Source of the DNA: Qipengyuania sediminis
GTDB lineage: Bacteria > Pseudomonadota > Alphaproteobacteria > Sphingomonadales > Sphingomonadaceae
NCBI RefSeq assembly: GCF_004358425.1
Contig: NZ_CP037948.1
Coordinates: forward strand, 248,001 to 312,000
Reading direction: 5' to 3'
DNA length: 64,000 bases
The translations under genes were made by a program, and so were the position numbers. The number at the start of each line of letters is the position of its first letter. Within the stretch, counting starts at the first letter, position 1. Shown here piece by piece: positions 1 to 64,000 of this stretch. The notes beneath the pieces were generated by a model. That model ran no database searches and was not told the origin of the DNA. It saw only the letters and a list, made by a program, of their open reading frames with translations.

Positions 1-2897
1 TCCGCCTCGCCGGCAATCGCTTGAGCTCCGACCGGCTGCGGCTCGCCTTCCCCAACACCGCGGCCGATGGCGTGCTGACTGGTGACCTCGCGCGGGGCAC
101 CTACCGGCTCGACGGCATGGTCAATGCGAGCGGGCTGGCGCTGGAGAGCGTCGGGCGCGTGAGCGGCAGTGCCAAGATCGTGCTCGACATCGGCGGGCGC
201 GTTCCCTGGGCGCTCAGCGCCGGGCTCTCCGCGCGCATCGCGCCGGTCACCAACAGCACGCTTGCCAATCTGGGAGGCAACCGCATCGCGGTTCGCGGCG
301 GGCTCAACCTGGGCGCCAATCGCCCGATCGCCTTCAACCGGCTGGTGATCGACGGCCCGCGATTAGATGCCGTGCTGAACGGACGGGTGCAGGGCGGGCG
401 CACCACGCTCGCCGGGCGCGGGCGGCAGGCCGATTTCGGCCCCTTCACCGTCGAGGCGACCATCGCCGGCGACGGCCCGCGCGCCACGCTGGTCTTTGCC
501 AACCCCTATCCCGCCGCAGGCCTCAGGAACGTGCGGGTCGCGATCCGCCCCGCCGGCAACGGCTTCGCCATCCAGACCAGCGGGCAAAGCCTGCTGGGCC
601 CGTTCAATGGCGATCTCGGCCTCGTCATCCCGCGGGGCGGGGCGACACGCATCGATATCGAGCGGCTGCGCGTCACCGATACCAATGTCACCGGGGCTCT
701 GACGCTGGGGCGTGGGGCGGTCGGGGGCAATGTGGCGCTCAGCGGCGGCGGGCTCGACGGGACCGTGCTGCTCTCCCCGCGCGGCGGCGGGCAGGGGGTC
801 GATGTCGATCTGCGCGCCCGCAATGCCAGCTTCGGCGGCACAACCCCGCTCACCATCGCGCGCGCCGACATCAAGGGACAGGGCGTTTTCGCACAGGGCA
901 ACAGCACCTTTACCGGGACCGCGCGCGGTGCCGGGCTTGGCTATGGCAGCCTGTTCATCGGGCGCTTCGCGGCGCAGGGCAGAGTGGTCAACGGCGTCGG
1001 CCAGCTCGATGCCTCGATCGCCGGGCGCCGCGCGCAGAGCTTCGCGCTCGACCTCAATGCCCAGTTCGCCAGCAGCCGCATCGCGGTCGCGGCGCGCGGC
1101 GAGCTTGCCGGGCGGCGCATCCAGATGCCGCGCCGCGCGGTGCTGACCGCAATCCGCGGCGGCGGCTGGCAACTCGCGCCCACGCAGGTCAATTTCGGCG
1201 GTGGCGGCATGATCGCGCAAGGCCGCTTTGGCGGCGGCGAGACCGAGCTCGGTCTCCAACTCAACAACATGCCGCTCTCGCTGCTCGATATCGTCGTCGC
1301 CGATCTCGGCGTCGGCGGCACCGTCTCGGGCCTTGTCGACTACCGCGTCGGCCGGGGCGGATTGCCCCAGGCGACCGCGCGAGTGCTGATCGATGATCTC
1401 ACCCGTTCCGGCCTCGTCCTCACCAGCAAGCCCGTAGATCTCGCGCTCGTCGCCAATCTCACCGCCTCCGACCTCACGACGCGCGCAGTGTTCCGCAACG
1501 AGGATATCCGCACCGGGCGTTTGCAGGCGCGCATCGCCGGGCTCCCCGCCGGGCGCGACCTGGTGGAGCGGCTGCGCGCCGGACGCCTGTTCGCGCAGCT
1601 CCGCTACCAGGGCGCGGCGGAGAGCCTGTGGCGGCTCGCCGCGATCGAGGCCTTCGACATGACCGGCCCCGTCAGCATCGCCGCCGACGCGACCGGCAGC
1701 CTGGCCCGCCCGCTGGTCCGCGGCGCGGTTTCGAGCGATGCCTTGCGCATCAGGAGCGCGCTCTCCGGCACGGACCTGCGCAATGTCCGAATGCGCGGCA
1801 GCTTCTCCGGCTCGCGCCTCGCCATCCGCAGCTTCGCAGGGAAAGCCGACAATGGCGGCGATGTCTCGGGTAGCGGGATCGTCGATCTCGCGGGCCTCGG
1901 CGAGCGGGTGCAGGGCCAGTTCCTTCAGGCCCGAGGCCCAAGGATCGACCTGCGCGCCGCGGCCCGGGGCGCGCGGTTGCTCAACGCCAATGGCCTTTCC
2001 GCCACCATCACCGGCCCCTTGCGCATCGTTTCCAACGGGCTGGGCGGCACCATCGCCGGGCGGGTGCGGGTGGACCGCGCGAGCTGGGGCCTGGGCGGGT
2101 CCGCCGCCGCGCAGCGCCTGCCGCGCATCGCGACGCGAGAGGTCAACGTCCCCGACGAGCGCGGCCCCGCCAATGCCGTCAGCGCCCCCTGGCGCTATCT
2201 CATCAATGCCAGTGCCGACAGCCGCATCGATGTCGACGGCATGGGGCTCGACAGCGAATGGAGTGCGAACATCCTGCTCCGCGGCACCACCGATGCCCCG
2301 CGCATCGGCGGCGAGGCGCGGGTGGTGCGCGGCGCCTACAGCTTTGCGGGCACACGGTTCGAGCTCACCAAGGGCATCATCAGCTTCGACGAGAACGTGC
2401 CCGTCAACCCGCGGCTCGACATCGAGGCGGAGACCAGCACCAATGGCCTCACGGTCAAGGTCGACGTCACCGGCAATTCAATCGCCCCCGAAATCGACTT
2501 CTCGAGCACCCCCTCGCTGCCCGAGGAGGAGATCCTCGCCCGGCTGCTGTTCGGCGGCTCGGTCACCTCGCTCTCGGCCACCGATGCGCTGCAATTGGGT
2601 GCGGCGGTCGCGAGCCTGCGCGGGGGAGGAGGCATGGACCCGATCAATCGCCTCCGCACCGCGATCGGCCTCGATCGCCTCCGCATCGTACCCGCCGATC
2701 CCACGCTCGACCGCGAGACCTCGATCGCGCTCGGCAAGAACATCGGCCGCCGCTTCTATGTCGAGCTGATCACCGACGGGCGCGGCTATTCGGCAACCGC
2801 GCTGGAGTTCCGGGTAACGAGCTGGCTCTCCCTGCTCGCAACGGTCTCGACCGTCGGCCGCCAGAGCGCGACGGCCCGGGTGAGCCGCGATTACTGA
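1..2897 (+). CDS. tamB: TamB-like translocation/assembly module protein, C-terminal part (5' end outside window)
   Basis: The frame is open from base 3 at the window edge, so the N-terminus lies upstream; the first in-window start-like codon (TTG at 21) is not a credible start. About 965 residues are visible. They are rich in Gly, Asn and short beta-strand repeats, as in the long beta-taco of the TamB/AsmA-like family. The C-terminal region carries the family's end-domain features, including FSSTPSLPEEEILARLLFG at about residues 825-845 and a final beta-rich segment ending at TGA 2895-2897. In the known family this inner-membrane-anchored periplasmic protein works with an Omp85 protein (TamA) in outer-membrane assembly or lipid transport. 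The partner gene would be expected just upstream but is out of view. The family call is strong; the exact role is inferred. Confidence 0.87.
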   Translation, partial: RLAGNRLSSDRLRLAFPNTAADGVLTGDLARGTYRLDGMVNASGLALESVGRVSGSAKIVLDIGGRVPWALSAGLSARIAPVTNSTLANLGGNRIAVRGGLNLGANRPIAFNRLVIDGPRLDAVLNGRVQGGRTTLAGRGRQADFGPFTVEATIAGDGPRATLVFANPYPAAGLRNVRVAIRPAGNGFAIQTSGQSLLGPFNGDLGLVIPRGGATRIDIERLRVTDTNVTGALTLGRGAVGGNVALSGGGLDGTVLLSPRGGGQGVDVDLRARNASFGGTTPLTIARADIKGQGVFAQGNSTFTGTARGAGLGYGSLFIGRFAAQGRVVNGVGQLDASIAGRRAQSFALDLNAQFASSRIAVAARGELAGRRIQMPRRAVLTAIRGGGWQLAPTQVNFGGGGMIAQGRFGGGETELGLQLNNMPLSLLDIVVADLGVGGTVSGLVDYRVGRGGLPQATARVLIDDLTRSGLVLTSKPVDLALVANLTASDLTTRAVFRNEDIRTGRLQARIAGLPAGRDLVERLRAGRLFAQLRYQGAAESLWRLAAIEAFDMTGPVSIAADATGSLARPLVRGAVSSDALRIRSALSGTDLRNVRMRGSFSGSRLAIRSFAGKADNGGDVSGSGIVDLAGLGERVQGQFLQARGPRIDLRAAARGARLLNANGLSATITGPLRIVSNGLGGTIAGRVRVDRASWGLGGSAAAQRLPRIATREVNVPDERGPANAVSAPWRYLINASADSRIDVDGMGLDSEWSANILLRGTTDAPRIGGEARVVRGAYSFAGTRFELTKGIISFDENVPVNPRLDIEAETSTNGLTVKVDVTGNSIAPEIDFSSTPSLPEEEILARLLFGGSVTSLSATDALQLGAAVASLRGGGGMDPINRLRTAIGLDRLRIVPADPTLDRETSIALGKNIGRRFYVELITDGRGYSATALEFRVTSWLSLLATVSTVGRQSATARVSRDY

Positions 2898-2919
2898 CTG
2901 ACCTCCGGCGCGCCTAAGG

Positions 2920-3522
2920 TTACACGAAGGTTACGCCTGCCACGCGCCCCGCGCGGTAAAGGGCGGCTTCGGCGGCGCGGCGGCGGACGAGGCCGCGCAT
3001 CACACGCCCCCCGGCGTGCTTCCAGCGCGCGAACTCCGCCGCCGCGCCCGCATAATCGCCTGCCTTGTGACGGCGCGTCAGGGTCGCGCGGGCGATCGCG
3101 CCGGTGTTGTAGTGGAAACTGACCAGCGCATCGAACTGGCTCTGCGTTGTCGGCGCATCGCCCAGCGCCTCGGCAACCTCGGCGGCATGGCGCGCGAGGT
3201 CAGCTACCAGCCGCGCGTCGCATTGCGCTTGCGTCCATACCGTGCCGGGCCCGATGCCGGGCCCCGTCGCGCCCCAGCCGATGGTCCACGGCGCGCCCCC
3301 TGTGCCCGGATCGGGATAGGCTTCGATCAGCCCGCAGGGGCGCACCCGCGCGCAGCCCTCGAAGCGCTTGATAAGCGCGATTGCGGACGGACTGATACTG
3401 CGCGGGGCGGTCGCGCCGCCCTCCGCCGCGTCGATCGCGGCATCGAGTTCGGCGACCTCAGCCTGCCTCAGCCCGCGCCGGAGCAAGCGGCGGATGGCAT
3501 CGAAAATCGGCTTGCGCTGCAT
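2920..3522 (-). CDS. GH24 lysozyme / phage-type endolysin
   Basis: 200 aa protein with a T4-type lysozyme (GH24) domain at about residues 45-195. Visible features are KRFEG with the presumed catalytic Glu55, then an Asp/Thr site around Asp71 and Thr80 in DPGTGGAPWTIGWG, and the downstream FDALVSFHYNTG motif typical of phage muramidases. No signal peptide is apparent; the first 35 residues are charged and probably helical. It would cleave peptidoglycan glycan strands. It sits alone between a TamB-like gene on the opposite strand (convergent, 22 nt apart) and ppk2, with no holin, spanin or other phage gene nearby, so it is either a domesticated endolysin or a housekeeping muramidase. Start ATG at 3522. 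Confidence 0.85.
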   Translation of the reverse strand: MQRKPIFDAIRRLLRRGLRQAEVAELDAAIDAAEGGATAPRSISPSAIALIKRFEGCARVRPCGLIEAYPDPGTGGAPWTIGWGATGPGIGPGTVWTQAQCDARLVADLARHAAEVAEALGDAPTTQSQFDALVSFHYNTGAIARATLTRRHKAGDYAGAAAEFARWKHAGGRVMRGLVRRRAAEAALYRAGRVAGVTFV

Positions 3523-3635
3523 GGATCACCTCGGGCTGTGCGAATCGAGGCAGCCCATTTGGCTAAAACATCGCTTGTAGGAAAACCCTTTTTGCCGCGC
3601 TGTTGGATAATCTCAGGCGCAAAACATCCCGCGTC

Positions 3636-4535
3636 CTAGAACCGGTCGGGCACATACATGCTTTCCGGCACCGGCTGGCGGGAATAGTCTTCGTGCCGGA
3701 CCCGCTGCGGCAGGCGCGGTGCCTCGCGCCTTACGTCGCCATAATCGATGCGCGCCAGGAGATGCGCGATGCAATTGAGCCGTGCGCGCCGCTTGTCGTC
3801 CGCCTCCACGATCCACCACGGCGCTTCGGCGATATGCGTGCGCTGCAGCATGATCTCCTTGGCGCGGGTGTAGTCCTCCCACCGCCGCCGCGCCTCGATA
3901 TCCATGGGGGAGAGCTTCCATTGCTTGAGCGGATCCTCGATCCGCATCCGGAAGCGGTGCTCCTGCTCCTCGTCGCTGATCGAAAACCAGTACTTGATGA
4001 GGATGATGCCCGATCGCACCAGCATCCGCTCGAGCTCGGGCGTGGCGCGGAAGAACTCCTCGTATTCCTCGTCGGTGCAGAAGCCCATCACGCGTTCCAC
4101 CCCGGCGCGATTGTACCAGCTGCGGTCGAACAGCACCATTTCGCCCGCCGCGGGCAGGTGCGCGACATAGCGCTGAAAATACCACTGGCTCTGCTCGCGC
4201 TCGGTCGGCGCGGGGAGGGCGACCACCTTGCACACGCGCGGCGACAGTCGCTGCACGATCCGCTTGATGACCCCGCCCTTGCCCGCCGAATCGCGCCCCT
4301 CGAACACCACCACGACCTTCAGCCCGTGGTGCTGGATCCAGTCCTGCAGCTTGACGAGCTCGTGCTGCAGGCGGAACAGCTCGGTGAAATAGGTCGTGCG
4401 GTCGAGCGTGGACCGGCGCCCTTCGGGATGATCGTCGAGCGGGTCGGAATTGCCCACGGCCTCGGCCAGCTCCAGCTCCAGCTCTTCCTCGATATCGTCC
4501 TGCCGCTCGGCTTCGGCGTCGGGCGTGACTGTCAT
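3636..4535 (-). CDS. ppk2: Polyphosphate kinase 2
   Basis: 299 aa from the ATG at 4535. The same frame is open to 4667, but the MTVTPDAEAE start gives the normal family length and keeps clear of the divergent ppx gene. Family features: Walker A GRDSAGKGG at about residues 80-88, FDRSWYNRAGVERVMGF (Walker B/lid region) at about 136-152, and W-rich motifs near the C-terminus (KQWKLSPMD, APWWIVEADDK). PPK2 enzymes transfer phosphate between polyphosphate and nucleoside mono- or diphosphates in the cytoplasm; which nucleotide this one prefers cannot be read from sequence. It is divergently paired with the exopolyphosphatase gene across 94 nt, a sensible synthesis/degradation pairing. An acidic N-terminal extension (DDIEEELELELAEA) precedes the core. 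Confidence 0.92.
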   Translation of the reverse strand: MTVTPDAEAERQDDIEEELELELAEAVGNSDPLDDHPEGRRSTLDRTTYFTELFRLQHELVKLQDWIQHHGLKVVVVFEGRDSAGKGGVIKRIVQRLSPRVCKVVALPAPTEREQSQWYFQRYVAHLPAAGEMVLFDRSWYNRAGVERVMGFCTDEEYEEFFRATPELERMLVRSGIILIKYWFSISDEEQEHRFRMRIEDPLKQWKLSPMDIEARRRWEDYTRAKEIMLQRTHIAEAPWWIVEADDKRRARLNCIAHLLARIDYGDVRREAPRLPQRVRHEDYSRQPVPESMYVPDRF

Positions 4536-4629
4536 GGATGGCGTCGATGCCTCAGCAAGATTGCACGGATGTGACGGCCACAATAGGCGTTGCATAGGGA
4601 TTGGAAATAGCCGACGCGCCGCGCCGCAT

Positions 4630-6102
4630 ATGTCCCGGCCAGAACACGACAGCCGCCGCGCGATCATCGATGTCGGCTCGAACTCGATCCGGCTGGTGAT
4701 TTACGACGGGCCCGCGCGGATCCCCTTCGAAACGCACAACGAGAAAGTCCAGGCGCGGCTCGGGCGGGGGCTGGCGGAAACGGGCGCGATCGATGCCCAG
4801 GCCTATGATACCGCGCTCGCCGCCTGCCGCAGGTTCAAGGCCCTGCTCGATGCGAGCGGGGTAGCGGGCGTGCGCATCGTCGCCACCGCCGCCGCGCGCG
4901 ATGCCGCGAACGGGCCGGCCTTCCTCGCCGATCTTGCCGCGATCGGCCTTGGCGCGGAACTTCTGAGCGGCCCCGCGGAGGGACGCGCATCCGCCGCCGG
5001 CGTTCTATCGGCCTTCCCGGGCGCGAGCGGAGTTGTCGGCGATCTGGGCGGCGGCAGTCTCGAACTCGCGTGCGTCGGGGGCGGGGAGATCGGCAGGAGC
5101 GAGAGCCTGTCGCTGGGCGTCCTGCGCCTGCCGGCCTTGCGCCGGGCGGGGGAAGCGGGCTTTGCCGCAGCTGTGCGCAAGGCGCTGGCCGGGGCGGGAT
5201 GGCCCAGGACCGGGGCGACGGGGCACGACCTCTATCTCGTCGGCGGTTCGTGGCGGGCGCTGGGGCATCTCGACATGCATCTGACCGCGAGCGCGCTTCC
5301 CGGCGTCCACGGCTACGCCTTTGCGCCTTCTAGGATTGCCGAGCTGCGCCGCAGGGTGGCGGAGCTGGGTCCGCGCGCGCTGAAGGAGGTGCCGGGCTTG
5401 ACGAGCTCACGCATCGCCGCGCTTGACGATGCAGCGGCGCTGCTCGCTGTGGTGGCAGCGACCCTGGGAAGCGAGCGGCTGGTCGTTTCCGGCTTCGGCC
5501 TTCGCGAAGGCTTGCTGTTCGAGGCGCTATCCGCGGCAGAGCGGGTTCAGGACCCGCTGCTCGCCGCCACCGCCGACTATGCCGCGCGGCAGGGCGACAG
5601 GCGCTGGGACGGGGATGCGGTGGACGCCTGGATCGCCCCGCTGTTTGTGGACGCCGCCCCCGAGGCGCGGATCCGCCGCGCCGCCTGCCGGCTGGCGGGG
5701 GTGGATCTCCACCCCTTGCGCGAGACGCGCGCGCGCCATGGGCTCGAGCTCGCATGGCTTGGCGCGTGGATCGGTGTCTCGGCGGCGGAGCGCGCTTCGC
5801 TTGCCGCGACGCTATGGTCGGCCTGGGGCGGGCGCGGCGAGCCTGCCGAACTGCGCGGATTCCTTACCGCGGCCCGCCTTTCGCAATCGACCGCGTGGGG
5901 GCAGGCGATCCGCCTGGCCGAGCGGCTCTCGGGCGGAGACAGCGCCGTTCTCGCCCATGCCCGGCTGGCGCGGCAGGGGGAGGCACTGCTGCTGAAGCTG
6001 GCACCGGGTTTCGACGACCTCGCTAACGGGGTCGCGGCGAAGCAGCTGGGAGTGCTTGCGCAGCAGCTGGGCCTGGCGGGGGCGCTGCGCCCCCCGGCGT
6101 GA
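4630..6102 (+). CDS. ppx: Exopolyphosphatase (Ppx/GppA family)
   Basis: 490 aa from the ATG at 4630 (MSRPEHDSRRAIIDVGSNS). The frame extends upstream to 4450, but the actin-like phosphate-1 motif IDVGSNSIRLVIYD would then sit unusually far in. An ASKHA-fold phosphatase domain covers residues 1 to about 300, with phosphate-2 motif VVGDLGGGSLELACV near residue 137. A C-terminal HD-like helical domain follows to residue 490. The enzyme releases terminal phosphate from polyphosphate (Ppx) or hydrolyses pppGpp (GppA); the two are hard to separate by sequence. Divergent pairing with ppk2 favours a polyphosphate role. The downstream oxygenase gene begins shortly after. Confidence 0.9.
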   Translation: MSRPEHDSRRAIIDVGSNSIRLVIYDGPARIPFETHNEKVQARLGRGLAETGAIDAQAYDTALAACRRFKALLDASGVAGVRIVATAAARDAANGPAFLADLAAIGLGAELLSGPAEGRASAAGVLSAFPGASGVVGDLGGGSLELACVGGGEIGRSESLSLGVLRLPALRRAGEAGFAAAVRKALAGAGWPRTGATGHDLYLVGGSWRALGHLDMHLTASALPGVHGYAFAPSRIAELRRRVAELGPRALKEVPGLTSSRIAALDDAAALLAVVAATLGSERLVVSGFGLREGLLFEALSAAERVQDPLLAATADYAARQGDRRWDGDAVDAWIAPLFVDAAPEARIRRAACRLAGVDLHPLRETRARHGLELAWLGAWIGVSAAERASLAATLWSAWGGRGEPAELRGFLTAARLSQSTAWGQAIRLAERLSGGDSAVLAHARLARQGEALLLKLAPGFDDLANGVAAKQLGVLAQQLGLAGALRPPA

Positions 6103-6170
6103 CGCATTGCACCGCCCTCTTGGGGGCGATAGGCTTCGTCGCCAGAGGGTTAGCGCAGGAACACGCCAAT

Positions 6171-6830
6171 ATGCAGATCACGCTCGGACGCCCCAGAGGT
6201 GCCTCTCTCCCGCCCGTGGTGCGCACGAACGAAGGGGCATCCGTGCGCACGGCCCGGTCGCTGGCGGGAAAGCCGATCGGCTTGGTGCCGGATTTCATCA
6301 GCGATGGGGAACGCAAGCAGCTTCTCCATCACGCCCGGATGCCGCAGGCGCGCTGGAACACGCGGCTTTCGCCCGATGATGTCTGGTATGCGCGGATGAT
6401 CGATCCCATCGACATGCCGGACAAGCTACTGAAACTGATGGCGAAGATCCGCCGCCGTGCCGCGCGCCATATCGCGGCGGATTACGGGATCACCCAGGCG
6501 CTCTATGCTGACACGCTGCAATTGGTGCGCTGGCGGCCGGGCGATTCGCAGGCGCCGCACGCCGATTGCGAGGAGCCGGACGGGCGCCCCAACCAGTTCC
6601 CCTGGCGCGCCTTCGCCTCGATAATCTACCTCAACGACGAGTTCGAGGGCGGGCGTATCCACTTTCCGGGGCTCGGCCTCGAACCCGAGATATCGCCCGG
6701 CACGCTCGCCTATTTCCCCTCCACCGCCGATTACCTCCACGGCGTGACCGAGGTGACCAGCGGGCTGCGCTACACCATGAGCTGCTTCTACACCTTCGAC
6801 CCGGCGCACCACGACGGGATCAGGCTTTGA
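6171..6830 (+). CDS. 2OG-Fe(II) oxygenase, prolyl-4-hydroxylase-like
   Basis: 219 aa using ATG 6171 (MQITLGRPRG), which has an AGGA about 10 nt upstream. The alternative ATG at 6099 overlaps the end of ppx and adds 24 residues that look non-conserved. The C-terminal half is a double-stranded beta-helix dioxygenase: iron ligands H-x-D in PHADCEE, a distal His in YLHGVTEVTSG, and the 2-oxoglutarate Arg in GLRYT. SIIYLNDEFEGGRIHFPGLG is the typical P4Hc core. It should hydroxylate a protein or small substrate using Fe(II), O2 and 2-oxoglutarate; the substrate is unknown. No signal peptide was seen. Its neighbours give no functional clue. Confidence 0.82.
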   Translation: MQITLGRPRGASLPPVVRTNEGASVRTARSLAGKPIGLVPDFISDGERKQLLHHARMPQARWNTRLSPDDVWYARMIDPIDMPDKLLKLMAKIRRRAARHIAADYGITQALYADTLQLVRWRPGDSQAPHADCEEPDGRPNQFPWRAFASIIYLNDEFEGGRIHFPGLGLEPEISPGTLAYFPSTADYLHGVTEVTSGLRYTMSCFYTFDPAHHDGIRL

Positions 6831-6960
6831 CAGGCGAGCGCTAGGTTCCTGCCGAAGCGAAGCGGCTGCAGAGCCACACGCACTCCGGACGAGCCGATCT
6901 GCTGCTTACGGCCCACGCCGCTCAGGCTGAAGGTCTCGGAGCACCTGTGCGCCCCGCCGC

Positions 6961-8370
6961 CTACATGCTGTAGTACATGTCGAATTCGGCTGGGCAGGGG
7001 GTGGTCTCGACACGCAGGACCTCCTCGCGCTTCAGCTCGATGTAGGAGTCGATCTGCTCCTGCGAGAAGACGTCTCCCTTAAGAAGGAAGGCGTGGTCGG
7101 CCTCCAGGCTGTCGAGCGCCTCACGCAGGCTTCCGCAGACGGTCGGCACATCGGCGAGCTCCGCCGGGGGCAGGTCGTAGAGGTTCTTGTCCATCGCCTC
7201 GCCCGGGTGGATCTTGTTCTGGATGCCGTCCAGGCCCGCCATCAGCAGCGCGGCATAGGCGAGATAGGGGTTGGCCATGGCATCGGGGAAGCGGAACTCG
7301 ACCCGCTTCGCCTTCTCGCCCGCGCCATAGGGAATGCGGCAGGAGGCCGAGCGGTTGCGCGCCGAATAGGCCAGCAGCACCGGCGCCTCGAACCCCGGGA
7401 CCAGGCGCTTGTAGCTGTTGGTCGTGGGATTGGTGAAGGCGTTCAGCGCCTTGGCGTGCCTGATCACCCCGCCGATGTAATAGAGGCAGGTATCCGAGAG
7501 GCCAGCATAGCCATTGCCCGCGAAGGTCGGCTTGCCGCCGTCCCAGATCGACATATGCGTGTGCATGCCGCTGCCGTTGTCGTCCTTGATCGGCTTGGGC
7601 ATGAAGGTCGCGGTCTTGCCATAGGCATGGGCCACCTGGTGGACGACATATTTGTAAATCTGCATGTTGTCGGCGGTTTCGACCAGCGTGCCGAACATGA
7701 CGCCGAGCTCGTGCTGCGCGGCGGCGACCTCGTGGTGGTGCTTGTCGCAGCGCAGCCCCATCTCCACCATGGTGGAAACCATCTCGCCGCGAATATCGAC
7801 CGCGCTATCGACCGGCGCGACCGGGAAATAGCCGCCCTTGGCGCGCGGGCGGTGGGCCATATTGCCCGCCTCGTATTCGCGCCCCGAATTGGTCGGCAGC
7901 TCAATATCGTCGATGGTATAGCCGGACCCGGCATAGCCATCCTCGAACCGGACATCGTCGAACATGAAGAACTCGGCCTCGGGCCCGACATAGACGGTAT
8001 CGCCGATCCCGGTGCTCTTGAGGTAGTCCTCCGCCCGCTTGGCGGTGGAGCGCGGGTCGCGGGCGTAGCGGTCGCCGGTCGAAGGCTCGTAGATGTCGCA
8101 GAACAGGATCAGCATCGGCTCGGCGCTGAAGGGATCGATCACCGCGCGCGCGAGATCGGGCTTCAGGATCATGTCGCTTTCGTTGATGGCCTTCCACCCC
8201 GCGATCGAACTGCCGTCGAACATCAACCCGTCCTCGAGCTGATCCTCGTCAAGCGTGGAGGCGACCATGGTCAGGTGCTGCCACTTGCCCTTGGGATCGG
8301 TGAAGCGCAGGTCCACCCATTCGATGCCTTCGTCCTCGATACGCTTCAGAACGTCCTTGGCCTGTGACAT
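6961..8370 (-). CDS. glnA: Glutamine synthetase, type I
   Basis: 469 aa from the ATG at 8370 ([15 protein letters not shown]); the longer frame to 8475 would overlap glnB. Normal GSI length. Recognisable motifs are [13 protein letters not shown], the ATP-binding [16 protein letters not shown], the NRSASCRIP segment, and the adenylylation site [10 protein letters not shown] with Tyr398, so it is the GlnE-regulated type. It forms a cytoplasmic dodecamer making glutamine from glutamate, ammonia and ATP. It lies 28 nt downstream of glnB on the same strand, the classic alphaproteobacterial glnBA operon. Nitrogen control through PII uridylylation and GS adenylylation is expected from the family. 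Confidence 0.97.
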
Positions 8371-8398
8371 GGCGTGATCCTTTTTGGGGCGGGATGGG

Positions 8399-8851
<453 letters not shown>

Positions 8852-9787
8852 TCACCCCAGCCGAAGCCCGCAGGTTTCGGGGAGGCCGCACATCAGGTTG
8901 AGCGACTGGATCGTGGCGCCGCCCGCGCCTTTGCCCAGGTTGTCGAGCACGGCGACCAGCCGCGCGTGATAGCCGCCCTCGTTGCCGAAGACGAACAGGC
9001 TCATGGCGTCGCTGGCGGCATCCTCGCAGCGCAGCACGATTTCGTCGGGCGCCTCCCCACGCTCGCCTACCGCGACGACCGGCGAGCCGGCGTAGAACGC
9101 CTGCAAGGCGGCGCGCAGCCGGTCCGGAGTGGGATCGCCGGCCATTGCGCCCAGGTGCAGCGGCACCTCGACCACCATCCCACGATAGGCCGGGACGACG
9201 GCGGGGGCGAAGATGACGCCGTGCTCGAGACCCGCGTAGTGCTTCATTTCCGCGCGGTGCTTGTGCGCCAGCCCCAGCGCGTAGGACCGGAAGGCGATAT
9301 CGGGCTCCGCCTCCTCGAAACGCGCGATCAGCGCCTTGCCGCCGCCCGAATAGCCGCTGACGGCGTTCACCGTATAAGGCCAGTCAGCGGGCAGCAGGCC
9401 GGCACGGACCAGCGGCGCGACGAGCGCGAGGAAGCCGGTGGGGTAGCAGCCGGGATTTGATACGCGCGCGGCGTTTGCGATCGCGTCGCGCCCGACGAGC
9501 TCGGGGAATCCATAGGTCCAGGCGGGATCGGTGCGGTGCGCGCTGGAGGCATCGATTACGCGCGTCTTGCTCACCGGATCGATCAGCGCCACCGCCTCGC
9601 GCGCCGCCTCGTCGGGCAGGCACAGGATCGCGATGTCGGCCTCGTTCAAAACCTCCCGCCGCGCGGCCGTATCCTTGCGGCGGTCCGCGTCCAGGGTGAG
9701 GATCGCGAACTCCTCGCGACCCGCCAGGCGCTCGAGGATTTCAAGACCGGTGGTTCCTGCGGCGCCGTCGATGAAGAGGGTATGCAT
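8852..9787 (-). CDS. argC: N-acetyl-gamma-glutamyl-phosphate reductase (short ArgC type)
   Basis: 311 aa from the ATG at 9787 (MHTLFIDGAAGTTGLEI), 15 nt inside the longest frame. The N-terminal GAAGTTG is the NADP-binding glycine motif, and VSNPGCYPTGF carries the catalytic Cys114. Its length and the DGAAGTTG start match the short ArgC subfamily found in many alphaproteobacteria rather than the long E. coli type. It reduces N-acetylglutamyl phosphate to the semialdehyde in arginine synthesis. No other arg gene is adjacent. It is separated from the upstream SH3-like gene by a palindromic repeat. Confidence 0.95.
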   Translation of the reverse strand: MHTLFIDGAAGTTGLEILERLAGREEFAILTLDADRRKDTAARREVLNEADIAILCLPDEAAREAVALIDPVSKTRVIDASSAHRTDPAWTYGFPELVGRDAIANAARVSNPGCYPTGFLALVAPLVRAGLLPADWPYTVNAVSGYSGGGKALIARFEEAEPDIAFRSYALGLAHKHRAEMKHYAGLEHGVIFAPAVVPAYRGMVVEVPLHLGAMAGDPTPDRLRAALQAFYAGSPVVAVGERGEAPDEIVLRCEDAASDAMSLFVFGNEGGYHARLVAVLDNLGKGAGGATIQSLNLMCGLPETCGLRLG

Positions 9788-9821
9788 GGCGTTATGCCTC
9801 AAATCCGGATCCGTTGGTGGC

Positions 9822-9900
9822 GAGCTTGTCGAAGCGCCGCTGTTCCTTTTGCGACGGTAGCTTCAAAGGACCGCCCTTCAGCAAGCTCAGGACGAGCGGA
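9822..9900. repeat. REP-like palindromic repeat
   Basis: Left arm GAGCTTGTCGAAG (9822-9834) and right arm CTTCAGCAAGCTC (9876-9888) are complementary at 11 of 13 positions. The right arm continues into AGGACGAGCGG. The CAAGCTCAGGACGAGCGG core resembles a repeat I recognise as common in sphingomonad genomes (recollection, not a search). It fills the gap between argC and the SH3-like gene and begins 5 nt beyond the stop of the latter. Confidence 0.65.
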
Positions 9901-9904
9901 ATGG

Positions 9905-10252
9905 CTAGTTGGCGTCGCGCGCCAGCGCTCCCAGCGGTACATAGCCCACGCAGCCGTCCTCACCCACCTGGCCCCAGGCCCACTTGCCGGCGATATCGAG
10001 CACGTTGAACGGAATTCCGGGGGTCAGCGTATCGCGAAGATCGGCGTCGGCACGGGGGGCGGCGCGGAGCTCGGCCTGATCGACGACCGTGAACGCGAGC
10101 GGCTCCGCGTAATGCGGCACGAAGACCCGGCCTGCCAGGCGGATATGCGCAAGGTCGCCGCGCGCCGGCCAATGCGCGGCGTCCAGCTTGTCGCTCGGCC
10201 CGGTGAGCGCCAGCTCCCGGCCGGCCGCCTCACTCACGAAAAAGATACCCAT
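9905..10252 (-). CDS. SH3-like domain protein, resembling the N-terminus of an NlpC/P60 peptidase
   Basis: 115 aa from the ATG at 10252; no other ATG, GTG or TTG lies between the upstream gene's stop and this codon. The sequence LDAAHWPARGDLAHIRLAGRV followed by AELRAAPRADA and GWAW-like GKWAWGQVGEDGCVGYVP matches the first SH3b domain of the NlpC/P60 dipeptidyl peptidases that commonly sit beside M17 aminopeptidase genes in alphaproteobacteria. The catalytic Cys/His peptidase domain expected downstream is absent: the frame stops right after GYVPLGALARDAN. It follows the M17 aminopeptidase gene after 71 nt. It may be a functional stand-alone SH3 protein or a truncated remnant. No clear ribosome binding site was seen. 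Confidence 0.65.
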   Translation of the reverse strand: MGIFFVSEAAGRELALTGPSDKLDAAHWPARGDLAHIRLAGRVFVPHYAEPLAFTVVDQAELRAAPRADADLRDTLTPGIPFNVLDIAGKWAWGQVGEDGCVGYVPLGALARDAN

Positions 10253-10323
10253 GTCATCAAAGCGCGCGGCGCTTACCGCCGCAAGGCTGCTTCCACAAGC
10301 GCGCCGGACGCGCTGTCCCGAGT

Positions 10324-11706
10324 TCAGGCGAACCGCTGCCGGATCATGTGCCAGGCCGCCCGGAGGCCCAGCGCCTCCCCCCCGCGCGGGCGGCCGGGCT
10401 TCGAGACTGGTCGCCAGGCAAAGGTGTCGAAATGCGCCCAATCCACCCCATCGGCAACGAAACGGTCGAGGAACAGCCCCGCGACGCTCGCCCCGGCAAA
10501 GCCATTGGTGTGAGTGTTATTGAGATCGGCAATGTCCGAGTTCAGATACTCGCGGTAGCCGTCGTGGAGCGGCAGGCGCCAGACCGGATCGTCATGCGCC
10601 TTGCCCGCCGCAATCAGCGCCTCGGCGGTCGCGTCGCTGCGGGTCATCAGCGCGGGAAGGTCAGGGCCCAGCGCCACCCGCGCGGCCCCGGTCAGGGTGG
10701 CGAAGTCGATCAGCAGTTCAGGCTTGTCCTCGCAAGCGCGGGCGAGCGCGTCGCCAAGGATCAGCCGCCCTTCGGCATCGGTGTTGCCGATTTCAACCGA
10801 AAGACCCTTGCGGCTCCGCAGCACATCGCCGGGGCGGAAGGCATTGCCGCTGATCGCGTTCTCGACCGCAGGCACCCAGCAATGCAGCCGCACCCTGAGC
10901 CCCGCACCCATCACCAGCTCCGCCAGCGCCAGCGCATGGGCGGCACCGCCCATGTCCTTCTTCATCAGCAACATGCCGGACGCCGGCTTGATGTCGAGCC
11001 CGCCGGAATCGAAGCACACCCCCTTGCCCACGATGGCCAGCACCGGCGCGCTCTCGTCCCCCCAGGCGAGGTGGATCAGCCGTGGCGCGTGCTCACGCGC
11101 GGCGGCGCGGCCGACGGCCTGAATCATGGGGTAGTCTTGCGCAAGAGAATCGCCGCGCACGACCTCGAGCACCGCACCATGCGCCTTGGCGAGCCGCTGC
11201 GCCTCCGCCTCCAGCGCCGCGGGCCCCATATCCTCCGCGGGCGTGTTGACGAGATCGCGCACGAGCGCGACCGCAGTGGCTTCCGAAAGCGCAGGGGCGA
11301 TCGCCTTCGCGTCCCTGGTCACGAGAATGCGGGGGCCGGTGGGGCTCTCGGGGGTCTTGTAGCGCGTGAAGGCATATTGCGCGGTCAGCCAGCCGTGCAG
11401 CGCCGGGCCGGCCTCGGCATCGGCGAGGCGATAGGTCCCCGCTGGCAGGCTTTCCGCCGCGCGCGCGAGGCACCAGCTCGAAAGTCCGGAAGCCCTGGCG
11501 ACGCTCGCGACTGCGAACCAGCCTTCGCCATCGGGTACGATGCCGACCTGGCTGGCGGAGCCATCGAACTTCTGCGCCCCCAGCGCCGCGCGCTGCGCGC
11601 CCGTCAGCCCCTTGGCAAAACCGGCGAAGCCCGCCTTGTCGATAAGGTGCAGCGCGCTCGCCGCCTGCCCGCGGTCGGGCTGGATCAGGGGCGGGGCGTC
11701 GGGCAT
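10324..11706 (-). CDS. Leucyl aminopeptidase family protein (M17)
   Basis: 460 aa. The C-terminal two thirds is a clear M17 metallopeptidase: VGKGVCFDSGGLDIKP, LMKKDMGGAAHALALA and the family signature NTDAEGRLILGDAL, with the expected Asp, Lys and Glu metal ligands. The N-terminal domain is shorter and less conserved, as in the PepB-like alphaproteobacterial branch. It removes N-terminal residues, often Leu, from peptides in the cytoplasm. It is divergent from the 11735 lipoprotein gene across only 28 nt, so their control regions must overlap. The SH3-like gene follows downstream, where relatives usually have a full NlpC/P60 peptidase. Confidence 0.93.
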   Translation of the reverse strand: MPDAPPLIQPDRGQAASALHLIDKAGFAGFAKGLTGAQRAALGAQKFDGSASQVGIVPDGEGWFAVASVARASGLSSWCLARAAESLPAGTYRLADAEAGPALHGWLTAQYAFTRYKTPESPTGPRILVTRDAKAIAPALSEATAVALVRDLVNTPAEDMGPAALEAEAQRLAKAHGAVLEVVRGDSLAQDYPMIQAVGRAAAREHAPRLIHLAWGDESAPVLAIVGKGVCFDSGGLDIKPASGMLLMKKDMGGAAHALALAELVMGAGLRVRLHCWVPAVENAISGNAFRPGDVLRSRKGLSVEIGNTDAEGRLILGDALARACEDKPELLIDFATLTGAARVALGPDLPALMTRSDATAEALIAAGKAHDDPVWRLPLHDGYREYLNSDIADLNNTHTNGFAGASVAGLFLDRFVADGVDWAHFDTFAWRPVSKPGRPRGGEALGLRAAWHMIRQRFA

Positions 11707-11734
11707 GATGGGGTTCCGGTGCGAGGAGGCGAGG

Positions 11735-12553
11735 ATGCGATTGATCCTGTTCCCGATTTCGCTGCTGCTGTCGAGCGCGGCCTGTTCGAGCGAGGCGGAC
11801 TATGCCGAGGCGGCGGGTTTGTCTGCGGCCTCGCGCAGCACGACGGCGGCGAGGCCGCGGCCCGAACCGGTTTCCTTCACCAGTGACGATGCGCGAAAGG
11901 ACGCGCTGCGCGAATTTGACTACAAATGGCCTGCGGAGGTCAGCGCGGAGCCGGCACTCGCGGCGATGCTGGCCACAAGCCGGGACAGATTGCTGGCGCA
12001 GGAGCAGCAGGAATTCGCAGCGGCGCTGACCGATGCGCCGGCAGACTGCGCGCCTTGCCGCAACCGCTCCTATGCGATGGAATGGAAAGTCGTGGCCGAT
12101 ACCCCGCGCTTCCTTAGCCTGTCGGGCGAGTTTGCGACCTATACCGGCGGCGCGCACGGCATGTACGGGCTGACATCGCTGATATGGGACCGATCGAGAC
12201 AGCAGGCGATGACCGGATGGGCCATGTTCAGCTCGCCCGAGGCTTTGCAAACGGCGCTCGGCCCCCGGCTTTGCGCGGCGCTTAATGGCGAACGCGCGAA
12301 GAAGCGCGGCGAATCGGTGCCGCCGCCCTCGGCCGACGACACGGGCTTCAACGCCTGCAGCTCGGTGGCCGAGGCGACGGTGCTGATAGGCTCCAGAACC
12401 GGAAGAGCGTTCGACCGCATCGGCATCTGGTACGGGCCCTATGTCGCCGGCCCCTATGCGGAAGGGCCGTATGAGCTGGATTTTCCGGTCGATGCCGCTG
12501 TGCTTCGCGCCGTGAAGCCCGAATATCGCGGGGCGTTCGCGGCCGGGCGATAG
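11735..12553 (+). CDS. Lipoprotein with DUF4163/DUF3298 (RsiV/PdaC-like) domain
   Basis: 272 aa from the ATG at 11735, preceded by GAGGAGGCGAGG. The N-terminus is a lipoprotein signal (MRLILFPISLLLSSAACSS, lipobox SAAC with Cys18), so it is exported and lipid-anchored. The middle contains FATYTGGAHGMYGL, the hallmark GGAHG turn of DUF4163/DUF3298 proteins such as RsiV and the N-terminal domain of PdaC. A DUF3298-like region follows to the end. No deacetylase domain is present, so no enzymatic role can be assigned. It stands alone between divergent pepA-like and co-directional map. The domain call is good; the function is unknown. Confidence 0.75.
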   Translation: MRLILFPISLLLSSAACSSEADYAEAAGLSAASRSTTAARPRPEPVSFTSDDARKDALREFDYKWPAEVSAEPALAAMLATSRDRLLAQEQQEFAAALTDAPADCAPCRNRSYAMEWKVVADTPRFLSLSGEFATYTGGAHGMYGLTSLIWDRSRQQAMTGWAMFSSPEALQTALGPRLCAALNGERAKKRGESVPPPSADDTGFNACSSVAEATVLIGSRTGRAFDRIGIWYGPYVAGPYAEGPYELDFPVDAAVLRAVKPEYRGAFAAGR

Positions 12554-12594
12554 GACGCTCGCATTTCAGCGCACCCGCGCCTACATGGCCGCGC

Positions 12595-13419
12595 ATGACC
12601 GACTACCAGACGATCACTGCCGAAGACACGGTGCTGCGCGACGGCAGCATCAAGCTGCATGGTCCCGATGGCTTTGCAGGCATGCGCCGGGCGGGGCAGC
12701 TCGCCGCCCAAATCCTCGACGATCTCGCGCCGCTGGTGGTGCCCGGGGTTGCGACGCGTGCGCTTGACGACTTTATCCGGCAGGCCATGCTCGCGGCGGG
12801 GGCGGTGCCCGCGACGCTCGGCTACCGGGGCTATACCCATAGCTGCTGCATCTCGGTGAACCATGTGATCTGCCATGGCATTCCGGGCGAGAAGTCGCTG
12901 AAGGACGGCGATATCGTCAATATCGACGTGACCCCGCTGCTGGACGGCTGGCATGGCGATACCAGCCGCATGTATCTGGTGGGTGATGTGCCCTTGAAGG
13001 CGCGGCGTCTGGTCGAAGTGACCTACGAATGCCTGATGCTGGGCATCGAGCAGGCGCGACCCGGCAACCGGCTGGGCGATATCGGCGCGGCGATCGAGGC
13101 GCATGCGCGCGCGCATCGCTATGGCGTGGTGCACGAGTTCTGCGGGCATGGCGTCGGGCGCTTGTTCCACGATGCGCCGGAGGTGATCCACGCCGCGCGG
13201 CCCGGCACCGGCCCGCTCCTCAAGCCCGGCATGTTCTTCACCATCGAACCGATGATCAACGCCGGCCGGCCCAATGCCAAGATGCTTTCGGACGGCTGGA
13301 CGGCGGTCACGCGGGACAAGTCGCTCTCCGCCCAGTTCGAGCATTCGATCGGCATTACCGAGGACGGCTGCGAGATTTTCACGCTCAGCCCCGGCGGACT
13401 GCACAAGCCGCCTTATTGA
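12595..13419 (+). CDS. map: Methionine aminopeptidase, type I
   Basis: 274 aa. Pita-bread fold with all five metal ligands in context: NIDVTPLLDGWHGDTSR (two Asp, about residues 111 and 122), EFCGHGVGRLFHDAP (His), FFTIEPMIN (Glu) and QFEHSIGIT (Glu). The substrate His lies in VICHGIPG. It removes the initiator methionine from nascent proteins. Start ATG 12595, 41 nt after the lipoprotein stop. It is convergent with ccmB 31 nt downstream; a 6-bp GC hairpin lies in that gap but without a T run. Confidence 0.96.
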   Translation: MTDYQTITAEDTVLRDGSIKLHGPDGFAGMRRAGQLAAQILDDLAPLVVPGVATRALDDFIRQAMLAAGAVPATLGYRGYTHSCCISVNHVICHGIPGEKSLKDGDIVNIDVTPLLDGWHGDTSRMYLVGDVPLKARRLVEVTYECLMLGIEQARPGNRLGDIGAAIEAHARAHRYGVVHEFCGHGVGRLFHDAPEVIHAARPGTGPLLKPGMFFTIEPMINAGRPNAKMLSDGWTAVTRDKSLSAQFEHSIGITEDGCEIFTLSPGGLHKPPY

Positions 13420-13450
13420 CACCTCGCGCAGCGAGGCACCGCACGCGACG

Positions 13451-14104
13451 CTAACCTTCCCGCGCCGCTCTGATGGCCGCCCCCGCCACAAAGGGCGTCA
13501 GCGCACATAGCCCCAAGCTGATCGCTGCCGTCAGGACGAGCGCGCCGGAATCGGGGCGAGCGAGGGCGCCGGCGCCGAAGATCAGGATCGGGAGCGCGAG
13601 GGGGATCAGCAGCAGGCCGGCAAGCGCGGCGCCTCCGCGCAGGCTTGCGGTCAGCGCGGCAATGGCGAGGCCGATCGCGGCGAGGCCGGGCGTTCCGGCC
13701 AGCAAGCCGAACAGCAGAGGGCGCAGCGCCGTTCCATTGAGCCCCAGCAGCGCCGCGGCGGGGAGGGTGGCGAGCAGCAGCAGCGGGGCGAAGGCGAGCC
13801 AGTGCGCGAGAAGGCGGGCCGCCATCGCCAGCTCCTCCGACACGCCACGCAAATGAAATTGGTCGAACACCCCCGCCTCGAGATCGGCGGCGACGAGGCG
13901 CTCCAGCGGCAGGATCGCGGCCAGCAGCGCTGCGACCCACACCACCCCGCCGCCCGTGCGCGCGAGCAGTGCCGGATCGGGTCCCACCGCGAAGGGATAG
14001 ACCATCGCGACCGCGAGGAAGAACAAGAGCGGCAGCACGCTCCCCCCCCGCCCCCCGCCGGGCAGGAGAATGGCGAGATCGCGGCGGAGGAGGGTTCCGA
14101 TCAT
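13451..14104 (-). CDS. ccmB: Heme exporter protein B
   Basis: 217 aa from the ATG at 14104, overlapping the ccmA stop as ATGA. About six hydrophobic segments are visible, and the N-terminal RRDLAILL and the central HLRGVSEE/FLRG-like FDQFHLRGVSEELAMA match CcmB. It is the membrane subunit of the CcmAB transporter of cytochrome c maturation system I; with CcmC, D and E the complex releases heme-loaded CcmE. No ccmC or ccmE lies in the window; map is convergent immediately downstream, so the rest of the ccm genes must be elsewhere. Confidence 0.92.
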   Translation of the reverse strand: MIGTLLRRDLAILLPGGGRGGSVLPLLFFLAVAMVYPFAVGPDPALLARTGGGVVWVAALLAAILPLERLVAADLEAGVFDQFHLRGVSEELAMAARLLAHWLAFAPLLLLATLPAAALLGLNGTALRPLLFGLLAGTPGLAAIGLAIAALTASLRGGAALAGLLLIPLALPILIFGAGALARPDSGALVLTAAISLGLCALTPFVAGAAIRAAREG

Positions 14105-14670
14105 GCGGTGAAGCCACACAATGGCAGGGCCCGGGAATCGATGCGCATGTCCTGATGGCTTGCCAGAACCGCAAGCCCGCCCCCGGCGAGATGCTGCGTG
14201 ACGAGCTCTTCCATCAAGGCCACGCCGCCGCTGTCGAGGCCGTTCAAGGGCTCGTCCAGCAGCCAGATCGGCGCGCGCTGGGCGATCAGGCGGGCGAGCG
14301 TGGCGCGCTTCGTCTGTCCAGTCGATAGATAGCGGACCGGCACATCCAGCAACGCGGTAAGACCAAGGCGGTCCAGCGGGGCCACTCCGCCATCGAGCGC
14401 GCGCCAGAAGCCGAGCGCGGCGCGGAGCGGCACTTGCGGGTCAAGCGCAGGCCGGTCGTCGAGAAGACCGATGCAGCCAATTCGCTCGACCGTGCCGGCG
14501 AAGGGGCTGAGGAGGCCAGCCAGGATGCGAAGCAGACTGGATTTGCCGGTCCCGTTGGCCCCAGTCACATGCACCGCCTCGCCCGGCCCCAGGGCGAGCG
14601 AGAGCCCCCGGAACAGCAGCCGGTCGCCGCGGCGGCAGGCGAGGTCGCGTGCAGTCAGGCGGGCTTGCAT
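14101..14670 (-). CDS. ccmA: Heme ABC exporter ATP-binding protein
   Basis: 189 aa from the ATG at 14670 (MQARLTARDLACRRG). ABC ATPase features in order: Walker A GANGTGKSSLLR, signature YLSTGQTKRATLARL, Walker B PIWLLDEPLNGLD, and switch His in VLASHQD. The short length and the LSTGQ signature are typical of CcmA. It forms a two-gene unit with ccmB. It is divergent from phhB across 51 nt, which must hold both promoters. Confidence 0.94.
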   Translation of the reverse strand: MQARLTARDLACRRGDRLLFRGLSLALGPGEAVHVTGANGTGKSSLLRILAGLLSPFAGTVERIGCIGLLDDRPALDPQVPLRAALGFWRALDGGVAPLDRLGLTALLDVPVRYLSTGQTKRATLARLIAQRAPIWLLDEPLNGLDSGGVALMEELVTQHLAGGGLAVLASHQDMRIDSRALPLCGFTA

Positions 14671-14721
14671 GGCCTTGGCGGTTAAGCGAAGGCCTGCCGC
14701 GTCACAAGCAGAGGAGGCGGC

Positions 14722-15012
14722 ATGACGGTCGAGCAGCTTACCGAGGAAGAGCGCGAGGTCTGGCTCGCCGCGCTGCCGGGCTGGACCCTGGCGCGCGACG
14801 GCGCCGCGATCGCGCGCAACTTCGCCTTCGCCGATTTCTCCGAGGCCTTCGCCTTCATGGCGCGCGTGGCGCTGATCGCGGAGAAGCGCGATCATCACCC
14901 CGAATGGTGCAATGCCTACAACCGCGTAGCGATCGAGTTGACCACGCACGATGCGGGCGGGCTGTCCTTGCGCGACGTCAAGATGGCAAAGGCCATCGAC
15001 GCGCTGATGTGA
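14722..15012 (+). CDS. phhB: 4a-hydroxytetrahydrobiopterin dehydratase (pterin-4a-carbinolamine dehydratase)
   Basis: 96 aa, full length for the PCD/DCoH family. The conserved active-site stretch [20 protein letters not shown] (about residues 53-72) is clear. The enzyme dehydrates the pterin carbinolamine formed by aromatic amino acid hydroxylases; no such hydroxylase is in this window, so its partner is unlinked or it has another role, such as molybdopterin metabolism as proposed for some homologues. Start ATG at 14722, the third codon-like position after the divergent ccmA control region. Confidence 0.93.
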
Positions 15013-15039
15013 GGGTTGGCCCGTGCGAAGGGCAAAAGG

Positions 15040-15203
15040 GGGTTCGCGCGGAGATCGCGGAGGAACAGGGGCCGCGGAGACGCTTGTTTCACGTCTCGTG
15101 CCGCAGGCAATCCCGCTTGCCTCGATTGCGCCATCGGCGCGATAGCGCACCGACCTTTCTGCGGCTCTGCGTAATTTCTGTTCCGCGGGCTCTGCGCGAA
15201 ACC
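15040..15203. repeat. Imperfect inverted repeat filling the phhB-SDR gap
   Basis: The left arm starting GGTTCGCGCGGAGATCGCGG (15041-15060) is matched by the reverse complement of the right arm ending GCTCTGCGCGAAACC (15189-15203), about 22 of 29 positions with one 2-nt and one 1-nt gap. Both arms carry a CGCGGAG/CTCTGCG motif I associate with widespread intergenic repeats. The right arm ends at the SDR stop codon. It spans nearly the whole intergenic region. Confidence 0.45.
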
Positions 15204-16009
15204 TACTTCCCCAGAGGCCGGTTGCTCGCCCGGACCTGTTTGCGCAGCCGCCCCGGCATCCAGCGCGCGGCAAAGCGCAGGCGGGCGGCGGTCTTGCCCA
15301 CCACCGTGTGGAGGTCGCGCCCGTGAACCGCGTTCCAGGCCGCATCGCCGACATCGGCGGCGGGCGTGATCTCGAGGCCCCCCGCGATCACCCGGCTGCG
15401 GATGTCCTCGTTCGCGCCATGATGCGGCGTCTTGTCGAGCAGAGGCGTCTCGATGAAGCCCGGCATGAGGCTCCTCACTTCGATCCCGTCCTCCGCCCAT
15501 TCGGCATCGAGGCTTTCGGTGATCGCCCGCACGCCGAACTTGGTCGCTGAATAGACGCTGGCGCCCGGCGTGCCGTAGATCCCCGCCGCGCTTGCGGTGT
15601 TAAGCAGGCAGGAGCCCGGCGCGCTGCGCTTCAGCCACGGATAGGCGGCCTGCGCGCCGAACAGCACGCCCTTCAGATTGATGTCGAGGCAGCGTTCGAT
15701 CTCTTCGGCGCTGTTGTCGACCAGCGCGCCGCCAAGAGGGATGCCGGCATTGTTCGCGACCACGTCGATCCGGCCCCCCGCGGCGGTGGCGAAGCCGTCG
15801 AGCGCCTCGTCCCACGCCGCGCGGTCGCGCACATCGAGCCGACACGCGAAGCTGTAGCCGCCGGGGAGCAGCGCCTCGGTCGCCGCCATGCCCGGCTCGT
15901 CGATGTCACCAAGCCCGACGAACCACCCCTCGCGCCCGAAGCGGACCGCGATGGCGCGCCCGATGCCGGACGCGCCGCCGGTGATGAAGATCGCCTTCCT
16001 GACGCTCAC
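15203..16009 (-). CDS. SDR family oxidoreductase
   Basis: 268 aa from the GTG at 16009, one nucleotide after the upstream peptidase stop; a longer frame to 16036 would overlap that gene. Classical short-chain dehydrogenase: cofactor motif TGGASGIGRAIA near the N-terminus, structural NNAG, catalytic Ser in LLNTASAAG and YSATK (Tyr/Lys). GDIDEPG after beta-2 has an acidic Asp, which usually indicates NAD(H) preference. The C-terminal 30 residues are basic (RLRFAARWMPGRLRKQVRAS). The substrate is unknown. Tight spacing suggests co-transcription with the S9 peptidase gene. Confidence 0.87.
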   Translation of the reverse strand: MSVRKAIFITGGASGIGRAIAVRFGREGWFVGLGDIDEPGMAATEALLPGGYSFACRLDVRDRAAWDEALDGFATAAGGRIDVVANNAGIPLGGALVDNSAEEIERCLDINLKGVLFGAQAAYPWLKRSAPGSCLLNTASAAGIYGTPGASVYSATKFGVRAITESLDAEWAEDGIEVRSLMPGFIETPLLDKTPHHGANEDIRSRVIAGGLEITPAADVGDAAWNAVHGRDLHTVVGKTAARLRFAARWMPGRLRKQVRASNRPLGK

Positions 16010-16010
16010 T

Positions 16011-18104
16011 CTACTCGCCCGTGCGGGCCGTCGCATTGACCGCGGCGAGGCCCTTCACATGCTCCGCCCCCGTCACGATCTGCGCGGTCGAGGCCGCCAG
16101 CGCGTTGCCGATCGGCTCCGCCCGGCCCCCCAGGCACCCGGCGAGGAAATTCTCGGTCACGGCGTTGAAGGCGATATTGTTCACCGGCCGCGCGAACCCG
16201 TGCCCTTCGTCGGGGAACAGGACATAGGTGACGGGAATGTCAGCCTTCTCCATCGCGGCAACGATCTGATCGCTTTCAGCCTTGTTGACGCGCGGATCGT
16301 TGGCACCCTGGCCGATCAGGAGCGGGCGGTTGATGCGGTCCGCGGCATAGAGCGGGCTCATCTCTTTCAGCCCCGCCAGGCCTTCCGGCGTGGTGGGATT
16401 GCCCATCCGGTCGTGGAACTGGCGCACGATCGGCACCCAATAGGGCGGGATGGTCTTGAGCAAGGTCTCGAGGTTGGAAGGCCCGACGATATTGACCCCG
16501 CATGCGAACTTGCCCGGGTAGAAAGCCAGGTTGGCAAGCACGGCATAGCCGCCGTAGCTGCCGCCCATGATCGCGGCCGTGTCCGTGGTGGTGATCCCCT
16601 GGCTCACGGCCCAGGCGAGCGCATCGTGCAGATCGTGCTGCATGGTGGTGCGCCACATCTTGTTGCCGGCGTTGATGAAGGTCTTGCCGAAGCCGGTGGA
16701 GCTGCGGAAATTGACGCTCATCACCGCATAGCCGCGGTTGGCGAGCCACTGGTGATAGGGATTGAAGCCGAAGCTGTCGCGCGCCCAGGGGCCGCCGTGG
16801 ACGAGCATGACCAGCGGCACCGGGCGGTCGGGCACCCCGTCCGCGTCGCTGTCGCTGCCGGGCGGCAGGGTGTAATAGCTCGGCAGCGTCAGCCCGTCGC
16901 GCGCCTCGATCTCGCGCGCGTGCATGGTCTGCAGCGGCGCGCCTTCGAGTTCGGGCCGGCCGGTGTAGAAGGGCGTCAGTGTGCCGGCGCGCCGGTCGTA
17001 GAGATAGACCTGGGTGGGCGCGGTCAGCGGCTCGTTCCAGACCACCCACTTGCTGTCGTCATTGGTGCGCGACTGGACACCCCAGTCGCCCTTGAAACGG
17101 CTGCGCAGGAAATCGAAGGCGCGACCGATCTCGGGGTCGATCGCGGTCCATTCGTTGCGCAGGTAATTCGCCGAATAGGCTTCGATCTCGCCGGTGACCG
17201 GATCGCGCAGCGTGCCGCCGAGATCGGCGCGCGGGTTTTCGGCGATCAACCGCTTCTGCCCGGTGGCAACGTCCTGCGCGAACAGCGCGGCGGTGTCGCG
17301 CCCGCGGCTGTCGATCCAGTACAGGGTCTTGCCGTCGGTGGTGTAACCCGCGGGGCTGGTGGTCAGCGCATCGTCGAGCGTGCTGCTGGTGACCGGTTTC
17401 TCCGCCGGCTTGCCATTGACGAAGGGGAAGAAGTCGGTCCCGCCCTGCTCGTTCGGCCGCACCGCCATGCGCAATTGCAGGTTGTTGTCGGCGAGAAAGC
17501 CGGTGAAGCCGTTGTTCTCGTACACCTTGGTCAGCTTGCCGGTGGTGAGGTCCAGCAGGTGAACGTCATGGAAGCGAGCGTCGCGGTTGTTGAGGCCGAC
17601 GAGAAGCTCGTTCTTGCGGATGGTGGAGGCACCGACCACCATCGCGCGGGTCTTCTCGAACGGGGTCAGCTTGCGCTCCGCCCCGCTGGCGACGTCGACG
17701 CCGTAGAGGAGAAAGTTCTCGTCCCCGCCGGTATCGCGGATGTAGAGGATGCTGCTGCTGTCGGGCGCCCAGAACGCGCCGGCGGGCGGGCGCCCGGTGA
17801 GGTTGGTGAGCCGGCGGACCGCTGCCGGGTCGGCGGCGGGTGCGATGTGAACGTTCAACACCCCGTTCACCGGCGCCATCCAGCTCAGCCACTTGCCATC
17901 GGGGCTGATCTGTCCGCCCGATTTGGTCGGATTGCCGAACAGCGCCTCGCGCGGGATCAGCGGGGCGTCAATCGCCACCGGCGCGCGCGCGGCGGGGTTG
18001 GCAGCAGCGGTCATGGCGTCCCCATCGGTCATGGTGGTGGTGCAGGCCCCCAGCGCGAGCGTGGCGGCGGCGGCCAATAGGCCTGGCCTGGCGAAACGGA
18101 TCAT
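16011..18104 (-). CDS. S9 family peptidase (prolyl oligopeptidase/acylaminoacyl peptidase-like), lipoprotein
   Basis: 697 aa with a lipoprotein-type signal (LALGAC, Cys21), so probably periplasmic and membrane-anchored. Residues of about 50-400 form a WD/beta-propeller-like region (repeated GxxLSWMAP, SILYIRD and LYWIDSRG segments). A C-terminal alpha/beta hydrolase follows with nucleophile GGSYGGYA near residue 515, Asp in GANDPRVN, and His in DEGHGFARP near 633. It would cleave short peptides. Start ATG 18104, preceded by GGGGAG. It heads a likely two-gene unit with the SDR gene. Confidence 0.92.
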
Positions 18105-18186
18105 GATGGTGAAGCTCCCCTCGGCGATATGTGAGGGTTACAAGGCCGCCCGCAGCAGCGCAAGCACGGTCCCGAGCAGGTGCCCG

Positions 18187-18804
18187 TTAAAGCGCGGGAT
18201 TGTCGTAGCAATGCCAGGTGAAGATCGCGAGTGCGCCGCGGTGCGGGCGCCAGGCTTCGGCAAGCGCGCGGGTCGTCTTCTCGTCGGGCCGCTCGGCAAG
18301 CGAGAAGAGGCGAGCGAGGCCCGCCTGGACAGCCAGATCGCCGGCGGGCCAGATGTCCGGCCGCCCTTCGGCGAACAAAAGGTAGATCTCCGCCGACCAG
18401 CGCCCGATGCCCTTGATCCGGGTGAGCTGCGCGATCGCTTCCTCGTCGTCCTGGGGAAGCGCGTCGAGGTCGAGCGTGCCCGCCGTCACCAGTTCGCACA
18501 AGGACCGGGCATAGCCTTGTTTCTGGCGCGAGAGGCCGCAAGCCCGCAGAGCATCGAAATCGCGTTCCAGCAGCGCGTCGGCCGCCATATCGGGGCCGAG
18601 CTCCGCCTCCAGCTTGCGCCACACCGCATCGGCGGAAGCGACCGAGACCTGCTGGCCGACAATGGTGCGAAGCAGCGTGCGGTAGCCGGTCGCGCGCTGT
18701 CGCGGCGTGGGGTAGCCGACCCGCGCGATGGCGGCGGCGATCGCCGGCTCGCGCGCCGCCACCGCGTCCAGTCCTTCGCGCAAACGCTCGGCCGACAGGC
18801 CCAT
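18187..18804 (-). CDS. DNA-3-methyladenine glycosylase II, AlkA-like HhH-GPD
   Basis: 205 aa. HhH-GPD superfamily: the [17 protein letters not shown] helix, the helix-hairpin-helix [18 protein letters not shown] at about residues 127-144, and catalytic Asp156 in [11 protein letters not shown]. It lacks the N-terminal domain of E. coli AlkA, as in many alphaproteobacterial enzymes. It removes alkylated bases in base excision repair. It is divergent from the ferredoxin gene (72 nt apart). Confidence 0.92.
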
Positions 18805-18876
18805 TACCGCTCCTTGCCAAATACGGGCCGCCTGCTAGCAGCCGCGCCGCAGCAAGACCACCGGAGCGACCCACTC

Positions 18877-19194
18877 ATGCCCACCCTCATCGTCACCACC
18901 CGCGAAGGCGAGACCAGCGAGATCGCGGTGGGCGAGGGGCTGACGGTGATGGAGGCGATCCGCGACAACGGTTTCGACGAGCTGCTGGCGCTGTGCGGCG
19001 GATGCTGCTCGTGCGCCACCTGCCACGTCCACGTCGACCCGGCCTTCGCGGGACTGCTGCCGGCGATGAGCGAGGACGAGGACGATCTCCTCGAATCGAG
19101 CGATCACCGCGTGGCCACGTCGCGCCTCTCGTGCCAGGTCCCCTTCACGCCCGATCTCGACGGGCTCAGAGTCACTATCGCGCCGGAAGACTGA
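18877..19194 (+). CDS. 2Fe-2S ferredoxin, adrenodoxin type
   Basis: 105 aa from the ATG at 18877 ([12 protein letters not shown]); the frame is open far upstream but only this start gives a ferredoxin. Cluster ligands Cys40, Cys46, Cys49 and Cys86 follow the C-x5-C-x2-C...C pattern within [15 protein letters not shown] and SRLSCQVP. An acidic patch [10 protein letters not shown] is typical of electron donors to P450s or Isc-type ferredoxins. No P450 or isc genes are nearby, so the partner is unknown. The cysK gene follows 42 nt later. Confidence 0.92.
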
Positions 19195-19236
19195 TGTTGT
19201 TTGGCGCTGCCCCCGGCGCCGGGTAGAGCGCGAGAG

Positions 19237-20232
19237 ATGACCGCCGCTGCCCCCGCCGCCGCGCCAAGCGCGCTCGATCTCATCGGCAATACCCCGCTCG
19301 TCAGGCTCGCAGGGCCAAGCCGGGCCGCCGGGTGCGAGATCTTCGGCAAGTGCGAGTTTCTGAACCCGGGCGCATCCGTCAAGGACCGCGCCGCGCTGGC
19401 GATCGTCCGCGATGCCGAGGCCCGCGGGGAGCTTTCGCCCGGCGGCTGCGTGGTCGAGGGCACCGCGGGCAATACCGGTATCGGCCTCGCGCTCGTCTGC
19501 AATGCACTCGGCTATACCTGCATCATCGTGATGCCCGACAACCAGAGCCGCGAGAAGATGGACACGCTGCGCGCGCTGGGGGCGGAGCTGGTGCTGGTGC
19601 CGCCGACCAAATATTCGGACGCCAGCCATTTCGTCCATACCAGCCGGCGGCTGGCGCAGGAGACAAAGGGCGCGATCTGGGCGAACCAGTTCGACAATAT
19701 CGCCAACCGTCGCGGCCATATCGAGACCACCGCAGCCGAGATCTGGGATCAGATGGAAGGCCGGATCGACGGCTTCACCTGCGCCGCGGGAACCGGCGGC
19801 ACCATCGCCGGGGTCGGCCTGGGCCTGAAGGAGCGTGACCCGGCGGTCACTATCGCGCTGACCGATCCGCACGGCGCGGCGCTCTATTCCTATTACGCGC
19901 ATGGAGAGCTCGTGGCGGAGGGCAGTTCCGTCGCCGAGGGGATCGGGCAGGGGCGGATCACCGGCAATCTGGAAGGTGCGCCCATCGACACGCAGTTCCG
20001 CATTTCCGACGCGGAAGGCCTCCGGTGGACGCAGGCCCTGCTGCGCGAGGAGGGGCTGTGCCTGGGCCTCTCAAGCGGGATCAATGTCGCAGGCGCGGTG
20101 GCACTCGGGCGCCAGTTGCGGCGCGGCGGGAAGGAAACGCCGCGCATCGCGACGATCCTGTGCGATACCGGCTTCCGCTATCTCTCCACGCTTTACGATC
20201 CGCAATGGCTGGCCGCCAGGGGGCTTGCTTGA
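19237..20232 (+). CDS. cysK: Cysteine synthase A (O-acetylserine sulfhydrylase)
   Basis: 331 aa from the ATG at 19237; a TTG at 19201 is a weaker alternative. Fold-type II PLP enzyme: lysine in FLNPGASVKDRAAL (Lys49), substrate loop EGTAGNTGIGLA, and phosphate-binding CAAGTGGTIAGVG. SVKDR with TAGNTGIG resembles the cysteine synthase/CBS group. It makes cysteine from O-acetylserine and sulfide, fitting the cysE gene at 61955 and the sulfite reduction operon at 48-52 kb elsewhere in the window. Confidence 0.9.
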   Translation: MTAAAPAAAPSALDLIGNTPLVRLAGPSRAAGCEIFGKCEFLNPGASVKDRAALAIVRDAEARGELSPGGCVVEGTAGNTGIGLALVCNALGYTCIIVMPDNQSREKMDTLRALGAELVLVPPTKYSDASHFVHTSRRLAQETKGAIWANQFDNIANRRGHIETTAAEIWDQMEGRIDGFTCAAGTGGTIAGVGLGLKERDPAVTIALTDPHGAALYSYYAHGELVAEGSSVAEGIGQGRITGNLEGAPIDTQFRISDAEGLRWTQALLREEGLCLGLSSGINVAGAVALGRQLRRGGKETPRIATILCDTGFRYLSTLYDPQWLAARGLA

Positions 20233-20242
20233 CCGAGAGGCG

Positions 20243-20605
20243 ATGGGTTCTAATCTGGCAGTGATGAAGCGGCCTCTCATTTCCCGCCGTCCGGATCCCG
20301 AGGGCCCCGCCGGGTCGGTGCCGGCCGCCCCTCTCGGCGGCGGCCGGGGGGAGGCGATGCGGCGCCTGCAGATCGGTGCCAGCGGGCTTGCGGCGGTGCT
20401 GGTGCTTATCGGGCTCGCCAGCCTGGTGAAGGACCGGGCGAGCGAAGCGGACAGCACCGCGGTCGCGGGTGCCGCCGCCACCACCGCCCCTGCGCCCGCC
20501 ACCGACGCCGCCGATCCGCTCGCGGAAGCGGGGGTGGTGCCCGAAATCCCCGAAGCGCCGACGGGCACTCCCGCCGCGAGGCCCGCACCGGCGGATGGCG
20601 TCTAG
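20243..20605 (+). CDS. Hypothetical single-pass membrane protein
   Basis: 120 aa from the ATG at 20243, with GAGAGG close upstream (spacing only 2 nt; the ATG at 20264 is an alternative). A basic, Pro/Gly-rich N-terminus precedes one clear transmembrane helix around residues 40-57 (ASGLAAVLVLIGLASLV). An Ala/Pro/Thr-rich tail follows (TTAPAPATDAADP), probably periplasmic. No known domain was recognised. It begins 10 nt after cysK and its end overlaps the next gene by 11 nt, which supports it being real and translationally coupled. Confidence 0.6.
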   Translation: MGSNLAVMKRPLISRRPDPEGPAGSVPAAPLGGGRGEAMRRLQIGASGLAAVLVLIGLASLVKDRASEADSTAVAGAAATTAPAPATDAADPLAEAGVVPEIPEAPTGTPAARPAPADGV

Positions 20606-21311
20606 GCGAGCCGGGCCAGGCGCGCTCGCACTGGCGCTGACCCTGCTGATCGCTGCGGGGTGCGGACGCCAGGAGGCCAGGCCCGCGATAAAGCGGCCCG
20701 CTCTCGGCCTGATGAGCTCGCTGCCGCTCTATTGGGGGGAAGCCGGCACCACCTTCGGCGCGGTGCTGACCCCGGGCGCGGAGCCCGACTGGGTGCGCAT
20801 GGCGCTCGAAGAGCGCTACGCCCTGGTTCCGCTAGACGCGCTGGACGCAGCAGGCCTTGCGCCACTGCGCCTCTTGCTGCTGGCGCAGCCGCGGCCGCTC
20901 TCTCCGCGGGAGAATGTCGTGCTGGACGATTGGGTGCGCGGCGGCGGGCGGGTCCTGGTGCTTGCCGATCCCCTGCTGACCCGTCATTCGCGCTTCGCAC
21001 CCGGCGACCCGCGGCGCCCGCTGGACGTGGCGCTGCTATCCCCGATCCTGGCGCGGTGGGGCTTGAAGCTGCGCTTCGAGGACAAGGGCGGTGCCGGCGC
21101 AACCGATCTCGCGGGCACCCGCCTGCCCCTCGACGAGGCTGGGACCCTCCATGCGACGGCGGGGTCCAGCTGCCGGGCGCTGGCGGGCGCGGTGGCGATG
21201 CGCTGCCCCATCGGGCGGGGCGAGGTCGTCGTATTCGCCGATGCCGCGATCCTCGACGATCCGGAGCATCGCCCGGCACTGCGCGCCTTGCTCAAGGCCG
21301 CCTTCGGCTAG
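20595..21311 (+). CDS. Lipoprotein with GldG/ABC-auxiliary-like domain, function unknown
   Basis: 238 aa from the ATG at 20595. The N-terminus is a lipoprotein signal ending LLIAAGCGR (Cys about 21). The mature part contains MSSLPLYWGE, YALVPLDALD and the stretch DDWVRGGGRVLVLADPLLTR, reminiscent of the glutamine-amidotransferase-like/GldG-type domain of uncharacterised ABC auxiliary proteins. The role is unknown. It overlaps the preceding small membrane protein gene by 11 nt and lies 305 nt before mraZ on the same strand, so it may belong to a cysK-distal operon rather than to the dcw cluster. Confidence 0.65.
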   Translation: MASRRAGPGALALALTLLIAAGCGRQEARPAIKRPALGLMSSLPLYWGEAGTTFGAVLTPGAEPDWVRMALEERYALVPLDALDAAGLAPLRLLLLAQPRPLSPRENVVLDDWVRGGGRVLVLADPLLTRHSRFAPGDPRRPLDVALLSPILARWGLKLRFEDKGGAGATDLAGTRLPLDEAGTLHATAGSSCRALAGAVAMRCPIGRGEVVVFADAAILDDPEHRPALRALLKAAFG

Positions 21312-21616
21312 CAAGCGGGAAAATGCGGGAACGGTGCCTCCCGCCGATCTGCTCCTGAACGATTCCAAAATCTCGCGGTGAGCGCGGGCGCTTTGCCGCC
21401 GGTCAATTTAATACGCCATTTCAAGAGAATGTGGATATTTCCCGCGAAATCCCCGGATTGTCCCTTCCATCCCGAAGCCGCCCGCGATAAGCCTTCCCTG
21501 CATCGGACAGGATGTTTCGCGGCCGGGATTCTGCGTAGCGACGCGGGAATTTCGGATGCGCGCGCCGGGGGGCGCGGGCGGCATCGGTCCGGGCGGGTGT
21601 TTGGGGACCGGGCGAC
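21312..21616 (+). promoter_or_regulatory. dcw cluster upstream region (probable promoter region, no confident boxes)
   Basis: This 305 nt gap contains no credible gene. It has an A+T-rich island at about 21405-21450 inside otherwise G+C-rich DNA, the usual look of a promoter. Several GGG runs occur at 21591-21612, just before the mraZ GTG; MraZ is known to bind TGGGN repeats upstream of its own gene, but the spacing here is not regular. A DnaA-box-like 9-mer is listed separately. I cannot assign -35 and -10 elements. Confidence 0.45.
21430..21438 (-). promoter_or_regulatory. DnaA-box-like 9-mer upstream of mraZ
   Basis: The minus strand reads ATATCCACA, one mismatch from the E. coli R1 box TTATCCACA. 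It lies in the A+T-rich island upstream of the dcw cluster. Single 9-mers occur by chance, so this is only a candidate; the second one upstream of ftsZ raises its interest. Confidence 0.3.
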
Positions 21617-22099
21617 GTGTCATTCGCAGGCTATAGTGGACAGGCTTATGCGCCCGCCGGCGACAAGTCCCGCTTCGTCCTGCCGCCCTTGTTCCGCAAA
21701 GCTGTCAAGGACAGCAGCGACGGCCGCGTATTGTGCCTCGCCAAGCACGACCGGTGGACCTGCCTCGTCGGCTTCGGCCTCTCGCGCAAGGAGGAGCTGG
21801 AAGCCCAGCTCGACCGCGAGGAGGAGCGCGCCTTGCGCATGAACCTGGATTTCGACCGCGAGACCCGTTCAAGCCAGCTGAACGGCTTCGTCGAATTGCC
21901 CTTCGACGACAGCGGGCGCTTCGTCATGCCCGACTATCTGCGCCGCCTCGCCAATATCGAAGCCGGACTCTTCGTCCAGGGCGGCGGTCGCTTCTTCACG
22001 CTCTGGAACCCGGCGGAGCTCGCCAAGATGGGTGATGACTGGGCAGCGGCGAAGGCGGCGTGCGCGGCGCTGACCGCCGATGCGGGGAGCGCGCGATGA
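21617..22099 (+). CDS. mraZ: Transcriptional regulator MraZ
   Basis: 160 aa from the GTG at 21617, with GGGGA about 10 nt upstream. Two SpoVT-AbrB-like halves are visible: [16 protein letters not shown] near the N-terminus and [17 protein letters not shown] in the second half, the standard duplicated MraZ motif. MraZ is a ring-forming DNA-binding protein that autoregulates the dcw cluster. Its stop overlaps the rsmH start (ATGA). Confidence 0.95.
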
Positions 22100-23031
22100 C
22101 CGCTGCCCATGTCCCGGTTCTGCTCGATGAAGTGGTCGTCGCGCTTGCTCCCCAGCCGGGCGACGTGCTTGTCGATGCGACCTTCGGCGCGGGCGGCTAT
22201 AGCCGCGCGCTGCTTGCGAAGGGCGCCGTGGTCCACGCTTTCGACCGCGATCCGGACGCCATCGCCGCCGGGCAGGCATGGCCGGAAGCCGGGGAAAACC
22301 CGCCGCGGCTTGTTCTCCATCCGCGCCGCTTCTCCGAGATGGCGGCGGCGCTGCGTGATGCGGGCGTAGCGCGGGTGGACGGGGTCGTGATGGATATCGG
22401 TGTCAGCTCGATGCAGCTCGACCGGGCGGAGCGCGGCTTCGCCTTCGCATTGAATGGCCCGCTCGACATGCGCATGAGCCAGGAGGGGCCGAGCGCTGCG
22501 GACTTCGTCAACACCGCCGCGGAAGCCGATATCGCCGATGTGCTGTTCCGCTACGGCGAGGAGCGCCAGTCGCGCCGCGTGGCGCGCGCCATCGTCGCGG
22601 CCCGGCCGCTTTCCACCACCGGCGATCTCGCTGCGGCGGTGCGAAAGGCGCTCGGCCATCATCCGGGCGCGCCCAGGGACCCGGCCACCCGCAGCTTCCA
22701 GGCGATCCGCATCCATGTGAACGGCGAGCTCGACGAGCTGTCGGCCGGGCTCGGAGACGCGACGCAGATACTATGCCCCGGCGGTCGGCTGGCGGTGGTC
22801 AGCTTCCACAGCCTCGAAGATCGCATCGTCAAGCGCTTCCTTCGCGACGGCGGCGAAGCGCGTGCTGGCTCGCGCCATATTCCGCTGCCGCAGCAGCGCG
22901 GCGCGCTCTACGAGCGGGTGGCGAAGGCGGTTAAGCCGGGCGAGGCAGAGATCGCGCGCAATCCGCGCGCCAGGTCCGCCGTCTTGCGTGCTGCGGTCCG
23001 CACCGCTGTCCCTTTCGAGGCAGCCGCCTGA
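22096..23031 (+). CDS. rsmH: 16S rRNA (cytosine1402-N4)-methyltransferase
   Basis: 311 aa from the ATG at 22096, which overlaps the mraZ stop. SAM-binding [37 protein letters not shown] and the C-terminal [15 protein letters not shown] are diagnostic of RsmH/MraW. It methylates C1402 of 16S rRNA. Second gene of the dcw cluster; its TGA shares one base with the ftsL ATG. Confidence 0.97.
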
Positions 23032-23591
23032 TGGCCAGCCAGGCGATCAAGCAGGGCAGCCGGCTGCGCCACGCCAGCTGGGCCGCGGTTCTCTCGGCCG
23101 CGCTCGGGCTGTTTCTCGCGCTGACCTTCCATGTCAATGCGATCAAGAGCGAGGTCCGCCTCGCGGAGCGCCGCATCGTCCAGCTCGAACGCGAGAAGCT
23201 GCGGCTGGAGACCGAGTTCGAATCGCGCGCCAGCCAGCGTCAGCTCGCCGAATGGAACGCGGTCGATTTCGGCTACGTCGCGCCGCGCGCGGGACAGTTC
23301 CTTGAGAGCGAGGCGCAGCTCGCCAGCCTCGGCACGCCCAACCATGCCGATGCGCCCCGGCCGATCCGCGTCGCACGCGCCGCTCCGCCGCCGCCGCCTG
23401 AAGACACGCTCGCCGAATGGGTCTCGCCTTTGAGCGGTCAGCCGATGGCGGGCGCGAACACCCCGGAAGCAAGCGACGCCGTGGCGGAAGCCGCGCGCCG
23501 CGCCGCCGCCAAGGGGGCGACAACGCTCGCCGAGCGGCTGGCGGAACGTGGCACGCCCGACGTGACCGGACTTGGCGAGGCGCGGCAGTGA
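23031..23591 (+). CDS. ftsL: Cell division protein FtsL
   Basis: 186 aa. A short cytoplasmic N-terminus is followed by one transmembrane segment (about residues 18-35, SWAAVLSAALGLFLALTF) and a leucine-zipper-like coiled coil (ERRIVQLEREKLRLETEFESR), the FtsL pattern. The identity rests mainly on topology and position between rsmH and ftsI. It is longer than E. coli FtsL because of a Pro/Ala-rich tail from about residue 105 (APPPPPEDTLAEW onward). In the family it joins FtsB and FtsQ in the divisome. Confidence 0.85.
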   Translation: MASQAIKQGSRLRHASWAAVLSAALGLFLALTFHVNAIKSEVRLAERRIVQLEREKLRLETEFESRASQRQLAEWNAVDFGYVAPRAGQFLESEAQLASLGTPNHADAPRPIRVARAAPPPPPEDTLAEWVSPLSGQPMAGANTPEASDAVAEAARRAAAKGATTLAERLAERGTPDVTGLGEARQ

Positions 23592-25372
23592 ACGCCTATA
23601 GCCCCCACGCCTTCGCCGCGCCCGGCGGCCTTGCCGCAGGCTTTCCGCTCGGCAGCCGCGTCAGCCCGCCGGTAAAGCGCGTCCAGCTCGCCACCGCGCG
23701 GCAGGTGGCGCTGCTCACCGCCAAGCAGCGCGTGTTGTGGGTCGCCTGCGGCTTCCTCGTCATCGCCGCGCTAGCCTTGCTGCGGATCGGCTATATCGGC
23801 GCCTCCGATCGCGCGCTCGCGGTCACGCCCTTCGACGAGGCGCTGCTGCCGCCGCGCGGCGAGATCGTCGATCGCAACGGCGCGCCGCTGGCGCGGGCCT
23901 TCCCCGCCTATTCGCTGTGGTTCAATCCCGATGCGCTGGGGGAGGGCGAGCCTGCGCTGGTCCGCACGCCCGCCGAGGTCGCGCGCGCTCTGAAGGCGAT
24001 CTTCTCCGATCTGGACGAAGCGAAGGTCGCAAGGCAACTCGCCGGGCGCAAGGGCTTGTACCTGCGCAAGCGGGTGATGCCGGAAGAGGCGAACCGGGTG
24101 CTCGCGATCGGCGAGCTCGCGCTCGAGATGCCCGAGGAGATCGACCGGCATTATCCGCAAGGACCGATGGGCGCGCATATCCTGGGCTATGTCGGGGCCG
24201 ACGGACGCGGCCGCATCGGCATGGAGCAGGTGCTCGACGAAAGGCTGCGCGACCGCGAGCGGCTGATGGAGCCCGCCTCCCTCAGCGTCGACCTGCGGGT
24301 CCAGGGCGCGCTGGAGGACGAGCTCTACCGCGGGATGCGGCTGGTGAACGCGGTCGGCGCGGCGGGGATCATTCTCGACGTCGATACCGGCGAGGTGTTG
24401 GCGCTCGCCTCGCTGCCGAGCTTCGACCCCAACCGCATCAACGACGCCAATGTCGGCTATATGTTCAACCGGGTGACCAACCAGGTCTATGAGCTTGGCT
24501 CGACCTTCAAGCCGCTGACCGTGGCAGCGGGGATCGACGCTGGCACGATCCGCGACATGGGGCGGCGCTATTCCTCCTCGCCCTTCCCGATCGGCGGCTT
24601 CACCATCAAGGATCTGAAGCCGCATGGCGACCTCAACACGCCCGAAATGCTGATGTATTCCAGCAATGTCGTCACCGCGCACATGGTCCGCGACATGGGG
24701 GCGGAGCGGCTGAAGAAGGTTATGGCCGATCTCGGCATGAACGAGCGGCCGGCCATCGAACTGCCGGCGCGCGGGTTCCCGCTGTGGCGGCGGGGCGAAT
24801 GGGAGCTCCTGACCGGAATGACCGTGGGATACGGCCACGGCATCGCGGTGACGCCCCTCCATCTGGCGCAGGCCTATGCCGCGATGGTCAACGGCGGCAT
24901 CTGGCGGCCCGCGACCGTTCACAAGCTTGCTCCCGGCGCCGCGCCGCGCGGCCGGCGTGTCTTCAAGGCCAGCACCAGCGCACGGATGCGCCAGCTGCTG
25001 CGCACCATCACGCTGTTCGGCACCGGCAAGAAGGCCGATGCGCCCGGCTACCGCGTCGGCGGCAAGACGGGGAGCGCGGAGAAGCCGAGCGCAGGGGGCT
25101 ATGCCAAGACCAGCCTTGTTTCCACATTCGCCGCCGCCTTCCCGATGGACCGGCCGCGCTATGTCGTGATCGCGATGCTGGACGAGCCCAAGGGCACCGC
25201 GGCGAGCGCCTTCCAGCGCACCGCCGGCTGGACCGCGGCGCCGATCGTCGGCCGGCTGGTCCCGCGCGTCGGCCCTATGCTGGGCGTCCTTCCCGACGAC
25301 AACCGCGACGTCGACATCAGCGATCTCGTCCCTCTGATCCCCGCCGCGCAGAAGGCGCCGGGCGCGGAATGA
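23588..25372 (+). CDS. ftsI: Peptidoglycan D,D-transpeptidase FtsI (PBP3)
   Basis: 594 aa from the GTG at 23588, overlapping the ftsL stop (GTGA). One N-terminal transmembrane helix (VLWVACGFLVIAALALL, about residues 49-65) precedes the PBP dimerisation domain (RGEIVDRNGAPLA). The transpeptidase domain has SxxK in LGSTFKPL (Ser about 305), SxN in YSSNVV, and KTG in GGKTGSAEKP. It cross-links septal peptidoglycan with FtsW. Its stop overlaps murE. Confidence 0.97.
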   Translation: MNAYSPHAFAAPGGLAAGFPLGSRVSPPVKRVQLATARQVALLTAKQRVLWVACGFLVIAALALLRIGYIGASDRALAVTPFDEALLPPRGEIVDRNGAPLARAFPAYSLWFNPDALGEGEPALVRTPAEVARALKAIFSDLDEAKVARQLAGRKGLYLRKRVMPEEANRVLAIGELALEMPEEIDRHYPQGPMGAHILGYVGADGRGRIGMEQVLDERLRDRERLMEPASLSVDLRVQGALEDELYRGMRLVNAVGAAGIILDVDTGEVLALASLPSFDPNRINDANVGYMFNRVTNQVYELGSTFKPLTVAAGIDAGTIRDMGRRYSSSPFPIGGFTIKDLKPHGDLNTPEMLMYSSNVVTAHMVRDMGAERLKKVMADLGMNERPAIELPARGFPLWRRGEWELLTGMTVGYGHGIAVTPLHLAQAYAAMVNGGIWRPATVHKLAPGAAPRGRRVFKASTSARMRQLLRTITLFGTGKKADAPGYRVGGKTGSAEKPSAGGYAKTSLVSTFAAAFPMDRPRYVVIAMLDEPKGTAASAFQRTAGWTAAPIVGRLVPRVGPMLGVLPDDNRDVDISDLVPLIPAAQKAPGAE

Positions 25373-26844
25373 AGCTCGCGCGCTTGCTCGCCGAAGCGGG
25401 TCACGAGAACGACGGAGCGGGCGAGGTCGAAGTGACGGGCTTCGCGATCGACCACCGCAGGGTCGCGCCGGGCACCATCTTCGGCGCATTTGCAGGTTCG
25501 CGTGTCGATGGTGAAGGTTTCATCGGCGACGCGGTGCAGGCGGGCGCGGTGGCGGTGGTGGCCCGTCCCGAGGCGAAGGTGGTAGGCGCCCGGCATATCG
25601 CCGATGCCGTGCCCCGCCGTGCCTTCGCCCGGCTCGCCGCGCGCTTTTTCAGCCCTGTGCCCGCGACGCTGGCCGCGGTGACGGGCACCAATGGCAAGAC
25701 CTCCACCGTCGAGCTCACTCGCCAGATCTGGCGCATGGCGGGGGAGCGCGCGGCAAGCATCGGGACTCTCGGCGTCACCACGCCCGATGAAAGCGTCGCC
25801 ACCGGGCTGACCACGCCCGACATCGTCACTTTCCTCGCCAATCTTTCGGGTCTGGCGCGCGAGGGCGTGACCCACGTCGCCTATGAAGCGAGCAGCCACG
25901 GACTCGACCAGTACCGCAACGAGGGCGTGCGCCCCCAGGCCGTCGCCTTCACCAATCTTTCGCGCGATCACCTCGACTATCACGCGGACATGGAGACCTA
26001 CTTCGCTGCCAAGATGCGTCTCTTCGACGAAGTCGCGGCGGACAGCGGGACGGCAGTGGTGTGGATGGATGCACAGCCCGATGATTGGGCGCGGCGCGCG
26101 TTCGGCCATGCCGAACGGCGCGGACTGAACGTGATGACCGTGGGCGAAGGCGGCAGCGCGATCCGCCTCGTCTCGCGCGAGTCCGGCCAGCTCGGCCAGA
26201 AGCTTACGATCGAGCACGGCGGGGAGACCAGCACGATCGCCCTGCCGCTCATCGGCGCCTATCAGGCCGCCAATGCGCTCACCGCGGCTGGCCTCGCGCT
26301 CGCGACCGGAACCCCGGCGGCGCAAGTTTGGGACGCGCTCGGCCGGTTGCAACCGGTGCGCGGACGGCTGGAGCGTGCCGCGATCACTGCGCGCGGCGCG
26401 CCGGTCTATGTCGATTACGCGCATACGCCCGATGCGATCGGGGCCGCCATCGCGGCCTTGCGGCCGCACGTGACCGCGCGGCTCATCACTGTGCTCGGCG
26501 CGGGCGGCGACCGCGATCACGGCAAGCGCGCGCCGATGGGTCAAGCGGCGGCCCATGGCTCCGACCTCGTGATCGTGACCGACGACAATCCGCGGGGCGA
26601 GGATCCGGCCGCGATCCGCGGCGCGGTGCTGGCAGGCGCGGGACCGGGGGCGCGAGAGATCGGCGACCGGCGCGAGGCGATCGCCGCCGCCGTCGCTGAA
26701 GCGGGCGAGGGAGACATCGTGCTCATCGCGGGCAAGGGACATGAGCAGGGACAAATTGTGGGATCGGGACCGAAGATGCGCATGCTGCCTTTCGACGACG
26801 TGACGGTGGCGCGCGAATGCGCAGGCGGGGATTTGGCGGCATGA
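25369..26844 (+). CDS. murE: UDP-MurNAc-L-Ala-D-Glu:meso-diaminopimelate ligase
   Basis: 491 aa from the ATG at 25369 (ATGA overlap with ftsI). ATP site TGTNGKTSTVEL (about residue 105), YEASSHGLDQ, and the meso-DAP specificity motif DNPR in TDDNPRGEDP near residue 405, so the third peptide residue is predicted to be meso-DAP as in most Gram-negatives. Cytoplasmic Mur ligase; the next step is MurF, whose gene overlaps the stop. Confidence 0.97.
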   Translation: MKLARLLAEAGHENDGAGEVEVTGFAIDHRRVAPGTIFGAFAGSRVDGEGFIGDAVQAGAVAVVARPEAKVVGARHIADAVPRRAFARLAARFFSPVPATLAAVTGTNGKTSTVELTRQIWRMAGERAASIGTLGVTTPDESVATGLTTPDIVTFLANLSGLAREGVTHVAYEASSHGLDQYRNEGVRPQAVAFTNLSRDHLDYHADMETYFAAKMRLFDEVAADSGTAVVWMDAQPDDWARRAFGHAERRGLNVMTVGEGGSAIRLVSRESGQLGQKLTIEHGGETSTIALPLIGAYQAANALTAAGLALATGTPAAQVWDALGRLQPVRGRLERAAITARGAPVYVDYAHTPDAIGAAIAALRPHVTARLITVLGAGGDRDHGKRAPMGQAAAHGSDLVIVTDDNPRGEDPAAIRGAVLAGAGPGAREIGDRREAIAAAVAEAGEGDIVLIAGKGHEQGQIVGSGPKMRMLPFDDVTVARECAGGDLAA

Positions 26845-28310
26845 CGCCTGCGATCCTGCGCCATCCCGCGCTCAAGCGCTGGCCGGTCTTCGCGGAGGAC
26901 CGCCTGCCTATGGCGCTGTGGAGCGCGGCCGAGATCGCGGCGGCCACGGGCGGCACGGCAAGCGGCGACTTCCAAAGCGCCGGTGTCGAGACCGATTCTC
27001 GCGACGTGCGCGGCGGTGATCTCTTCGTCGCGCTGAAGGGGGAGGCGATGGACGGCCATGCTTTCGTCGAGGCCGCCTTCGCCAGGGGCGCTTCGGCGGC
27101 GCTGGTCGATCGCCCGGTTGCGGGGCCGCATGTTCTGGTCGCGGATACGGGCGAGGCGCTGCGCGCCCTGGCCCATGCGGCGCGGGATCGCACCCCGGCG
27201 AAGATCGTCGGCGTGACCGGATCGGTGGGCAAGACAGGCGTCAAGGAAGCGCTCTTCGCCGCGCTTGAACGGGCCAGCCGGGGGGCCACACATCGCTCGA
27301 TAAGAAGCTATAACAACCATGTCGGCGTGCCCTTGAGCCTGGCGCGGATGCCGGCGCGCAGCCGCTACGCCGTGTTCGAGATGGGTATGAACCACGCGGG
27401 CGAGATCGACGCCCTGGCCCGCCAGGTGCGCCCGCATGTCGCCGTCATCACCGCGATCGCGCCCGCGCATATCGAGAATCTGGGCAGCATGGAGGCGATC
27501 GCCGATGCCAAGGCGGAGATCTTTGCGGGCCTCGAGCCGGGCGGCACCGCGGTGATCCCGGCGGATAGCGAATATCACGGCCAGCTAGAGGCCGCGGCGC
27601 GGGCGGCGGGGGCGCGGATCGTGAGCTTCGGCAGCTCGCCCCACGCAACCATGCGATTGCTCGACGCGATCCCGAGTGCCAATGGCGGAAGCCTCGTTAC
27701 TTGCGAGCATCCGGCGGGGCGCCTCTGCTATACCGTGGCCGAGCCGGGCGGTCATTGGGTGGCCAATTCGCTGGCCGTTATGGCGGGGGTTCTGGCGGCG
27801 GGGGGCGACCTCGCCGCCGCGGGCCTCAGCCTTGCCGAGATGGGCGGCCTCAAGGGCCGCGGCGCGCGCCACCGGATCGCGGCGGCGGGTGGGCACGCGA
27901 CCTTGATCGACGAAAGCTACAATGCCAACCCCGCCTCGATGCGCGCCACGCTCGCTGCGCTCGGCCAGACGCCCGCGGGCCGCCGCATCGCGGTGCTGGG
28001 CGCGATGAAGGAGCTGGGCGATTTCGGCCCCGCCTTCCATCTGGCGCTCGCCGAGCCGATCGCCGCGGCCCGGCTCGACCAGCTGGTGCTGGTGGGCGAG
28101 GAGATGGCAGCGCTCGCGCGCGAGCTGGGGAAAGCGGGGAGCGCAGCCCTTGGCGGCACGCCCGCCGTCACTCATGCCCGCGGCGCTGCCGAGGCGATCG
28201 GCGCGCTCGAGCAGTTCGGCCTCATCGCGGGCGATGCGGTGCTGGTGAAGGGCTCGAACTCGGTCGGCCTCGGCCGCGTCGTGGACCACTTCGCCCGCCG
28301 GGAGCGGTAA
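26841..28310 (+). CDS. murF: UDP-MurNAc-tripeptide:D-Ala-D-Ala ligase
   Basis: 489 aa from the ATG at 26841, which overlaps the murE stop as ATGA. An alternative ATG at 26910 ([15 protein letters not shown]) has GGAGG about 11 nt upstream and would match the usual MurF N-terminus, so the first 23 residues are uncertain. Motifs: ATP loop [15 protein letters not shown] (atypical Val-Gly for Asn-Gly), [12 protein letters not shown], and [13 protein letters not shown]. It adds D-Ala-D-Ala to the UDP-tripeptide. Confidence 0.95.
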
Positions 28311-29380
28311 TGCTGTATTACCTCGCCGAAGCGCTGGATTTTGCGGGGCCGCTGAACCTGCTCCGCTACCAGACCGCGCGCGCGGGGGCGGCGCTGATGA
28401 CCGCGCTGCTGATCGGCCTCGTCATCGGGCCCAAGTTCATCGACGTGCTGCGCGTCCGCCAGGGCAAGGGCCAGCCGATCCGCGAGGACGGGCCGCAATC
28501 GCATCTCGCCAAGCGCGGCACCCCGACAATGGGCGGGCTTATGATCCTCGTCAGCCTGACGCTCTCGCTGCTGCTCTACATGGACCTCAGAAATCCCTTC
28601 GTCTGGGCCTGCGTGGCGGTAACGGTGGGCTTCGGCGCGATCGGGTTCATGGACGATTGGGACAAGGTCCGGAAGTCGAGCCACAAAGGCGTATCGGGCC
28701 GGACGCGGCTGATGGCGGAGTTCTTGGTCGCGATGGTCGCCGCCTGGCTGGTCGTCGACCAGAGCAATACGGTCATCTACGTGCCGTTCTTCCAGTACAC
28801 CGGCATACCGCTGGGCTGGTTCTATTACCTCTTCGCGGCTTTCGTGATTGTGGGGGCAGGCAATGCGGTCAACCTGACCGACGGGCTCGATGGCCTCGCG
28901 ATCATGCCGGTCATTATCGCCGCGGGCACCTTCGCGCTGATTTCCTATCTCGTCGGGCGCGCGGATTTCTCCGCCTATCTTGGCATTCCCCATGTGCCCG
29001 GCGCGGGCGAGCTCGCCATTTTCTGCGCGACGATCATGGGCGCGGGCCTCGCATTTCTGTGGTTCAACGCGCCCCCGGCGGCGGTGTTCATGGGCGATAC
29101 CGGATCGCTGGCGCTCGGCGGGGCGCTCGGCGCGATCGCAGTGGCGACGCATCACGAGGTGGTGCTGGCGGTCGTCGGCGGGCTCTTCGTGTTCGAGGCC
29201 TTAAGCGTCATCATCCAGGTGTTCTGGTTCAAGCGCACCGGCAAGCGCGTCTTCCGCATGGCGCCCGTACACCACCATTTCGAACAGCTCGGCTGGAGCG
29301 AGAGCAAGGTCGTGATCCGCTTCTGGATCATCGCCATCGTGCTCGCGCTGATCGGGCTGTCGACGCTGAAGCTGCGATGA
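28310..29380 (+). CDS. mraY: Phospho-MurNAc-pentapeptide translocase
   Basis: 356 aa from the ATG at 28310 (TAATG overlap with murF). About ten transmembrane segments. Catalytic/Mg motifs: [23 protein letters not shown] and the C-terminal [12 protein letters not shown]. It makes lipid I from UDP-MurNAc-pentapeptide and undecaprenyl phosphate on the inner leaflet. Its stop overlaps murD. Confidence 0.97.
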
Positions 29381-30681
29381 TCACGAGCAACGCCTGGTCC
29401 GGCAGACGCTATGCCGTCTATGGCCTCGCCCGATCCGGCCGGGCGACAGTGGAGGCGCTGCTGGCGAGCGGGGCGGAGGTGCTGGCCTGGGACGACCGGG
29501 CCGAGGCGCGCGAGGCGTTCGTGGGCCGCACCCCCGTCGCCGATCCGCTCGAGGCCGACCTTACCCGCTATGCGGGCGTGGTGGTGAGTCCCGGGGTGCC
29601 GCTCAACACCCACCCGATCAAGCCCCATGCGGATCGCTTCGGCGTGCCGGTGATCGGCGACATCGAACTGTTCGCGCAGGCCCGCCCCGGCCTGCCGCCG
29701 CACAAGGTGGTCGGCATTACCGGCACCAACGGCAAGTCCACCACCACCGCGCTCACCCACCACATCCTCAAGACCGCCGGCGTGCCGACCACCATGGGCG
29801 GCAACATCGGCCTGCCGATCCTGGAGCAGGACCCGCTGCCCGAGGGCGGGGTCTATGTGCTCGAGCTGTCGAGCTTCCAGATCGACCTTACCTTTACCCT
29901 CGACTGCGAGGTGGCGGTGCTGCTCAATATCACGCCTGATCATCTCGATCGGTATGCCAGTTTCGACGATTACGCTGCGGCTAAGGCACGACTCTTCGAA
30001 ATGCAAAGCGACGATCGCTACGCGGTCTTCGGCTGCGGTGACGAGGAAACCGAACTGATATGCGCGAACGAGCTCTATCGGCGTGGACATGCTCGAGCCG
30101 AATGTGCCTACCGTATGTACAGCACGTTCCAAGAAGAATGGCATTCGCTACAAGGTCCACACAATCTTCAGAATGCGGTTTGCGCGATAACGGCTGTCCT
30201 TGAGCTTGGTTTGGGGCCGAAACAGTTCCTTCCAGCTACGCGCACCTACCCCGGCCTGCCGCACCGCATGGAGCGGGTCGCGGAAATCGGCGGGGTGGCC
30301 TGGATCAACGACAGCAAGGGTACCAACGCTGCGGCGACCGCGCCGGCACTGGCGGCGTTCGACAACATTCACTGGATTCTCGGTGGGCTCGCCAAGGAGC
30401 CGGGGCTGGGCGAGTGCGAGGCCGAGCTGGGGCATGTGAAGGCGGCCTATACCATCGGCAAGGCGGGTGATGATTTCGCGCGCCTGCTCGAGAGCCGCGT
30501 GCCCGTCACCCGCTCCGGCAAGCTCGAACGCGCGGTCAGCGACGCCGCTGCCGCCGCCGTGCCCGGCGATACCGTGCTCCTCAGCCCCGCCTGCGCCAGC
30601 TTCGACCAGTTCCGCGATTTCGAGCATCGCGGCGAGGTGTTCCGCGCCGCTGTCGCCAAGCTCCAGGACGCCGAAGCATGA
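29377..30681 (+). CDS. murD: UDP-MurNAc-L-Ala:D-glutamate ligase
   Basis: 434 aa from the ATG at 29377. ATP loop [39 protein letters not shown] and [10 protein letters not shown] are all present, then [16 protein letters not shown]. The reading frame is intact. Unusually, bases 29881-30240 are only about 54% G+C by hand count, against about 68% and 77% in the adjoining 60-nt blocks, with codons such as ATA and CTT that are rare elsewhere in the cluster. This suggests recombination with a lower-G+C allele or relaxed codon use. Its stop overlaps ftsW. Confidence 0.96.
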
Positions 30682-31937
30682 CCGCGCCCCGCCCCTATAT
30701 CCCCCGCGCCGGCAAACGCGCACCGCTCCCCGGCCGTCCTAAATCGCGCATCGCGGAGCTGCGCGTGTGGTGGCGCGAGGTGGACCGGGTGCTTTTGTTC
30801 CTCATCCTCGGCCTCATGGCCTGCGGCTCGATCGCCGTCGCCGCAGCCAGCGCGGCCAGCGCCGACCGGCTTTCGACCGCCACCGAGACGCTGCCCCCGC
30901 TGTATTTCTTTACCCGCCACCTAGCCTGGCAGTTCGTCGGGTTGATCGTCATGCTCGGCGTCTCGATGTTGACCCGCGAGCAGGCGCGACGGCTGGCGGT
31001 CGTCATCGCGATCGTGATGCTCGGCGGCATGTTCCTCGTCCCGCTCATCGGGCACGAAATCAATGGCGCGCGGCGCTGGCTGAAGCTGGGCATGACGCTC
31101 CAGCCGTCCGAGTTTTTGAAGCCCACCTGCGCGCTCGCCATGGCCTGGATCCTCTCCTGGCGGCTGCGCGATCCCTCGATCCCGGTGGTGGCGCTGACCG
31201 GCATCCTGCTTGGCCTCATCGTCATGCTGCTGATGCTGCAGCCCAACCTGGGCGATGCGATCCTGTTCGCCGGCTTCTGGTTCGTGCTGATCCTGCTCGC
31301 GGGCGCGCCGATGAAAGGGCTGGGGATGCTCGCGGGCAGTGGGGCTTTGCTGCTGACGGCGACCTATTTCCTTTACGACAACGCGCGCCACCGCATCGAT
31401 TCCTTCTTCGGCGGCGGCGTCGCCTTCGACCAGGTCGATCTTGCGAGCCGCACGCTCTCCGCCGGCGGCTGGCTCGGCGCGGGCTATGGCCTCGGCATCC
31501 GCAAGATGACGCTGCCCGAGGCCCATACCGACTACATCTTCTCCGTCATCGGGGAAGAGTTCGGGCTGGTGGTATGCGCGCTCGTCGTGCTGGCCTATCT
31601 TGCCATTGTGGCGCGCGTGCTGATGAAGCTGATCGACGAGGACGATCTGTTCGCCCTTCTCGGCGGGGCGGGGCTGATCGCGCTGCTCGGCGGACAGGCC
31701 TTCATCAACATTCTCGTTAATCTCCAGCTCTTTCCGTCGAAGGGGATGACCTTGCCGCTGGTGAGCTATGGCGGCAGCTCCACGATTGCCGTGTGCCTGA
31801 CAGTTGGCCTGCTGCTGGCGGTGACGCGCCGCAACCCGCATCTGAAGCGCGAGACGCGCGGGCTCGCCGATTTCATCGGCTGGTCGGAGAAGCGGGCGAG
31901 CGGCGAGGTCCTGCTGAAACGCGAGATACATCCCTGA
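30678..31937 (+). CDS. ftsW: Lipid II polymerase / cell division protein FtsW
   Basis: 419 aa from the ATG at 30678 (ATGA overlap with murD). SEDS family: about ten transmembrane helices, the conserved GHEINGARRWLKLG loop, QPNLGDA, and the C-terminal FPSKGMTLPLVSYGGSS. A basic N-terminal tail (PRAGKRAPLPGRPKS) is cytoplasmic. It polymerises septal glycan strands together with FtsI. Its TGA shares one base with the murG ATG. Confidence 0.96.
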   Translation: MTAPRPYIPRAGKRAPLPGRPKSRIAELRVWWREVDRVLLFLILGLMACGSIAVAAASAASADRLSTATETLPPLYFFTRHLAWQFVGLIVMLGVSMLTREQARRLAVVIAIVMLGGMFLVPLIGHEINGARRWLKLGMTLQPSEFLKPTCALAMAWILSWRLRDPSIPVVALTGILLGLIVMLLMLQPNLGDAILFAGFWFVLILLAGAPMKGLGMLAGSGALLLTATYFLYDNARHRIDSFFGGGVAFDQVDLASRTLSAGGWLGAGYGLGIRKMTLPEAHTDYIFSVIGEEFGLVVCALVVLAYLAIVARVLMKLIDEDDLFALLGGAGLIALLGGQAFINILVNLQLFPSKGMTLPLVSYGGSSTIAVCLTVGLLLAVTRRNPHLKRETRGLADFIGWSEKRASGEVLLKREIHP

Positions 31938-33247
31938 TGCGCGCGACACGCCATTTCGTGCTCGCCGCGGGCGGGACCGGGGGGCACCTCCTCCCCGCCT
32001 TCGCGCTCGCGACCGAGCTCGAGCGGCGCGGGCATCACGTCGCGCTTATCACCGACGCGCGCGGCGACGCGATCCCGGGCAAGCCCCACTTCCTCGCCGC
32101 CCATGTCATCCCGGTGGGGCGCTTCGGGAAGAACCCCCTGGGCTGGTTCAAGGGGCTGTCCGCGATCATGGAAGGGCGCGGCATGGCGCGGCGGCTGTTC
32201 GACAGCTTCGCGCCCACCGCCGTGGTCGGCTTCGGCGGCTATCCGACGCTTCCCGCGCTGCTCGCGGCGACATCAGCGCGCATTCCCACGGTGGTGCACG
32301 AGCAGAATGCGGTGCTCGGCCGCGTCAACCGCTTCCTCGCGGGCCGCGCCGCCGCGATCGCCACTGCCTATCCCGAAGTCGAGCGGCTCAAGCCGTCGCA
32401 CCTTGGCAAGATGCATCTGGTCGGAAATCCGGTCCGGCCCGAGGTTCTGGCGCTGCGCGACGAGGACTATCCTCCGCTACCCGAGGACGGGCTGCTGCGC
32501 GTGCTGGTGACGGGCGGCAGCCAGGGGGCGCGGGTGCTTTCCGAAGTCGTCCCGGACGGGCTCTCCATGCTTCCCCCTGCGATCCGGATGCGGCTCCAGG
32601 TGACGCAGCAATGCCGCGCCGAAGACCTGGAGCGCGTCCGCGAACGCTATCGCAGCCATGATATCCCGGCCGAGCTCGGCACCTATTTCGAAGATATGGC
32701 GCACCGCCTGGCGGACGCGCATCTCTTCATCGGCCGCGCCGGCGCCAGCACAATTGCCGAGCTGACCGCGGTCGGCCGGCCCGCGATCCTGGTCCCGCTT
32801 CCGATCGCCACCGACGACCACCAGGCCGCGAACACCCGCGAAATGGTGAAGGCGGGCGGGGCTAGGATGATCCGGCAGGAGCGTTTCACCGCCAAGGAGC
32901 TCGCCAAGCAGATCATGGCGCTCGCCGACGATCGCGAAGGCCTTGCCAATGCCGCCCACGCCGCCTGGAACTGCGGCCGCCCCGATGCTGCGCGCGATCT
33001 TGCCGATCTCGTCGAAAGCTTTGGCGGCGAGGAGCTGATGGATGTGATCCGGGTGGGCGGGGAGGCGCGGGTTGCAGGGCAGACGGCGGTTGCGGGCGGT
33101 TCCGCCTCGATCCTCCCCATCGCAGATGGGGAGGGGGACCATGCGAAGCATGGTGGAGGGGTAACCTTCCCCGGCCCTGCAAAACCCCTCCACCACCCTG
33201 CGGGTGGTCCCCCTCCCCAGGCAGGCTTGGGGAGGATCATGCGATGA
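31937..33247 (+). CDS. murG: UDP-GlcNAc:lipid-linked MurNAc-pentapeptide GlcNAc transferase with a repeat-encoded C-terminal tail
   Basis: 436 aa from the ATG at 31937. GT-B fold: [16 protein letters not shown] at the N-terminus, [26 protein letters not shown], and [26 protein letters not shown] in the acceptor/donor region. It converts lipid I to lipid II at the membrane. The conserved protein ends near residue 385-391; the remaining ~45 residues ([19 protein letters not shown] onward) are translated from a palindromic repeat at 33111-33236. The frame stays open across the element and its TGA overlaps the murC ATG, keeping the coupling. The tail is Gly/Pro/His-rich and looks unstructured. 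Confidence 0.94.
33111..33236. repeat. Palindromic repeat, copy 1 (overlaps murG 3' end)
   Basis: 126 nt bounded by TCCTCCCC (33111-33118) and its exact complement GGGGAGGA (33229-33236). Internal hairpins include CCTCCCCAT/ATGGGGAGG, ACCATGC/GCATGGT and ACCACCC/GGGTGGT, and a longer-range pair GGAGGGGT/ACCCCTCC. The segment 33191-33218 matches 35742-35769 at 27 of 28 positions, which defines a family with the murB-ddl copy. It is read through in the murG frame. Confidence 0.85.
33229..33236 (+). promoter_or_regulatory. Repeat-derived Shine-Dalgarno for murC
   Basis: GGGGAGGA, the right terminus of the palindromic repeat, ends 7 nt before the murC ATG at 33244. The embedded GGAGG is a strong anti-16S match at good spacing (8 nt from its last G). 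It is the best ribosome binding site upstream of murC. Confidence 0.65.
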
Positions 33248-34680
33248 AAGGCGTGCCCACCGACATCGGCACCGTGCATTTCGTCGGCATCGGCGGGATC
33301 GGCATGTCGGGCATCGCCGAGGTGATGCACAACATGGGCTATGGCGTTCGCGGGTCGGACCTTGCGGCGGGCGCGGGGGTCGAGCGGCTGCGCGCGCGGG
33401 GCATTCCGGTGGCGATCGGCCATTCGGCGGAGAATGTTGCGGGGGCGGGGGTGGTGGTCACCTCCACGGCAGTCTCACGCAGCAATCCCGAAGTCGCCGC
33501 CGCGCTCGAGCAACGCATTCCCGTCGTCCGCCGCGCCGAGATGCTGGCGGAGTTGATGCGGCTCAAAAGCACGGTCGCGGTCGCGGGCACCCATGGCAAG
33601 ACCACCACCACCAGCATGATTGCAGCGCTGCTCGACGCGGGCGGAATCGACCCGACCGTGATCAACGGCGGGATCATCGAGCATTACGGTTCCAACGCGC
33701 GGCTGGGTGACAGCGACTGGATGGTGGTCGAAGCGGACGAGAGCGACGGCAGCTTCCTGCGCTTGGACGGCACCATCGCGGTCGTCACCAATATCGATCC
33801 CGAGCATCTCGACCATTACGGCGATTTCACCGGTGTCCGGCGCGCCTTCGTCGAGTTCGTCCACAATGTGCCCTTCTATGGCGCGGCGGTGCTGTGCGTC
33901 GATCACCCGGAGGTGCAGGCGCTGATCGGCGAAGTGCGCGACCGGCGGGTCGTGACCTATGGCTTCTCGCTCCAGGCCGATATCTGCGGGGTTAATGTCC
34001 GCGCCGAAGACGGCGGCAATGTCTTCGATGTGATCGTGCGGCGGCGGGGGGCGGAGGACCGCCGGATCGAGGGCGTGCGCCTGCCCATGCCGGGCCGCCA
34101 CAATGTGCAGAACGCGCTTGCCGCCATCGCGGTGGCGATCGAGATGGGATGCGAAGATCCGGTCATTCGTTCCGGTTTCGCCCGGTTCGGCGGTGTTCGG
34201 CGGCGTTTCAGCAAGGTGGGGGAGGCTGCGCTTCCCGGCGGAGCGCTGACCGTGATCGACGATTACGCGCACCATCCGGTCGAAATCCGAGCGGTGCTCG
34301 CCGCCGCACGCGAAAGCGTAGGCCGGGACGGCAGGGTGCTCGCGGTCGTGCAGCCGCATCGCTACACCCGGCTGCGCGATCTGATGGACGAGTTCCAGAC
34401 CGCCTTCAACGAGGCGGACCTGGTTTACGCAGCGCCCGTCTACCCCGCGGGCGAGGCGCCGATCGACGGCGTAGACAGCGAAGCGCTGGTCGCGGGCCTC
34501 AAGTCGCGCGGCCACCGCGCTGCCGTTTGCGTTGCCGACCCCGAAGCGCTGGCGCGTGCTCTTGCCGCTGAGGCGCGGGGCGGGGATATCGTCGTGTGCC
34601 TGGGCGCAGGCGATATCACCAGATGGGCGGCGGGCCTCGCCCCCGCGGTCGCGCGCGAGCTCCAGGCGGCAGCGGCATGA
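33244..34680 (+). CDS. murC: UDP-MurNAc:L-alanine ligase
   Basis: 478 aa from the ATG at 33244, overlapping the murG stop (ATGA). N-terminal [18 protein letters not shown] loop [13 protein letters not shown] near residue 115, [18 protein letters not shown], and [10 protein letters not shown] in the C-terminal domain are diagnostic. First amino acid ligase of UDP-MurNAc-pentapeptide synthesis. Its ribosome binding site appears to come from the repeat that ends 7 nt upstream. Confidence 0.97.
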
Positions 34681-35645
34681 CGATGGCGGTCCCTTCCTGG
34701 TCCACAGGCGACGACGGCATGGCGCCCTCTTGCACGGTCGAAGGCGCGGCGGCCGCGCGCCTGCCGCTGGAGACGGTACGCGGCCGCATCGTGGCCGACG
34801 CGCCGCTCGCCCCCCTGGTGTGGTTCAAGGCGGGCGGGCCGGCGGACTGGCTGTTCGAGCCCGCCGATCTCGACGATCTGACGCAGTTTCTCGAGGCGCT
34901 CGATGGCGGCACTCCGGTGATGGCGCTCGGGCTGGGTTCCAATCTCATCGTGCGCGACGGCGGGGTGCCGGGCGTGGTGATCCGGCTCGGCAAGCCCTTC
35001 GCCGGTGTCGAGGTGCGAGAGGGCAATGTCCTTGCCTGCGGGGCGGGAGCGCACGGCATCCTTGTCGCCAGCGCGGCGCGCGATGCAGGGATCGCGGGGC
35101 TCGAGTTCCTGCGCGGCATCCCCGGTACCGTGGGCGGCTTCGTGCGCATGAACGGCGGCGCCTACGGGCGCGAGGTCGCCGACAGTCTGGTCGAGTGCGA
35201 CGTGGTGCTGCCGGACGGCGAATTTCATACTTTGCCGGCCAGCGAGCTCGGTTACAGCTACCGCCATTCTGATCTGCCCGAGGGCGCGGTGGTGGTGGCC
35301 GCGCGCTTCCGCGGCATGCCGGGCGATCCCAAGGCCATCGGCGCGGAAATGGACCGCATCGCCCGCGCGCGCGAAGATTCGCAGCCGCTACGCACCAAGA
35401 CCGGCGGTTCCACCTTCAAGAATCCGCCGGGCCGCAAGGCTTGGGAGCTGGTCGACCAGGCCGGTTGCCGCGGCCTTCGCTTTGGCGGCGCGCAGGTGAG
35501 TGAAAAGCACGCCAACTTCCTCATCAACACCGGCGATGCCACCAGCGCGGAGATCGAGGGTCTCGGCGAACTGGTGCGCGAGAAAGTCTATGCCGCGAGC
35601 GGCGTCGGCCTCGAGTGGGAAATCCAGCGCGTGGGGCGGGCGTGA
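34677..35645 (+). CDS. murB: UDP-N-acetylenolpyruvoylglucosamine reductase
   Basis: 322 aa from the ATG at 34677 (ATGA overlap with murC). FAD-binding PCMH-type domain: [27 protein letters not shown], and [18 protein letters not shown]. The C-terminal [10 protein letters not shown] with catalytic Ser and [20 protein letters not shown] mark the type I/II MurB fold. NADPH-dependent reduction of the enolpyruvyl group. It is followed by a 145 nt gap holding a palindromic repeat. Confidence 0.96.
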
Positions 35646-35663
35646 CGGCGGGGGGCGCCTCCC

Positions 35664-35785
35664 TCCTCCCCAGCTTGCCGCGGACGGGGACCATGCAACG
35701 CCTGGTGGCGGGGTATCCGCCGCTGCTGCGCCATGCCCTTTCACCACCCTGCGCGTGGTCCCCCTCCCCGACGGGTCGGGGAGGA
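35664..35785. repeat. Palindromic repeat, copy 2 (murB-ddl gap)
   Basis: 122 nt bounded by TCCTCCCC (35664-35671) and GGGGAGGA (35778-35785), exact complements, like the copy at 33111. The right half (35742-35769) is 27/28 identical to that copy. The left half shares ACCATGC, CTGGTGG and GGGGT blocks but is more diverged. It makes up most of one of only two non-overlapping junctions in the dcw cluster. Confidence 0.82.
35778..35785 (+). promoter_or_regulatory. Repeat-derived Shine-Dalgarno for ddl
   Basis: GGGGAGGA, the right terminus of the repeat, ends 5 nt before the ddl ATG at 35791; GGAGG spacing is 6 nt. No other good ribosome binding site exists nearer the start. Confidence 0.65.
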
Positions 35786-35790
35786 TCTTG

Positions 35791-36759
35791 ATGACCCTCG
35801 ACCGCAAACTCCATGTCGCCGTCCTGATGGGCGGGTGGGCGAACGAGCGCCCGGTTTCGCTCATGTCCGGCGCGGGCGTGGCCGAGGCGCTGGAACAGCG
35901 CGGGCATCGCGTCACGCGGATCGACATGGACCGGCAGGTCGCCGCGCGGCTGGCGGAGGCGGCGCCCGACGTGGTCTTCAACGCGCTCCACGGGGTGCCG
36001 GGCGAAGACGGCACCGTGCAGGGCCTTATGGACCTGATGGGTCTCGCCTATACCCATTCGGGCCTCGCCACCTCCGTCATCGCAATCGACAAGCAGCTGA
36101 CGAAGAATGCGCTGGTGCCGCATGGCATTCCCATGCCCGGCGGGCGGATCGTCAGGAGCGAGGAGCTGTTCGAACGCGACCCGCTGCCGCGCCCCTATGT
36201 GCTGAAGCCCGTCAACGAAGGCAGCTCGGTCGGCGTTGCGATCGTCACCGATGCGAGCAATTACGCGAACCCGATCGCGCGTGACGCGATGGGGCCGTGG
36301 CAGGAATTCGCAGAGCTGCTCGCCGAACCCTATATCAAGGGCCGCGAGATGACCGCGGCGGTGGTCGATTTCGCGGACGGGGCGCGCGCGCTGGCGGTGA
36401 CCGAGCTGATCCCCAAAAGCGGCTTCTACGACTTCGATGCCAAATACACCGACGGGCTGACCGAACATGTCTGTCCTGCGGACCTGCCGGGCCGCATCGC
36501 CGATCTGTGCCTCGACTATGCCCTGCGCGCGCACAAGCTGCTCGGTTGCCGCGGGTGCAGCCGCACCGATTTTCGCTGGGACGAGGAACTGGGCGAGGAC
36601 GGGCTCTTCGTGCTCGAGACCAATACCCAGCCGGGCATGACGCCGCTCAGCCTCGTCCCCGAACAGGCGCGGCACATCGGCATGGATTACGGGATCCTGG
36701 TGGAAACGATCATCGCGGCTGCGCTCCGGCATTTCGGGCGGGAGGGGGCGCATGGCTAG
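35791..36759 (+). CDS. ddl: D-alanine--D-alanine ligase
   Basis: 322 aa from the ATG at 35791. ATP-grasp enzyme: VLMGGWANERPVSLMSG at the N-terminus, NALHGVPGEDGTVQG, YVLKPVNEGSSVGVAIV, and the C-terminal SRTDFRWD and LETNTQPGMTPLSL for Mg/ATP and D-Ala binding. The frame is open upstream through the repeat, but family length and SD spacing support 35791. It supplies D-Ala-D-Ala for MurF. The ftsQ start lies 8 nt inside its end. Confidence 0.96.
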   Translation: MTLDRKLHVAVLMGGWANERPVSLMSGAGVAEALEQRGHRVTRIDMDRQVAARLAEAAPDVVFNALHGVPGEDGTVQGLMDLMGLAYTHSGLATSVIAIDKQLTKNALVPHGIPMPGGRIVRSEELFERDPLPRPYVLKPVNEGSSVGVAIVTDASNYANPIARDAMGPWQEFAELLAEPYIKGREMTAAVVDFADGARALAVTELIPKSGFYDFDAKYTDGLTEHVCPADLPGRIADLCLDYALRAHKLLGCRGCSRTDFRWDEELGEDGLFVLETNTQPGMTPLSLVPEQARHIGMDYGILVETIIAAALRHFGREGAHG

Positions 36760-37675
36760 GGCGGTCCGCGCCGCGCCCGGCATCCGCCGCTCCGCCGCCG
36801 CGCGCGGGCGCGGCCAGGCGGCGCGTGCGGCGCGGGCGCGCACTGCCGGGCTGGTGGGCCGCGCACTCCAGTTGCTGCCCTTTACCGAGCGCCAGCTTCA
36901 TCGCATCTTTCTCGCGCTGATCTTCGCCGCGATCCTCGCCGCCGCATGGGCGCTGGGGAGCCTGACCGGCGCGAACGCGGTACTGCAGGCGGAAAGCGCG
37001 CGTGTCGCGGGCGAGGCGGGGTTCCGCGTCCGCCATGTCCGCGTCTCCGGGACCGAGCGCATGAACGAGATGGCAGTCTACGAGCGCGCGCTGGCGCAGA
37101 AGGATCAGCCGATGCCGCTGCTCGATGTGGCGGCGCTGCGGCAGGAATTGCTGGCGCTTCCCTGGGTCGCCGATGCGCGCGTCTCCCGCCGCCTGCCCGA
37201 TACGCTGGCGATCGATATCGTCGAGCGGCGCGAGCATGCCGTGCTGGCCAAGCCCGATCGGCTGGTGCTGATCGATGCGCAGGGGCGGGCGCTCGAGCCC
37301 ATAGCACCGGGCAAGGTGGGCGAGCGGCTGGTGATCTCGGGCCCCGGGGCGCAGCGCCGGGTGGCCGCGCTCGACCGGCTGCTCGACGCGGCACCGGCGC
37401 TGAAGCCGCAGGTGGCGGGGGCCGAATGGGTCGGCAACCGGCGCTGGAATCTGACCTTCAAGACCGGGCAATTGCTGGCCCTGCCCGAAGGTGAGGGCGC
37501 GGCCGCGGCGCTGGTCCGCTTCGCGCGGCTCGACGGGACGAACCGGCTGCTGGGCGGGCGGGTCGCGGCTATCGACATGCGCGTGCCCGGCCAGGCCGCT
37601 TTCCGCTGCAAGGATGGGCCTTGCAGCGAACGCGCGCTCCAACGTCTCGCCAAGGCGAAGGAAGAGGCGAACTGA
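36752..37675 (+). CDS. ftsQ: Cell division protein FtsQ
   Basis: 307 aa from the ATG at 36752. A strongly basic Ala/Arg-rich cytoplasmic N-terminus (AAARGRGQAARAARARTAG) is followed by one transmembrane helix (about residues 50-67, RIFLALIFAAILAAAWAL). The POTRA domain (FRVRHVRVSGTERM) and the FtsQ/DivIB beta domain with WVADARVSRRLPDTLAIDIVERR come next. It recruits and regulates FtsL/FtsB. The C-terminus carries two Cys in FRCKDGPCSE, a possible periplasmic disulfide. Confidence 0.94.
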   Translation: MARAVRAAPGIRRSAAARGRGQAARAARARTAGLVGRALQLLPFTERQLHRIFLALIFAAILAAAWALGSLTGANAVLQAESARVAGEAGFRVRHVRVSGTERMNEMAVYERALAQKDQPMPLLDVAALRQELLALPWVADARVSRRLPDTLAIDIVERREHAVLAKPDRLVLIDAQGRALEPIAPGKVGERLVISGPGAQRRVAALDRLLDAAPALKPQVAGAEWVGNRRWNLTFKTGQLLALPEGEGAAAALVRFARLDGTNRLLGGRVAAIDMRVPGQAAFRCKDGPCSERALQRLAKAKEEAN

Positions 37676-38958
37676 TGGTGACCAATGCCCGCTTCACCCG
37701 CGCCTATGCCGCGGTCAACATCGGATCGTTCCGGATCAGCTGCATGATCCTGGGGCAGGACGACGCGGGCGCGCTCCAGGTGCTGGGATCAAGCCACCGC
37801 AAGGCCGAAGGGATCAAGCGCGGCTTCGTGACCGATATGCGAAGCGCGAGCGATGCGATCCGCCAGGCGGTCGAGAAGGCGGAGGCCGCGGCGCGCACCA
37901 CCATCGCCAGCGTCACCATCGGCTGCGCCGGGGCGGGCCTGGCCAGCAAGGTCTCCAGCATCGAGATCGCCATCGGCGGGCGGCGGATCGAGGAGGACGA
38001 TATCGACCACCTCCTCGCCGCCGCGCGCGATCTCCTCCAGCCTGATGGGCGCATGGTGTTGCACGCGCAGCCCGCGCATTACACGCTCGACGGCGCGCAC
38101 GGGGTCGCCAATCCCAAGGGCCTCCATGCCGAAACCCTTGGCGTCGATATCCACGTGGTGATGGCCGATGGCGCGCCGGTGCGGAACCTCATCGAGGCGG
38201 TGCAGAACGCGCATCTCGATGTCGATGCGGTCGTCGCCAGCCCGCTTGCCAGCGCCTATGCCTGTCTCTCCGCCGAAGAGCGCGATCTGGGCGTCGCGTT
38301 GATCGAGATCGGTGCGGAGGTCACCAATGTTTCCGTCCACGCGGGCGGAATGCTGCTCGGGCTGAAGTCGATCGGCATCGGCTCGAACGATATCACCGAT
38401 GCGATCGCATCGAGCCTCGGCATCAGGCGCGGGCAGGCCGAGCGTCTGAAATGCGTTTCCGGCTCCGCCATCGCGACGCCGACCGATCACCGCGAGATGG
38501 TACCGGTGAACGGGCCGGGGGAGGAGCATGTGCTGCCGCTGGCGCGCGGGGCGGACGAGCAGAACCGCATCCCCCGCGCCGAACTCGTGGGCGTGGTCAC
38601 GGAACGGCTTTCCTACCTCGCGGGCGAAATCGGCAAGGCGCTCAAGGTGCTGGGCTTTTCCGGCGGCAACGCCGGGCAAGTGGTGCTGACGGGAGGCGGG
38701 GCGGAGCTGCACGGCATTGCTGAATTCATGCAAGGGGCGCTCGGCCGCGCGGTGCGGGTGGGCAAGCCGCCGCAGATCGCGGGGCTGCCCGAGGCGCACG
38801 CAACGCCCGGCTTCGCAACGCTCGCGGGCCTGTGTCTCTATGCCGCCGACGATCCGGTGGATATCCGATCGGTGAAGCAGACGGAAACGGGTTCGATCCG
38901 CTTCGGCGGGCTCGGCGCGCTGACGCGCGTGATCCAGGCGGCGCGCGACTATTTCTGA
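37675..38958 (+). CDS. ftsA: Cell division protein FtsA
   Basis: 427 aa from the ATG at 37675 (TGATG overlap with ftsQ). Actin-like ATPase: VNIGSFRISCMI phosphate-1, the 1C domain (VLGSSHRKAEGIKRGFVTD), VALIEIGAEVTNVSV phosphate-2, and VVLTGGGAELHGIAEFM adenosine motif. It ends with a hydrophobic/basic amphipathic helix (LTRVIQAARDYF) for membrane binding. It tethers FtsZ to the membrane. The phosphate-1 Asp is Asn here (VNIGS), a substitution worth noting. Confidence 0.95.
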   Translation: MVTNARFTRAYAAVNIGSFRISCMILGQDDAGALQVLGSSHRKAEGIKRGFVTDMRSASDAIRQAVEKAEAAARTTIASVTIGCAGAGLASKVSSIEIAIGGRRIEEDDIDHLLAAARDLLQPDGRMVLHAQPAHYTLDGAHGVANPKGLHAETLGVDIHVVMADGAPVRNLIEAVQNAHLDVDAVVASPLASAYACLSAEERDLGVALIEIGAEVTNVSVHAGGMLLGLKSIGIGSNDITDAIASSLGIRRGQAERLKCVSGSAIATPTDHREMVPVNGPGEEHVLPLARGADEQNRIPRAELVGVVTERLSYLAGEIGKALKVLGFSGGNAGQVVLTGGGAELHGIAEFMQGALGRAVRVGKPPQIAGLPEAHATPGFATLAGLCLYAADDPVDIRSVKQTETGSIRFGGLGALTRVIQAARDYF

Positions 38959-38970
38959 TCGGGCGGCCTT

Positions 38971-38979
38971 TGTGGAAAA
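38971..38979 (-). promoter_or_regulatory. DnaA-box-like 9-mer upstream of ftsZ
   Basis: The minus strand reads TTTTCCACA, fitting the relaxed DnaA consensus TTWTNCACA. It lies in the ftsA-ftsZ gap, one of the few non-coding stretches of the cluster. DnaA is reported to act on ftsZ transcription in Caulobacter, so the location is suggestive, but a lone 9-mer is weak evidence. Confidence 0.35.
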
Positions 38980-38990
38980 GGGGCGGGCGA

Positions 38991-39012
38991 ATAAAGCCGT
39001 GCTTGGCTTTAT
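38991..39012 (+). promoter_or_regulatory. Perfect hairpin in the ftsA-ftsZ gap
   Basis: ATAAAGCC (38991-38998), a 6-nt loop, then GGCTTTAT (39005-39012): a perfect 8-bp stem. It is not followed by a T run, so it is not a standard terminator. It could be a processing site, an operator or an attenuator in front of ftsZ. Confidence 0.5.
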
Positions 39013-39081
39013 GTTCCGGCCCGCGCTAGACGCGCTGATTATCTGTTTTCCGAGTGGAAAAGCCTTGGGGAAAGCCACCAC

Positions 39082-40809
39082 ATGAGCATCAATATCGGCC
39101 CCGCCTCCGCGGACGAGCTGCGCCCCCGCATCACCGTGATCGGCGTGGGCGGGGCGGGTGGCAATGCCATCGCCAACATGATGGCCGCCGGCATCGAAGG
39201 CGTCGATTTCGTCGTCGCCAATACCGACGCGCAGGCGCTTGCCAATACCACCGCGGAACGGCGCATCCAGCTGGGGCCGGACATCACCGGCGGGCTGGGC
39301 GCGGGCGCGCGGCCGGAAGTCGGCAAGGCCGCCGCCGAGGAGACGGTCCACGACATCGAGGAAGCGCTCGAAGGCGTGAACATGTGCTTCATCGCCGCGG
39401 GGATGGGCGGGGGCACCGGCACCGGCGCCGCGCCCGTCATCGCGGAAGCCGCGCGGCGCAAGGGCGTGCTGACGGTGGGCGTCGTCACCAAGCCCTTCCT
39501 GTTCGAAGGCACCCGCCGGATGCGCTCGGCAGAGGCGGGCATTGCCGAGCTGCAGCGCCACGTCGACACGCTGATCGTCATCCCCAACCAGAACCTGTTC
39601 CTGGTCGCGAAGGCGGAAACGACCTTCAAGGAAGCCTTCCAGCTCGCCGACGAAGTGCTGCAGCAGGGTGTGCGCTCGATTACCGATCTCATGGTCATGC
39701 CCGGTCTCATCAATCTCGACTTCGCCGACGTCCGCTCTGTCATGAGCGAGATGGGCAAGGCGATGATGGGCACGGGCGAGGGCGAGGGCGAGAACCGCGC
39801 GCTCGAAGCGGCCGAACGGGCGATCGCCAATCCGCTGCTCGACGGGGTCAGCATGGCTGGCGCCAAGGGCGTCATCATCTCGATCATCGGCGGGGAGGAC
39901 ATGAAGCTTCTCGAGGTGGACGAGGCCGCGAACCACATCCGCGAGCTGGTGGACGAGGACGCGAACATCATCTGGGGCTCGGCCTTCAACCCCGACCTCC
40001 AGGGCAAGATCCGCGTCTCTGTGGTCGCCACCGGGATCGACGGCACGGGGGAGGCGCTTCAGCCAGCGACCCGCACTTCCGGCTTTGCCTTCGATTCGCG
40101 CCCGCCGCGCCGCCCCGCGCTCGATCTCCCGCGCGAGGCGGTGCAGGAGGAAGAGCCGTTCGAGCTCAATCAGGGTCTGTCCGCGAACGCGGACGAAGCG
40201 CCGCTGCCCGAGCCGACCCCGCCTTACGGTCCACAGGATGCCTTTGCCGAGGATGAGCCGATGGAGCTCGGCGGCAGCGAATATGCCGGCCACGAGGACT
40301 ATCCCGCCCCCGCCGGCTCGCCCGCGATGGGCAGCAGCGCGGGCTACGACTACGGCAGCGACGACGACGGGATGGACGATGTCGACGATATCGTCGACCC
40401 GCTCGCCGGCTTGCGGAACGAGCATACCGAACGTTTCGACCACGGCGGCGCGGATATCGGCCTCGGCCCTGCACGCACCGCCGGGCGCGAGCCGCTGGAC
40501 CTCGGCGCGATCGGCGAAGAGAGCGGCGGGCAGCGCGACGAGCTCAATCCTGGGGCCAGCGATTACGGCAACCCGCTCCAGCCCAAGCGCCGGCAGCCCA
40601 TCATTCCGGGCGGCAACGAGGGCGCGGGCAGCGGCGGCGTCGCCGGCGGCGCGGTGCCCCCGGGCAACACACTGTTCGAGCGCATGGCGAACCTTTCGCG
40701 CGGATCGGGCAATGCGCCGCGCGCGGACGATGAGGCGGAAGAGGACGAGGGTGGCAGCGGCCCCGCGCTCAACATTCCGCGCTTCCTCGGCCGGCAGAAC
40801 AATCAGTAA
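39082..40809 (+). CDS. ftsZ: Cell division protein FtsZ
   Basis: 575 aa from the ATG at 39082 with GGGGAAA upstream. Tubulin-like GTPase core (residues of about 15-325): [15 protein letters not shown], the tubulin signature [15 protein letters not shown] near residue 110, and [12 protein letters not shown] very long acidic, disordered linker (about 330-560; many D/E/G/P, for example [16 protein letters not shown]) follows. The C-terminal conserved peptide [10 protein letters not shown] binds FtsA and other partners. Linker length exceeds the E. coli one several fold, as in other alphaproteobacteria. It forms the Z-ring. Confidence 0.98.
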
Positions 40810-40846
40810 GCGGCAATTCATCGCGCGAGACGCAAGGCGCGCCGCC

Positions 40847-42439
40847 ATGGCGAACAGCATGACCCATGTCCTGCGCCGCGGGCTCGGCGGCGGCGCGCTG
40901 ATCGCAGCGGTGCTGCTGCCCACGCTCCCCCTGCAGGCGCAGGCGGTGGTGCAGGCGCTCCCCCCGCGCGAGGCGGGCGAGCTCAACGCCGCGCTGCGCC
41001 GTCTGGCCACGCGCCCCGCGGACCTCGACGCGCTGCTGAAAGCGGGCAATGCCGCGCTCGCGCTGCGGGATATCACGGCCGCGGCGGGCTTCTTCACCCG
41101 GGCAAGCGCGGTGGCGCCGGGGGATCCGCGCGTCCTGCTCGGTCAGGCGCGGGTGGCGCTCGAACAGCGCCGCCCGGTCGCCGCTCTCGACCTCTTCACG
41201 CGCGCCGAGCGCGCGGGGACGCGGCCCGGCGATATGGCGGCGGACCGCGCGCTCGCTTATGATCTCGTCGGCGACAATGCTGCCGCTCAGGCGCTCTACC
41301 GCGCGATCCTGGCGAGCGGCGACAGCCCCGAGGTGCGCCGCCGGCTGGCGCTCAGCCTCGCCATCGCGGGCAATCGCAGCGAGTTCGAGCGCACGCTTAA
41401 TCCGCTGTTGAAAGCCAATGATCGCAGCGCCTTCCGCACCCGCGCCTTCGGTCTGGCGGTGCTGGGATCGACCGACGATGCGGTTGAGATCGCCGAAGCG
41501 ATGATGCCCACCGATCTCGCGCTCCGAATGGCCCCTTATCTGCGCTATATGCCCCGGCTGACCAAGGCGCAGCAGGCGGCTGCCGGCAATCTCGGCGCCT
41601 TTCCCGCGGCGGCCGAGATCGGGCGGGATTCGGCCGACATCGCAGGCTATGCCGCCGAAGGCGCGCGCATTGCGGCGCGCGCCGATGCGTCGCTTACTCC
41701 TGCAGGTGCCGCACTGGGTCCGCGTCAGGCCGAGCCGCCGCGTACCGCCCCGCCGCCGCAGCGCAGCGGGCGCGAAGTGGTCGCGGTCGCCCCGCCGCCG
41801 GTGGCGCGCAATCAGGCCCCGCCGGTGACGGTCGCCGTCGCCCCGCCGCCGGCCTCGCAGGCCGAGACGCCGCCGGTCACGATCGCCGCGACGGAGACCG
41901 CGCCCGCGCCGCCGCGCCAAAGCCTCGCCGACGCCTTCGCCGAATTCGGCGCCGCGCCCGTGCCCGCCGCCGCCTCGCCTACGCCCGGCGCTGTCGATGT
42001 CGCGCGCCTCGCCGAGGAAGCGCGGGCGAGGGCGGCGCGCGACGCCAAGGCACGCGCCGATCGCGCCAAGGCGGAAAAGGCAAGGGCCGATAAGGCCAAG
42101 GCCGAACTCGCGAAGGTGGAGAAGGCGAAGGCCGACAAGGCCAAGGCCGAAGCCGCAACCAAGGCGGCGGAGCCGGCGCGCAAATGGCTACAGCTGGGCG
42201 TCGGCCGTAACGCCGCCGCCTTCGCCTTCGACTGGAAGCGGCTTGCCCGGCAAGCCGGCGGCGCGCTCGACGGCAAGGGGCCGTGGGCCGCGAAATATGG
42301 CGCGAGCAACCGGATGCTGGCCGGCCCTTACCAGAGCGACACGGCGGTGAAGGCTGCCATCGCCCGCCTCAAAGCCAAGGATATCGAGGCGCTGCCGTTC
42401 GAAAGCGCGGCGGGCGAGAAGGTCGCGAAGGTCGACTGA
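40847..42439 (+). CDS. TPR and SPOR domain protein, exported, probable cell division/envelope factor
   Basis: 530 aa from the ATG at 40847 (ATG 40859 is an alternative). Signal peptide with probable cleavage after LPLQAQA (about residue 32). Helical TPR-like repeats cover about residues 40-270 (LLKAGNAALALRDITAAAGFFTRASAVAPGD-type units). A Pro/Ala-rich linker and a lysine/alanine coiled coil (repeated KAEKARADKAKA-like blocks) lead to a C-terminal SPOR domain of about 80 residues starting RKWLQLGVG and ending with RLKAKDIEALPF. SPOR domains bind denuded septal glycan. With the ftsZ gene 37 nt upstream, an FtsN- or DamX-like role is plausible but inferred. Confidence 0.8.
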   Translation: MANSMTHVLRRGLGGGALIAAVLLPTLPLQAQAVVQALPPREAGELNAALRRLATRPADLDALLKAGNAALALRDITAAAGFFTRASAVAPGDPRVLLGQARVALEQRRPVAALDLFTRAERAGTRPGDMAADRALAYDLVGDNAAAQALYRAILASGDSPEVRRRLALSLAIAGNRSEFERTLNPLLKANDRSAFRTRAFGLAVLGSTDDAVEIAEAMMPTDLALRMAPYLRYMPRLTKAQQAAAGNLGAFPAAAEIGRDSADIAGYAAEGARIAARADASLTPAGAALGPRQAEPPRTAPPPQRSGREVVAVAPPPVARNQAPPVTVAVAPPPASQAETPPVTIAATETAPAPPRQSLADAFAEFGAAPVPAAASPTPGAVDVARLAEEARARAARDAKARADRAKAEKARADKAKAELAKVEKAKADKAKAEAATKAAEPARKWLQLGVGRNAAAFAFDWKRLARQAGGALDGKGPWAAKYGASNRMLAGPYQSDTAVKAAIARLKAKDIEALPFESAAGEKVAKVD

Positions 42440-42552
42440 GCGAGCCGGCTTCGGTTTGTTCTCAACAGCCGCCGCGGCCCGCGCGATTGCCAAGCCGCGC
42501 CCGCCATCGCCAAAGAGGCGGCGGATCATATGACGGGACGCGGCCACCAGTG

Positions 42553-43059
42553 ATGAAAGCACAACGCGAAGAGCGCTTCGCCGCGGACGAGGAGGCGGCG
42601 CCGCTGGCGATGCTGGCCGCCCTGTTCCGCGCCCACGGCTGGCCGTGCGAGAACCAGGCGGATGAGCTCACCGGCACTATCGAGGGCAGCTGGACGACCT
42701 ATACGCTGAAATGCCTGTGGCGCGGCGACGACGCCGTGCTCCAGGTCATCGCGCTTCCCGATATCCGCGTGCCCGACGACAAGCGTCCGGCCGCGCACGA
42801 GCTCCTGGCGCTGGTCAACGAGCAGATGTGGGTCGGCCATTTCGATCTGTGGTCGAACGGCGGCACGCTGCTTTACCGCAACGCGGCGCTCCTGGGGGGT
42901 GAGGGGCTGCTGGGCCTCGCCCAGGCGCAGGCTCTGGTCGAGAACGCGGTGGAGGAATGCGACCGCTTCTACCCTGCGTTTCAGTTCGTGCTGTGGGGCG
43001 GCAAGCACCCCAGGGACGCACTGGCGGCGGCGATGGTGGACGCGGCGGGGGAGGCCTAG
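42553..43059 (+). CDS. YbjN domain-containing protein
   Basis: 168 aa from the ATG at 42553. YbjN family features: an N-terminal LFRAHGWPCE segment, WTTYTLKCLWRGDDAVLQVIA, and ALVNEQMWVGHFDLWSNGGTLLYRNA followed by the conserved C-terminal CDRFYPAFQFVLWGG. Predicted alpha/beta fold, cytoplasmic, no catalytic residues. E. coli YbjN has been described as a regulator affecting motility and exopolysaccharide; the function here is unknown. proC follows after 13 nt, so they are probably co-transcribed. Confidence 0.85.
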   Translation: MKAQREERFAADEEAAPLAMLAALFRAHGWPCENQADELTGTIEGSWTTYTLKCLWRGDDAVLQVIALPDIRVPDDKRPAAHELLALVNEQMWVGHFDLWSNGGTLLYRNAALLGGEGLLGLAQAQALVENAVEECDRFYPAFQFVLWGGKHPRDALAAAMVDAAGEA

Positions 43060-43072
43060 GCGGCGGGCCCGC

Positions 43073-43867
43073 GTGTTCGAACGCATTCTCCTGATCGGTT
43101 ACGGCACCATGGCTTCGGCCATGCTCGAGGGCTGGCTGGCCTCGGGGCTTGAGCCGGAACGGTTCGCGGTCTACAATCCGCGTCCCAAGCCGGTGCCGCA
43201 TGGGGTGGCCTTCACCACAACACTGCACGGCGGATCGTTCGATGCCGTGGTGCTGGCGGTGAAGCCGCAGGTTCTCGAAGAGGTTGTCCGAGACGCGGAG
43301 CCGCTGGCCGGGCCGCGGACCACGGTGATCTCGGTCCTCGCCGGTATCGACCTTGCAACCCTTGCGGCAGGTTTTCCGCGTGCGGAGGGCATCGTTCGGC
43401 TGATGCCCAACCTTGCTGTGGCGATCGGGAAGTCGCCCAATCTCCTGATTGCGCGGGGGCTTGATGCTTGGAAGCGTGCGGCGCTGACGGAGCTGGCCGA
43501 CCGGTTGGGTTCCGCCGAGTGGATCGAGGAGGAATCGCAGTTCGACATCGTTACCGCGCTGACCGGGTGCGGGCCGGGTTTTGTCTATCGCTTCACGGAT
43601 GTGCTGGCACGAAGTGCAACCGAGATGGGGATCGAGGCGGCGCTGGCCGACCGCCTCGCCAAGCACATGGTCGCGGGCGCCGGGGCCCTTGCCGTATCGA
43701 GCCCGCTTTCGCCCCAGATGCTCGCGCGCAGGGTGGCAAGCCCCGGCGGGATGACACAGGCGGGCTTCGACGTTCTGGACGAGCGCGAGGCGCTGCGGAC
43801 ATTGATGGAACGGTGCCTTGCCGCCGCAATCGCCCGAGGCCGCGAGCTCTCGCCGACCGCGGGTTGA
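43073..43867 (+). CDS. proC: Pyrroline-5-carboxylate reductase
   Basis: 264 aa from the GTG at 43073 (encoding VFERILLIGYGTMASAM). No ATG offers a full Rossmann start. The GYGTMASAM loop is the NAD(P)-binding motif, and VVLAVKPQ, IVRLMPNLAVAIGKS, LTGCGPGF and the C-terminal SPGGMTQAGFDVL (the proC signature with Gly-Gly-x-Thr) are clear. It makes proline from P5C. The ribosome binding site is not obvious; GGGGAGG lies about 19 nt upstream, inside ybjN, so translation may be coupled. Confidence 0.93.
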   Translation: MFERILLIGYGTMASAMLEGWLASGLEPERFAVYNPRPKPVPHGVAFTTTLHGGSFDAVVLAVKPQVLEEVVRDAEPLAGPRTTVISVLAGIDLATLAAGFPRAEGIVRLMPNLAVAIGKSPNLLIARGLDAWKRAALTELADRLGSAEWIEEESQFDIVTALTGCGPGFVYRFTDVLARSATEMGIEAALADRLAKHMVAGAGALAVSSPLSPQMLARRVASPGGMTQAGFDVLDEREALRTLMERCLAAAIARGRELSPTAG

Positions 43868-44177
43868 CGATTGAGATCGGCGTAACTCGAGCTTGACTTT
43901 GGAACCAAACCGGTTAGTGCCATTGACAGCTGATTCATCAAGCTTGCGCCCGCCCTGGCCTGCCGAAGCGTGCACGCGGCAACGCAGGCAGGTGTAACCA
44001 ATGTGTAACCTTTGCAGTTCGAAGAGGCGTCACGAGCGGAACATTGCCGCGTTGTCCGGCGTTACCAATCGCGACAATCGCGCTGTCGGGTTTCGCTTGA
44101 AAACGGTGGGACGACACCCGATAATCGCGCATAGCGCGCAGGATGTGACCTGCGCCTTTCTGGGAGTGAGAGGAATT
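43868..44177 (+). promoter_or_regulatory. 310 nt upstream region of the Bax1-family gene
   Basis: No credible gene; open frames here are upstream extensions without codon bias. TTGACA-like hexamers occur at about 43893 and 43923 but without convincing -10 partners. Two direct copies of GTGTAACC (43992-43999 and 44003-44010) are spaced 11 nt apart, about one helical turn, as in an operator. The region probably contains the promoter of the 44178 gene. The ribosome binding site GAGAGGAA precedes its ATG. Confidence 0.4.
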
Positions 44178-44918
44178 ATGGCCGATTGGAACGACACCAG
44201 GCAGCAGACGGGCTTCGCTTCCGTCCCGCGTGCCGGCGACGCCGTTGCCCGTCGCGCGACGTACGACATGGGGCTGCGCGCCCACATGCTCAAGATCTAC
44301 AACTACATGGCCTCGGGCGTCCTCTTGACCGGCATCGTCGCGCTGCTGACCTATAGCAGCGGCCTTGCGCTGCAATTCGCCTCCGGCCCGCTGATGTGGC
44401 TGGTGGCGCTGTCGCCGCTCGTCATCGTAATGGCGATGAGCTTCGGGGCGAACCGCTTCAGCACGCCCACGCTGCAGGCGATGTTCTGGGGCTTCGCTGT
44501 GCTCATGGGCCTTTCCATGTCGACGCTGTTCCTGCGCTTCACCGGCGACAGCATCGCGGTCACCTTCTTCGCCACGGCGGGTGCCTTCGCGGGACTCAGC
44601 CTGTGGGGCTACACTACGAAGAAGGATCTGTCGGGCTTCGGCACCTTCCTCATCATGGGCGTCGTCGGGCTGCTGATCGCGATGGTGATCAACATCTTCC
44701 TGCAGTCCTCGGCGCTGGCGCTGGCGGTGAGCCTGATCGGCGTGCTGATCTTCGCGGGGCTGACCGCCTACGATACGCAGCGTCTGAAGCGCGAATACGA
44801 CTATCTGCGCGGGACCGAATTCGCCGGCAAGGCGGTGATCCTGGGCGCGCTGACGCTCTATCTCGACTTCATCAACATGTTCACCTTCCTGCTGCAGTTC
44901 ATGGGCAACCGCGAATAA
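44178..44918 (+). CDS. Bax inhibitor-1/YccA family membrane protein
   Basis: 246 aa from the ATG at 44178 (MADWNDTRQQTGFAS), preceded by GAGAGGAA. About seven transmembrane helices after a hydrophilic N-terminal 35 residues. Typical BI-1 features: YNYMASGVLLTGIVALL, AMFWGFAVLMGLSMSTLFL, WGYTTKKDLSGFG and the C-terminal AYDTQRLKREYD and ALTLYLDFINMFTFLLQ. Homologues act as pH-dependent ion leak channels or interact with FtsH (YccA). A Rho-independent terminator follows. Confidence 0.93.
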   Translation: MADWNDTRQQTGFASVPRAGDAVARRATYDMGLRAHMLKIYNYMASGVLLTGIVALLTYSSGLALQFASGPLMWLVALSPLVIVMAMSFGANRFSTPTLQAMFWGFAVLMGLSMSTLFLRFTGDSIAVTFFATAGAFAGLSLWGYTTKKDLSGFGTFLIMGVVGLLIAMVINIFLQSSALALAVSLIGVLIFAGLTAYDTQRLKREYDYLRGTEFAGKAVILGALTLYLDFINMFTFLLQFMGNRE

Positions 44919-44945
44919 GCAGCGGCAGGGCAAAGTGGTTGCGGG

Positions 44946-44980
44946 CGCCCGGGGGGAACCTTCCCCTCGGGCGTTTGCTT
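44946..44980 (+). terminator. Rho-independent terminator after the Bax1-family gene
   Basis: CGCCCGGGGGGA (44946-44957), loop ACCT, TCCCCTCGGGCG (44962-44973) forms a 12-bp stem with one G-U pair, followed by TTTGCTT. It lies 27 nt after the 44178 gene stop. Confidence 0.75.
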
Positions 44981-45073
44981 ATCCGCTCCGCTGGTTTAGA
45001 GGCGGCGCTTCATCTCCCGTCAAGCCGCGCCGCGCGACAGACGGGGCCGCACCCCATCCGGGAGAATACGGCC

Positions 45074-45982
45074 ATGCGCCGCGCCAATATTACCGTCCGC
45101 TCCTTCCGACTTTCGGCGACCGCCGCTGCGCTTGCCGCGCTTGCAGGCTGCGCCAAGGCCCCGCCCCCGCCGCCCCCGCCGCCCCCGCCTGCGCCGGTCG
45201 AGGTGGTGCCCTTCCGCCCCATCCCGCCGATGGGCGCGGCCTATGTCATGGACGTGCCGCAACTCGGCCCCGACGGCCGCCGCATGACGGTGCTCGCCAA
45301 TATGAGCGAGGACGAGCGGACCTGGTACTTCCGTTCGGCCTGGAACGTCGCTGCCCTGAACTGCGTCGGCCCCGCTTATCAGCCGATCCTCGACGGCTAC
45401 GCGGCCTTCATCAAGAGCCACGCGCGCTCCTTGCGCGGCGTCAACAGCCGCATCGATGCAAGCTATCGCAAGCAATACCCCGTTGCGCGCGAAGCCATCA
45501 AGGCGCGCGAGAAGACCATGACCACGGTCTACAATTACTTCGCGCTGCCACCCGCCCGGGCCGCCTTCTGCCAATCCGCGCTCGAGATCGCGAACCGGGC
45601 GCTGGCGCAGCCGAAATACGATCCCGCCGCTTTCGCCGCCGAGAACTATCGCGCGCTGGAGGTTCCGTTCGAAACCTTCTTCACCGCCTACGAGCAGTAT
45701 CAGCGCGATGCCGCGGCGTGGGACGCGCAATATGGCGCGCGCTACGGTGCCTCGCAGCCCGGCTACGTCGCGGTTCAGGCAGCGGCGCGCCGTCAGGCAG
45801 CGGTGCCGCAGGCAGGGGTCAGCGACCCCACGCAGACCACCGCCGCGAAGGTGACAGAGACGGGCGTGGTGATCGACCAGACGACGGGGGCGGAAATCCC
45901 CGTGATCCCGGTGACACCCGCGCAGACCTCGGTCCCGGTGGTGCAGCCGGTGCCCAAGGATCCCACGAAGCCGGGCGGCTAA
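45074..45982 (+). CDS. Hypothetical lipoprotein with polyproline stretch
   Basis: 302 aa from the ATG at 45074 with GGGAGA upstream. Lipoprotein signal [11 protein letters not shown] (Cys about 26) followed directly by a run of about ten prolines, then a helical domain (about 75-230) containing [22 protein letters not shown] and [26 protein letters not shown]-type segments (three Cys-poor helices). A Thr/Val/Pro-rich tail ends with KPGG. No domain recognised; likely a surface or periplasmic envelope protein. It is isolated between a terminator and tRNA-Ala. Confidence 0.72.
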
Positions 45983-46071
45983 GAAAGCGCTTTGCACGCG
46001 CTGGCCCCTTCGCTAAGGCGCGCGCTCGCCGCGGGGGGCACTCTGCTCACCGGCGGCGCATGACCTGGAAC

Positions 46072-46141
<70 letters not shown>

Positions 46142-46147
<6 letters not shown>

Positions 46148-46174
46148 GGTTTTGATGAAATCAAAACCTGGTGG
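46142..46174 (+). repeat. Perfect 15-bp inverted repeat overlapping the tRNA-Ala 3' end
   Basis: CCACCAGGTTTTGAT (46142-46156), loop GAA, ATCAAAACCTGGTGG (46160-46174). All 15 pairs are Watson-Crick, and the left arm includes the last six bases of the tRNA gene (CCACCA). It has no T run after it. It could be a processing/termination structure or the footprint of an element that used the tRNA end. Confidence 0.75.
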
Positions 46175-46212
46175 TTCTGGAAGTTGAGAAGCCGCCTCCG
46201 CGGCTTCATCCT

Positions 46213-46387
46213 CGGCGCTATCCCTTCGCTATGCTCAGGGCGCCTGCGGGCGCGCGTTCGCGCTTGCGGTCGCTTCGCAACCGAACTTGCACCGACCGTT
46301 CCGTACGCGCTAGTCCGGTCGGCGACCAGCCGACCGCAAGGCCGAACGGCCGCCCGCAGGCCCGACAGGGCCGAGGATAGCCAAGGG
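46213..46387. repeat. Long imperfect palindromic element between tRNA-Ala and obgE
   Basis: Outer blocks GCTATCC (about 46217-46223) and GGATAGC (about 46375-46381), then CTGCGGGCG / CGCCCGCAG, then CTTGCGGTCG / CGACCGCAAG are placed symmetrically around a centre near 46300. It fills the 277 nt between the tRNA and obgE, with a smaller hairpin GAAGCCGC/GCGGCTTC at 46188-46207 in front. Not coding. Confidence 0.55.
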
Positions 46388-46424
46388 GCCGGAGGGCCCC
46401 GCCGGCGCTTGAGGCCCAACAAAG

Positions 46425-47486
46425 ATGCACTTTCTCGATCAGGCAAAAATCTACCTCAAGTCCGGCTCCGGCGGCCCTGGCGCGGTGAGTTTCCGGCGCG
46501 AGAAGTATGTCGAATACGGAGGACCCGATGGCGGCAATGGCGGCAAGGGCGGCGACATCGTGTTCGAGGCGGTGGCCGGGCTCAATACGCTGATCGACTT
46601 CCGCTATGCCCAGCACTTCAAGGCGCAGCGGGGTGCGCATGGCATGGGCAAGGACCGTACCGGCGCGGGCGCGCCCGATCTCGTCATCCCGGTGCCCGTC
46701 GGCACGCAGGTGCTGTCGGAAGACAAGGAGGTTGTGCTGGCGGACTTCACCGAAGTCGGGCAGCGGCTCGTCTTCCTCGAAGGCGGCATGGGCGGGCGCG
46801 GCAATGCCAGCTACAAGACCAGCACCAACCGCGCCCCGCGCCAGCATCAGCAGGGTATCCCGGGGCAGGAGATGTGGGTCTGGCTTCGGCTGAAGCTGCT
46901 CGCCGACGTCGGTCTGCTTGGCCTCCCCAATGCCGGCAAATCGACCTTCATCAACCAGGTTTCCAACGCCCAGGCGAAGGTCGGCGATTATGCCTTCACG
47001 ACGCTTGTTCCCAAGCTGGGCGTGGTGCGCCACCGCGGCCGCGAATTCGTGCTCGCCGACATACCCGGCCTGATCGAAGGGGCGGCGGAGGGGGCGGGGA
47101 TCGGCGACCGCTTCCTCGGCCATATCGAGCGCTGCCGCGTGCTCATTCACCTGATCGACATTGCCGGCGCGGACCCGGTGGAAGCCATGCAGATCGTCGA
47201 AGGCGAGCTTGAGGCCTATGGCGCTGGGCTCGCAAACAAGCCGCGGCTGGTCGCGCTCAACAAGCTCGATCTTGCCGATGCGGAGCTTGGGGACGGCTTC
47301 GCTCAGGAATTGAGCGCAGCAGGCGCGACGGAAGTATTCCGCATCTCCGGCGCGACGGGCGCGGGGGTAGAGGCCTTGCTCGACGCGGTGCTCGCCTATC
47401 TGCCCGATCGCACCGCGACCGAGACCAAGGGTAGCGAGGTCGAAGCAGTCGACGAGGCCGCGCCACCGGCATGGTCGCCGTTCTAG
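46425..47486 (+). CDS. obgE: GTPase ObgE/CgtA
   Basis: 353 aa. Glycine-rich Obg fold in residues 1-158 ([30 protein letters not shown]), then the G domain: G1 [10 protein letters not shown], switch region [12 protein letters not shown]3 [10 protein letters not shown]4 NKLDL and G5 SGATG. It associates with the 50S subunit and with stringent response control. No OCT domain; the tail is acidic. GAGG lies about 10 nt before the ATG. The next gene starts 16 nt inside its end. Confidence 0.96.
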
Positions 47487-48391
47487 CGCTTACCGGCGCC
47501 ACCGGCTTCGTCGGGCAAGCCGTGCTCGACGAAGCGGCGCGGCGCGGGCGGCCGGTGCAGGCGCTGACCCGCCGGCCGCAGGAGCCGCGCAGCGGGGTGA
47601 CCTGGATTGCAGGCGACCTCGACGAACGCGCTGCCCTGGCAGAGCTTGTGACAGGAGCGAGCGCCCTATTGCACGTCGCCGCGCGCACGACCGCGCCCAG
47701 TGCCAATGCCTTCGAAGCCGCGAATGTCAGAGGAACAGAGGCGGTGCTCGAAGCGGCTGCGGTGGCGGGCGTGCGGCGTTTCGTCTTCGTCTCCTCGCTT
47801 TCGGCGCGCGAGCCTGGCCTGTCGATGTATGGCGCGTCCAAGGCGCAGGCCGAGAGGCTCGTGGCAGCGAGCGGGCTCGACTGGACGGTGGTGCGCCCCC
47901 CCGGGGTCTATGGCCCGCGCGACGTCGATTACCTCGAGATGTTCCGCGCCGCGCAGCTTGGCGTAGTCCCCATTCCGCCGCGCGGCGCAAGCTCGCTGAT
48001 CCATGTCCAGGATCTCGCGCGGCTCTTGCTCGATCTCACCGATGCACCGCTCGGCCGGGTGAGGCATAAACTCTACGAGCCCGACGATGGGCGCGAGGGC
48101 GGATGGTCGCACCGCGAGCTCGCGCATTTGATCGGCGAGGCGGTGGGGCGGAGGGTCATGGCGCTGCCGCTCCCCGCCCCGCTGCTGCGCCTGGCCGCGC
48201 GCTGCGACGAGCTGCTGCGCGGTTCCAAGGCACGCCTGACCGCCGATCGGGTAGGCTATCTCACTCACCCCAATTGGGTATCGCGCAGCGCCTTTGCAGT
48301 GCCGCCCGACATCTGGCGGCCCAGCATCGAAAGCCGCGAAGGGCTCGTCCGGACGGCCGCCTGGTACCGCGCGAACGGGCTGCTTCGCTAG
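47471..48391 (+). CDS. NAD(P)-dependent epimerase/dehydratase family protein (extended SDR)
   Basis: 306 aa from the ATG at 47471, overlapping obgE by 16 nt. The N-terminal Rossmann motif TGATGFVGQAV, the FVSSLSAREPGLSMYGASKAQAE segment with the YxxxK pair (Tyr-Gly-Ala-Ser-Lys), and VRPPGVYGPRD are typical of extended SDRs. It resembles the complex I NDUFA9-like/epimerase group. The substrate is unknown. The overlap suggests co-expression with obgE. Confidence 0.86.
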   Translation: MVAVLALTGATGFVGQAVLDEAARRGRPVQALTRRPQEPRSGVTWIAGDLDERAALAELVTGASALLHVAARTTAPSANAFEAANVRGTEAVLEAAAVAGVRRFVFVSSLSAREPGLSMYGASKAQAERLVAASGLDWTVVRPPGVYGPRDVDYLEMFRAAQLGVVPIPPRGASSLIHVQDLARLLLDLTDAPLGRVRHKLYEPDDGREGGWSHRELAHLIGEAVGRRVMALPLPAPLLRLAARCDELLRGSKARLTADRVGYLTHPNWVSRSAFAVPPDIWRPSIESREGLVRTAAWYRANGLLR

Positions 48392-48392
48392 G

Positions 48393-49151
48393 CTAGAGAA
48401 AGGGCTCCTCGCCGGGGCGATGGATGCCGCATTCGACCTTGTCCCACCCCGCCCAGCGGCCGCTGCGTGCGTCTTCGCCCGGGGCGACGGGGCGAGTGCA
48501 GGGGGAGCAGCCGATTGAGGGGTAGCCCCGTGCCACCAGCGGGTGCGCGGGGAGGTGGTGTTCGGCGGCGTAGCGCGCGATCCGCGCCGCATCCCAATCG
48601 ATCAGCGGATTGATCTTGAGGCGGCCCGCTGCGTCCGCGGTGTCGATCTCGAAACGCGGGAGATGCGCGCGGGTGCTGGCCTGGAACGCCTTTCGCCCGG
48701 TCAGGCTGGCGTCGAAGCGGGAAAGCGCGCGGGCAAGCGGGCGGACCTTGCGCAGCTCGCAGCAGCCATCGGGATCGTAGGACCAGCGCAGGCCGTTGGG
48801 GTCGCGCGCCGCCAGATCGCCGGCGCGGGGACGAAGCACGCCGACATTGGTAAGGCCCAGATGCGAGATCAGCGTGTCGCGATAGGCCAGCGTCTCGGCA
48901 AAATGCTTGCCGGTGTCCAGAAACAGCACCGGAGTGGATGGCGCGATGCGGCCGACGAGGTGAAGCAAGACCGCGCTTTCGGCGCCGAAGCTGCTGACCG
49001 CGGCGACCTCGCCCGCCAGGCCTTCGCTGAGAACGCCATCCAGCATCGTTTCGGTGTCGCTGCCGCGGAAGAGATTGTTGAGCCGGACCGCGTCATGCGC
49101 GGTGAAGCGCGGCCCCGCGTCGATGCGGTCGATGGCGCGGTGGATGTTCAC
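48393..49151 (-). CDS. cysH: Phosphoadenylyl-/adenylyl-sulfate reductase, 4Fe-4S type
   Basis: 252 aa from the GTG at 49151, overlapping the DUF934 stop as GTGA; the frame to 49283 would overlap that gene by 135 nt. PP-loop features SSFGAESAVLLHL and FLDTGKHFAET, and the arginine-rich loop. Cys pairs in DGCCELRKVRPL and SIGCSPCTRPV indicate a 4Fe-4S cluster, usually linked to APS rather than PAPS reduction. The catalytic Cys is in the C-terminal ECGIH. It converts activated sulfate to sulfite for CysI, encoded two genes upstream. Confidence 0.94.
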   Translation of the reverse strand: MNIHRAIDRIDAGPRFTAHDAVRLNNLFRGSDTETMLDGVLSEGLAGEVAAVSSFGAESAVLLHLVGRIAPSTPVLFLDTGKHFAETLAYRDTLISHLGLTNVGVLRPRAGDLAARDPNGLRWSYDPDGCCELRKVRPLARALSRFDASLTGRKAFQASTRAHLPRFEIDTADAAGRLKINPLIDWDAARIARYAAEHHLPAHPLVARGYPSIGCSPCTRPVAPGEDARSGRWAGWDKVECGIHRPGEEPFL

Positions 49152-49573
49152 CGCTGGCGCAGCGCCCAGATCGGCACTCGCGCATCCGCCGCGGGCTGAT
49201 AGACCGCGGGCCAGCGCGACAGCGCCGCATCGCGTGTCGCCGGATCGAAGGGCTGGTCGGGATCGAATCCGTCGAAGCCGCAACGGCGCAAGAAGGCAAG
49301 CTGGTCGACAAGCACATCGCCCACAGCGCGCAGCTCGCCGTCATAGCCCGCCTCTCGCAGGATGCGCGCACTGGAATAGCCGCGCCCGTCGCCGAAGGAG
49401 GGAAAGTGCACCTCGATCAGCTGCAGCCGCGCCAGATGCGGAACCAGCGCGCGCGCATCGTCGCCCGGTTCGACCCGCACGGCCACGGCGTCGGGTTGGC
49501 CCAGAAAGGCATCGACGGTGATGCCGGGATGGTCCGCCGGTTCGTCGTCGCGGAAGCGGAGGAGATCAGCCAT
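49148..49573 (-). CDS. DUF934 protein, sulfite reduction accessory
   Basis: 141 aa from the ATG at 49573, overlapping the cysI stop by 8 nt. The central VHFPSFGDGRGYSSARILRE followed by GELRAVGDVLVDQLAFLRRCGFD is characteristic of DUF934, a small alphaproteobacterial family encoded between cysI and cysH. It probably assists sulfite reduction (electron delivery or assembly); this is inferred from constant genomic context, not from catalytic motifs. Confidence 0.9.
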   Translation of the reverse strand: MADLLRFRDDEPADHPGITVDAFLGQPDAVAVRVEPGDDARALVPHLARLQLIEVHFPSFGDGRGYSSARILREAGYDGELRAVGDVLVDQLAFLRRCGFDGFDPDQPFDPATRDAALSRWPAVYQPAADARVPIWALRQR

Positions 49574-51221
49574 AAAGCGCCGCCTTGAACGGCTCGACGC
49601 CGATCCGCCGGTAGGTGTCGAGGAAGCGCTCGTTTCCCTTGCGCGCGGCAAGATAAACCTCGGTTGCCGTTTCCACCGCATCGACGATGCCCGCCTCGTC
49701 GAAACCGGGGCCCACGATCTTGGCCAGGCTGGTGTCCTCCGCCCCGCTGCCGCCAAGCAGCAGCTGGTAGTTCTCGGTGCCCTTGCGATCGACGCCGAGG
49801 ATGCCGATGTGGCCCGCGTGATGATGCCCGCAGGCGTTGATGCAGCCCGATATCTTGAGCTTCAATTCGCCTAGCAGCGACGTCTTGCCGGTTACGGCGA
49901 AGCGTTCGGCAATGCGCTGTGCGACAGGGATCGAACGGGCATTGGCGAGGCTGCAATAGTCGAGCCCCGGACAGGCGATGATGTCCTCCACCGTGTCGAT
50001 ATTGGCCGCGCCCAGCCCGGCTTCGTCCAGCGCCGTCCACAGGCCGCTGAGATCGGCCCGCCGCACATGCGGCAGGACGATGTTCTGGGTGTGGGTCACG
50101 CGCAATTCGCCGGTCCCGAAAGATTCGGCGAGATTGGCGAGGGTTCGCATCTGATCGGCGCCGGCATCGCCCGGGATGCCGCCCACGGCTTTCAGGCTGA
50201 TGATCGCAGAGACATAGCCCCGCTGCTTGTGCGGGTGGATGTTCCGTTCGACCCATTCCGAAAACCGGGCCTCGTTCCCCTCGAGCGAAGTCGAGAGGCT
50301 GCTTGCCTGTGTCTCGACTTCGCTCGACAGGAACGGAGGGGGGGTGAAGAAGGATTGTATTCGTTCGAGCTCCGACCCCGGCGGCTCGATGCCGAGCGTC
50401 AGCAGATGCACGAACTCGGCCTCGACCTGGCGGCGGAATTCGTCTGCGCCCAGATCGTGGACCAGGATCTTTATCCGGGCCTTGAACTTGTTGTCGCGCC
50501 GTCCCTGGCGATTGTAGACCCGCAGCACCGCTTCTGTGAAGGTGACGAACTGGCCGATCGGCACGAACTCGGCGATGCGGGGCGCGATCATCGGGGTGCG
50601 GCCCATGCCGCCGCCGACCCAGAACTCGGCGCCTAACTCGCCGCCGCGCTGGACGATGCGGATGCCGATGTCGTGCAATCGCATCGCCGCCCGGTCGCGT
50701 TCGGAAGCGATCACCGCGATCTTGAACTTGCGCGGCAGGGCGCTGAATTCGGGATGGAAGCTCGACCATTGCCGCAGCAGCTCGGCATAGGGGCGCGGGT
50801 CCACCACCTCATCCGCCGCCGCACCGGCGAAATGGTCGGAGCTGATGTTGCGGATGCAATTGCCGCTGGTCTGGATGGCGTGCATCTCGAAGGCCGCGAG
50901 ATCGGCGAGGATGTCGGCGGCCTCCTCAAGCTCGATCCAGTTATACTGGATGTTCTGCCGCGTGGTGAAATGGCCGTAGCCGCGGTCGTAACGCTCCGCG
51001 ATGTCGGCAAGGCACCGCATCTGCGCTGCGCTCAGCGTGCCATAGGGAATGGCGACGCGCAGCATATAGGCGTGAAGCTGGAGATAGAGCCCGTTCATCA
51101 GCCGCAAGGGCTTGAACTGCTCCTCGGTCAACTTGCCTTCGAGCCGCCGCCGGGCCTGGTCGCGGAACTCTTCCACCCGCTCGGCGACCATGGCGTTATC
51201 ATAGGTGTCGTAGCGGTACAT
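49566..51221 (-). CDS. cysI: Nitrite/sulfite reductase hemoprotein with an in-frame palindromic insert
   Basis: 551 aa from the ATG at 51221 (ATGA overlap with the DUF2849 gene). Ferredoxin-like and siroheme domains are duplicated: YGHFTTRQNIQYNWIEL and RVTHTQNIVLPHV. The siroheme/4Fe-4S ligands are in ACPGLDYCSLA (C-x5-C) and GCINACGHHH (C-x3-C). It reduces sulfite to sulfide. Residues of about 296-316 (FLSSEVETQASSLSTSLEG) are encoded by a 63-nt palindromic repeat at 50273-50335, in a linker before the second half. The frame is intact, so the enzyme is probably active with a surface loop. Part of cobA-DUF2849-cysI-DUF934-cysH. Confidence 0.95.
   Translation of the reverse strand: MYRYDTYDNAMVAERVEEFRDQARRRLEGKLTEEQFKPLRLMNGLYLQLHAYMLRVAIPYGTLSAAQMRCLADIAERYDRGYGHFTTRQNIQYNWIELEEAADILADLAAFEMHAIQTSGNCIRNISSDHFAGAAADEVVDPRPYAELLRQWSSFHPEFSALPRKFKIAVIASERDRAAMRLHDIGIRIVQRGGELGAEFWVGGGMGRTPMIAPRIAEFVPIGQFVTFTEAVLRVYNRQGRRDNKFKARIKILVHDLGADEFRRQVEAEFVHLLTLGIEPPGSELERIQSFFTPPPFLSSEVETQASSLSTSLEGNEARFSEWVERNIHPHKQRGYVSAIISLKAVGGIPGDAGADQMRTLANLAESFGTGELRVTHTQNIVLPHVRRADLSGLWTALDEAGLGAANIDTVEDIIACPGLDYCSLANARSIPVAQRIAERFAVTGKTSLLGELKLKISGCINACGHHHAGHIGILGVDRKGTENYQLLLGGSGAEDTSLAKIVGPGFDEAGIVDAVETATEVYLAARKGNERFLDTYRRIGVEPFKAALYG
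50273..50335. repeat. Palindromic repeat inside cysI
   Basis: Arm 50273-50296 and arm 50312-50335 are 24-nt inverted repeats matching at 22 of 24 positions, with a 15-nt loop. The core TCGAGCGAAGTCGAGA is typical of intergenic palindromes in this bacterial group, yet here it lies in frame inside a conserved gene. Confidence 0.85.
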
Positions 51222-51517
51222 CAGATCACCCAGCTTCCGGCCGAGGGGTCGGCTGGCTTCAGCGTGAGATCGGGTCGGACGGTGGGCCCGAGCGCGCGGA
51301 TCCGGTCCTTGATATGCGCAGGCCGGGGGATGCCGCCATCGAGCACGGCGTCGATCGCATAGGCGGCGTTGACGCGCCGCGCCGCTTCCTCGCGGCCGAT
51401 CACGCGTTCCTCCTCGCCGGTCGCGTCGACAGCTTCCGCGAGATGCGGCGACCAGTGCGTGCCCGCCCACCAGACGACTGCGCCGGTGCGCAGGTCATTG
51501 CCGGTCAGGATGCGCAT
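51221..51517 (-). CDS. DUF2849 protein
   Basis: 98 aa from the ATG at 51517. Sequence MRILTGNDLRTGAVVWWAG followed by WSPHLAEAVDA and a C-terminal PTVRPDLTLKP matches DUF2849, a small family in alphaproteobacterial sulfite reduction operons between cobA and cysI. Its start overlaps the cobA end by 13 nt and its stop overlaps cysI. The molecular function is unknown. Confidence 0.88.
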   Translation of the reverse strand: MRILTGNDLRTGAVVWWAGTHWSPHLAEAVDATGEEERVIGREEAARRVNAAYAIDAVLDGGIPRPAHIKDRIRALGPTVRPDLTLKPADPSAGSWVI

Positions 51518-52263
51518 GAGGTGACCTCCAGCGCGAGCTCGGTGTCCTCGCGCGCGGTCACCTCCCCGATCACGATCAGTGCAGGGCTGACGACCGCCTC
51601 TCGCGCGACAAGATCGGGGAGCGCGGCGAGCAGCCCGCGCAGCACGCGCATCTGCGGGCGGCAAGCATTCTCTATCACTGCCAGCGGCATGTCGGGGGCA
51701 AGGCCATCGGCCATCAGCTTCTCGGCGATCTGCGGTGCGGTAGCCACCCCCATGTAGATAACGAGGGTGCGCCCCTTGCCCGCCAGCCCCGCCCAGTCCT
51801 GCTCGTCGAGCCCGCGGCATTGCCCGGCGACGAAGCTGACAACGCTCGCGGCGTCGCGGTGGGTCAGCGCGATCTGCGCCGCCGCGGCCGCGCCGCCCGC
51901 GGCGCTGATTCCGGGGACTACCTCGAGCGGAACACCTGCGGCGCGCGCCGCTTCCGCCTCCTCTCCGCCCCGGCCGAAGATGAAGGGATCGCCGCCCTTC
52001 AGCCGCACCACCTCGCGCCCCGCGCGCGCCTCGCGGATCAGCAGCGCATTGATTTCCGCTTGCGGCATGGTGTGCCGCGCGCGGGACTTGGCGACCGAGA
52101 TCAGCCGCGCGCGAGCAGGTGCGAGCGCCAGGATCGCGGGATCGACCAACCCGTCGTGCACCACCAGTTCCGCGCGTGCGAGCAGCCGCGCTGCGCGCAA
52201 GGTCAGCAGCTCGGGATCGCCCGGCCCCGCGCCCACCAGCCAGATTTTGCCCTGTGTCGCCAT
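51505..52263 (-). CDS. cobA: Uroporphyrinogen-III C-methyltransferase
   Basis: 252 aa from the ATG at 52263. SUMT motifs: WLVGAGPGDPELLTLRA at the N-terminus, VVHDGLVDP, VRLKGGDPFIFGRGGEEA, and VVPGISAAGGAAAAAQIALTHR. It makes precorrin-2 on the way to siroheme, the CysI cofactor, which explains its place at the head of the operon. There is no fused CysG-type dehydrogenase/chelatase domain, so another enzyme must finish siroheme. The 99 nt upstream shows no riboswitch I recognise. Confidence 0.95.
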   Translation of the reverse strand: MATQGKIWLVGAGPGDPELLTLRAARLLARAELVVHDGLVDPAILALAPARARLISVAKSRARHTMPQAEINALLIREARAGREVVRLKGGDPFIFGRGGEEAEAARAAGVPLEVVPGISAAGGAAAAAQIALTHRDAASVVSFVAGQCRGLDEQDWAGLAGKGRTLVIYMGVATAPQIAEKLMADGLAPDMPLAVIENACRPQMRVLRGLLAALPDLVAREAVVSPALIVIGEVTAREDTELALEVTSCAS

Positions 52264-52362
52264 GCAGGCGGGGGTGCGCCCCGGCGGCGCCGTGCGCCAG
52301 CGAGAAGCCCTATCACCCGCAACACTCCCGGTTTTGAAAGCGTGCGTTTGCCCGGGCCTAGC

Positions 52363-53550
52363 TCACCTTTCCCGCATGGCGGCAAAGCCGCGCGCGAGAT
52401 CGGCGATGAGGTCGCCGGGATCCTCCAGCCCGATCGAGAGGCGCACTGCGAGCTGCCCGGCGGGCCAGGGTGCGCCGGTGCGGATGCGGTGGGGGTCGAT
52501 GGGCAGCGCCAGGCTCTCGAAGCCGCCCCAGCTGTACCCGATGCCGAACAGTTCCAGCGCGTCGATCAGCCGCGCGCGCGCCTCCTGGTCGATCCCGGGA
52601 GCAAGCACGAAGCTGAAGAGCCCGCAGCCGCCGATGAAGTCACGCCGCCACAGCGCGTGCCCTGTCGCGCCCGGCAGCATCGGGCAGCGCACCTCCGCCA
52701 CTTCGGGCTGCGCCGCCAGCCATTCGGCGACGATCAGCGCGCCCGCGCTCTCGCGTTCGAGCCGCACCGCCATGGTTCTCAGGCCCCGTAATGCCAGCGC
52801 GGCATCGTCGGGGCTGACCACCTGGCCGAGCTCCTGCGCCACGGTGCGAAGCCGCGGATACCAGTCCGGGCCGGCGCTGCAGGCACCCATCATCAGGTCC
52901 GAATGCCCGCCGACATGCTTGGTAAGCGACTGGATCACGATGTCGCAGCCATGCGCCAGGCTGTGCAGGCCGAGCGGCGAGGGCCAGGTCGCGTCGATCA
53001 GCACCGCCGCGGCCTTCTCGCGGGCGGTGGCGGCGAGGGCGGGGACGTCTGCCACTTCCATTGTCAGGCTGCCCGGGCTTTCCAGAAGCACTGCGGCGGT
53101 GCGGTCGCAGAACCGCGCGGCGAAGCCCGCGGCATCGAGCGGGTCGAAGAACCGCGCCTCCACCCCCAGCCGCTTCAGCAGCCCCGTCGCCATGGCGCGG
53201 CTGGGCTCATAGGCATTGTCGGTGACCAGCAGCACATCGCCCGGGCGACACGCCGCCAGCAACGCGCCCGCGATCGCAGCGACGCCGCTGGGATAGAGCA
53301 CCGTACCCGCCGCTCCCGGCTCGAGCGCGGTCAGCGCCTCGGCCAGCGCCCATTGCGTCGGCGCGCCGCGGCGGCCGTAGAAGAAGGCGCCATCGGCATT
53401 GCGCGCGGCCGATGCGGCAAGCTCGGCGCAGCTTGCGGAAAGATGCGTGCTGGCGCGATAGACGGGCGGATTGACCACATGCGGATCGTTCGAGCGGCCG
53501 CGGGCGATGAGGAGAGTGGCAGGGTCGAGATCGTCGCGCGGGGAGACCAT
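52363..53550 (-). CDS. metC: Cys/Met-metabolism PLP enzyme, cystathionine beta-lyase-like
   Basis: 395 aa. Fold type I: LYPSGVAAIAGALLAA, the cofactor lysine in QSLTKHVGGHSDLMMG, RTMAVRLERESAGAL, and the C-terminal WGGFESLALP and RLSIGLEDPGDLIADL. This combination, and SWGGFESL in particular, points to cystathionine beta-lyase rather than gamma-synthase. It would produce homocysteine from cystathionine. It is separated from cobA by 99 nt on the same strand and may share sulfur control. The gene symbol is a family-level assignment. Confidence 0.85.
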   Translation of the reverse strand: MVSPRDDLDPATLLIARGRSNDPHVVNPPVYRASTHLSASCAELAASAARNADGAFFYGRRGAPTQWALAEALTALEPGAAGTVLYPSGVAAIAGALLAACRPGDVLLVTDNAYEPSRAMATGLLKRLGVEARFFDPLDAAGFAARFCDRTAAVLLESPGSLTMEVADVPALAATAREKAAAVLIDATWPSPLGLHSLAHGCDIVIQSLTKHVGGHSDLMMGACSAGPDWYPRLRTVAQELGQVVSPDDAALALRGLRTMAVRLERESAGALIVAEWLAAQPEVAEVRCPMLPGATGHALWRRDFIGGCGLFSFVLAPGIDQEARARLIDALELFGIGYSWGGFESLALPIDPHRIRTGAPWPAGQLAVRLSIGLEDPGDLIADLARGFAAMRER

Positions 53551-53586
53551 GGCCTGCTGTAGAGCCGCCGAGCTGCCGGGGGCAAG

Positions 53587-54426
53587 CTAGGCGGGCCCCG
53601 TCGCCTTGGGCGTGGCCGGATCGGCGCCCCATTCGGACCAACTGCCGTCGTAAAGCGCGCCCTCCAGGCCCAGGAGATGCAGCGCGAACAGAACCGCCGA
53701 GGCTGTCACCCCGCTGCCGCAGCTGGCAGCGATTGGCCGGGCTGGATCGATCCCGGCAGCGGCAAAGGCGGCGCGCAGCTCCGTGGCCGGCCGGAACGTG
53801 CCGTCGGGTCGTAACAGGTCGCGATAGTGGAGGTTTCGCGCGCCGGGGATATGCCCCCCGGGGAGCCCGTGGACCATGTCGGCACCAGTGCCTGCAAAAC
53901 GCTCTGAGTCGCGGGCGTCGACGACTTGCTCGGCCGCACTCGAGATGTTGGCCAGCATATCGGCCTTGTCGCGGGTGGCGCCGGTAAATTCCGTCGGTGC
54001 GAAATCCGTGGCGGCGATGGACGTAATGCCGCTTTCAAGGGGACGGCCCTCCGCGCGCCATTTGCCGAGCCCGCCGTCGAGCAGCGCGATGTGTCCGAAG
54101 CCGAAGCCGCGCAGCACGAACCAGCCGCGCGCCGCGCTGAGGAGCGCACTATCGTCGTAAAGTACGATCCGGTCGCCGCGTGCGAGCCCAAGCGCGGCGA
54201 AGCGGGCTGCGGCCTGCGCCGGGGTCGGAAGGGTGTTCGGCAAGGCCGAACTTGGATCGCGAAGCGCCGCGAGATCGAGGAAGCTGGCACCGGGGATATG
54301 CCCTATTGCGAACTCCGCCGCCGCATCGCGCCCCGCGGCGGGGAGGTGGAGCGAAGCATCGAGGATGCGAAGCCCAGGCTCCTGCATGTGCTCGCCGAGC
54401 CAGTCGGTGGAAACGAGGCTGTGCAA
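53587..54426 (-). CDS. sseA: 3-mercaptopyruvate/thiosulfate sulfurtransferase
   Basis: 279 aa from the TTG at 54426 (encoding MHSLVSTDWLGEHM, matching the usual family N-terminus); no nearer ATG gives a full first domain. Two rhodanese domains: an inactive one (residues 5-130, DASLHLPAAGRD, HIPGASFLDL) and an active one with catalytic loop ASCGSGVTAS (CGSGVT suits 3-mercaptopyruvate). It transfers sulfur to cyanide or thiols. It starts 6 nt after the stop of the upstream membrane protein gene, so it is likely coupled. Confidence 0.92.
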   Translation of the reverse strand: MHSLVSTDWLGEHMQEPGLRILDASLHLPAAGRDAAAEFAIGHIPGASFLDLAALRDPSSALPNTLPTPAQAAARFAALGLARGDRIVLYDDSALLSAARGWFVLRGFGFGHIALLDGGLGKWRAEGRPLESGITSIAATDFAPTEFTGATRDKADMLANISSAAEQVVDARDSERFAGTGADMVHGLPGGHIPGARNLHYRDLLRPDGTFRPATELRAAFAAAGIDPARPIAASCGSGVTASAVLFALHLLGLEGALYDGSWSEWGADPATPKATGPA

Positions 54427-54432
54427 GACCGC

Positions 54433-55527
54433 TTACGCCCCCGCGCCGACGACACGCTGCGCCAGCGGAGCATAGCTGCGCGGTGGCTCGTCGAGCCGGA
54501 AGGGCTGCGGGCGCGCCGCCGCCCCTTCGGCGCGCCCGATCACGAGCGTCGTCGCGACCGGCTCCGCCTCTTCCGCCAGGGCGCGGACCCGTAGCAGCGG
54601 GACCAGAAGGCCGACACGGCCCTGCCAGATCGCGTTCGCCTCAGCGAGGGGCAGCCGCACCTGGCCTTCGAAGCGGAGTGACTGGCCGGGGCCGAGACGC
54701 GCCGCCGCGTGACGGCGCGTCATCGCCTGATCGGGCATGGCGAGCTGCGCTTCGGCCGGCAGCTCGCGGCTGGCGGAGACGAGATCGGCCTCGACCGCGA
54801 TCCCCGTCAAGGCCCGCGCGGTCCGATTGCGGAGCGTCACCCGGTAGCCGACGGTCGCGTTCATCATGCTGCGGTCCAGCCGCACCGCCTCGACCCCGAT
54901 CGCCAGCATCTGGGCGGGCGGCGGCGCGGCAGCGGGATTACAGGGGGCGATCGACGCCGGGGGCGGGGCGGCCCGACGCCGCCGTCGCCACAACAACACG
55001 GCGCCGGCCAACAGAACCGCGCCCGCCCCAGCGGCCAATGCGATCGGGGAGACCGCGCTGCGTTCCGGCAAGACCTCAAGCTGACTTGAGGGTGAGCTTG
55101 CCGGAGCAGGCGCTTCGATTGGCGTTTCCGTAAGCGGCGGCGGCACGCCGATGCCTGGCGCGGCCTGGCGCGAGGTCGATGAGTTGGTCGCTGCCGGGGC
55201 ACCGACGCCTGCGGGCGGGGGCAAGGGGCCGGCGGTCACCGAAGTGCGGGGCTGGGGCAGGGGTGCGGCGCGCGAGGCGGCAGGGGCGGGAAGCACGATC
55301 GCCGGGCTCGCGCTTGCCGTCGGTAACGGGGCGGGAGCGGGGCGGTCGGTGCGGATCGCGCGCGGGCGCAGCGTCACCGGACCTTCAGTATCAACCGGAC
55401 CTTGCACGCGCGGTTCGGGGCTCGGCGTGGCGGCTGGGGGCAAGGTGAAGTCCTGCGCCGATTGTCCCCACAGCGGGGCGGCAGCGACCGCTGCGGCGAG
55501 GGCGAGGGCGGGGGAGATCCGTTTCAT
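54433..55527 (-). CDS. Hypothetical exported protein with Pro/Ala-rich region and one membrane helix
   Basis: 364 aa from the ATG at 55527. Signal peptide MKRISPALALAAAVAAAPL, a Pro/Ala/Thr-rich extracytoplasmic stretch (about 25-165), one strong transmembrane helix (about 175-195, IALAAGAGAVLLAGAVLLW) followed by RRRRRA, and a C-terminal beta-rich domain with VGYRVTLRNRTARALTGIAVE and LGPGQSLRFEGQVRLPLAE. The C-terminal part therefore seems cytoplasmic unless the topology is reversed. No known domain recognised. It overlaps no neighbour but runs 6 nt before sseA. Confidence 0.7.
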   Translation of the reverse strand: MKRISPALALAAAVAAAPLWGQSAQDFTLPPAATPSPEPRVQGPVDTEGPVTLRPRAIRTDRPAPAPLPTASASPAIVLPAPAASRAAPLPQPRTSVTAGPLPPPAGVGAPAATNSSTSRQAAPGIGVPPPLTETPIEAPAPASSPSSQLEVLPERSAVSPIALAAGAGAVLLAGAVLLWRRRRRAAPPPASIAPCNPAAAPPPAQMLAIGVEAVRLDRSMMNATVGYRVTLRNRTARALTGIAVEADLVSASRELPAEAQLAMPDQAMTRRHAAARLGPGQSLRFEGQVRLPLAEANAIWQGRVGLLVPLLRVRALAEEAEPVATTLVIGRAEGAAARPQPFRLDEPPRSYAPLAQRVVGAGA

Positions 55528-55645
55528 AAGCGAAGTGGCGCGATACTTTGCGAGGGCGGCGTGAATAGGGGGTGAAAGTGCCGCGCGCCAGTCCCGCGCC
55601 GCTGCGGCTTGCCAGCCGCGCCCCGCTCCTTCACTGGCGCGGACC

Positions 55646-56098
55646 ATGGCCGGCACACCCCGCTTCCTCGGCGCTTCCACTCCGCTTCCCGCTTCGCCGG
55701 AGACGGCGGAGCTCGACTACGTGCCCAATCCGCGCCCCGGGACGCTTTATCTGGTCCGTTTCGCCGCGCCGGAATTCACCTCGCTCTGCCCCGTTACCGG
55801 CCAGCCCGATTTCGCGCATCTCGTGCTCGATTACGCACCCTGCGATACGATCGTCGAATCGAAGAGCCTGAAGCTCTACCTCGGCTCCTTCCGCAACCAT
55901 TGCGGATTTCACGAGGATGTGACGGTCGGGATCGGCCAGCGCCTGTTCGGCGAGATGCGGCCGCATTGGCTGCGGATTGGCGGCTATTGGTATCCGCGCG
56001 GCGGCATCCCGATCGACGTGTTCTGGCAAAGCAGCGCTCCGCCCCAGGGGCTGTGGGTGCCCGATCAGGGCGTCGCGGGCTATCGCGGCCGGGGCTAA
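55646..56098 (+). CDS. queF: NADPH-dependent 7-cyano-7-deazaguanine reductase
   Basis: 150 aa, the short unimodular QueF. The active-site Cys48 in [14 protein letters not shown] with Asp55 and the [20 protein letters not shown] motif are diagnostic. It makes preQ1 in queuosine synthesis. No preQ1 riboswitch seen upstream; the gene is divergent from the 54433 gene across 118 nt. Its stop overlaps the convergent xth stop by 3 nt. Confidence 0.95.
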
Positions 56099-56868
56099 TC
56101 GGCGAGCTCGATGACAAGCGGCGCATGGTCGCTCGTCTTCTCCCAACCGCGTGGGGTGCGATCGACCGATACGCTCTTCAGGCGTGGCAACAGCGCCGGG
56201 CTGAGCAGCGCGTGATCAATACGCAGCCCAGCGTCGCGCTCGAAGGCGTTCCGCCAATAGTTCCAGAAGGTATAAATCGTCTTGTGCGGATGGAGCTGGC
56301 GCAGCGCATCGGCCCAGCCCTGATCGACCAGCCGGAACCAGGCGGCGCGCGCCTCGGGCGCGAACAACGCGTCGTCGACCCAGCGTTCGGGTTTGTAGAC
56401 GTCCTGCTCGGTGGGCATGACATTAAAATCGCCGATCAGCATAACCGGAAGATTGCTCGCCAGTAGCTCTTCGGCGCGGGCGATCAGGCGTTCGAACCAG
56501 GCGAGCTTGTAGTCGAACTTGGGGCCGGGGCGGGGGTTGCCATTAGGCAGATAAAGACCGGCAACGATGATACCGTTCACCGCCGCTTCGAGATAGCGGC
56601 TCTGCGTATCGGAAGGGTCGCCCGGCAGGCCGCGCTGGGTCTCGTGCAGCGCGCCAACGCGGCTGAGCAAAGCGACGCCGTTCCAGCGGCTCTGGCCCTG
56701 CCAGATCGCGCTATAGCCGAGCTTTGCCAGCTCAGCTTCGGGGAAGGCCTCGTCCGGCGCCTTTAGCTCCTGCAACGCGACCACATCGGGCCGCGCCGCG
56801 TCGAGCCAGCGCAGCAGCACCGGAAGGCGGCCGTTGATGCCGTTCACATTGTAGGTGGCGATTTTCAT
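56095..56868 (-). CDS. xth: Exodeoxyribonuclease III
   Basis: 257 aa from the ATG at 56868 ([15 protein letters not shown]). EEP superfamily residues: N and E in [10 protein letters not shown] and [12 protein letters not shown], Asp/Asn in [14 protein letters not shown], and His in SDHAPLVIE. Apurinic/apyrimidinic endonuclease and 3'-5' exonuclease of base excision repair. Convergent with queF. tRNA-Thr lies upstream on the same strand. Confidence 0.94.
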
Positions 56869-56940
56869 CGAGTGGCCAACGCGCCGCAAAGCGATGTGCT
56901 CCTCTCATCGGCTTCCGACGCGGAGGATGCAGGAAAGCGG

Positions 56941-57013
<73 letters not shown>

Positions 57014-57030
57014 GCGCGGCGGCCGTATCG

Positions 57031-57798
57031 CTACCGCGCGCCGAAAGTCCAGCCTTCGGTGCGAGCGAGCGCCGGGGTGAGCGCGGAAGGGTGCCAGCAG
57101 CGTGGGTCGTCCGCCACCGCGCGCAGCCAGGCGGCGGACAGCAGCGCGTCGGAAGCGTGATCGCCGATCGCCCCTTCGCCCGCGACCGGCGGCGAACCCA
57201 GGGCCGTGAGCGCGGCGTTGAGCTCTGCAAAGCTTCGCATCTTGGCGCGTGCGGCGCTCCGCCCAGCGTTAATGGCGGCGAGCGAAGTGTAGATTTCGAC
57301 GATCACGGAGCCCGAGGCGGGCAGCGGATCGATAGGCCATACCGGCAGGTGACCGCGCAGGGCATGGAGCATGCGCATTCCCGTGAGGCTCGACTTTCCT
57401 ACCTGCGCCGCGCCGACAAGGTTGAAGTTCGAATAGGGCTTGCACCCCATCGTGGCCTGCGCGTGTTCGGTCACGCGGAAGCGGCCGCGGCCATGCGTGG
57501 CGCCATCGCAGCGGAACTGCGCGCCCGTCTCCATCCCGTCGCGAAAATAGGGGCGCAGCATCTGATCGGCCACGACCGACGTGGCGCCGAAATGGGGCTC
57601 GCCGCGCGCTAACCGGTCCACCAGCGCCCACAACGCAGGCGCATCCGGCGGACTTTCCTCCCAGCCGGGAAAATAGGCGCCGCAATCGGCAAAGGGCAAG
57701 GCGAGGCCAAGGTCGAGGCCGACCAGCGTGTCACACGGAAGGGAATCGCGCAGAACCCTGAAGACGTCTTCGCGTGACCAGCGCCCGCCCGCCAGCAC
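57031..57798 (-). CDS. DUF429-like protein, putative RNase H-fold nuclease (start uncertain)
   Basis: 255 aa from the GTG at 57798, the only ATG/GTG/TTG available. The same frame extends upstream to 57903 and would add about 35 residues containing FLAIDWSGAKG, which looks like the conserved first beta-strand and first acidic residue of a DUF429/RNase H-like fold. The extension has only an ATT (57903) as near-cognate start, overlapping the purN stop region. Later motifs: GLDLGLALPFADCG, a Glu in VIVEIYTSLAA, and GDHASDALLSAAWLRA with an acidic pair. I report the canonical start but think the real protein is longer. Function unproven. Confidence 0.62.
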   Translation of the reverse strand: MLAGGRWSREDVFRVLRDSLPCDTLVGLDLGLALPFADCGAYFPGWEESPPDAPALWALVDRLARGEPHFGATSVVADQMLRPYFRDGMETGAQFRCDGATHGRGRFRVTEHAQATMGCKPYSNFNLVGAAQVGKSSLTGMRMLHALRGHLPVWPIDPLPASGSVIVEIYTSLAAINAGRSAARAKMRSFAELNAALTALGSPPVAGEGAIGDHASDALLSAAWLRAVADDPRCWHPSALTPALARTEGWTFGAR

Positions 57799-57895
57799 GG
57801 GCGGCCCGCCCTCCGCGTCCGCGATCGCCAGCGCGATGCCCTTCTGCCACGCGCCCTTCGCGCCCGACCAGTCGATGGCGAGGAAGTGAGCGAAC

Positions 57896-58867
57896 CTAGA
57901 AATCGTCGGCCGCGTCCATAAGCCGGGTCAGCCGCGGCGGCGCAACCGCGCGCCAGCTGCGTTCCAGCCATTCGGCAACGAGGTCCCAATCGAGCCCCGG
58001 GCGGTTGAGAATCACGCCGATCCACCCGCTCGCGCCGTAATAGGCGGGCTTGAAATAGGCCTCCGGATGCGCTTCCAACAGGGTCTCAAGCTCGTCCATG
58101 CTGCCGGTCTTGGCGAGCAGCGCGATATGCGGTGTCCCGTGATGACGGTCGCTGAAATAGGCGAAGAACTTACCCGTGTTCTCGCTGCCGACGCGGAAAC
58201 CGGCGGAGCCATGGCTCTCGCGCTCATGCGCTTCGGGCAGCGCCAATGCGAGAGCGCGCACCCGGGCGAGCAAATGCGCTGGATCGCGTCCGCGCGAGAC
58301 ATATTCGGACAGCACCCGGGGGTAGAGCTGGTGCTCGGCGAACAGCACGCGTTTGGCCAGCGTATGCGGCGTGTCACCGGGCGTGATCGCCACCGCGATC
58401 CGCCCCAGCACCTCGCCCGCGTCGAGCTCTTCGGTCACGAGATGGACCGAAACCCCGCCTTGCGCGTCCCCGGCCGCGATTGCCCGCGCATGGGTTTCGA
58501 GGCCGGGATATTTGGGCAGCAGCGAGGGGTGGATGTTGAGCAAGCGGCCCGCCCAACGCTTCACCATCACCGGCGTCAGCACGCGCATGTAGCCCGCGAG
58601 CGCAATGTATTCCGCATTCGCTGCGCGCGCCGCCTCATCCAGCGCCATTTCGTGCGCCTCCCGCGTCAAGCCCCGGTGCGAACGCGCGAAGGTGGCAACC
58701 CCCTCTGCGGCCGCCAGCGCGAGGCCCGGGGCTTCGGGATCGTTACTGGCGACGAGCACGATTTCGTAAGGGCAGTCGGGCAACCGGCTGGCGTAGAGCA
58801 GCGCCGCCATATTGGTGCCGCTGCCCGAGATGAAGACGGCGACCTTCGCCCTTTCCTCAGCCATCAT
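57896..58867 (-). CDS. purN: Phosphoribosylglycinamide formyltransferase fused to a YjbR/MmcQ domain
   Basis: 323 aa, about 110-120 longer than a normal PurN. Residues 1 to about 195 are Pur[28 protein letters not shown] (Asn111, His113) and [14 protein letters not shown] (Asp149). Residues of about 202-323 are a YjbR/MmcQ-like domain: [32 protein letters not shown], and the C-terminal [13 protein letters not shown] and [13 protein letters not shown]. The fusion has no frameshift and is read from one ATG. PurN uses 10-formyl-THF to make FGAR; YjbR is a DNA-binding-type fold of unknown role. It overlaps purM by 11 nt. Confidence 0.92.
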
Positions 58868-59960
58868 GCTCGGCGCGCCAGCCGCCCCGCGCGCTCCAGG
58901 TGCCGGCGTTGCCGCTGACGGTGCAGCCGCGCACTCCCGGCTCGATCCGGCCGATGGTCAGAACCGTCTCTCCCGCCGCCGCCAGATCGGCGCTCAGGCT
59001 CGTGACGTCATCTTCCGCGACGACAAGCACCATGCCGACGCCGCAGTTGAAGGTCCGCGCCATCTCTTCGGGCGCGATATTCCCCTGCGCCTGCAAGAAG
59101 GCCATCAGCCGCGGCTGAGGCCAGGCATCTGCATTCACCATGGCACGCAAGCCCCGTGGCAAGACGCGCGGGATGTTTTCAAGCAGCCCGCCACCGGTGA
59201 TGTGAGCGAGCGCCGCGACGCGGCCGGCGCGGACGGCGGGGAGCAGGCTGCGTATGTAGATCCGCGTGGGTGCCAGGAAGACTTCGATGAGCAGCCGCTC
59301 CGGGTCGAACAGCGCGGGGCGGTCGAGCCGCCAGCCGCGGTCTGCCGCCAGACGCCGGACCAGCGAATATCCGTTTGAATGCGCGCCCGAACTGGCGAGC
59401 CCGAGTAGCATCATCCCCGGCTCGACCCGCTCGCCGGTGAGTTGTTCTCCGCGCTCCACCGCGCCGACGCAGAAGCCCGCGAGGTCGTAATCCCCCGGCG
59501 CGTACATGCCCGGCATCTCCGCCGTTTCGCCCCCGATCAGCGCGCATCCGGCCTGCCTGCACCCCTCGGCAATGCCTGCGACCACCTGCTTCGCGACCCC
59601 GCTTTCGAGCTTCCCTGTCGCGAAATAATCGAGGAAGAGCAGCGGCTCCGCCCCCTGCACGATCAGATCGTTCGCGCACATGGCGACGAGGTCGATGCCG
59701 ACCGTATCGTGCCGTCCGCTCTCGATCGCGAGCTTGAGCTTGGTGCCCACCCCGTCGTTGGCTGCCACCAGCAGCGGATCGCGGTATCCCGCAGCCTTGA
59801 GATCGAAGAAGCCGCCGAAGCCTCCGATCTCCGCATCCGCGCCGGGGCGGCGCGTAGAGCGGACCAGCGGCGCAATCGCCTTGACCAGGGCATTGCCCGC
59901 CGCGATCGACACCCCCGCATCGGCATAGGTATAGGCGGGGCGCTGCTCGTTCTCGGCCAT
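58857..59960 (-). CDS. purM: Phosphoribosylformylglycinamidine cyclo-ligase (AIR synthetase)
   Basis: 367 aa from the ATG at 59960 ([19 protein letters not shown]). Motifs [58 protein letters not shown] and [16 protein letters not shown] are diagnostic. It converts FGAM to AIR. The longer frame to 60311 overlaps the divergent DUF2066 gene and is not credible. It forms an operon with purN. Confidence 0.96.
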
Positions 59961-60024
59961 AGCGCCCCATACGCATTCGGGCTTGGTTTTCCAGAAGCCA
60001 TTCGCCAAAAGCCCGGGCATTCGC

Positions 60025-61299
60025 ATGGCGTCTCCGCTCCCCCACCGCCCGACCGCGCGCGCCCTTTGGCTGGGGGTGCTCGGCACGCTTGTCGCGAGCG
60101 GGCTCGCCCTTGCCGCCTGGGCGCAGATCGCGGGCGAGCGCGGCATTGCGCCCGTTGCCGCGTCGCGCGATATCCGCGTCTCGGGTATCCTTGTCGACGA
60201 GAAGGGCGACAGCCCGCAGGAGGCGCGCGAGGCGGGGTGGCAGGAAGCCGCGCGGCTCGCCTGGGCCAAGATCAACGGGCCCAAGCTTTCGGACGGGCAG
60301 CTGGCCGCCATGGTCTCGGCGATCGTGATCGAGCACGAACAGCTCGGGCCCCGGCGTTATATCGCGCGGCTGGGCGTCGTATTCGACCGCGGGCGCGCGA
60401 GCGGCTATCTCGGCGGGGAGGGGCAGGTCGCCCGCTCGGCCCCGCTCCTGCTGATCCCGGTCACCGTCAGCGCTGGGACCGGGACGGTTTTCGAGCGCCG
60501 CAACCCATGGCAGCGCGCCTGGGCGGAGTATCAGACGGGCGCCAGCCGGATCGACTATGTCCGCCCCTCGGGCGCGAACGGCGATTCGATCCTCATTACC
60601 TATGGCCAGACCGGGCGGCGCAGCCGGCTGTGGTGGCGCAACGTGCTCGACCAGTTCGGTGCTTCGGACGTGCTGATCGCGATCGCGCGGCTCGATCATG
60701 CCTATCCCGGCGGGCCGGTGACCGGGCGCTTCACAGCGCGCTATGGCCCCGACAACAGCTGGCTGGGCGAATTTTCACTGCGCGCCCCTAGCTCAGAGCA
60801 GTTGCCGCAGATGCTCGCGCAAGCCGTAGAGCGGTTCGACGCGCTTTATACCCAGGCGCTCGACGCCGGGCGGCTGCGGCCCGACCCGACGCTCGACCTC
60901 GCGGTGCCGGTGCTGCCGCCCGAGGTCCAGGCGCTGATCGAGCAGGGCCGCGCCATCGCCGCGCGCGAGGAAGCGGCGCGGGCCGGCGCGGGGGGCGGGC
61001 CGGCGGCGACGCCTCAAGCCGGCGAAACCCCGACACCCGGTGCCACCGAAAACCCGGCGGCGCTGATCACTGTCTCGGTCCAGTTCGCCACCCCCGATGC
61101 AGCCGCAGTCGATGCCGCGCTCGCCGGCGTGCGCGGCGCGGCTGGCGTGCGCGGCGCGGCAACCAGCAGCCTCGCGCTTGGGGGAACGTCGGTCATGCGG
61201 GTGACCTTTGCCGGCACGGCCGGCGAGCTTGCCGCGGCTCTGCGCGCGCGGGGCTTCACAGTGCGCGAGGCGGGCGAGGGCCTGTCGATCAGCCGCTAG
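60025..61299 (+). CDS. DUF2066 membrane-anchored protein
   Basis: 424 aa from the ATG at 60025. One N-terminal hydrophobic segment ([20 protein letters not shown], about residues 13-32), then [23 protein letters not shown] and [21 protein letters not shown], the DUF2066 pattern of an exported protein. A Pro/Ala linker precedes a C-terminal ~80-residue region with repeated VRGAA. The function is unknown. It lies directly before hdaA and divergent from purM, an arrangement seen in many alphaproteobacteria. Confidence 0.82.
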
Positions 61300-61316
61300 G
61301 CGAAGGGCGGCGCGCG

Positions 61317-61922
61317 ATGTCGCAGATCGCCTTGCCCTTCGCGCCACTGGCCGGGGGTCCGGCGCGAATCGCGGTGGGGGAGGGCAACGGCTCCGCTGTC
61401 GAAGCGCTGCGGGAGCCCGCCCGATGGCCGTTTCGAACGGCGGTGCTGATCGGTCCGCCACGTTCGGGGAAGAGCCTCTTCGCGCGCTGGTTCGAGGATA
61501 GCGGGGCGGGCACCGCGCTCGACGATGCCGACCGGGCGCAGGAAGCCTCGGTGTTCCATGCCTGGAACCGCGCGCAGGAAAGCGGAACGCCTCTTCTCCT
61601 GACCGCGCGGCCGGGCTGGACCGTGCGCCTGCCCGATCTCGCCTCGCGCCTCGGCGGATCGCTTCGTCTCGAGCTTACCGTGCCGGGAGACGACCTGATC
61701 GCCGACCTGATCGCCGCGCATGCCGAGCAGCGGCGGCTGGTGCTGGGCGAGGGGGCGGCGACCTTCCTCGTGCCGCGTATCGAGCGCAGCTATGCGGCGG
61801 TGGAGCGTGTGGTCGCCGAAATTGACCGCCTTTCCCTTGAACGTGCCGTTCCCGCCACCATGTCGCTGTGGCGCGAAGCGATCGACGCGGTGCAGGGGCC
61901 CGAGCAGGGCCGCTTGCTTTAA
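61317..61922 (+). CDS. hdaA: HdaA, DnaA-regulatory inactivator homologue
   Basis: 201 aa. Short AAA+ protein resembling DnaA domain III: Walker A IGPPRSGKSLFARWF, a DDAD acidic pair (GTALDDADRAQEA), and arginine-containing LVPRIERSYAAVERVV near the C-terminus. The N-terminal QIALPF is a sliding-clamp-binding motif like the QLSLPL of E. coli Hda. In Caulobacter HdaA promotes DnaA-ATP hydrolysis at the replisome and limits re-initiation. The position beside DUF2066 and purMN supports the call. Confidence 0.86.
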   Translation: MSQIALPFAPLAGGPARIAVGEGNGSAVEALREPARWPFRTAVLIGPPRSGKSLFARWFEDSGAGTALDDADRAQEASVFHAWNRAQESGTPLLLTARPGWTVRLPDLASRLGGSLRLELTVPGDDLIADLIAAHAEQRRLVLGEGAATFLVPRIERSYAAVERVVAEIDRLSLERAVPATMSLWREAIDAVQGPEQGRLL

Positions 61923-61954
61923 GCGCGCTTTGGTGGGAGGCTCTTGGCGACGCG

Positions 61955-62659
61955 ATGTTTGGCCGCCTGACCGCCTTTCTCGACAGCATCCGCGCGCGCG
62001 ACCCGGCGCCGCGCTCGCGCTGGGAGATCCTGACTTATCCCGGCGTCTGGGCGCTCGGCTTCCACCGCGCCGCGCACTGGCTTTACGAGGCGGAGCTGTT
62101 CTTCGCCGCGCGGCTCATCAACCATTTCGCCCGCTTCCTCACCGCGATCGACATTCATCCCGGCGCCAAGATCGGCCGCAACCTGTTCATCGATCACGGC
62201 TTCACCGTGATCGGGGAGACGGCCCAGATCGGCGACAATGTCACCATCTATCAATGCGTTACGCTGGGCGGGACCAACCCAGCGAACGGGGTGGGCGGCA
62301 AGCGCCATCCGACCATCGGCAGCCATGTCATCATCGGGTCGGGCGCGCAGGTGATCGGACCGATCAATGTGGGCGATCGCGCGCGAATCGGCGCCAATGC
62401 GGTGGTAACCGACGACGTTCCCGAGGGCGCGACGATGATCGGGTTGAAGGCACGCAGCACGCTGGTCCCGGTGTCGGAATATCTGCGTGACTTCGTCCCT
62501 TATGGCACCCCCTGCAACGAGCCCTGCGAGCCCGACATGACCCGGGTTGAGGCGCTGGAGCAGCAGCTGACGGAGATGCGCGCCGAGATCGCCGCATTGC
62601 GCGAAAGCAAGGGTCCGACCTCCATCAGCGCGCATCCGCGCAAGGGCAAGGCGCGGTGA
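61955..62659 (+). CDS. cysE: Serine O-acetyltransferase
   Basis: 234 aa from the ATG at 61955 (GGGAGG about 13 nt upstream). Left-handed beta-helix of hexapeptide repeats: GAKIGRNLFIDHGFTVIGET, IGDNVTIYQCVTLGG, HPTIGSHVIIGSGAQVIGPI and IGANAVVTDDVPEG. The short N-terminal helical region is the EpsC/short CysE type. It makes O-acetylserine for CysK (gene at 19237). A C-terminal coiled-coil tail (VEALEQQLTEMRAEIAALRE) is present. It overlaps the DUF2794 start. Confidence 0.93.
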   Translation: MFGRLTAFLDSIRARDPAPRSRWEILTYPGVWALGFHRAAHWLYEAELFFAARLINHFARFLTAIDIHPGAKIGRNLFIDHGFTVIGETAQIGDNVTIYQCVTLGGTNPANGVGGKRHPTIGSHVIIGSGAQVIGPINVGDRARIGANAVVTDDVPEGATMIGLKARSTLVPVSEYLRDFVPYGTPCNEPCEPDMTRVEALEQQLTEMRAEIAALRESKGPTSISAHPRKGKAR

Positions 62660-63012
62660 GCGGGGGCGGACTGGTTCTGCCCTTTCCGGGTCACTCGATG
62701 CAACCGGCGGGGCAGGTCGGCTTCGAGCGTGGGGAGCTGACCCGTATCCTTGACCTCTACGGCCGCATGGTCGCGGCGGGTGAGTGGCGCGACTACGCGA
62801 TGGACTTCACCCGCGATCATGCTGCCTTCGCAGCCTTCCGCCGCGCGGCCGAGCGCCCGCAGGCGCGGATCGAGAAGCGGCCTTCGCTGCGCAGCCGCCA
62901 GGGCATGTGGACGTTGATCGGCGAGCATGGCCAGGTGCTGCGCCGTGGACACGAGCTCGCCGGGGTACTCGCCCCGCTCGAACGTCGGCTGCTCCGCGCG
63001 GTCGAAGACTAA
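62656..63012 (+). CDS. DUF2794 protein
   Basis: 118 aa from the GTG at 62656 (GTGA overlap with cysE). The FERGELTRILDLYGRMVAAG, WRDYAMDFTRDHAAFAAFRRA and YRIEK-like ARIEKRPSLR segments match DUF2794, a conserved alphaproteobacterial family of unknown function. Its stop overlaps the convergent membrane protein gene by 3 nt. Confidence 0.9.
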   Translation: MSGGGLVLPFPGHSMQPAGQVGFERGELTRILDLYGRMVAAGEWRDYAMDFTRDHAAFAAFRRAAERPQARIEKRPSLRSRQGMWTLIGEHGQVLRRGHELAGVLAPLERRLLRAVED

Positions 63013-64000
63013 GCCTCAGCCACCCGCGGCATCGCCTTTACCGCGCCCGGGGGCGGGACCCGCGCCTGCCAGTCGGCAGGCAGCAGGGCCAGCAGCCGCG
63101 AGCGTAGCGGGGTCCAGAAGGCGGAGAGCGTCAGCAAGGCCGAGCCGATGACCAGCGCCGTCAGCGCGAAGGTCAGCTCCACCGCGCCGAACCGGTCGAA
63201 CAGGAAGGCGAGCGCGGCGAGCACATAGGCGAGGGCTGAGACCAGCAACGCGCGCCGGTCGATCAGCACCGCGACGATCCCGAACAGCACATAGATCGCG
63301 ACGACCGCGAGCGCGCTGCCGATGCCGACGTCCTCGCTGTTGCCGAGGATGCCGAGCGAATAGAAAATCGGATGCGCGATCATCGGCGCGGCAAGAAGAT
63401 GTAGCCAGAAAGCGACATCGCTGCGCCGGGTCACGCGTTCGCGGTCGCTGATGTCCCAGCGCATGGCCAGAGCGAAGATGGCGAGACCGGCAGCGAAGAC
63501 CAGCCACAGGAGGATGTTTTCGGGCTCTCCCGCCCCCGCCGCCTCAAGCGCGGCGACCAGCAGGCCGAGCACCGTCACGGTCAGCGCCGCAACGCCTGCG
63601 GCGACTGTGATCGGCACCATGAACCGCTTCCAGTGCAAGTAGGCCGCCCCGGCCGCGACCAGGCCCGCGAGCGAGATCATGATCGAAGCCGCGGTCACGT
63701 TCTCGTCCGTCGGGAACAGCGTGCCGAGCCCGAAAGCCGCGCTGAACACGCCCCCTACGAAGGCGAGCAGCAGGATGATCGACGGCAGCGCCATCCGCCG
63801 CCGCCGGGTGAATGCTTCCGCCAGCGGCCAGGCGGTCGCGGCGATCAGCAACCCGGAGAGCAGGCGGTCCCACGCGCCGTTGCGCTGCGAGGCTGCCATG
63901 ATGCCGTCCATCGCCGCAGGATCGGTGCTGAAGTCGAACTCGCCGACCGGCGCAATCAGCCCCGCCAGCGCGGTGCCGATCGCGCTGGCCGCGACCAGCA
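63009..64000 (-). CDS. Multi-pass membrane protein of unknown function (5' end outside window)
   Basis: The frame is open to base 64000, so the N-terminus is missing; at least 330 residues are visible. About ten hydrophobic helices follow one another with short loops (for example SIILLLAFVGGVFSAAFGLG and ILLWLVFAAGLAIFALAM). There is a cytoplasmic-type segment WDISDRERVTRRSDVAFWLHLL and a proline-rich end (PADWQARVPPPGAVKAMP). I do not recognise a transporter signature. Its family and role are unknown. Confidence 0.7.
   Translation of the reverse strand, partial: LVAASAIGTALAGLIAPVGEFDFSTDPAAMDGIMAASQRNGAWDRLLSGLLIAATAWPLAEAFTRRRRMALPSIILLLAFVGGVFSAAFGLGTLFPTDENVTAASIMISLAGLVAAGAAYLHWKRFMVPITVAAGVAALTVTVLGLLVAALEAAGAGEPENILLWLVFAAGLAIFALAMRWDISDRERVTRRSDVAFWLHLLAAPMIAHPIFYSLGILGNSEDVGIGSALAVVAIYVLFGIVAVLIDRRALLVSALAYVLAALAFLFDRFGAVELTFALTALVIGSALLTLSAFWTPLRSRLLALLPADWQARVPPPGAVKAMPRVAEA

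Follow-up and report, generated by a model that had tools for sequence, protein, structure and literature searches.

The window, by which we mean the whole 64-kb stretch of DNA analysed here, carries on its reverse strand (48393-52263) what we take to be a sulfur-assimilation run, comprising a cysG-like methyltransferase gene, a DUF2849-like gene, cysI, a DUF934-like gene and a cysH-like gene. A palindromic element lies inside cysI and, as the first-pass annotation had it, leaves the frame unbroken: the open reading frame runs without interruption through all 551 codons. The features concerned are the following:

49566..51221, reverse strand: cysI, coding for a siroheme/[4Fe-4S] sulfite (nitrite) reductase of 551 aa; Pfam domains NIR_SIR and NIR_SIR_ferr match in two stretches apiece
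50262..50348, reverse strand: inter-half linker, from invariant F292 to invariant F320; P295 and W323 also invariant
50273..50335, reverse strand: family A palindromic element (PFLSSEVETQASSLSTSLEGNE), cysI codons 296-317, 63 nt
50312..50335, reverse strand: first arm as transcribed (CGTTCCTGTCGAGCGAAGTCGAGA)
50297..50311, reverse strand: loop of 15 nt between the arms
50273..50296, reverse strand: second arm as transcribed (TCTCGACTTCGCTCGAGGGGAACG)
49953..49973, reverse strand: first pair of cluster-site cysteines, C417 and C423, invariant in the alignment
49830..49844, reverse strand: second pair of cysteines, C460 and C464, in SGCINACGHHH, invariant in the alignment

The two NIR_SIR halves and the four cluster cysteines identify the product as a siroheme sulfite/nitrite reductase, with scores under the NCBIfam cut-offs for all 11 named models matched. 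The closest solved folds retrieved by Foldseek are NirA (1zj8, TM 0.65), which is the best match, and plant nitrite reductases. Cysteines C417, C423, C460 and C464 are invariant in an alignment of 39 sequences and are presumably, from their role in the family, the cluster/siroheme-binding residues; the claim that all siroheme and Fe-S ligands are kept thus holds as far as the conservation of these cysteines goes, the ligand role itself being our assumption. In the 2.416-Mb genome, assembled as a single contig, a search with CysI returned CysI itself as the sole match. Compared with three neighbours, the gene body has dN/dS values of 0.17, 0.14 and 0.18, versus 0.08-0.11 among the neighbours themselves. 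Such purifying selection suggests that the enzyme is probably working, and the somewhat higher values of the window gene make some relaxation of selection possible.

The two 24-nt arms of the element are complementary at 22 of 24 positions (92%), and the 83-nt region around them has a predicted folding energy of -52.2 kcal/mol, compared with a mean of -33.6 for shuffled sequences (z -5.0; none of 200 shuffles equalled it), so that the inverted repeat of the first-pass annotation is borne out by both the arm search and the fold. The palindrome occupies the linker joining the two halves of the enzyme, flanked by F292/P295 and F320/W323, which are invariant in the same 39 sequences. Searches of Pfam and NCBIfam found no known protein domain in this linker. 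In the AlphaFold2 model (mean pLDDT 76.5, pTM 0.79), residues 303-310 form one of five segments with pLDDT below 50; linker flexibility is only suggested by this model, since four other segments score equally low and the low value is therefore weak evidence.

Palindromic cassettes in the CysI linker

For comparison, we assembled 50 CysI sequences from the same genus (57 of the 60 genomes searched gave a match, and seven matches were left out), 80 named homologues and further sets, 210 loci which merged into 192 distinct CysI. Taken from ELERI as far as the RN motif, the linker segment measures 42 aa in the window versus 33-35 aa in 159 of the 192, where a shorter and different, ordinary linker, such as EADASSDIDRSDP, lies at the same place. 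Alignment thus does single the segment out, and neither of the two outcomes that would have spoken against the first-pass annotation (a conserved sequence of similar length in homologues from distant genera, or a palindrome without other genomic copies) was encountered. The 'about 21 extra residues' that it proposed are not there, however: some 22 codons replace about 14 (13-15) ordinary ones, and the protein is therefore only 7-9 residues longer than most homologues.

Palindromic cassettes are present in the linker of 23 of the 192 distinct CysI (22 of 191 besides the window), a figure that is no frequency because the sampling was not random but enriched for long alleles, with ten loci picked for length and two genera searched for holding cassettes. 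The cassettes fall into four families:

Family A (11): window, Aurantiacibacter xanthus L099, L179, L180 (decayed), L261, L263-L268
Family B (6; HPSE.WDL...DPS.RW.D): L109, L120, L181, L182, L271, L276
Family C (4; RHSREG, RHPR.GGD...LDSRLRGND): L183, L184, L185, L315
Family D (2): L107, L135

Families were assigned by eye, least surely for L180 (about 12 shared residues) and for L183 and L184, in which the left half is C-like and the right half D-like. The majority of B and C cassettes start with CGTC. Among the 50 same-genus CysI, the window alone carries a family A cassette. In two others of this genus, L071 and L072, the linker is longer (40-aa segment), differs in sequence (RAADEASASNEPAKTASEPAF in L071) and shows no clear palindrome; together with L186 (36 aa), these could be old decayed inserts and were excluded from the cassette count. 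In a family-wide draw of 397 genomes, 370 had a CysI match and, among the matches listed, seven besides the window are at least 1656 nt long, all with a cassette, one of them decayed.

Long palindromes are concentrated in the linker. With 15-nt arms (at most one mismatch, loop below 60 nt), 12 of the 192 CysI genes, all cassette-bearing, have one in the linker and two of 192 have one elsewhere in the gene; with 18-nt arms (at most two mismatches), the corresponding numbers are nine and one. At 12-nt arms the contrast is gone (14/192 versus 66/192), and discrimination therefore requires long arms. Outside the linker and the C-terminus, insertions of at least 4 aa are found in two of the 192 sequences (L072 and L149). 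The one in L149 (Novosphingobium) is a 9-aa insertion, around KPIKVLADGTKEAG, near consensus position 339.

Families A, B and C match repeats resident in genomes that carry them. When matches to these three families were counted, with patterns that are unequal in length and in the mismatches allowed and with the cassette's own matches included, the most abundant of the three families was that of the cassette in six of the seven genomes with an undecayed cassette. The exception is G429, which has a C cassette, yet more B matches (12) than C matches (8). In G306, the genome with the decayed A cassette, there are no family A matches.

Dispersal, reading frame and possible movers of family A

The palindrome had been described as one of an intergenic type, to be checked by searching for further genomic copies. 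This is indeed what the 83-nt query retrieved from its own genome: four further clear copies (E 8.2e-12, 8.2e-12, 6.5e-10 and 9.5e-8, weaker matches with E above 0.1 being left out of the copy count), all intergenic and near the ends of open reading frames, as judged from the reading frames rather than from annotation. Two more single-arm matches, with two mismatches each, lie at C1:381578 and C1:2264848, and within the 64-kb window the core is matched by the element's own two arms only. Across the genus, 19 of 60 genomes, the window genome included, have a match at E of at most 0.01. First-look candidates are most numerous in G039 (114) and G040 (53), where the arm pattern matches 149 and 75 times, respectively (one element may give two matches), and the reversed pattern not once. 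From 60 loci around exact matches (40 of G039 and 20 of G040), we defined common ends, CCGTTCGTGTCGAGCGAAGTCGAGACAC ... CGAACGG (CCGTTCG...CGAACGG), enclosing a variable middle and a right half of several kinds; some copies consist of the left half alone. Each half is an imperfect palindrome, and the element is therefore an inverted pair of REP-like units. At L239 and L240, AGGTCAGGA.AGC after the intergenic copies resembles the bases that follow the A cassette in CysI of genus g42, and by this likeness the family A element may extend past CGAACGG.

Stop codons as the cause of the constant frame are not supported: any one of the six frames is free of them in 37-44 of the 44 full copies of family A, and in 24 of the 44 all six are open. 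The ten clear A alleles of CysI nevertheless share one frame (L180 was assigned by that frame), which hints at selection for a Ser/Thr/Glu-rich linker peptide, with the proviso that these alleles are not independent and perhaps represent three contexts, namely, the window, L099 and the g42 group.

As a candidate mover, we considered a RAYT (Y1) transposase. No Y1_Tnp match was found in the searched window genome or in the element-rich G022, G032, G038, G041 and G047; five of the 60 genomes of the genus have Y1_Tnp matches, and among those five G039 and G040 are the only element-rich ones. Of ten stretches around Y1 genes, one (L173, G039:C8) contains a family A half copy nearby, a left half at position 703, some 0.8 kb away from a Y1_Tnp gene with full score that starts at 1501, and nine contain none. 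A RAYT mover thus does not account for the genomes besides G039, and for G039 a link to family A is conceivable from L173. Another Y1-transposase gene region of the same genome (L259, G039:C3:42763-46098) has palindromes of its own, of the AATTAGGGACAGTCCCTAATT type, unlike family A. CGTC was likewise considered as an insertion target and dropped, since it occurs in only 8 of 159 ordinary linkers (18 nt tested). In DNA alignments of neighbours, the cassettes stand in for codons and thus leave no clean empty site for comparison; no target duplication was apparent there.

Origin and spread of the linker cassettes

For 145 of the 192 CysI, we built a quick tree with the linker columns removed, 47 distant rows having been dropped beforehand; 55 of its 142 inner branches are weak and the window row is among the long ones. 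This tree requires 13 changes to explain presence or absence of a cassette, and 16 to explain the family label. Among the 23 cassette rows, families A and B are scattered and cluster no better than when labels are shuffled (as low in 330 and 212 of 500 shuffles), whereas C is clustered (6/500) and D, with two rows, is uninformative (500/500). Strongly supported branches alone force four changes for A, three for B, one for C and two for D. Taken jointly, the four families need nine changes (22 of 200 shuffles as low). The D-bearing L107 and the A-bearing L266 are sisters with a support of 98, and tree neighbours with and without a cassette include L099 and L118/L119, L261 and L195, L120/L182 and L290, and L135 and L280. 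The swap of the linker is visible in DNA alignments of such neighbours.

In genus g42, the sequence to the right of the linker largely follows the cassette. Of the 13 cassette alleles compared, ten share the right flank H[KR]APGY, A and B alike, the two D alleles have HRHPDY, and the remaining one, L267, has a flank like that of ordinary alleles; all 12 ordinary alleles have H[KQ]HDA and none H[KR]APGY. Over the 20 codons right of the linker, identity is 0.855 between A alleles versus 0.792 between A and ordinary alleles, with little such split in the gene bodies (left, 0.882 versus 0.878; right, 0.872 versus 0.860). This pattern suggests that linker blocks have been exchanged within g42 by short-tract recombination. 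Given the shared flanks, the changes on the tree overstate the number of true insertions; the four different sequence kinds suggest about four or more captures, some of them perhaps by one palindrome replacing another.

We consider it highly probable that a dispersed palindrome entered the DNA of the CysI linker and now codes for it, at a site recurrently taken by other palindromes and with spread by recombination. A small family A palindrome would have entered the DNA coding for the linker between the halves and become the linker code, the ordinary codons being lost at entry or later, so that the length of the linker changed little. The site would tolerate a palindrome because the linker is probably flexible and lies away from the cofactor ligands. 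In related genera, the same linker would have taken up other palindrome kinds, and the block, once there, could move between strains via short-tract homologous recombination. A bolder form of this proposal, which we put forward tentatively and rate at somewhat below an even chance, is that the CysI linker is a capture and exchange site, where unrelated palindrome families repeatedly become linker cassettes, one of the six frames is selected and the block crosses species by short-tract recombination.

That every cassette sits between the same invariant residues, and that in g42 the H[KR]APGY flank is common to A and B in 10 of 13 cassette alleles and to none of the 12 ordinary ones, would also be expected if one ancestral insert had been inherited, had diverged into all the present cassettes and had been lost elsewhere, as in one view of the Rickettsia repeats RPE-4/6/7. 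We regard this as unlikely: A, B, C and D differ in sequence, the first three all have dispersed counterparts in the carrier genomes, the D and A sisters are joined at 98, and ordinary linkers are interspersed among the cassette rows. Still less probable, in our view, is that the hairpin is kept for a function in the RNA, such as pausing between the halves or stabilising the message, rather than merely tolerated as linker code. Its strong predicted fold and its location between the two halves would suit such a role, but L180 has an A-like coding segment in which arm scans find no inverted repeat, L263 differs at several arm positions, and an ordinary linker is present in 159 of the 192 distinct CysI. 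Furthermore, among seven g42 A alleles (21 pairs), linker dN/dS lay at 0.12-0.49 in 10 pairs, values that agree at least equally well with selection on the peptide. Chance or an assembly artefact, for which one could cite only that the species is represented by one strain, is very hard to reconcile with a single-contig genome, a fold z of -5.0, dispersed copies at E 8e-12 and the recurrence of family A at this position in further genera.

Relation to known palindromic repeats

Palindromes in frame are known from Rickettsia RPE and from REP repeats in open reading frames. RPE/WPE are described as palindromes dispersed between genes and also in frame within conserved protein genes, and a guanylate kinase with such an insert was reported active with changed substrate affinity (PMC2229807). 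The cysI element is similar in belonging to a dispersed palindrome family and in lying in frame in a conserved gene, most orthologues of which lack it. It differs in its size (63 nt, below the 105-146 bp given for RPE in PMC2229807), in a host that is not Rickettsia, in replacing linker codons and in a site common to clearly different families across genera.

REP and CGTC-tagged repeats are presented as short palindromes, often in inverted pairs and mostly intergenic, with some in open reading frames; examples in that account are tRNA synthetase and truB genes of E. lithoralis (spelled so there) and S. alaskensis, which are species of sphingomonad type, and recB of two Xanthomonas, with a REP at about the same site (Di Nocera 2013, PMC3733652). 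The word 'sulfite' is absent from its main text and, among the open-licence literature matches listed, no title concerned palindromes in a sulfite reductase gene. Family A resembles REPs as short inverted-pair palindromes that are mainly intergenic (by open reading frames and codon-position G+C), and most B and C cassettes resemble the CGTC-tagged type in their first bases. However, family A has neither a GTAG nor a CGTC tag, ending instead in CCGTTCG...CGAACGG, and the RAYT association of REPs has no counterpart in the window genome, with 0 Y1 matches. With MITEs, the element shares small size, inverted repeats at the ends and the lack of a gene of its own; a partner transposase, however, was not found, and the alignments, which offer no clean empty site, revealed no target duplication.

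What is new here is the use of one linker site by separate palindrome families across genera, by replacement more than by addition. In Rickettsia japonica, different RPE groups occur at one locus, and for RPE-4/6/7 a hotspot and a common origin were both weighed, so that, in that account, different palindromes at one gene position were left as either a hotspot or one diverged insert (PMC3767692). Here one site has clearly different kinds, of which three match resident repeats, and relatives whose linker is ordinary are available, so this question becomes testable outside Rickettsia. The case also shows a route from short dispersed repeats to parts of proteins, and linkers joining enzyme halves may be swapped as modules.

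In-frame use of family A is rare, yet not confined to cysI. A strict search located 58 family A elements, and a loose rule assigned a right end to 45; 26 have some frame open for at least 60 aa on both sides, and only two of these look, by eye and codon-position G+C, like genes read through the element. In L200 (G039:C1:83584-85673), the element at 995-1096 codes for residues 127-161 of an E2 acyltransferase, between the lipoyl (5-77) and E3-binding (170-202) domains, and is read in the CysI frame (PFVSSEVET). In L224 (G039:C25:27269-29286), half a family A element at about 995-1055 lies in ThiC and is read in another frame (VRVERSRDT).
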